IMG/VR virus record: IMGVR_UViG_3300017917_001467
Coordinates: 1-25,593 of that record
Direction: 5' to 3' (one strand)
DNA: 25,593 nucleotides
Source: a virus
Below are positions 1 to 25,593 of the stretch, piece after piece (position 1 is the first letter of the stretch; each line of letters begins with the position of its first letter). The notes below the pieces were generated by a model. That model did not search any database. It was given only the letters and a program-made list of their open reading frames with translations, and was not told where the DNA came from. A program made the position numbers and the translations under genes.

Positions 1-918
1 AATAGTTTTGTGTAGGAATAACTTATTCCATGCATCTATGTTTGTATATCTAACCCAACTCTGTGTATCATCGTAAGAGTATCTTTCAACATTGAAATAT
101 GGTGGAGAACTGAATACAATATCAAAGTGGTCTTTATACATAGATAGGTCTGCATCTTCTGCAGGTGATTCGATAAAATCTGCAACTTTATCTGTTTCAA
201 AAAATCCGTTGTGTTTAGTATAGAAGTTTGCTTGCTCTCTGTATATTGGGTGATTTTCTTTTCTTGGGTCAATACCTACATAATGTTTTCCTTTTTCACT
301 TGCAAAGAACCCACATAATCTATCTCCCCAACCTGCTGAAATATCTAAAACGTTTTCGCACTCCAAATAATCGTATAGTGCTTTTGCCACATTTGGTTTG
401 AATTGAGAACAAATATATTTTCTTAAACTCAAACATACTCTCAACTCATTTCTACCAACCTCATCAAACTTTAGAGTGTATAATCCACCCATTAGAGATG
501 TCATAAACTCTTTACTGTTCCAAGTTCTTTGAGGACCTGGTGAAACCGTTCCATCTACACTCCATCTGTTTCTTTGTTGAAAGTAGTTTGATGCGGAATT
601 ACCTGTGTTTATTCTTCTTACAAATTGTTGTTTTCCTCTGAACTCTAATGAGTATTTACTATCAGATGCTTTTCTTGGAAACCATTCTCCCTCTCTAAAC
701 AACTCATTCCAACGTGTTCCTTTTAGTGCAAGATATTCGTTTCTGGCATCCGTTTCTGTAATCTCTGCTGTTGGTAATTCATACTCCATGCAAATGATTG
801 CCAAACTCTCTTTTACATCCTCTCTATCAAAGGTATTTTTTATATGTGTCCACTCCTCACTATTTATGTGAAGATATGGTGTCATATTTTTAAACTTATT
901 AAAGTATTCTAAATACAT
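1..918 (-). CDS. DNA methyltransferase (SPPY type), 3' end cut by window
   Basis: This is an open frame of 306 codons that runs off base 1, so the C-terminus is missing. I see an S-adenosylmethionine binding motif I around residues 190-199 (VLDISAGWGD), an acidic residue after the next strand (VGIDP, 214-218), and catalytic motif IV at 270-275 (SSPPYF). SPPY is typical of amino-methyltransferases, often N4-cytosine; DPPY is the commoner adenine form. Family knowledge therefore suggests methylation of an exocyclic base amine in DNA, but the target is unknown. The first ~180 residues are not a domain I recognise and may bind DNA. The ATG at 918 overlaps the end of the GNAT gene by 10 bases, and an in-frame stop lies just upstream, so this start is well supported. 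The overlap implies translational coupling with the GNAT and the amidotransferase gene. A non-DNA substrate cannot be excluded. Confidence 0.75.
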   Translation of the reverse strand, partial: MYLEYFNKFKNMTPYLHINSEEWTHIKNTFDREDVKESLAIICMEYELPTAEITETDARNEYLALKGTRWNELFREGEWFPRKASDSKYSLEFRGKQQFVRRINTGNSASNYFQQRNRWSVDGTVSPGPQRTWNSKEFMTSLMGGLYTLKFDEVGRNELRVCLSLRKYICSQFKPNVAKALYDYLECENVLDISAGWGDRLCGFFASEKGKHYVGIDPRKENHPIYREQANFYTKHNGFFETDKVADFIESPAEDADLSMYKDHFDIVFSSPPYFNVERYSYDDTQSWVRYTNIDAWNKLFLHKTI

Positions 919-1457
919 ACTGTTTCTATATTTTTATCTGCAACCAATCTTAACCTAAACACCAATCCAGGTATTACCCCATCTTTTTTACTTGTCCAAA
1001 ATATTTTTGAATCTATTACAAACCCATTTTTCAGATAAAAATTAACAGCTTTAGTATTAAATTCTCTTACTGTTAAAAATAAATTTTCAGCTCTTTCTCT
1101 TTTACAATATTGTATAAATTCATTTAAAACATTTTTTGCACCATCTTTAACTGAACCATTTGATGCAATTTGATGAAGGATAAAATCTCCACTCTTTTTA
1201 TAAGTTGTTGCGTTTTTTGATAACCTTCCTTTACTTTTATATCTACCAAATGTTATTATTACACCATCCTGTAATATTACATTTCCCTTTTCAAAATATT
1301 TTTCAAGTTTAAAACCTTGCTTATGTAAGTGAGGGAATATATCTGGATATAAATCTATGATAGACATTGCGTTATTAGTTGCTTCTATCAATTCATTTGT
1401 ACCACGTTCTGCTTTTACGAAATTTAACATATTTAGAAAGTTTATAAAATTAAGCAT
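909..1457 (-). CDS. GNAT-family acyltransferase
   Basis: This 182-residue protein has the C-terminal half of a GNAT fold. An acyl-CoA binding-like segment lies at about 94-113 (LHQIASN, then a glycine and a helix), followed by a strand (LFLTVREFN) and the family signature N134..A..FY141.K.GF146. GNATs transfer an acyl group from acyl-CoA to an amine; the substrate is not readable here. Its ATG overlaps the amidotransferase gene by 8 bases, and its stop overlaps the methyltransferase start, so the three look co-translated. A Bacteroidetes-type promoter (1495-1524) inside the end of the upstream gene could express this gene and the methyltransferase independently. The gene is more AT-rich than both neighbours. 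Mu Mom, a DNA-modifying enzyme, also has a GNAT fold, which makes DNA modification a possible but unproven role. It could equally acetylate a host protein. Confidence 0.7.
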   Translation of the reverse strand: MLNFINFLNMLNFVKAERGTNELIEATNNAMSIIDLYPDIFPHLHKQGFKLEKYFEKGNVILQDGVIITFGRYKSKGRLSKNATTYKKSGDFILHQIASNGSVKDGAKNVLNEFIQYCKRERAENLFLTVREFNTKAVNFYLKNGFVIDSKIFWTSKKDGVIPGLVFRLRLVADKNIETVCI

Positions 1458-2904
1458 AATTAAAGAACTTATTTAGATTAAGTGTGTCCTTATACAAATA
1501 TACGGAATTTAATTGAGATTTCAAAGTCTCTTTTTGACTTTCTATCAAATCAGCCGTTCTACAACCTTGTGCAAAGAATACTTTTTTTCTCCACAATAAT
1601 TCATCACTTATCTCACCTCTAAATGCTTCTCTTAAAAGTGGTTTCATATGACCATTTTCTTTTTGATATAATGGTGGTATGTTTAGTGAGTATTCTACAA
1701 ATGGTCTCCAACTGTATGGTGTTCGAACTTCAACCGTTCCTCCCCACATAATAGATTGATTAGTTGTTAAAAAGTTTGTTTTATGAACATCTTCTACCAA
1801 CTTTCTTCTTGCTTTATCATAATCTTCTGGTTTGTAATGAAATGCTTGAATGTGTCCATAACTACCCCATATCTCATCTGAAAGGTCACCACTAAAAACA
1901 ACTTTAAATCCTAACTCGTTTATTCTCTTACCTAATGCTATTTGTGCAATTGCAGAACCTACATTCTGCCATCTACTCTGTTCTATAACATATAGAGTTT
2001 CTTCTATTGAATTTCTAACATCATCTTCTGTGAGGATTATTTCATGTAACTTAACACCAAATTCTTTTGCAGCAATTCTGGCATATTTTATATCATCATC
2101 TTTGGTATTACCATCTCCCATTGAAACTACGAATGCTTCGATATTTGGATTTATTTTTGAAAGAATGTAAGTTGTTATAACACTATCAATACCACCACTT
2201 AGAATAGTGCAAATTGGAACGTCAGATACCATTTTTACCCTAACAGCTTCTTCCAACATACTTCTTATATTTTTGATAATAGTTTCTCTATCATCGTTAA
2301 TAATTTCGGTTGGTAATTTGTAATAAGTTTGTGTTGAATGTTCTAATGTTTTGTAGTTGTATTGTAGATATGTACCAGGATAAACTACTTTAACCTGCTT
2401 TTCATATAACTCTGAAATTGGTAATCCTTTCTTTTCAGAACAAAATACCAACTTACCATCATTATTTATAGCGTACCAAAATGGTAATTCTCCAATATAA
2501 TCTCTAACCAAAAATGCCGTATCTATTCTTGTATCAATAATACAAAAAGAAAACATACCGTCCAATTCACCAAAAGAACCAATACCATAATCTAAATATG
2601 CATTTAAAATTACTTCGGTATCTGATTTTGTTCTAAATGGAATTGTAATACTATCCTTTAAATTTTGTGTGTATCCACTATCCCATAATTCACCGTTATA
2701 AACAATACAAACGGTTTTATCATCATTCCACATTGGTTGATTTGCTCCTGAAGATAAATCTTGGATAGATAATCGGTTATGACCAAAATAAAAATTATCT
2801 ACGTTTTCTATCTTAGAAGCATCTCTACCTCTGTGTATAATTTTGGATATACCATCCCTTATAGTGGTCTCATTGAAACCATTTCCACCAATTATTCCAC
2901 ACAT
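1450..2904 (-). CDS. asnB: Asparagine synthetase B-like glutamine amidotransferase
   Basis: This 484-residue protein has both halves of a glutamine-hydrolysing asparagine synthetase. The N-terminal Ntn glutaminase starts with Cys2 (MCGIIGG) and keeps HRGRD (24-28), NRLSI (43-47), YNGE (69-72) and DGMFSF (115-120). The C-terminal PP-loop ATP pyrophosphatase domain has SGGIDS at 236-241 and SGDLSDEIWG at 338-347. The known reaction is aspartate + glutamine + ATP to asparagine + glutamate + AMP + PPi in the cytoplasm. It is shorter than the bacterial enzyme (about 550 aa), and the usual SGxGxDE motif is altered to SGDLSDE, so a different acceptor is possible. It overlaps the GNAT gene by 8 bases. 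It could serve amino-acid supply during infection or amidate something used by the adjacent GNAT and methyltransferase; the sequence does not decide between these. Confidence 0.88.
   Translation of the reverse strand: MCGIIGGNGFNETTIRDGISKIIHRGRDASKIENVDNFYFGHNRLSIQDLSSGANQPMWNDDKTVCIVYNGELWDSGYTQNLKDSITIPFRTKSDTEVILNAYLDYGIGSFGELDGMFSFCIIDTRIDTAFLVRDYIGELPFWYAINNDGKLVFCSEKKGLPISELYEKQVKVVYPGTYLQYNYKTLEHSTQTYYKLPTEIINDDRETIIKNIRSMLEEAVRVKMVSDVPICTILSGGIDSVITTYILSKINPNIEAFVVSMGDGNTKDDDIKYARIAAKEFGVKLHEIILTEDDVRNSIEETLYVIEQSRWQNVGSAIAQIALGKRINELGFKVVFSGDLSDEIWGSYGHIQAFHYKPEDYDKARRKLVEDVHKTNFLTTNQSIMWGGTVEVRTPYSWRPFVEYSLNIPPLYQKENGHMKPLLREAFRGEISDELLWRKKVFFAQGCRTADLIESQKETLKSQLNSVYLYKDTLNLNKFFNYA
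1495..1524 (-). promoter_or_regulatory. Bacteroidetes-type promoter inside asnB, upstream of GNAT
   Basis: On the minus strand a TTG (1522-1524) is followed after 19 bp by TATATTTG (1495-1502), preceded by CG as at three other sites in the window. This fits the Bacteroidetes consensus TTG, 19-21 bp, TAnnTTTG. Transcription would start near 1491 and give a leader of roughly 30 bases before the GNAT ATG at 1457. It lies within coding sequence (codons for NSVYLY), so chance is harder to exclude here than at the intergenic copies. Confidence 0.5.
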
Positions 2905-2911
2905 ATTGTAA

Positions 2912-3076
2912 CTATTTTACCCAATCAGCATACGCCCATTCGTATGCTATAACCTTGTCTAATTTTGGATTTTCTTGTAGATGCTTTTTTGCAGTTTCTA
3001 ATACTTCTGCTCTTAATCCACAAGCATCCGCTTCCATAAGGATTTCTTCAATTTGTTCTTCACTTGTCATAACCAT
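2912..3076 (-). CDS. Small acidic protein, 54 aa, unknown
   Basis: I found this short frame between thioredoxin and the amidotransferase gene. It starts at ATG 3076 (or the second ATG at 3070) and ends with TAG at 2912-2914, leaving 7 bases before the asnB ATG. The protein begins MVMTSEEQIEEILMEAD and is mostly charged and probably helical, with an aromatic C-terminus (EWAYADWVK). No signal peptide, membrane segment or known domain is visible. Support comes from its tight fit in the operon (11 bases after it in the transcript's upstream direction to the thioredoxin stop) and the otherwise empty gap. I do not recognise the family. Confidence 0.6.
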   Translation of the reverse strand: MVMTSEEQIEEILMEADACGLRAEVLETAKKHLQENPKLDKVIAYEWAYADWVK

Positions 3077-3087
3077 TTGATTTTAAT

Positions 3088-3351
3088 TTATAGAGTTTCG
3101 TTTATTGCGTTTCTATATGTCATTGCCGATTGAACTCCAACAAAACGGTTCACTTCAACTCCATCTTTCTCCACAATAACCGTTGGAACTGAACGAACAC
3201 CATATTGTGCCGCTACTTCTGCTTTTTCATCAATATCAATTTCTTCAAACTTTACTTCACTATAAGAGGGTTTGATACTTTCCATCATTGGTGCTAACAT
3301 TCTGCAAGGACCACACCAAGATGCACTAAATTTTTTAACTGTTGTTGCCAT
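3088..3351 (-). CDS. trxA: Thioredoxin
   Basis: This 87-residue protein carries the thioredoxin active site WCGPC (residues 12-16) and the cis-proline loop SVPT (Pro56), in a single compact domain shorter than E. coli thioredoxin (109 aa), as is common for phage versions. It reduces disulfides in the cytoplasm. The class II ribonucleotide reductase encoded three genes upstream ends in a CxxxxC pair that must be re-reduced after each turnover, so supplying electrons to that enzyme is the obvious role here. It lies 7 bases after the oxygenase-like gene in the same operon. The start at 3351 has an A-rich leader and no Shine-Dalgarno sequence. A glutaredoxin is less likely because of the WCGPC motif. 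Confidence 0.92.
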   Translation of the reverse strand: MATTVKKFSASWCGPCRMLAPMMESIKPSYSEVKFEEIDIDEKAEVAAQYGVRSVPTVIVEKDGVEVNRFVGVQSAMTYRNAINETL

Positions 3352-3358
3352 TTTTATT

Positions 3359-3967
3359 TTAAATTAAGGTTTCTTTTCTTTTTTTAATTGGTTTATTTAT
3401 ATCAATTTTCATAAAATTACTAGCAACAACTATTCTATCAATAGTTGAGTTTTCATTTGTTTTAGGTGTATGTGATAAACTTGCTGGAAAAATTATTAAT
3501 TCTCCTTCTTTTGGTAATAAAGAGTACTCATTATCATCTATTTTAAAAAATAATTTACCATCATCACCACTTAGATTATTAGGCATTTGAACATAAAACA
3601 CATAAGTCCAATCATATTCTCTTTGACGATTATGAGAATGATATTTTACATCTTTATTTTTATTTGTACTAATATATGCCCAAGAATAAGTTTCATAATC
3701 AAAATTATATTCTTTATAAAGATGTTTTTTTATAATATTAATTGATTCTAACTTTAATTTTTCTAAATTTTTTGAACTTATAATTATAGTACTTTGTATT
3801 CCAGGATAAACTGGATTAGATGTAATCTTTGTAACATTTAAATTGTTATTACTAGTATCTTCATTAAAATCAATATTATAATATATTTCCTTTATAATCT
3901 CCTCTTTATTATATTCTAAATTGGTTTTGTAAATAGAAATCGTATCAGTTAGTTTTATTTCTTCCAT
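3359..3967 (-). CDS. Putative 2OG-Fe(II) oxygenase, AT-rich insert gene
   Basis: This 202-residue protein resembles the 2OG-Fe(II)_Oxy_5 group seen in many T4-like phages. The C-terminal half has a metal-binding type motif HSH (110-112), a strand-rich core (YVFYVQMP, then KLFF), the typical P.EGELIIFPASLSH with His166, and Arg178 where the family binds 2-oxoglutarate. By family it would use Fe(II), O2 and 2-oxoglutarate to hydroxylate a substrate; the target is unknown. It overlaps the DUF5522 gene by 23 bases and sits between ribonucleotide reductase and thioredoxin. Its composition is strikingly AT-rich (bases 3661-3720 have 11 G/C in 60) compared with the reductase gene, suggesting later acquisition. 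Hydroxylation of a nucleic acid base or of a protein are both open. Confidence 0.6.
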   Translation of the reverse strand: MEEIKLTDTISIYKTNLEYNKEEIIKEIYYNIDFNEDTSNNNLNVTKITSNPVYPGIQSTIIISSKNLEKLKLESINIIKKHLYKEYNFDYETYSWAYISTNKNKDVKYHSHNRQREYDWTYVFYVQMPNNLSGDDGKLFFKIDDNEYSLLPKEGELIIFPASLSHTPKTNENSTIDRIVVASNFMKIDINKPIKKRKETLI

Positions 3968-4130
3968 TTTCTATAACCTTATTACCCCTTATATACTTTG
4001 GCTCATAAGGGCAATGCCTACACCTATTACCACAGCAATACCCTCGTTGAATATGATAGTAAGGGGTAAAAACCACCTTACTATCTTCCAAATAATATAA
4101 TTGTTTATCGTTTTCATTATTTGATTTCAC
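3945..4130 (-). CDS. DUF5522-like small Cys-rich protein
   Basis: This small protein of about 61 residues has the compact motif YHIQRGYCCGNRCRHCPY, with four cysteines and a histidine spaced as for a metal site. I recognise the motif as DUF5522, a family of short proteins found mainly in Bacteroidetes; its function is unknown. There is no ATG. GTG at 4130 is preceded by AGGAGG (4141-4136) five bases upstream, which I prefer; an upstream GTG at 4145 is also open. The gene overlaps the end of ribonucleotide reductase and, at its other end, the start of the oxygenase-like gene, so it is embedded in the nucleotide-metabolism operon. Metal or iron-sulfur binding is my inference from the cysteine pattern. 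The presence in a phage supports a Bacteroidetes host. Confidence 0.68.
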   Translation of the reverse strand: MKSNNENDKQLYYLEDSKVVFTPYYHIQRGYCCGNRCRHCPYEPKYIRGNKVIENGRNKTN

Positions 4131-5973
4131 AAGCACCTCCTGCACAAGCTAACTCGCCTGATAAATCGGTATTATCATCTAATTCAACTACTTTACTTAA
4201 ATCAACTTCATGCAAAGTTTTCATTAACTCATCGTATTTTTCTTTTGTACAATCCTCAAACGGAGCTTGAATATAAGTTCCACCATCGTAAGGTAATACA
4301 GATAATCCGTTATAATACTCTTTATTATCCCACATCCATTGTCCAACTGCATCCCACTCGTGCTCTCTAATAGAAATAGTTGCAGATACGTTATGTGTAT
4401 TATTACCGGTTCTGTGTCCAGGTTTTACCCACTCACCATGTACTTTCTTAACTCTTTCTAATAACTGAATTGGTGATTCGGTACGGAAGATTGCGTTTTC
4501 AGGTGCTTTTTGTGGAATACCGATTACTGCCGTATCATGCGGTCTGAAATACTCATCTTCTACCAATTCTGGATGATTTATTAATAAGTAAGTGTAGATT
4601 GCTTCGTTTTTACCAACTCTTACTCTACGAATGTAGTAATCGTTATGCCAAGCGTGAATACCTGATGATGTTCCTAAAGTTAATGAGGTTGTTCCTGCTG
4701 GTTTAACAGTTGTTGTTCTTGCAGATACGTTGATATTTAATACTTCCGCAATTCTTTTGTTTTCCGCTTTTACAGTTTTTGCAGCTTCTTTCATATCTAA
4801 TTTCAATACTGCACCACTACCGATACCTGTCATAGATACTCCAATCAATGCATCCTTTTCAGTTGTTCTTTGCCAAATTGGTCTTAGGTAATGGAAATCT
4901 GTATATCCTGCTTGTAAGGTTCCAATAAATGCCGCTGCTTTAACTCTTTCGTTCAAATCCTCTTGCGATACAACATCACTTACATTCACCTCACAAAGAT
5001 TACAGAATTGGAAAGGTCTTAATGCGATTTCACAACAAGGGTTTGTTCCCCAATCTTTATCGTTTGATAAGTAAATACCAGGTTCTCCTGCACCACTTGC
5101 TTCAATTCTTTTCCACAAATCCATAAAGTAATCTTTATCAATTTTGTGTCTCATTAAAACTGCAGAGTTGTTTGCTCTACCTCTTTGTGGATTTGTTTCC
5201 CACCATGCACCACTCTTACAACTAATCATTTCCTCATCTGTTGCAGAGAATAGTGAAATAAGTGCTGCTCTACGGATACCACCTGCTAACACTGCATCTG
5301 CAATGTGGCAAACAATATCATGTACTTCTATTGGTTTTAACTTATCACCATCGTTGTGTGCATCTAAGATACCTTCTAATTTAATTAAACACTCTTTTAG
5401 TGGTTGAGGACCTGGTGCTTTACCACCTGATGTAATCAATCTTGCACCTTTAGGTCTTATATCTCTAAAGTCAAAAACTGGCTTAGAACCACCAAAAAAG
5501 TATGCTTTAATCAATACTGAAATAGCATCTGCCCATCCTTCGATAGAATCTCCAATAAGGAATCTTCTTGTCTTTTCTGCATTTGGTTTTCTAATTTCAG
5601 GTAGTTTATCTACGTGATGTTTTTGAACTGAATAACCAACACCTGTTCCACCTAATAAAAGGAACATAATTTCTGCAAATACTCTCCAATCATCAATTGG
5701 TGCAAATGCGCAGTTGTAGATTCTGTTTGGTGATATTTCAATTGGTTTACCTGCAAACTGCATTGAACGCATCGAAGGTAACACCTTTTTATCATACACT
5801 AATTTGTAATTCTCTCTAATCTCTGCTTCTAATTGTGGATATTTTTTAATATGCATATCCATGTTTCTTGTAACTAACTCTTCCCAAGTTTCTCTTCTGT
5901 TCAATTCTGGGATGTATTTAGCATACTTCATGTAGACCGTAATGTCCGATAAAATTTTGTTTGAAATGTCCAT
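4117..5973 (-). CDS. nrdJ: Class II (B12-dependent) ribonucleotide reductase
   Basis: This 618-residue protein matches monomeric adenosylcobalamin-dependent ribonucleoside-triphosphate reductases. The residues line up with the Lactobacillus leichmannii enzyme: NPCCE at 311-315 gives the radical cysteine (C313) with Asn and Glu at -2 and +2, C324 lies 11 residues later, C88 is the partner cysteine, and the C-terminal CAGGAC (C610, C615) has the right CxxxxC spacing. It converts ribonucleotides to deoxyribonucleotides for phage DNA synthesis, using cobalamin from the host and a thioredoxin as reductant; a thioredoxin gene lies in the same operon. It is somewhat shorter than the 739-aa Lactobacillus protein. 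The ATG at 5973 follows a promoter-like site (6040-6071) and a leader hairpin. Its 3' end overlaps the DUF5522 gene. An oxygen-dependent class I enzyme is excluded by the absence of a separate beta subunit here and by the motif layout. Confidence 0.88.
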   Translation of the reverse strand: MDISNKILSDITVYMKYAKYIPELNRRETWEELVTRNMDMHIKKYPQLEAEIRENYKLVYDKKVLPSMRSMQFAGKPIEISPNRIYNCAFAPIDDWRVFAEIMFLLLGGTGVGYSVQKHHVDKLPEIRKPNAEKTRRFLIGDSIEGWADAISVLIKAYFFGGSKPVFDFRDIRPKGARLITSGGKAPGPQPLKECLIKLEGILDAHNDGDKLKPIEVHDIVCHIADAVLAGGIRRAALISLFSATDEEMISCKSGAWWETNPQRGRANNSAVLMRHKIDKDYFMDLWKRIEASGAGEPGIYLSNDKDWGTNPCCEIALRPFQFCNLCEVNVSDVVSQEDLNERVKAAAFIGTLQAGYTDFHYLRPIWQRTTEKDALIGVSMTGIGSGAVLKLDMKEAAKTVKAENKRIAEVLNINVSARTTTVKPAGTTSLTLGTSSGIHAWHNDYYIRRVRVGKNEAIYTYLLINHPELVEDEYFRPHDTAVIGIPQKAPENAIFRTESPIQLLERVKKVHGEWVKPGHRTGNNTHNVSATISIREHEWDAVGQWMWDNKEYYNGLSVLPYDGGTYIQAPFEDCTKEKYDELMKTLHEVDLSKVVELDDNTDLSGELACAGGACEIK

Positions 5974-6011
5974 TTTTTATTTGTTTTTTGTTAAAAGTGA
6001 ATAATTAATTT

Positions 6012-6031
6012 TTTTCGGAAAAACCCGAAAA
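6012..6031 (-). promoter_or_regulatory. Hairpin in the nrdJ mRNA leader
   Basis: Seven bases TTTTCGG pair with CCGAAAA across a 6-base loop. The hairpin lies between the promoter-like site (6040-6047) and the nrdJ start at 5973, so it would be in the 5' untranslated region. There is no U-run after it in the minus direction, so I do not call it a terminator. It might stabilise the message or regulate translation; it is far too short to be a cobalamin riboswitch. Confidence 0.35.
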
Positions 6032-6039
6032 TGTATTCA

Positions 6040-6071
6040 TAAATATAGAGTCTTATAGTAAATGACTACAA
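6040..6071 (-). promoter_or_regulatory. Promoter-like site upstream of nrdJ
   Basis: On the minus strand TTG (6069-6071) is followed after 21 bp by TATATTTA (6040-6047), one mismatch from the Bacteroidetes -7 TAnnTTTG. It lies in the largest gene-free gap of the window, between helicase and ribonucleotide reductase, about 60 bases before the nrdJ start. It lacks the CG that precedes the -7 element at four other sites and shares TATATTTAT with the site at 16582. Confidence 0.45.
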
Positions 6072-6136
6072 TTTCTAAAGAAAAAAATACACTTTTTTTA
6101 AATTATTTATTAACACTTTTTTAACATTTTTAATAC

Positions 6137-7495
6137 TTATCCCATATTCTCTACATACTTCTTATGTAGTAATTTTTTCTCTAATCCTTCTCCGTTTTTA
6201 CTATCCTTTGTCGCACTCATACCATCCGCAGAATTAGCTGCAAATACATCCATAACTCCATGAAAGGTATCAATCTTTGCAGGGAAGGTCATACCATCTG
6301 GTCCAAATCGGTTCTTTACAATGTGAATACGACCCGTGTTAGATAACTTATCTTTTGTTTTCCTACTCACACTCATAATGAAATCCGCAGTTTGAACTTT
6401 CTTATATGAATCTCCAACCGAATCGGCTTGAATAACCTCATGCTCAATCGCTGCTCTATTTGTTTGAGTTGCTGTCCAAATCGGTATTGAAGTTGCTCCA
6501 CTTAATCCTCTTAGTTCTTCGTAAATACCACCCAATTCTGCATATGCACCATCTCTACCTCTATCCGATGATTTTAATAAATCCGCATAATCTATAATGA
6601 TTAAGTGTGGGTTATATCCACTTGCTCTTAATTTTTCAATATGAGCTGTAAGAGTTTTTGCAGATGCATACTGTGGTGGATAGTATTTAATACGAACCCT
6701 TCCAGGAACTGCTTTGATTTTTCTGATAATCTCATCTTTTCTTTCCTTATGTTCTGATGTTTGAATACCGGTTAGGATTGTGGTGTATCTCTGTCCAACA
6801 TAGTTTTCGGATAATTCCAAACTATAATGTAGAACATTCATACCTCTTTTCATTCCTTCACATGCTATCTTTGATAGAAACCATGTCTTACCGATACCCG
6901 ATGGTGCCATTACCACTCCCAATTCACCTGGTCCTAAACCACCATCCATCAATTCATCTATAACATCCCATCCTGTTGATACGGAGTTTCGTTTAACATC
7001 CTCCATAATTACCTCAAAGTTTTCAATATAATCCAACCCCAAATCGGATTCAACTCCTACTTTGGATGCTGCGTTCATTATATCAACGATTTTATCGTAT
7101 TGACCTATTTTAAGTAAATCAACTGATTTTAGCAATGCATCTTTAACTTTTTGGTTTTTACAGAATGTAAGATATTCTTTCTTTACATATTCCAAATCAG
7201 TAGAACCAACTTGCAGATATACATTTTTTAACTGCTCTATTGTGGTCTGTTTCAGTATCTTATCTTCTATCTCTCCTACTTTAATCTTAAACACTTCCAT
7301 TGTAGGAATGTTTCGGTATTCATTAAAGTAATCAATTACAGAATTTACAATCCATTTATTTGCGTCTGATTCAAAAAATTCTGCTTTAGTAATTTCAGAT
7401 ACTTGCTCTAAAAACTTTACATCCGTAACTAATGAGGCAACAACTTTAGATTGATACGATTGTCCATATTTGACTAGTGTATCTGTTGTTTCCAT
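6137..7495 (-). CDS. Replicative DNA helicase, DnaB/T4 gp41 type
   Basis: This 452-residue protein has a helical N-terminal domain (about 1-150) and a RecA-like motor. Walker A is APSGIGKT (197-204), SLELS (225-229) matches the DnaB H1a region, Walker B is LIIIDYAD (298-305), and a glutamine switch follows in TATQTNR. By family it forms a hexamer that unwinds the replication fork on the lagging strand and partners with a primase, which is not visible in this window. It is the last gene of the block that starts with SSB and overlaps the preceding small gene by one base (TAATG). The C-terminal tail (about 425-452) is charged and probably disordered. Recombinase identity is unlikely because of the DnaB-type motif spacing. 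Confidence 0.85.
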   Translation of the reverse strand: METTDTLVKYGQSYQSKVVASLVTDVKFLEQVSEITKAEFFESDANKWIVNSVIDYFNEYRNIPTMEVFKIKVGEIEDKILKQTTIEQLKNVYLQVGSTDLEYVKKEYLTFCKNQKVKDALLKSVDLLKIGQYDKIVDIMNAASKVGVESDLGLDYIENFEVIMEDVKRNSVSTGWDVIDELMDGGLGPGELGVVMAPSGIGKTWFLSKIACEGMKRGMNVLHYSLELSENYVGQRYTTILTGIQTSEHKERKDEIIRKIKAVPGRVRIKYYPPQYASAKTLTAHIEKLRASGYNPHLIIIDYADLLKSSDRGRDGAYAELGGIYEELRGLSGATSIPIWTATQTNRAAIEHEVIQADSVGDSYKKVQTADFIMSVSRKTKDKLSNTGRIHIVKNRFGPDGMTFPAKIDTFHGVMDVFAANSADGMSATKDSKNGEGLEKKLLHKKYVENMG

Positions 7496-7707
7496 TATTT
7501 ACTTTTTTTAGATGATTTGGGTTTTTCTTCAGTTGATACTTCAACTTGCTTTGGTTTTCTTGTTTCTAATTTCCATTCCGATTTAGGGATATACATCCAC
7601 CCACCTCTATCTACTTTCTCATCCGCTTCTTTATCCTTAACTCGTAAAATTGTACCCAATTTAGTATTTTGGGTTTCTTTTGTTGCTTTAATACACTTCA
7701 TTGGCAT
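7495..7707 (-). CDS. Small basic protein before helicase, unknown
   Basis: This 70-residue protein has a central segment, RVKDKEADEKVDRGGWMYIPKSEWK, that looks like a small beta fold, and a Lys/Ser-rich disordered tail ending SSKKSK. I do not recognise the family. Unusually for this window the ATG at 7707 is preceded by a clear Shine-Dalgarno-like GGAGG about nine bases upstream. Its stop overlaps the helicase ATG by one base, so its translation is coupled to helicase synthesis. Position next to the helicase suggests a replication accessory role, for example helicase loading, but this is context only. Confidence 0.65.
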   Translation of the reverse strand: MPMKCIKATKETQNTKLGTILRVKDKEADEKVDRGGWMYIPKSEWKLETRKPKQVEVSTEEKPKSSKKSK

Positions 7708-7739
7708 AATTTGTTTCCTCCGTGATTTTTGTTTTATTT

Positions 7740-8045
7740 TTATTTAACCATTAAAATTTCTGATTCTCTCAATAAAAGGTATTTGTTACCATTTATTTTG
7801 ATTTCTGTTCCTTGATGATAAGGTGGGATGATTACAGTATCTCCTACTTTTACACTCATTGGAATTAATACTCCACTTGCGGTGTAAATACCAGGTCCAA
7901 CTGCTTCTACCGTTGCCGTTTTTACATCATCTGTTTTAGCACTATCCGGAATGATAATACCACTTGCTGTTTTTTGTTCTCCACTTTCTGTTTCCGATAA
8001 AAGAACCCTGTCTCCTAACGGTCTTGCTAATACTTCTTCTGTCAT
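7740..8045 (-). CDS. groES: GroES-type co-chaperonin
   Basis: This 101-residue protein aligns along its length with bacterial GroES (about 97 aa). It has the start RPLGDRVLL, a mobile-loop region EQKTASGIIIPDSAK that would contact GroEL, VEAVGPG, VKVGDTVIIPPY and a C-terminal YLLLRESEILMVK. It would cap the host GroEL chamber to fold phage proteins, by analogy with T4 gp31, which does this for the major capsid protein although it has little sequence similarity to GroES. No GroEL is encoded here. The gene sits between the 5' nuclease and the helicase-linked small gene. The leader is A-rich (AAATAAAAAAAGTT before the ATG) and lacks a Shine-Dalgarno sequence, as in Bacteroidetes. The close match to cellular GroES suggests capture from a host. 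Confidence 0.93.
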   Translation of the reverse strand: MTEEVLARPLGDRVLLSETESGEQKTASGIIIPDSAKTDDVKTATVEAVGPGIYTASGVLIPMSVKVGDTVIIPPYHQGTEIKINGNKYLLLRESEILMVK

Positions 8046-8060
8046 AACTTTTTTTATTTT

Positions 8061-9119
8061 TTAAAATTTTGATATATGTGAGAATGTTGATTGTAACCAA
8101 TCAGTTACATTTGCAAATCCATCTAATATACGGTGTTTCAATCCTAATTTTAAAAATCCTTGTTTATCAAACTTAGGTGTTGGTTCATCGTATCTATCCA
8201 TAATCTTCATCCGTAAGTTTCCACTAAACATTGGTTCTGATAATTGCATCAATTTACGATTTCTTTTTAATATTTCCAAATTATTTTCAAATAATTCATG
8301 TGCTTTTGATTTTTTTGGAAGTGTTTGGATGTATTCTAAAATACTTTCAGTTGTTTGAGTAGTTTCTTCTGTAAGAATTGGAAATGCTTTTAGGATTGTT
8401 TTCGCACCCAAACCAGGTAATCCTTCTACATTGTCCGATTTATCACCATCAATCATTCTAAAATTGATAAAATTGTGTGGATGAAATCCGTATTCTTCGA
8501 TTACTTCATCAATTCCATACATTTTCTTTTTAGATGGTGAATAGGCACTTACATCTTTATTTACCAACTGAAGAAAATCCTTATCCGAACTCATTATTAC
8601 TACCTTTTCACCATCTTGTCGTAATGTGGTAGCAATATATGCCATAACATCATCTGCTTCAACTCCATCATAAATCATAATAGTTACAGGTAAAACGGAA
8701 AGTAGTTCTCCCAATGCAGACATTTGTCTTTTCATTGAAACACTTTCTTCTTCAGGATTCATCTCAACCGAAGCGGCTCTGTTCAATCTCATTTTGATTT
8801 TGTTCTTACCTCTTTCGGATTTGTAGCCGGAATAGATTTCCTTTCTACTTTGAGAACCCCCCTTACCATCAAATACGATTATAACTCTTGTGGGATTGAT
8901 TGTTCGGATGGCATAGCCGATACTCTTTAAAGTACCGACTATTCCTCCAATGTGGTCACCATTATCATTTAGATTAGGTGCTGTTGACCAGGAACGGATG
9001 AATGTGTTTAATCCATCAATGACCAGAGTTTTGGAGTTTCTGTGTAAATCTCCAAACTCATTGTGTTCCCTATCTATTTGTTGTAATATATCTAAATATT
9101 TCTTATTAATCTGATTCAT
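8061..9119 (-). CDS. 5'-3' exonuclease / flap endonuclease (T4 RNase H-like)
   Basis: This protein of 352 residues, counted from the ATG at 9119, has the PIN-like acidic residues of the Pol I 5'-nuclease/FEN family. Using that numbering they are D35 in VIDGLNT, D84 in VFDGKGG, the EADD cluster at 154-157, D179 and D181 in SSDKDF, and GDKSDNVEGLPGLG from about 225, which is the helix-turn-helix DNA-binding signature. It would remove RNA primers and 5' flaps during lagging-strand synthesis. The family A polymerase in this window has no such domain, so this separate enzyme would supply the activity. An upstream TTG (9143) keeps the frame open, but the ATG preceded by GGAGC is more likely; it overlaps the recA-like gene by 14 bases. 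Confidence 0.85.
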   Translation of the reverse strand: MNQINKKYLDILQQIDREHNEFGDLHRNSKTLVIDGLNTFIRSWSTAPNLNDNGDHIGGIVGTLKSIGYAIRTINPTRVIIVFDGKGGSQSRKEIYSGYKSERGKNKIKMRLNRAASVEMNPEEESVSMKRQMSALGELLSVLPVTIMIYDGVEADDVMAYIATTLRQDGEKVVIMSSDKDFLQLVNKDVSAYSPSKKKMYGIDEVIEEYGFHPHNFINFRMIDGDKSDNVEGLPGLGAKTILKAFPILTEETTQTTESILEYIQTLPKKSKAHELFENNLEILKRNRKLMQLSEPMFSGNLRMKIMDRYDEPTPKFDKQGFLKLGLKHRILDGFANVTDWLQSTFSHISKF

Positions 9120-10206
9120 TTGCTCCGTCCGTTGTAATTTCAACTTCTTCCATTGCTGAATTTTTGTATTGTAATATAGTTGCTTCGCAAATTCTACGAT
9201 AAATCTGGTCTTTCAAATCTTCGTTTTCTAACATCTTAGCGAAATCTTTAGATTGGAATTTAGAAATCTCACCGGTTTCTGTATCAGTATATTCATACCA
9301 TGCACCGGCTTGCTTTACGATTTTGTTTTCTTTCATAACCGCTAACCAACCACCGTAATTATCAATACCTCTATCAAAGAAAATATCGAAATCCGCGTGT
9401 CTTAATGGTGGTCCCATTCTGTTTTTGATAACCTGACATCTTACTTTGATACCAACAATCTTATCACCTGCTTTTAGTTGTCCCATATTCTTCAAACGAA
9501 CTCTTACAGATGCGTGAAATGCCAATGCTTTACCACCTGAAGTTGTCCAAGGGTCACCAAACATTGCGTTCATTTTCTGTCTTAATTGGTTTGTGAATAT
9601 AAGTGCAATTGATTGTCTACCAATCATATTGGTAATCTTTCTCATTGCTTTTGAGATGATGATTGCTTTATCAGTTGCGTAACCATCCTTATCATAATCA
9701 GCTTCTAACTCTTTCTTTGTAGATGCTGCCGCAACTGAATCAACTACGATAGTTACTAATCGGTCTTTATCACCTTTTCTAACTTGTTCAATAATTGTTT
9801 CACATGCTTCAAAAATACCTTCTACGGTATCAACTGAAACATATAGGAGTTTAGATACATCTACCCCAATTGCTTCTAAAAATTCCCTACTTACTGCGGT
9901 TTCCGTATCAATCAATACTGCAACTCCACCCTTCTTTTGGGTTTCTGCTAAGAGATGGGCAGAGAGCAGAGATTTTCCACTCTGCTCTAAACCCGTAATC
10001 TCTGCAATACGACCAACTGGCAAACCTCCATAAGGTCTGTTAGAGATTGCCACATCCAACATTGCGTTACCTGTTGATAACCAATCTTTTACATTTGTAG
10101 GTGCATCACCACCTTCATCTGTAAGGAAGTATGCAATCTTACCATCCTTATTTTGTTTATTGAGGGATTCCGCAAGAACACTTGCTAAATCTTCATTTCT
10201 TGCCAT
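9106..10206 (-). CDS. RecA/UvsX-like recombinase
   Basis: This 366-residue protein has RecA core motifs: Walker A GLEQSGKS (72-79), the catalytic glutamate in DTETA (E102), Walker B VTIVVDSVAA (151-160), and the DNA-binding loop region FTNQLRQKMNAMFGDPWTTSGGKALAF. It forms filaments on single-stranded DNA and drives strand exchange, which in T4-like phages underlies recombination-dependent replication. It is similar in size to bacterial RecA (about 350 aa), and its C-terminal domain differs, ending in an acidic tail (EEVEITTDGANESD). It follows SSB by 14 bases and overlaps the 5' nuclease, so SSB, recombinase and nuclease are probably one transcript from the promoter at 11178-11208. Whether it is closer to UvsX or RecA needs a tree. 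Confidence 0.9.
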   Translation of the reverse strand: MARNEDLASVLAESLNKQNKDGKIAYFLTDEGGDAPTNVKDWLSTGNAMLDVAISNRPYGGLPVGRIAEITGLEQSGKSLLSAHLLAETQKKGGVAVLIDTETAVSREFLEAIGVDVSKLLYVSVDTVEGIFEACETIIEQVRKGDKDRLVTIVVDSVAAASTKKELEADYDKDGYATDKAIIISKAMRKITNMIGRQSIALIFTNQLRQKMNAMFGDPWTTSGGKALAFHASVRVRLKNMGQLKAGDKIVGIKVRCQVIKNRMGPPLRHADFDIFFDRGIDNYGGWLAVMKENKIVKQAGAWYEYTDTETGEISKFQSKDFAKMLENEDLKDQIYRRICEATILQYKNSAMEEVEITTDGANESD

Positions 10207-10220
10207 AATTGTAACTAATT

Positions 10221-11078
10221 TTAGTTGTTAAATAAATCATCGAATGCCGATGCTACATCATCTTTTGGTGCTGATGATTTTGGTGCTTCATCTTCCCAAG
10301 GAAGGTCAGTTTTCAACTCTTCTGTTGGTTTTGCTGTTGCATATTCCGGAGTTGATACTGTTGGTGAAGATACCGGTGCTTTTGGTGCAGATAATTCTGC
10401 TACTACATCATCATCCTCTGCTGCACCTGCCGATGGGTTCAACCAATTTTCAAGAATACCTTTTAATTCGTTGTAAGATAATTCTTGATACAACTCTGTA
10501 ATTTCTTTCTGTCCTTCTAATAATTGTTGAACTGTTGCAGGGTCATCGTGCAATTTAGTAGTTGCAGGTTTTACTCTAATTGTAGTTGTTGGATAAGAAG
10601 TACCTGATTCTTCTGCCGAAGTTACTTCTAATACGATATCTCTACCACTATTAGGGTCAGTGATATCTCCGTAATCCGGGTCAGCGATGTATCCTAAGAT
10701 ATCCTGATAAACGGTTTTACCAAATCCCCAAAACTTAACACCTTCATTTTCTTTACCTCTTACGATAACAGGTGCGAAAGTTCTTAATTTTGGTTCCATT
10801 TTCTTACCTGCTTTCCAATCATCAGTATCACCTGTTCTTTTAAGTTTTTCTGCAAACTCTACGATTGGGTCAGGTCTACCAAATGAAATTGGAGATAAGT
10901 AAGTTTTGTTGTTAATGTTGTAGTGAAAATACAATTCAATGAAAGGATTATCTTTGTTGAATTTGTAAGGTACTAAACGAATTTGAGATTTTCCGTTTGC
11001 TGGCTTCCAGATTGAGTCAGACTTTTTTGTGTTGTTTTGTAGAGAACTAAATCTCTTCAGTGCTAATGAAATGTCCAT
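10221..11078 (-). CDS. gp32-like single-stranded DNA-binding protein
   Basis: This 285-residue protein has the organisation of T4 gp32 (301 aa). A short basic N-terminus (MDISLALKRF) suits cooperative binding. A core follows with KSQIRLVPYKFNKDNPFIELYFHY and a proline-rich segment, then a low-complexity linker rich in A, P, S and T, and an acidic tip (DDVASAFDDLFNN) that would recruit replication partners. The zinc-binding Cys/His cluster of T4 gp32 is not present: the equivalent region reads LSPISFGRPDPIVEF. It coats single-stranded DNA at forks and recombination intermediates. Its place directly before the recombinase supports the call. Its long leader carries a promoter, a hairpin and TTAAAA repeats that look like an autogenous operator. 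A different OB-fold SSB remains possible. Confidence 0.78.
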   Translation of the reverse strand: MDISLALKRFSSLQNNTKKSDSIWKPANGKSQIRLVPYKFNKDNPFIELYFHYNINNKTYLSPISFGRPDPIVEFAEKLKRTGDTDDWKAGKKMEPKLRTFAPVIVRGKENEGVKFWGFGKTVYQDILGYIADPDYGDITDPNSGRDIVLEVTSAEESGTSYPTTTIRVKPATTKLHDDPATVQQLLEGQKEITELYQELSYNELKGILENWLNPSAGAAEDDDVVAELSAPKAPVSSPTVSTPEYATAKPTEELKTDLPWEDEAPKSSAPKDDVASAFDDLFNN

Positions 11079-11082
11079 TACT

Positions 11083-11122
11083 TTTTAAGTTTTAAATGTT
11101 AATAAATTGTTTTAAGTTTTAA
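11083..11122 (-). repeat. Two exact 13-nt TTAAAACTTAAAA repeats in SSB leader
   Basis: On the minus strand the 13-mer TTAAAACTTAAAA occurs exactly twice, at 11083-11095 and 11110-11122, 27 bases apart, giving four TTAAAA units between the leader hairpin and the ATG at 11078. The whole stretch is G-poor and should be unstructured RNA. T4 gene 32 mRNA carries UUAAA-like repeats before its start codon where gp32 binds, so I read these as candidate SSB binding sites. Confidence 0.6.
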
Positions 11123-11160
11123 GGTTATATTGCAATATTCCTACTACTAAATATAACCTT
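11121..11160 (-). promoter_or_regulatory. 11-bp hairpin in SSB mRNA leader
   Basis: Bases 11121-11131 (aaggttatatt on the plus strand) are perfectly complementary to 11150-11160, with an 18-base loop. The loop side also contains a palindrome ATATTGCAATAT, so an alternative fold exists. In the minus transcript it is followed by A-rich sequence, not a U-run, so it is a leader structure rather than a terminator for these genes. On the plus strand it is followed by T7, but no plus-strand genes exist here. Confidence 0.6.
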
Positions 11161-11177
11161 TTTTTATTTTTGTTACA

Positions 11178-11208
11178 CAAATATACGATAAATTTTTATA
11201 TTTTCCAA
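11178..11208 (-). promoter_or_regulatory. Bacteroidetes-type promoter for SSB operon
   Basis: On the minus strand TTG (11206-11208) is followed after 20 bp by TATATTTG (11178-11185), preceded by CG. It is a perfect match to the Bacteroidetes promoter pattern and lies in the gap between the Nmad1-like gene and SSB. A start near 11174 gives a leader of about 95 bases that includes the hairpin and repeats. Confidence 0.7.
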
Positions 11209-11210
11209 GT

Positions 11211-11558
11211 TTATTTTGCCCACTTTCCTCTTTGTACTAATTGGGCAATTATACCATATACGGATAGGTCCTGATAGGTATCTTGGATTGATTCTCCAAC
11301 CTCATCTGGCTGTCCTAATACTACCAATTGCTTCAATCTTTGTACCTTATCATTGATTCTAAACCAAAGACCTGTGAGTGATAATTTTACATCTTCTTTT
11401 GTTTCCAATGGAGTTCCTACGGAAATATTACCAGGTCCATAGTTTCTTTGTTTTTTACAAAATGTTTCATACATCTCTGCTTGAATTTTCTTAAATTCTT
11501 CACAAGTTTGGGGATACGTTCTTTCACAGAACTCAATTGCACTTTCTTCTTTTTTCAT
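11211..11558 (-). CDS. Nmad1/DUF1599-like protein
   Basis: This 115-residue all-helical protein has the pattern I associate with Nmad1 (formerly DUF1599, nucleotide-modification-associated domain 1): KKQRNYGPGN near residue 36, then LTGLWFRINDKVQRLKQL, then ESIQDTYQDLSVYGIIAQL. Such proteins occur in phages near nucleotide metabolism or DNA-modification genes, and their biochemical role is not settled. The conserved Asp/Glu and Lys/Arg residues on repeating helices recall MazG-like nucleotide pyrophosphatases, which is the main alternative. It precedes the SSB promoter. Bases 11561-11591 just upstream resemble a degenerate copy of that promoter region. Confidence 0.6.
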   Translation of the reverse strand: MKKEESAIEFCERTYPQTCEEFKKIQAEMYETFCKKQRNYGPGNISVGTPLETKEDVKLSLTGLWFRINDKVQRLKQLVVLGQPDEVGESIQDTYQDLSVYGIIAQLVQRGKWAK

Positions 11559-11578
11559 AACTTATTTATATTGATTTT

Positions 11579-11881
11579 TTATATTTTCCAAAACTGCCAC
11601 CATTTCTTTTTGTTTTTCGATTTATCTGCAAATGGTTCTGTATTACTATAACAATTTACTACTCCACCATATCTCGCCGTCATCATTGATGCAAAGATGT
11701 GATGATATTCTGGTGGTATATCTTTAAAATCTGCTTTGATTTGTATATCCAACTCAACTAACTCATTTCCATTTCCAGTAAATAATGATAACCTATCTTT
11801 CATATAAACAATTGTTGATGTGTTTATAATAAGGTTTTGAATACCGTTGATTGTAAACTGTGTTTTCTTTTTTCTTGCCAT
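11579..11881 (-). CDS. Hypothetical protein with basic-aromatic tail, 100 aa
   Basis: This 100-residue protein of unknown family has a basic start (MARKKKTQF), an alternating beta-type middle, and a striking tail KSKNKKKWWQFWKI. The Trp-rich basic tail could contact a membrane surface or nucleic acid; that is inference. Its ATG overlaps the stop of the preceding 40-aa frame (TAATG), indicating coupled translation. No catalytic motif or cysteine cluster is visible (one Cys only). Confidence 0.6.
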   Translation of the reverse strand: MARKKKTQFTINGIQNLIINTSTIVYMKDRLSLFTGNGNELVELDIQIKADFKDIPPEYHHIFASMMTARYGGVVNCYSNTEPFADKSKNKKKWWQFWKI

Positions 11882-12003
11882 TATCTATCTCCCCACTTTT
11901 TTTTCATATACAAATTATATTGTTCTCTTTTGTTTCCATTATAGAGAAAATACGCAATGTAATAATCAAACCAAAAATCAATTTTTCTTAATAACTTTTT
12001 CAT
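11881..12003 (-). CDS. Small basic-aromatic protein, 40 aa, unknown
   Basis: This very short frame starts at ATG 12003 inside the end of the 109-aa gene (26-base overlap) and stops with TAA sharing a base with the ATG of the 100-aa gene (TAATG). The protein is MKKLLRKIDFWFDYYIAYFL followed by a basic part. The hydrophobic aromatic stretch FWFDYYIAYFLY could lie on a membrane. Support is positional: it fills the only gap between two genes with typical overlapping junctions at both ends. Chance remains possible at this length. Confidence 0.45.
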   Translation of the reverse strand: MKKLLRKIDFWFDYYIAYFLYNGNKREQYNLYMKKKWGDR

Positions 12004-12307
12004 TTTTCTTTTTTAATTTATTTTGAAGTTTTACACATAATGCACACATTTCGTATTCTTCATGCTTCAATAGAGTTTGCATGTTTTGTTCTATCAGTTC
12101 TACGAATTCTTTACTTTCGATTGATAGGGTTATTACAAAGAGTTCTCTGAATATTATTTCTGCAAAATCAACCTTTGTTTTTTTATTTCTAATGCCGTAA
12201 TCTACTGCGTGGATAATTGCCTTTGATATTTCTACTTCGTTTTTTTCGAAAATATCAACAGGTTTATCACTGTGTAATTGAATTGGAATAAATTTCGATT
12301 TTGGCAT
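11978..12307 (-). CDS. Hypothetical helical protein, 109 aa
   Basis: This 109-residue protein of unknown family is mainly helical and charged, with a Lys-rich end (KLKKKNEKVIKKN) and three residues HEEYEMCALCVK forming a small CxxC near residue 90. Its start is notable: the -7 element of a promoter (12312-12319) ends four bases before the ATG at 12307, so transcripts would begin at or next to the start codon. It heads a short run of unknown genes leading to the Nmad1-like gene. No membrane segment is evident. Confidence 0.6.
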   Translation of the reverse strand: MPKSKFIPIQLHSDKPVDIFEKNEVEISKAIIHAVDYGIRNKKTKVDFAEIIFRELFVITLSIESKEFVELIEQNMQTLLKHEEYEMCALCVKLQNKLKKKNEKVIKKN

Positions 12308-12311
12308 AAAC

Positions 12312-12342
12312 CAAATATACGAAAAATATTTTAGAACTCCAA
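12312..12342 (-). promoter_or_regulatory. Bacteroidetes-type promoter abutting the 109-aa gene
   Basis: On the minus strand TTG (12340-12342) is followed after 20 bp by TATATTTG (12312-12319), preceded by CG. The -7 element is separated from the ATG at 12307 by only GTTT, so the message should have little or no leader. It shares 17 consecutive bases (plus strand CAAATATACGAAAAATA) with the polymerase promoter. Confidence 0.65.
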
Positions 12343-12738
12343 ATTTTGAGTGTTAAAAGTTTTAAATACTTTTGTGGAAATTTTTTTATACCCGTTATTT
12401 GATGTGGTTAAGATACAATTTCTAAAATCTTCCCAATCTATTTGGAATGATGTATCAATCTGCCCTCCTGTTTTTGATTTAATAACTTCGTTTAAGGCAT
12501 TTATGGTATAAATGGTGTTTGATTGTTTTTTTCTGTGAACTAAGATAGTTTTCCATTCGGAATCAATAGGTGCTGAACCTTTTTCTACATTAAATGTGAT
12601 AAATAACTCATCCTCATTTAACTTACTTTCTAAAACAAATACATTATTATTCTGTAAAATGTAATTTTTTAGTATAAAATCTATCGAAGTATCTAATTGT
12701 CCTTTGGTTGTAAACAGACACAATAGTTGTGTATTCAT
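12331..12738 (-). CDS. Hypothetical protein, 135 aa
   Basis: This 135-residue protein of unknown family appears to be mixed alpha/beta: strands LLCLFTT, VFVLESKL, LFITFNV and KTILVHRK alternate with helices. No catalytic motif stands out. It is preceded by an 85-base gap after the 699-aa gene with no recognisable promoter, and its last codons contain the -33 part of the next promoter. The compact fold and lack of low complexity suggest a soluble accessory protein. Confidence 0.6.
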   Translation of the reverse strand: MNTQLLCLFTTKGQLDTSIDFILKNYILQNNNVFVLESKLNEDELFITFNVEKGSAPIDSEWKTILVHRKKQSNTIYTINALNEVIKSKTGGQIDTSFQIDWEDFRNCILTTSNNGYKKISTKVFKTFNTQNLEF

Positions 12739-12823
12739 TTTGGTTCTATCTTTATTTAATATAATCTTAAATAAGTATAAAATTTTAATTCAAAGGTGTG
12801 TTTTTTACACATCAATCTTTAAC

Positions 12824-14923
12824 TTATGCTTTTTTTCTTACATCTACTTTTGACGCCACGCATTGTCTTAAACCTTTTCCTAGTTTTTTCTCAACTTTTT
12901 TGCTTTCACCAGATGTTCTCCAACTATCCTCTGCTAATGAAACTGTTCCTGATTCGTTTGTGATTTCAATATAACCAGTAGTTGCATTTATTCTACATCT
13001 TTGTAACAAATGACGGTTTAATTTATCTCTACCCTCTTTTGTTTTTATTTCACCTTTAAAATCACTTAATTCTGCCAAACATCCTCTAAAATCTTCTGGT
13101 CTACTTGCTCTTATACCTGTAACTGCTGCAAGGTTTTTATCAAAGTTTTCAACCATTAAATCAAAATGCATTGAATGCATTACAGTTGATATGTATGCCG
13201 AAGTATGAGGTCCATTGTTTCCATCTTTATCAGGAAATCCTTTCACTTTATCTGCTTCCGTAATAGAACGTACTACATCATTGTGAACCGCTCCAACTAA
13301 ATCTTTTTCATCATTTTTGTTTTTAATTGCAGATGAAATTGCTGGTGAACCAAAATTTATATCAGAATACTTTTCTATTTTCTTTCTTTCCTGTGCAAAC
13401 TCACCAACTTTTGTTAAAATTTTACCAAAAGTACCATATGAAACCGATTTTCCATTGGATTCTTCTTCTTTCATATATGTTTGTACCGATGTAAGAAGTT
13501 CTTTATTTGTTATAGATTTTAAATCTAAATTATTATTTAATGCCCATTTTTGAAATCCTTTATGCATTTTTAATGAATCCATATAAGGTTTCATTTCTTC
13601 TATTTCAGTAAATTTTACAAAATCGTCATCTAATTTTAATGATGAAAATGCTCTGTTTGTTGCCTGTTTACCATCTGCACATTTAGTAATACCATCATCT
13701 ATTGTAGATATAACTTCATTGGATACTTCCTCTCCAAAATTATTTTTAATAACACTTAACATATATTCTGGTGTTGTGTTAGCCCACATATCTTCCAAAT
13801 TATTTTGTTTTTTGTTTGTAATATGGAATACAGTTGTTCTTTCTTTACCATCTTTTCCAATTACCATAGTATCATTAAACCCTAATTTTTCAAAAGCTCT
13901 AACTTCTCTTTCATAATGTTCAATATCATCCTTATTGCCAGATTGTTTTGCTTTTTCTAATTGGTCGTATAAGTGTGTTTTTATTGAATCATCTACTCCA
14001 CCTTCTTTTGGATTTGATTGTATTACGTGATAATCTTTTGATGTATCTATATTACTACCACTTTTAACTTCATTCAAAGTTGCAAATGCACCATCAAATG
14101 AAGCATCTGTCCAATCTCTTAATGCTTTATCATTTTTGCCAAATCCTTGCTTACCACCCTTATGCCACAATGAATCTGGATTATCTTCTAATCTTTGTTT
14201 TTCTAAATCACCAAACACTTTTCTTGCTGCAATATATTCAACCGCTTCATCTGTGGAAACTCCCAATTGTTCCGAAATGGTTTTTATTTTTTTAGCATTT
14301 ACTTTTGCATTTGAAATTATATTTTGTTTTTCAGTTTCAATTAACTCATTATTTTGTTTACGCCACTTTTCATATCCACCGTTTTTGAATTGATTCGCAG
14401 TACTTGTCAATCTGGCTTCACCATAAGATGGAACTGAACCACCTGCACCTGCAATTCCCATATCCCTCTGTTTGTTAGTTTCATCTGATGCATTTATAAC
14501 TAAAGAAATATCTCCTTTATTTAAAGTTTGACGTATTTCTTCTTGTTGTTGATTTAGTTTTCTTAATTGTGGTTTGGTTGGTGATACTTTTTCCTTATCA
14601 AAAATATTAGGTGTTGGTTCTTTTTTCTTATTAGTTTCTTTTTCTTTTTCTATTTCTGCAGGAGTTGGTTTGACGTGTGCATCTGGATTAAAATTTTTAA
14701 CTGTATAAACATTTCCAGTTTTTTTGTTTTTTACAATCTCATCCTCTTTTAGAATAGTAAACCATTTACTTGCTTTTTGGGCAAGTTCGGTTGGTGAAGA
14801 TACTTTATGCTCTTTTAGAACTTCGATTAACTCTTTAACCTGATGTTCTTTTGTAAGGTCAATAATACCCTCTGGAACTCTGTAACTTAATTCCAATAAT
14901 ATTTCGTCAAAATTTGGAAACAT
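12824..14923 (-). CDS. Large putative virion/internal protein, 699 aa, unknown
   Basis: This long protein has an N-terminal helical module of about 60 residues (MFPNFDEILLELSYRVPEG, then ELIEVLKEH and ELAQKASKWF), a charged linker rich in K, E, P and T (about 65-125), and a long, mostly helical body of about 550 residues. I recognise no enzyme family. The first residues contain ILLEL, compatible with the (I/L)xE cleavage consensus of T4-type prohead proteases. The two genes upstream have clearer leaders of this kind, so an internal or core head protein is plausible. A histidine cluster in HTSAYISTVMHSMHFD near the C-terminus might bind metal. It starts 3 bases after the 328-aa gene stop and is probably cotranscribed with it. 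Function remains open. Confidence 0.6.
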   Translation of the reverse strand: MFPNFDEILLELSYRVPEGIIDLTKEHQVKELIEVLKEHKVSSPTELAQKASKWFTILKEDEIVKNKKTGNVYTVKNFNPDAHVKPTPAEIEKEKETNKKKEPTPNIFDKEKVSPTKPQLRKLNQQQEEIRQTLNKGDISLVINASDETNKQRDMGIAGAGGSVPSYGEARLTSTANQFKNGGYEKWRKQNNELIETEKQNIISNAKVNAKKIKTISEQLGVSTDEAVEYIAARKVFGDLEKQRLEDNPDSLWHKGGKQGFGKNDKALRDWTDASFDGAFATLNEVKSGSNIDTSKDYHVIQSNPKEGGVDDSIKTHLYDQLEKAKQSGNKDDIEHYEREVRAFEKLGFNDTMVIGKDGKERTTVFHITNKKQNNLEDMWANTTPEYMLSVIKNNFGEEVSNEVISTIDDGITKCADGKQATNRAFSSLKLDDDFVKFTEIEEMKPYMDSLKMHKGFQKWALNNNLDLKSITNKELLTSVQTYMKEEESNGKSVSYGTFGKILTKVGEFAQERKKIEKYSDINFGSPAISSAIKNKNDEKDLVGAVHNDVVRSITEADKVKGFPDKDGNNGPHTSAYISTVMHSMHFDLMVENFDKNLAAVTGIRASRPEDFRGCLAELSDFKGEIKTKEGRDKLNRHLLQRCRINATTGYIEITNESGTVSLAEDSWRTSGESKKVEKKLGKGLRQCVASKVDVRKKA

Positions 14924-14926
14924 ATT

Positions 14927-15913
14927 TTAGAAACTACTTTTTAATTTGTTATACCCTTCTTCTCCGTATTTTTCTTTTGCAGTATTCAATAATGCGGTTC
15001 TAATATCTCTTCTTTTATTTATTAGGTTCATTGGCATACTTCCAATTTTCATATGTTGTGCATCAATTTTTTGTAATTGTTTAATTGCCTTCTCATCACC
15101 AATCATTTTTGCCAACTCTATAACTGCATTTGTGTGTTGGTTAGTATCTGTTAGTTTTTCAATTTTTGATACAGCTTTATCTAAATCATTACCTTTTGGT
15201 TTTTTACCAGTTGTGAATACTTTTTCTAACTTTTCTTTTGCCCAATTTTCCAAATCACTGATTGTGTATTGGTTATTTCTTAACTTATCATCATGTTCGG
15301 ATTCACCGGATAATCTAACAATACCTTTTAATAAGTTTGCGTATGGCATTAGTTGTATTCCTAATTTTTCATCCGGGTCTTTCTCACCTTTCATCAACAT
15401 CTTTGCGATATCGTAAGTTTTTGTTCCCTTTGTATCATCTAACCATTTCTTTGCCGCATTTTGATATTTGTAATCTGGATTGATTGTTAAATCATCAGAT
15501 TTTTTATTAACTGAACTATTAGAATATTTAGAAACCAATTGTTGTGCGTATTTGTTTTGTGGGTTACCACTAACTGCCGTCATCACATCCAATGGTTTTA
15601 ATTTTTTGTTTTCAATATCTTTTGCCAACATAGAAAGATTAACACCATTCTCATCTGCCCAACCTGCTACTGCTTGTGGACGGAGACCTGTTTTTGATGC
15701 AATATTATTCACCGTTGCCATTGGGTCCTCTCCTTTATAATCTTTAGAAAATACTGATACTCCTTTTGGTTTTGATGCTGCACCTGCGGTTGTAGTTTTA
15801 CCTGCAATTTTAACCTTTGTATCTGGTCTCAATTTATGGTTCTTAGCATATGTATCAAATGCTTTCTGTGTTGTGAACTCAATCTCGTTGATTAGTGATT
15901 TTAACTTTATCAT
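14927..15913 (-). CDS. Putative internal head protein with leader, 328 aa
   Basis: This 328-residue protein begins MIKLKSLINEIEF, very like the start of the next gene upstream (MIRLKDLITESII). Both resemble T4 capsid-targeting leaders, which end in (I/L)xE and are cleaved by the prohead protease. After it comes AFDTYAKNHKLRPDTKVKIAGK, then a basic helical region with possible DNA-binding character (ASKTGLRPQAVAGWADENG resembles a helix-turn-helix). The rest is charged and helical. No catalytic residues are evident. It starts 9 bases after the ADP-ribosyltransferase gene and runs directly into the 699-aa gene. I infer packaging in the head; a scaffold or DNA-organising role is an alternative. 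Confidence 0.6.
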   Translation of the reverse strand: MIKLKSLINEIEFTTQKAFDTYAKNHKLRPDTKVKIAGKTTTAGAASKPKGVSVFSKDYKGEDPMATVNNIASKTGLRPQAVAGWADENGVNLSMLAKDIENKKLKPLDVMTAVSGNPQNKYAQQLVSKYSNSSVNKKSDDLTINPDYKYQNAAKKWLDDTKGTKTYDIAKMLMKGEKDPDEKLGIQLMPYANLLKGIVRLSGESEHDDKLRNNQYTISDLENWAKEKLEKVFTTGKKPKGNDLDKAVSKIEKLTDTNQHTNAVIELAKMIGDEKAIKQLQKIDAQHMKIGSMPMNLINKRRDIRTALLNTAKEKYGEEGYNKLKSSF

Positions 15914-15922
15914 TTTATTATT

Positions 15923-16552
15923 TTATTTTTTTCCTTTTGTATAAATATCTGTATCAGTTTCAGTATCGGTAATTTTTTCTATATTTATGAAATTTTCATC
16001 AAATAATACATAATCATTTCTTGTACCAGATATGCTTCTTTTTAATCCATATATGCCATTTTTAAGTAAAAATAAAGAAGCGTTTTTATCACCTCCTAAT
16101 AAACGAGATAGAGTTTTATAGAATAGATATCCATTATAATCAAATTCAATAAGTTCATAATCGTTAAAATCTACTTTTGGTAAGGATTTATTTTTAGTAT
16201 AGTTATAATATGAATTAAATTCACCAATATCAAACTTTTTATTTTTGAGTTTGTATATTCCTTTAAGAACTTTTATAACTATATCTTTTTTTACTGGACT
16301 ACTTATATCAAGCAAAGTATCTTGTTTAGAGCCCTTACCTTTAAACAAAGTTGTTTGATACAAATATTTCCCATAAACCTTAACAGGTTCTTTTAAATTG
16401 GATAAATATATTCCCCAACCATCAATTTGCTTTCCACTTCCACTACCCAATTTTGATATGTCAAACTTATAAAATTTACTATTACTGGCATGGTAAGCAG
16501 TTAATTCTTCATTTATAATACTTTCTGTAATTAAATCCTTTAATCTTATCAT
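15923..16552 (-). CDS. Putative ADP-ribosyltransferase (ART-PolyVal-like) with capsid-targeting leader
   Basis: After an N-terminal leader MIRLKDLITESIINEE, this 209-residue protein reads LTAYHASNSKFYKFD (His21), then DGWGIYLSN (45-52), and near the end NDYVLFDENFINIEKI. This order, with a YH(A/G)S strand, an F..FD element, G.GIYLS and a closing YVLFD...I.I strand, is that of the ADP-ribosyltransferase domains found in phage polyvalent proteins. They transfer ADP-ribose from NAD+ to a target. T4 Alt, a packaged and injected ADP-ribosyltransferase, is the functional precedent. The leader has two candidate prohead-protease sites (ITE at 8-10, INE at 13-15). The gene is very AT-rich and has its own promoter-like site (16582-16612). 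The catalytic glutamate is not certain from sequence alone, so an inactive homologue is possible. Confidence 0.62.
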   Translation of the reverse strand: MIRLKDLITESIINEELTAYHASNSKFYKFDISKLGSGSGKQIDGWGIYLSNLKEPVKVYGKYLYQTTLFKGKGSKQDTLLDISSPVKKDIVIKVLKGIYKLKNKKFDIGEFNSYYNYTKNKSLPKVDFNDYELIEFDYNGYLFYKTLSRLLGGDKNASLFLLKNGIYGLKRSISGTRNDYVLFDENFINIEKITDTETDTDIYTKGKK

Positions 16553-16581
16553 TTTTGGTTTTGAGATATTACTATCCCATA

Positions 16582-16612
16582 TAAATATATATTTTTATTG
16601 AATTACAACCAA
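16582..16612 (-). promoter_or_regulatory. Promoter-like site upstream of ADP-ribosyltransferase
   Basis: On the minus strand TTG (16610-16612) is followed after 20 bp by TATATTTA (16582-16589), one mismatch from TAnnTTTG and the same variant as at the nrdJ site. It spans the end of the polymerase gene and the gap before the ATG at 16552. It lacks the CG before the -7 element. Confidence 0.42.
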
Positions 16613-17854
16613 ATTATCGTAATTAGTTCCTTCGTATGTTCGGACAGGGAACCCACCCTTTTCCATAATTGTCGGTACGGATTTTATAACTTCATCCCTC
16701 TCCATTGGATGTGTATCTATAAGAAAGGCATCGTATGTATAGAGAACCAATTTTGATTTTCTACCCTCCAACCAATTTAGTACCTCCTCAATCTTCAAAT
16801 AGTTGATTTCAGTTTCGAGGGCTTGTAGTAAATAGTTAAATACCTTTTGTTCGGTAGAACCCTCTATCTTAGTATGATGTATCTCTCTTTTGAATAGAGG
16901 TGTCGTTAAACGGCCGGTTATTACGAATGTTTGGTAGATTTGTTGTATGTATTCTTCTACCTTTTGAAAATACTCTATCCCCCTCGCAAAATCATCTAAC
17001 CCCCCATAAAGATACTTAAATGTTAAACCTTTAGCGGTTTCGTAATCCGTACCGTAAAGATTGGCGAGATGTTGGTGGGCAGTTTCTCCTTTTGGGAATT
17101 GATAACCAACCATTTTGGCAATCAATCGTATGTGGTAGGACTCGTAATCCATTTGTAATAGAGTTCCCCCCTCAAACCGGCTAACGATTGCCTCTCTACT
17201 ACCATCGGATTTATTGAGAGCAGAGTAATTTACATTGAGGTGACGGTTGGATGGACGACCAGTTGTGGTGTATGGGTTGTATTTTGTATAAACTAATCCG
17301 TTGTGTATGTATTTGGGATTGAAAGCAAAACTATCAATAATTTTTTCCTCTACGACTGCCACCCCAGCCCCCTCCAATCTTCCTAATTGGGTAATAGAAT
17401 GTGAATATCTTCTGTACCAACTCTGTATGGTATCAATCATCGGTACTTTGGTTAGAACTTCGTACCACTTTAATAATGGTATGCAATCATTCAATTCTAC
17501 ATAGTCCGTTCTATACCCTTTATAAACCTCTGTAAAGAACTCATTTGTTACGAAGGGTACACCATAGTGTTCGAAGTAGATATACTCATAGTCGTAACCT
17601 TTACTACCTACATAACGATTTCCTAATACCAATGTATCTTCGTTACATAAAGTACTGATATCAAATGGTTTAAGAGTATTTGCATCTATGTGTTGGAAAT
17701 TTAAAATATATTCCGTATCTTTAGTCCGAATGTACACAAATGAAATAGTAAATCCAAATTCGTGTCCTCTATTTGAACTCCAAATTGGAATTACGAGTTT
17801 GGTATCATTGGGATTTATTAAATGTAAGTCTACTTCGTTCTCTATAATGTACAT
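16595..17854 (-). CDS. Compact family A DNA polymerase
   Basis: This protein of 419 residues, counted from the ATG at 17854, has family A palm and finger motifs. They are TTGRPSN (197-203), motif A LLQMDYESYHIRLIA with catalytic D236, motif B AKGLTFKYLYGG (274-285), the NYLLQALETEI helix, and motif C YTYDAFLID with D375. Both catalytic aspartates are kept, while the usual HDE of motif C is YDA. The N-terminal ~135 residues are too short and show no clear DxE/DxxxD set for a 3'-5' exonuclease. It would be the replicative or repair polymerase. The ATG is preferred over a TTG at 17863 because that TTG is part of the promoter. The gene is richer in G+C (17161-17280 is close to half) than its AT-rich neighbours, and it lies away from the replication block. 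Confidence 0.8.
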   Translation of the reverse strand: MYIIENEVDLHLINPNDTKLVIPIWSSNRGHEFGFTISFVYIRTKDTEYILNFQHIDANTLKPFDISTLCNEDTLVLGNRYVGSKGYDYEYIYFEHYGVPFVTNEFFTEVYKGYRTDYVELNDCIPLLKWYEVLTKVPMIDTIQSWYRRYSHSITQLGRLEGAGVAVVEEKIIDSFAFNPKYIHNGLVYTKYNPYTTTGRPSNRHLNVNYSALNKSDGSREAIVSRFEGGTLLQMDYESYHIRLIAKMVGYQFPKGETAHQHLANLYGTDYETAKGLTFKYLYGGLDDFARGIEYFQKVEEYIQQIYQTFVITGRLTTPLFKREIHHTKIEGSTEQKVFNYLLQALETEINYLKIEEVLNWLEGRKSKLVLYTYDAFLIDTHPMERDEVIKSVPTIMEKGGFPVRTYEGTNYDNLVVIQ

Positions 17855-17860
17855 ACAGAA

Positions 17861-17890
17861 CAAATATACGAAAAATAGTTGATATTACAA
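17861..17890 (-). promoter_or_regulatory. Bacteroidetes-type promoter abutting the polymerase gene
   Basis: On the minus strand TTG (17888-17890) is followed after 19 bp by TATATTTG (17861-17868), preceded by CG. Only six bases separate the -7 element from the ATG at 17854, so the transcript would have a leader of about three bases or fewer. It gives the polymerase a promoter of its own between the structural blocks. Confidence 0.65.
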
Positions 17891-17892
17891 AA

Positions 17893-18267
17893 TTATTTGT
17901 AAAATTGTAAAAGATTGGGTAGATATAAACCAATATTTTTTATAGTAGATGCTGATGTTTGTAAAGAATACCTATTTGATTTTATAACACCAACATCTTC
18001 AATATCACCATTATCTTTATATGTAGTTTCTTTGGGTCCTCTTATTCTCCATTTTAAATCAACAGTTTTCCAAAATACATTTGAATGTAATTTATCATAT
18101 ACATTTAAAGGTATTTCAAAAACGAAACCATTTTCATCATTTGCTTTTTGACAAAAGTATCTTCTCAAAAACCCAAGCTCATAATCACTATCCGTTGGTG
18201 ATGGAACTACCGTTTCTGGTATTTGTATTGTAAATATATTTAAGTTAGTAGCTATATCTTTATACAT
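17893..18267 (-). CDS. Probable tail/baseplate-associated protein, 124 aa
   Basis: This 124-residue protein follows the hub-like gene with a two-base gap. It has conserved-looking features ELGFLRRYFCQKANDENGFVFEI and DLKWRIRGP, a mixed beta pattern, and no signal or membrane segment. I do not know its family by name. The position at the end of the tail block, and its AT-rich composition shared with the hub gene, suggest a virion component. Its stop lies within the polymerase promoter region, so this is likely the last gene of the tail transcript, although no terminator is evident. Confidence 0.58.
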   Translation of the reverse strand: MYKDIATNLNIFTIQIPETVVPSPTDSDYELGFLRRYFCQKANDENGFVFEIPLNVYDKLHSNVFWKTVDLKWRIRGPKETTYKDNGDIEDVGVIKSNRYSLQTSASTIKNIGLYLPNLLQFYK

Positions 18268-18269
18268 AC

Positions 18270-20555
18270 TTACTCTTTTTTGTTTATTCTAAATTCTGCT
18301 TCCAAAGTTGTTGTCCAACCTTCTCTTGTCAAATTGTGTTTTGTATTTGTTATTTGAAATACTCCAATTTGATTATAAACTTCAGGTACTCCATCTATAT
18401 TAAAATACTCACCACAACTAAATCCACTAATACCATCAATTGTTATAGTAACATCTATTGGTGTTAGAGTACTTTTTTTATTTTCTTCAGTTATTTTTAA
18501 TGCACCAACAATCAATTCTCTATCTGTAAATATTAAAGTTTTAACAACGTTTTGTGAAAAAATAAATTTAATTGATTTTTGTTCAATTACTTCTGTAAGA
18601 TTTACTGCTTCGTTTTCTTCTGCTTTTTTTTCCGTATCTGCTTGTACGTTTTCAGTTTTAGATGCTTCATCTATTGTTTTCTTAATTGCTTCTAAATCAA
18701 TCATATTAATTGAATAAAATCCATCCGCATTGGAAAACATAGAATAATCTACACTTTTATAAACATCAGGTGGTAATTGAATTTCTTTTCCTTTTTCCTG
18801 TTCCGTTTTATTTTTTGCATAATCTGATAAAAATCTCTGTGCGTTGAATATTGTTCTTCCGGCAACCAAATTACTCATTTCAAAATTAAAACTAAAATCT
18901 CTAACAATTGAGTTAATAGTTGTTGGTTTAAATTTGTATAATTTGTCAGGAGTTACTTTTTCTTTGTGTTGTGATTTAAAATCTATAATAGTTGCCCCTT
19001 CTCTTTCTGCTTTAGGTGCATAAATCAATCTGAACAAACCATATGAATTTGCATTTATAGTACTCAATATACCGTTTAAGAAATCTGCTCTCGTATAAGA
19101 TGCTCTCCATATTTGAACTATCGTTTTATAGTTTATAAAGATATTTAATGCGTTACCACAGGTTAAATCTCCAGATTTTTCATTTGCAAGTACTTCAGTA
19201 CCATTCTCTAACAATACTTTTACATCAGCCGGTTCTTCTATTGTATATCCATTTATACTACCATCTTCTGTGGATGTTATTGATAATTCAATTTGGTCTT
19301 GTGGTGTGTTATCGGATGCTCCTTCTGGTTTTAACTTAGCTATAAATTTAGGTAACGTTTTGTTTGGAAACAATACATCTTCCGATGATGATATTAAATT
19401 TTTATGTATTTGTATTGGTATGATTTCTTTTTGAGAACCTCCTACATTATATTTTGGAACGTTTAATTCCCATGTCTTTTTATCAATATTACCATCAACT
19501 AATGAATAATTCATTAAAATTTTCAATATAAACCTTAATGAAATGTATTTTTCAGCACTAGCCGTTTCATCTTTTTTTGTTGTATTTAATTTACCCCAAT
19601 TAAAAAATTCTTTTTCCCATTCAGTTTTATTTAGTGATAGTTGAGATTTATTTAAATTTAAATCGGCAGAAAGTTGTGAAATCCACTGCTCAAAGGTATT
19701 TGCGTTTTTTCCAGGTGTTGGAACATTTCCTTTTGAATTAGAAATATTTATTGGTATCGCAAGTGTCATTTGATTTCCTTGAGATATTTCCAATGATACA
19801 CTATACGTGCCATCCGCATCTATTGAAAAATTATAATCAGTAACTTTACCTGCAACTAAATCATATGTACCATTTGATAGTTCTACTTTAAGTAAATAAT
19901 CTTTTAAAGACTCGGTATTTACTCTATAATAATTAGCAAATTCTCTTACAAATTTTTCGTATTCTGTTTTTTGTATCGCTGCTTCGGATGATTTGGTAAA
20001 TGTTGATTTACCATCTATAATTCTTTGTGAATATTTTTTTCTATCTAAAGTATTATCACCATATTCTAAAAGAACGTTCATACCTGGTTTGCAGAAAAAC
20101 AATTCAAACATTTCAAATTGTTTTAATGAAAAACATCTAACTGTTACCCTTGCAGTTTTAAGAGTGTTATTTGCTCCATCGGTATCTATTTCAACACTTT
20201 CAATAATTGGAGTTGATATTCTTCTATTACTTTCTCCTTTAACTTTTATTTGTCTTCCAAAAAAATCTACACCAACAACTGTTTCTCCAGTTTGATAATT
20301 TAATGGAACATCAATGTTATTTTTTATAATACAACCACAATATACTTCAGGTCCTTCATTATTTTTTATTAAATCTTTTAATTTTTCAACTCTTTTAGAT
20401 GCATCTTGGTTTCCACCATCGCCTTTGATAACTTTTGCTCCGGATGTTAGTATTATCCAAGGCATTTTTAAAGCCGTATCATTTGGGTTTTTTTCTCTTT
20501 CCTCCAATACGTCTTTCATCCATTTTTTGATAGGTGCTAAATATGGAAATGGCAT
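18270..20555 (-). CDS. Baseplate hub-like protein, 761 aa
   Basis: This large protein has regions typical of tail hub proteins. A beta domain near residues 115-165 reads IESVEIDTDG, then TARVTVRCFS, then FELFFCKPGMNVLLEYGDN. The C-terminal domain reads GISGFSCGEYFNIDGVPEVY, then GVFQITNTKHNLTREGWTTTLEAEFRI. The latter resembles the end of gp27/P2 gpD-type hubs, where the protein describes its own barrel and ends with a strand 'for W.T.lea.f'. By family it forms the trimeric centre of the baseplate linking tube and spike. Glu/Lys-rich, probably flexible, segments lie around 640-665. No lysozyme motif is apparent. It sits 3 bases after the gp53-like gene. It could include other baseplate functions given its size. 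Confidence 0.62.
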   Translation of the reverse strand: MPFPYLAPIKKWMKDVLEEREKNPNDTALKMPWIILTSGAKVIKGDGGNQDASKRVEKLKDLIKNNEGPEVYCGCIIKNNIDVPLNYQTGETVVGVDFFGRQIKVKGESNRRISTPIIESVEIDTDGANNTLKTARVTVRCFSLKQFEMFELFFCKPGMNVLLEYGDNTLDRKKYSQRIIDGKSTFTKSSEAAIQKTEYEKFVREFANYYRVNTESLKDYLLKVELSNGTYDLVAGKVTDYNFSIDADGTYSVSLEISQGNQMTLAIPINISNSKGNVPTPGKNANTFEQWISQLSADLNLNKSQLSLNKTEWEKEFFNWGKLNTTKKDETASAEKYISLRFILKILMNYSLVDGNIDKKTWELNVPKYNVGGSQKEIIPIQIHKNLISSSEDVLFPNKTLPKFIAKLKPEGASDNTPQDQIELSITSTEDGSINGYTIEEPADVKVLLENGTEVLANEKSGDLTCGNALNIFINYKTIVQIWRASYTRADFLNGILSTINANSYGLFRLIYAPKAEREGATIIDFKSQHKEKVTPDKLYKFKPTTINSIVRDFSFNFEMSNLVAGRTIFNAQRFLSDYAKNKTEQEKGKEIQLPPDVYKSVDYSMFSNADGFYSINMIDLEAIKKTIDEASKTENVQADTEKKAEENEAVNLTEVIEQKSIKFIFSQNVVKTLIFTDRELIVGALKITEENKKSTLTPIDVTITIDGISGFSCGEYFNIDGVPEVYNQIGVFQITNTKHNLTREGWTTTLEAEFRINKKE

Positions 20556-20558
20556 AAC

Positions 20559-20861
20559 TTATCTGTTTATTTTTTGTAGGTCGTTTAATATTGTATTTGT
20601 ATCTGAAGGTATTCTTAATTGAATTCCCTCATCAATATAAAAAGTAGCATCGTTTATATTATTGGCAGTTGCAATTATCCACCAAAGAGTTGGGTCACCA
20701 TAGTATTTATTTGCCAATAGGTCTAATCTATCACCCTGTTCGGAAATAATATACAAATCATTATTATTTGGTTTAACTTTTGGATATATAGTTGATTGCA
20801 AATAATTCTTTTTTGTTTCCTTTACCTTTAATAATTCGTTGTATATGTATCTACTAGCCAT
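20559..20861 (-). CDS. gp53-like baseplate wedge protein with LysM domain
   Basis: This 100-residue protein has a LysM-type domain (about 38-90): IISEQGDRLDLLANKYYGDPTLWWIIATANNI, then EGIQLRIP. This is the form found in baseplate proteins such as T4 gp53 and P2 gpX, where the LysM helps hold the wedge or hub and does not digest peptidoglycan. The gene overlaps the upstream 450-aa gene by 8 bases and precedes the hub-like gene by three bases, consistent with baseplate assembly. It is much shorter than T4 gp53 (196 aa), so only the LysM part is matched. A free cell-wall-binding LysM protein is less likely here. Confidence 0.75.
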   Translation of the reverse strand: MASRYIYNELLKVKETKKNYLQSTIYPKVKPNNNDLYIISEQGDRLDLLANKYYGDPTLWWIIATANNINDATFYIDEGIQLRIPSDTNTILNDLQKINR

Positions 20862-22206
20862 TGTTTGATGTTTGTGTAGTTGTATTTGCTTCTTTTGTTA
20901 ATGAAATTTCATATTTAGAATCAGAATTATAACCATCAAAATCGTATCTGTATCTAGTTATACCATCTTTTGGTTCTGTTTTGTGGGTTTCTATAATCTT
21001 CATTCCAACTGATATGTTTATTACATTTGGATATGGTTTATTATCACCATCTTCTTCATTGGGATTTAAATTAGACCAGGATGTAGTATCATCTATACTA
21101 AAAGATAAACTCTCAATATATCCCAAAACATTTTTATACAACCCATCTATTCCAAGATAAACTAAGTTTGGAGAAAATGCAAGTGCGGTTTCTGCTTCAT
21201 TATATTTAATTGAGGAAATTTCATCATATGGAAATGCCAATGATTTTAAAAAGTTTATCTTTTTAATCATGACATCTTTTTCTTTTATAGTTGTATAATA
21301 TAATTTTAACTCAAAATTTAATGTTCTTTCAACTCCACTGTATCTATAAACATTAAATGGAGAACCAATATATTTAAAAGAATTCCATTCTGGTGTTATA
21401 TCTTCACTAATACCCGTAACAGTTCCTGCAAATGGTATTACCTCATTTGTTCCATACTTTTTAAAATTAACCCAAACTATTCCAGCATCTTTGTACTTAT
21501 CAATTTCGTTTGTGTAATCTTGATATGTAGAATATTTTTCTGTTGTAAAAACTGTTGAATTTGCAGTATTCCAATCTGCCGCATTATTCCTATCTACTAT
21601 ACCTATTTGTTTTAAAACTACACCCTCAACTACTTCACTTGGAACTTCTCTATATACTGGTTTGTATTTAGAAAACTTTTTGGTTTCTTTTAGTGGTTTT
21701 TTACCTAAATCAACACTTTGATATTTGGTTCCGTATCCATCAGAATTTTCTTTTTTCTTTAAAGAATTTTTTAAATTTTGTAATCCTTTTTTACTACCAA
21801 ATTTGTTTAATGTTTGTATTGCCAAATTAGTTGCAACACCTTGTGGAGAACTTCCACCCTGTTTTACTCTTGCAATTACAGATGCAGGTGATGGAGATTG
21901 TTTTATGAAATAATCGGTATCTGCTTCAACTCTATCTCTTAATCCAGCTTGAGTTGCTCCTAAACTAATTGGTTTAGCAAATGTTTGATTACTTTTAAAT
22001 ATAGTATCGGTTGGTCTGTTTGCAACACCGTTTATTACACCTGCAACTTGTCCACCTATAAGGTCAGCAACTGCGTTTGGTGATGATGCAAGTAAAGCAG
22101 CACCTCTGGGTGGATTGATTAACCCCCTACTATTTATACGGATGTTATCTACCTTACCGTATAATTCTTCCTGTCTGCTTTTGAATAAATCTAAGATTGT
22201 TGCCAT
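20854..22206 (-). CDS. Baseplate / tail-tube cap protein (gp48/gp54-like position)
   Basis: This 450-residue protein has an N-terminal helical and low-complexity region (about 1-190) and a beta-rich C-terminal domain (about 240-420). The C-terminal features include FAGTVTGISEDITPEWNSF, GSPFNVYRYSGVERTLNF, KINFLKSLAFP, YLGIDGLYKNVLGYIES and YPNVINISVGM. The layout of 'W...Y.G.....Y.G.eR...f' plus 'iG.ly....gyi.s...' is that of tail-tube-related baseplate proteins. In T4, gp48 and gp54 follow the tape measure and cap the tube; the same position here supports that role by synteny. An ATATTTATA element with TTCAATAAAA lies in the gap upstream. The exact T4 counterpart is not resolvable by eye. 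Confidence 0.55.
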   Translation of the reverse strand: MATILDLFKSRQEELYGKVDNIRINSRGLINPPRGAALLASSPNAVADLIGGQVAGVINGVANRPTDTIFKSNQTFAKPISLGATQAGLRDRVEADTDYFIKQSPSPASVIARVKQGGSSPQGVATNLAIQTLNKFGSKKGLQNLKNSLKKKENSDGYGTKYQSVDLGKKPLKETKKFSKYKPVYREVPSEVVEGVVLKQIGIVDRNNAADWNTANSTVFTTEKYSTYQDYTNEIDKYKDAGIVWVNFKKYGTNEVIPFAGTVTGISEDITPEWNSFKYIGSPFNVYRYSGVERTLNFELKLYYTTIKEKDVMIKKINFLKSLAFPYDEISSIKYNEAETALAFSPNLVYLGIDGLYKNVLGYIESLSFSIDDTTSWSNLNPNEEDGDNKPYPNVINISVGMKIIETHKTEPKDGITRYRYDFDGYNSDSKYEISLTKEANTTTQTSNNG

Positions 22207-22261
22207 TTATAGTTATTATCTTTACTATAAATATCTTTTATTGAAATTTATGTGAAATAAG

Positions 22262-25006
22262 TTATCTTTTTGATGATACCGGTGCCGGTGTAGTTGTTGT
22301 GGTTGGGTCTGTACTTCTGGTATTATCGGTATATCTACGGTATGCATTAGCAACTTTCTTTCCATCAATTGAAATTGAAGTTGCTGTTTTTGCTCCAGTA
22401 TATGTTGCAACAGTTAATGCCTCTATTTGTTTTGTTAAATTTACTAATGCTGTTGTGTTTGCATTTAATGTTTTTAATTCTTTGGTAGTTGCAGCGGTAT
22501 TTATCATTGTTTTAGTAGTTCTATCAACTACTCTTTCCAAATTACCACTCATATATGTCATCTTATTTTGCATCCATTTTTCAGATGCAGTAATGTTGGA
22601 TGTTACGGATTTATTTGCAGGTGCCATTTTACGTGCGGTTTCTCCAACTTTATCCTTATTATCAAACATTGCCTTATTAACTTCTTTAGCTATTGATTGT
22701 CCTCCATATGCACCTATTGCACCACCAATTAATCCTCCAATAGCCATACCTATTGGACCAGCAAATGCTCCTACTGCAGCTCCAGTTGCTGCACCTGCCC
22801 ATGCCCCACCTCCTGCTCCAACAGCAGTTGTTGCCGTTCTTGCAACATTTTCTCCAGTACTTACACCTTTTGCTTTATTAGAAGACCATTCTTCATATCC
22901 TGCCAAACCTGCCGCAGTTATAGGACCTAATTTTGATATTAAACCTTTTGCAGCTGTTCCTGAAATTGCCTTACTTGCCACACTTTTTGTAGCTTGTTTA
23001 CCTGCAACCGATTGTGTTAATTTAGATAATCCCTGACCTGCTAATTTATTACCGGCATATGCTCCTGCTCCAGAACCAATTGCGGTTAAAGCATTTTCAC
23101 CAACGGTTCTTTGCATTGCCAATTGTTTTTCTTTGGCTTTTATTTTTTGCATTTCCTCATCAGTTATAATAGCAGTTTTTACGTCAGCATTTAATTTTGC
23201 TTGATTTTTTTGTAATTCAACCAATCCTTTTTGATATGCCAAATATCCAGGTGATGTTAGATATGCTTCAGTTATTTTTTGTGATAATTTTGCATCTATT
23301 ATTGCCTGATTTGCAGATATATTTGCCTGTTGTGTTGCCAACCCAGCCTGTGCAGATGTTGTTGCTGATAAAAACTGTTGATTTCCTGCTCCTGCTGCAC
23401 CTGCTTTTAATTCACCACCGGTTGTTCCGGTTTTTGTAGCAATTTTTTGTAGAGTTGATAAATCCATTCCGGTTGCCTGCTGCAACATCTGTTGTTGGAA
23501 CATATCCATTTTAGCAGGGTCTAAACCTTGTGCTTTTAATGCTTGAGTTGCACCTATTGTATCACCTGCTGCAAATTTTGCTCTTACTTCGGAAAGGTCT
23601 ACGTTTTTACCTAACATTGCAGATAATTGCATTTCTGATTTGATACTATCTTTATAGTTCAATACCATACTTTGTCCTGCTTTTGCAACCTCGTTGAAAG
23701 AAACACCCATTGATTTAGCAAAGATAACTTGTTTTGCCAATGCCGAAGATGATTTGATTTGAAACCCTAATATATCTTTAGATGCACCTGCCATTTCTTC
23801 CATGACACCACCTAAGTTTACACCGGCTTTATCTGCCATTGCTCTAACACCTTCTTGTAAGTTTAAAGCAGTTGATGCACTTACACCATCTAATCTCATA
23901 AAGGTATCGTTTATACTTGCAATACCATCTGCAGATTGACCAGTTCGTGCTGCCATAATTGCCATATCCGCACCCATTTTTGCAGTTGGCATTTTACCAG
24001 TTGCATTAGCGGCCGCTTGCATACCACTTGCAACAGTTTCAGCAGATATACCCGCCATTTGTAATTGTGCAGCCCCATATCCAACAGAACCCAATCCTTT
24101 ACCAAATAATGCGGTTTTTGACATTGCGCTGAATTCAGCAGCTGCCATTTTCATTGAAGCATTGAATTCATTTGCAGCTTTTTGAGATGCAAATGCGGCT
24201 TCTTTTTCTAACCTATTTATTTCGTTTGTATTTTCTAATCTGGTTTTTTCAACTTCTAAACCGGTTTTTCTTGGTATAAATCCGGCTTCTATATCAGCAC
24301 TTCTAATTTCTTTTGCCAAATCATATCCGGCTTGTATTTCATCAAAATATGCTTCTATTGCAACCTGTTGTTTTGCCCCAAAATAATTAGCCGCTAATCC
24401 ACCAATTGCCGCACCTAATGCGGTCATTGCCATTTTTGCACCGGGTGCATCTTTATTTGCAATGTTTTTTAATAAATCAGATAATTGTGAAATAGCCGGA
24501 ATACCCGAACTTCCAATACTATCTAGTACGGAACCCATTCCTTGTAAACTTTCTTCAGATTTTTTTGCAGCTTCGTTGAAAGATTGCATTTCATCTTTCA
24601 TTTTTTCAAGTATCTTTAATACTCTTTTAGAGGTTTTTCCAGAATTTGAAATTGATTGTACTAAACTTTCATATGATTTATAACTATCCTGTATAGCATC
24701 GTTATATTGACTCTGTGTTATAGTACCTTTTTTTAATTCTAAATTTGATTTTGCTACTGTTTTTTGAAAATCTTTGTATGCATTAGCTGCATCCTCTATA
24801 CCATCCGCTTGATTTTTTGTTAAATCACTGTTTTTTGACATCAAATCGGAAATGGTTCCGATTGCCTTTTTTGTACTGTTTAACTTTTTGTTTACTAATT
24901 CGTATAAATCACTCTGTTTACCTAAGACGTTAGTTATACTGTTTAATGAATTTTCATATTCATCAAAGTTATTTAAGTCTTTAGCAGATGGTCTTTTTTT
25001 AGCCAT
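22262..25006 (-). CDS. Tail tape measure protein
   Basis: This is the longest gene in the window (914 aa). Its first ~190 residues are a charged coiled coil. A long Ala/Gly/Met/Gln-rich helical body follows, and then a hydrophobic glycine-rich segment at about 725-772 (GAATGAAVGAFAGPIGMAIGG) as in tape measures that insert in the membrane. The tail end is Thr/Pro-rich. By family it sets tail length (about 0.15 nm per residue, giving roughly 135 nm) and may help DNA cross the envelope. It follows the small chaperone-like tail genes and precedes baseplate genes, the standard order. A lytic enzyme domain is not visible. The start at 25006 has no Shine-Dalgarno sequence. Confidence 0.9.
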   Translation of the reverse strand: MAKKRPSAKDLNNFDEYENSLNSITNVLGKQSDLYELVNKKLNSTKKAIGTISDLMSKNSDLTKNQADGIEDAANAYKDFQKTVAKSNLELKKGTITQSQYNDAIQDSYKSYESLVQSISNSGKTSKRVLKILEKMKDEMQSFNEAAKKSEESLQGMGSVLDSIGSSGIPAISQLSDLLKNIANKDAPGAKMAMTALGAAIGGLAANYFGAKQQVAIEAYFDEIQAGYDLAKEIRSADIEAGFIPRKTGLEVEKTRLENTNEINRLEKEAAFASQKAANEFNASMKMAAAEFSAMSKTALFGKGLGSVGYGAAQLQMAGISAETVASGMQAAANATGKMPTAKMGADMAIMAARTGQSADGIASINDTFMRLDGVSASTALNLQEGVRAMADKAGVNLGGVMEEMAGASKDILGFQIKSSSALAKQVIFAKSMGVSFNEVAKAGQSMVLNYKDSIKSEMQLSAMLGKNVDLSEVRAKFAAGDTIGATQALKAQGLDPAKMDMFQQQMLQQATGMDLSTLQKIATKTGTTGGELKAGAAGAGNQQFLSATTSAQAGLATQQANISANQAIIDAKLSQKITEAYLTSPGYLAYQKGLVELQKNQAKLNADVKTAIITDEEMQKIKAKEKQLAMQRTVGENALTAIGSGAGAYAGNKLAGQGLSKLTQSVAGKQATKSVASKAISGTAAKGLISKLGPITAAGLAGYEEWSSNKAKGVSTGENVARTATTAVGAGGGAWAGAATGAAVGAFAGPIGMAIGGLIGGAIGAYGGQSIAKEVNKAMFDNKDKVGETARKMAPANKSVTSNITASEKWMQNKMTYMSGNLERVVDRTTKTMINTAATTKELKTLNANTTALVNLTKQIEALTVATYTGAKTATSISIDGKKVANAYRRYTDNTRSTDPTTTTTPAPVSSKR

Positions 25007-25026
25007 GAAAGGTAAATGAGATTATT

Positions 25027-25272
25027 TTAGTAATTTTTATCCAAATAAGAATCTATATCTTTTGTAGATAAGTTTTGAGCCTTTAGTCCCTGTCTACCTG
25101 CTCTTAAAACCGCTTCCATATCTTTATCCCATTTTGCCCAATAATCGGCGAGTTCCGGGTCTCTTTTTCTAATATTAGCAATAAATTTGTCTTCTTTTTT
25201 TTCTGCTTTCGCTTTAAAAAACAAACTAACTAATTTATCAAATACTCCTTCTGATATAATTCTTTTTGGCAT
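25027..25272 (-). CDS. Small tail-region protein, 81 aa, unknown
   Basis: This 81-residue protein is charged and helical and begins MPKRIISEGVFDKLVSLFFKAK. It lies between the chaperone-like gene and the tape measure, 20 bases before the latter. I do not recognise the family. The N-terminal IISEG fits the (I/L)xE-(A/G) prohead-protease consensus, so it may be a packaged or structural component, but that signal alone is weak. No membrane segment or cysteines are present. The gap of 30 bases upstream has no promoter that I can see. Confidence 0.6.
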   Translation of the reverse strand: MPKRIISEGVFDKLVSLFFKAKAEKKEDKFIANIRKRDPELADYWAKWDKDMEAVLRAGRQGLKAQNLSTKDIDSYLDKNY

Positions 25273-25302
25273 GATTGTGTTATTATATTACTAATATAAG
25301 TA

Positions 25303-25533
25303 TTATCTTCTTTTAGTTTTAGATGAATTATTTGCTTTTGCCTTTTCTATTGTTTCACTTTCTTCAGATTTTACTTTCAATAATTCTCTCCAATAAAACT
25401 CTCTAAATTTTATAGGCATTAAATATAAATCATTCCAATTAAACCCTCCGTTGGAATAATACGCCATTTGAAACAATTTTTGATGTAAAACTACTGAATA
25501 GTTACTCGGTAGGGTAAAAAAAGTCAATCCCAA
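25303..25533 (-). CDS. Tail assembly chaperone-like / baseplate assembly protein, start unclear
   Basis: This protein of about 76 residues has the pattern HQKLFQMAYYSNGGFNWNDLYLMPIKFREFYWREL followed by a charged helix. Small proteins of this type occur just before the tape measure in T4-like phages and are thought to help baseplate or tail assembly. There is no ATG upstream of the conserved part; TTG codons at 25533 and 25527 are available, and the first ATG (25467) would cut into it. The frame is open back to a TGA at 25564-25566 and overlaps the upstream gene's end in a +1-related frame, with a run of seven T (25516-25522). The protein may therefore be made by frameshifting from the upstream gene or by TTG initiation. 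Confidence 0.62.
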   Translation of the reverse strand: MGLTFFTLPSNYSVVLHQKLFQMAYYSNGGFNWNDLYLMPIKFREFYWRELLKVKSEESETIEKAKANNSSKTKRR

Positions 25534-25593
25534 AGGGAATACGAAGAGCCTCCGTCTCTCCTGTCAGAGGTGATTCATAATCAAATTTAAGGT
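25502..25593 (-). CDS. C-terminal end of T4 base-plate-like protein (partial)
   Basis: This 29-residue C-terminal fragment enters from the window's end. It reads DYESPLTGETEALRIP followed by FGIDFFYPTE and a TAA at 25502-25504. The ending FG..FF.P is what I associate with the T4 gp26/PF12322-type baseplate assembly proteins, also a tail-chaperone position. The 5' end lies outside the window. Its last 31 bases overlap the next tail gene in a different frame. The call rests on a short motif and on position before the tape measure. Confidence 0.5.
   Translation of the reverse strand, partial: LKFDYESPLTGETEALRIPFGIDFFYPTE

What the first reader, a model, noticed from the sequence alone, without database searches (positions are those of the whole stretch)
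12824..16552. Packaged-effector cassette: ADP-ribosyltransferase and neighbours with capsid-targeting leaders
Two adjacent genes start MIRLKDLITESI (ADP-ribosyltransferase-like) and MIKLKSLINEIE (328 aa); the third starts MFPNFDEILLELS. T4 internal proteins and Alt carry similar short basic-amphipathic leaders ending in (I/L)xE that direct them into the prohead and are cut by gp21. I infer these proteins are loaded into the head and injected, with the ADP-ribosyltransferase acting as an Alt-like effector from an unrelated gene.
Basis: partly seen in the sequence, partly recalled or inferred. Interest (0 to 1): 0.7.

Follow-up and report, generated by a model that had tools for sequence, protein, structure and literature searches.

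The report
Phage head-loading tag on effector genes
Two neighbouring genes of an uncultured T4-like phage, one of them ADP-ribosyltransferase-like, begin with a ten-residue tag that matches the known T4 "load me into the head and cut me here" signal, and relatives carry the same tag on about a hundred unrelated proteins, so many packaged proteins of such phages can be predicted from sequence.

Summary
Two adjacent genes (209 aa, 328 aa) begin MIRLKDLITE and MIKLKSLINE. Related phages reuse this leader: about 230 proteins fall into about 110 clusters unrelated behind it. Only M1 and E10 are invariant, and synonymous codons vary. A scan not requiring E10 still found E there in 47 of 58 genes (8% expected). 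A permuted leader gives 0 hits against 56. Leader genes crowd the gp21-type prohead protease gene, which is present in both near-complete relatives. Key positions (4, 7, 8, 10) match the four mapped by mutation in the T4 capsid-targeting sequence. I conclude they are cleavable head-targeting propeptides (0.82).

The third gene (699 aa) lacks the short leader. It has a different N-terminal domain of about 60 aa, also shared among unrelated proteins and ending LKE60, exactly where a homologue carries the short leader instead. The "ADP-ribosyltransferase" is only a weak ART-PolyVal match below the curated cut-off. It keeps His21 and Tyr49, but the strand-5 Asp of the H-Y-D triad aligns with a Tyr, so activity is uncertain. 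Four of five intact ART-PolyVal genes found independently of the leader carry one. Packaging and cleavage are inferred, not shown.

The parts
16523..16552 (-). Leader MIRLKDLITE of the 209-aa protein; inferred cut after E10
   Evidence: same register as T4 IPIII MKTYQEFIAE and gp24 MAKINELLRE; leader family statistics
15923..16552 (-). 209-aa protein, leader plus ADP-ribosyltransferase-like domain (H21 and Y49 present, strand-5 Asp position is Tyr168)
   Evidence: Pfam ART-PolyVal E 9.7e-5, 23.6 bits against a cut-off of 31.2; alignment with leader-bearing ART-PolyVal proteins
15884..15913 (-). Leader MIKLKSLINE of the 328-aa protein; inferred cut after E10
14927..15913 (-). 328-aa protein; middle part homologous to a 744-aa protein of relative G001, C-terminal part homologous to small leader-bearing proteins
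   Evidence: 48% identity over residues 63-267; L194, L190, L035
14744..14923 (-). N-terminal domain (residues 1-60) of the 699-aa protein, a second, longer modular leader ending ILKE60
   Evidence: shared N-terminal domain on proteins with otherwise unrelated bodies, LxE-type end in most of them; L078 has MIKLKDLLRE in its place
12824..14923 (-). 699-aa protein conserved at this locus in close relatives; VKNKKTGNVY module directly after residue 60; function of the body unknown
   Evidence: no significant Pfam, PHROG or NCBIfam match

Best explanation
The 209-aa and 328-aa proteins are internal head proteins of a T4-like myovirus. Their first ten residues are a capsid-targeting propeptide: residues 4 and 7 dock the protein on the prohead core during assembly, and an S77 (gp21-type) protease cuts after E10, releasing the mature protein among the packaged DNA. 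On infection the proteins would enter the host with the DNA and act before any phage gene is expressed. The 699-aa neighbour is probably packaged too, through a different ~60-residue N-terminal domain cut after LKE60. The gene pair is an accessory cassette beside the conserved 699-aa gene: relatives have the polymerase and the 699-aa homologue side by side without it. Shown by computation: the leader family, its conserved residues, its modularity, the protease in relatives, the co-localisation. Inferred: docking, cleavage, packaging, ejection, and any enzymatic effect.
For: Leader-bearing proteins of at least 60 aa fall into 110 clusters unrelated behind the leader; in 108 of them only M1 and E10 are invariant and I2, K3, L4, K5 nearly so (E10 was part of the selection). 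A scan that did not require E found E at position 10 in 47 of 58 ORFs, background 8.2%. 56 leader hits against 0 permuted in 24 records. Prohead protease S77 in both near-complete relatives G001 and G002 and in 16 of 30 leader records, mostly fragments. The leader sits on genes flanking the protease in G001 and G002. In 9 of 18 records a leader gene lies within 6 kb of the protease, 3.9 expected, p = 0.006. T4 register: IPII/IPIII MKTYQEFIAE, gp24 MAKINELLRE; in IPIII the first 10 residues suffice, residues 4 and 7 target, residues 8 and 10 govern processing (PMC9026906). Four of five intact ART-PolyVal genes found by domain in these phages, not by leader, begin with the leader or a variant (MIKLLQILKE, MIKLKVLLFE, MIKLKDLLNE, MIRLKNIVNGILAE).
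Against: No virion proteomics exists for this phage. The window is a fragment with no head genes, so its own protease is not seen. About half of the leader records show no S77 match; most are fragments, but a 125-kb and a 207-kb record are among them. Some leader proteins resemble lysozymes, peptidases or tape-measure segments, so the destination might in some cases be the tail. Catalytic competence of the 209-aa protein is doubtful.
Confidence: 0.82

Rival explanations
1. The leader is a virion-targeting tag for another part of the particle (tail tube or baseplate), or a docking motif for another phage protein, and is not cut.
For: Some cargo matches lysozyme, M23 peptidase and tape-measure families. 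In the window the genes lie between the polymerase and the replication genes, not in a head module.
Against: (L/I)xE at the exit of the leader is conserved beyond need for docking and is restored further downstream in some genes that lost E10, such as MIKLKDLLNPPVLNEG and MIKLKNILNNKILNES. Leader genes cluster with the prohead protease.
Confidence: 0.1
2. The 5' end is spread by DNA recombination as a translation-start cassette and the peptide itself has no function.
For: Tandem genes with near-identical 5' ends occur.
Against: Synonymous codons vary while residues stay fixed; the leader is kept across 110 unrelated clusters and E10 also in a scan that did not ask for it; T4 head proteins share the register without sharing the DNA.
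Confidence: 0.04
3. The 209-aa protein is packaged but is not an active ADP-ribosyltransferase: it binds a host target or NAD-derived signal with a degenerate ART fold. (This concerns the cargo's activity and is compatible with the best explanation of the leader.)
For: Strand-5 Asp of the H-Y-D triad aligns with Tyr168; score below the Pfam cut-off.
Against: Strand 1 (YHAS) and strand 2 (GWGIYLS) motifs are intact; the C-terminal half aligns poorly, so the third residue may lie elsewhere.
Confidence: 0.45

Closest known systems
T4 internal proteins IPI-IPIII and their capsid-targeting sequence (gp21-processed)
   Same: Ten-residue N-terminal leader, hydrophobic at positions 4, 7 and 8, E at 10, unrelated proteins behind one leader, S77 protease in relatives
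   Different: Sequence of the leader (MIKLKDLLxE instead of MKTYQEFIAE); far wider and more enzymatic cargo; packaging not shown experimentally
T4 Alt (packaged ADP-ribosyltransferase)
   Same: ART-like domain behind a short, presumably cleaved N-terminal leader
   Different: Pfam match is to ART-PolyVal, not to Alt; much smaller; third catalytic residue not found at the aligned position
ART domains of polyvalent proteins (Pfam ART-PolyVal)
   Same: His in strand 1 and Tyr in strand 2; predicted early injected effector
   Different: Single-domain 209-aa protein, below the family cut-off, strand-5 Asp replaced; delivery predicted by a targeting leader rather than by fusion to head proteins
Head genes of Flavobacterium phage immuto (MW353175)
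   Same: T4-like head module with S77-type protease; several genes start with related leaders ending (L/I/V)xE, one (MRLLELLREA) carrying the same cargo family as leader proteins here
   Different: Leader variants differ (MENFDLKKFLVEN, MKKQILSEQ, MRLLELLREA); no published virion data found in the library

Membership tests
T4-type capsid-targeting propeptide | Short N-terminal leader with targeting residues at positions 4 and 7 | tested here: met
   L4 and L7 in both genes and L/I in the leader family
T4-type capsid-targeting propeptide | (L/I)xE processing site with residues 8 and 10 | tested here: met
   I8-x-E10 in both genes; E10 in 47 of 58 in an unbiased scan
T4-type capsid-targeting propeptide | gp21-type S77 prohead protease in the same phage | tested here: inconclusive
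   Absent from the 25.6-kb fragment; present in relatives G001, G002, G003
T4-type capsid-targeting propeptide | Same leader on proteins of the head module | tested here: met
   In relatives: genes flanking the protease in G001 and G002; enrichment p = 0.006
T4-type capsid-targeting propeptide | Protein found in the head with a cut N-terminus | not testable with these tools
   Needs virion mass spectrometry
T4-type short leader on the 699-aa gene | Leader of about 10 residues ending (L/I)xE, conserved in homologues | tested here: not met
   MFPNFDEILLE in the window, MYPDFEEALDD in L003/L004; a ~60-aa domain ending LKE60 instead
Pfam ART-PolyVal | Score above the curated cut-off | tested here: not met
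   23.6 bits against 31.2
Pfam ART-PolyVal | Catalytic His (strand 1) and Tyr (strand 2) | tested here: met
   H21 in YHAS, Y49 in GWGIYLS
Pfam ART-PolyVal | Asp in strand 5 (H-Y-D triad, PMC5512222) | tested here: not met
   GFDG/GYDS of relatives aligns with G-I-Y168-G of NGIYGL; alignment weak there
Pfam ART-PolyVal | ART fold | tested here: inconclusive
   AlphaFold mean pLDDT 34.6 and 34.7
Alt/VIP2 ART family | Match to the family profile | tested here: not met
   No Alt or VIP2 family among Pfam, PHROG or NCBIfam matches
Polyvalent protein | Several unrelated domains in one polypeptide | tested here: not met
   One ART-like match in 209 aa

The most novel reading that the evidence does not exclude
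MI(K/R)LKx(L/I)(L/I)xE is a portable address tag: in a large, mostly uncultured group of T4-like phages, unrelated enzymes (ART-like, Acb1-like 2H phosphoesterase, Nudix, HD, zeta/AAA kinases, RimK-like ligase, Mom) have repeatedly acquired it and are carried ready-made in the head to act on the host in the first moments of infection. A second, ~60-residue leader ending LxE serves larger proteins and is interchangeable with it at the same junction.
Probability: 0.6. Interest if true: 0.75.

Novelty: new variant of a known kind. Interest (0 to 1): 0.64.

Why it matters
Which phage proteins enter the host with the DNA is known for very few phages. A leader that can be read from sequence turns this into a list of predictions across uncultured phages, points to early anti-immune enzymes among hypothetical genes, and can be tested at once in a cultured relative.

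Tried and rejected
AlphaFold of the 209-aa protein, alone and with five divergent rows, gave no usable model, so no fold search was run. Sequence searches of the 209-aa protein found no relative in IMG/VR, only marginal hits in phages and plasmids, and none in PDB. NCBIfam gave nothing. Searching the literature for the leader sequence itself found no paper; searches for capsid-targeting-sequence papers found T4, SPN3US and P1 work but no survey of this leader. "LxE anywhere in the first 25 residues" was dropped as main evidence because 49% of background ORFs have it.

Full report
The window is the whole IMG/VR record (25,593 bases), a fragment of a T4-like myovirus: family A polymerase, UvsX/RecA, DnaB-like helicase, gp32-like protein, ribonucleotide reductase, gp53-like baseplate protein, tape measure. 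All three genes of the finding are at the stated coordinates on the minus strand.

Leader family. In the fetched loci, 230 proteins of 60 aa or more carry this leader or a close form. Behind the leader they fall into 110 clusters without detectable similarity, 78 of them singletons. Aligning 108 representatives leaves only M1 and E10 invariant; E10 was part of the selection. To remove that bias a second scan asked only for MIKLK(D/N) followed by two hydrophobic residues. In loci found only by that scan, 47 of 58 ORFs of 60 aa or more have E at position 10, against 8.2% in other ORFs. Several exceptions regain (L/I/V)xE a few residues later. In 24 records the leader pattern occurs 56 times and a permuted one never; most of these records were chosen for having a leader, so the informative part is the multiplicity. 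Codons vary synonymously.

Link to the head. Prohead protease S77 is present in the two near-complete relatives G002 (145 kb) and G001 (148 kb) and in G003, and in 16 of 30 leader records, mostly fragments. In G002 and G001 leader genes flank the protease and lie beside the gp22-like scaffold and major capsid genes, the position of T4 genes 67/68. Over 18 records with both, 9 have a leader gene within 6 kb of the protease, against 3.9 expected with circular shifts, p = 0.006.

T4 comparison. From the T4 record, IPII and IPIII start MKTYQEFIAE, gp24 MAKINELLRE, gp22 MLKEQLIAE. PMC9026906 reports that the first ten residues of IPIII suffice for packaging, that residues 4 and 7 matter for targeting and 8 and 10 for processing. 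The leader here is in exact register: L4, L/I7, L/I8, E10.

Cargo. Among 108 representatives Pfam finds, one member each, RimK, Mom, NUDIX, RNase_T, HD, zeta toxin/AAA, ADP-ribosyltransferase exoenzyme, 2'-5' RNA ligase and the anti-CBASS protein Acb1, M23 peptidase, phage lysozyme, a poly(A)/CCA-type nucleotidyltransferase and others. The 2H/Acb1-like protein is in G001, a relative of the window. Searching 50 records for ART-PolyVal by domain found five intact genes; four begin with the leader or a variant, none of them the gene through which the record was found.

The 209-aa protein. ART-PolyVal at E 9.7e-5, below the curated cut-off. Without its leader it ranks third among 20,000 shuffles against a profile of the related ART-PolyVal proteins; profile comparison gives probability 37% over 43 N-terminal columns. 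PMC5512222 gives the active site as H, Y, D. H21 and Y49 are present; the position of D is Tyr168 in my alignment, which is weak there. Two structure predictions failed.

The 328-aa protein. Residues 63-267 match a 744-aa protein of G001 at 48% identity. Its C-terminal part matches small leader-bearing proteins. Function unknown; most likely a packaged protein.

The 699-aa protein. Close relatives keep it beside the polymerase but lack the 209-aa and 328-aa genes there, so those two form an accessory insertion. Its early LxE is not kept in L003/L004. Its first ~60 residues form a domain shared with proteins whose bodies are otherwise unrelated. It usually ends in LxE (YLNE, YLAE, YLQE, ILKE, VIKE). 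In L078 the short leader MIKLKDLLRE stands exactly where ILKE60 stands here, followed by the same D(D/E)IVKNKKTGNVY module. I read this domain as a second, longer propeptide; this is inference.

What is known and what is new. The idea that T4-like phages load varied proteins through a capsid-targeting sequence is established (PMC9026906, PMC3012670), as is the proposal that phage ARTs are often packaged (PMC9503650, PMC5512222). New here, as far as the held library shows, is a specific, widely reused leader with about 110 unrelated cargo clusters, its exact register with the T4 mutational data, its presence on ART-PolyVal genes found independently, and the interchange of two leader types at one junction. 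A cultured phage, Flavobacterium phage immuto, has related leaders and a T4-like head module and makes the claim testable.

Noticed in passing
window 25027-25272 (minus strand): 81-aa protein starting MPKRIISEGVF beside the tape measure gene; the homologue in G002 starts MSKKIKITEAG. Both look like short leaders ending IxE.
   Followed up: partly
window 12315-12326 and 17864-17875 (minus strand): Repeated upstream motif TTTTTCGTATATTTG containing TATATTTG, like the Bacteroidetes -7 element TAnnTTTG (from memory); suggests a Bacteroidetes host.
   Followed up: partly
G002:77376-82883; L150:532-2199; immuto26A_183: Large proteins with a GRFQPFHxGH nucleotidyltransferase (NadR/NMNAT-like) motif in G002 and L150, and one annotated NadR in immuto; in G002 and immuto some kb upstream of the head module; in L150 behind an ART-like domain.
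   Followed up: no
L030:3394-3921 (G001): Leader-bearing 2H phosphoesterase resembling the anti-CBASS protein Acb1; a packaged anti-immune enzyme if the leader works as inferred.
   Followed up: partly
G009 (368,758 bases), positions 6416 and 368072: The same leader sequence near both ends of a 368-kb phage record, probably a terminal repeat; this record also has a 367-aa frame with a split S77 match.
   Followed up: no
immuto phage MW353175: 1803, 103806, 117631, 118632: Four genes share another recurring start (such as MENFDLKKFLVENKLT, MADNFNLRSFLTENKLT), which may be that phage's own version of the leader.
   Followed up: no
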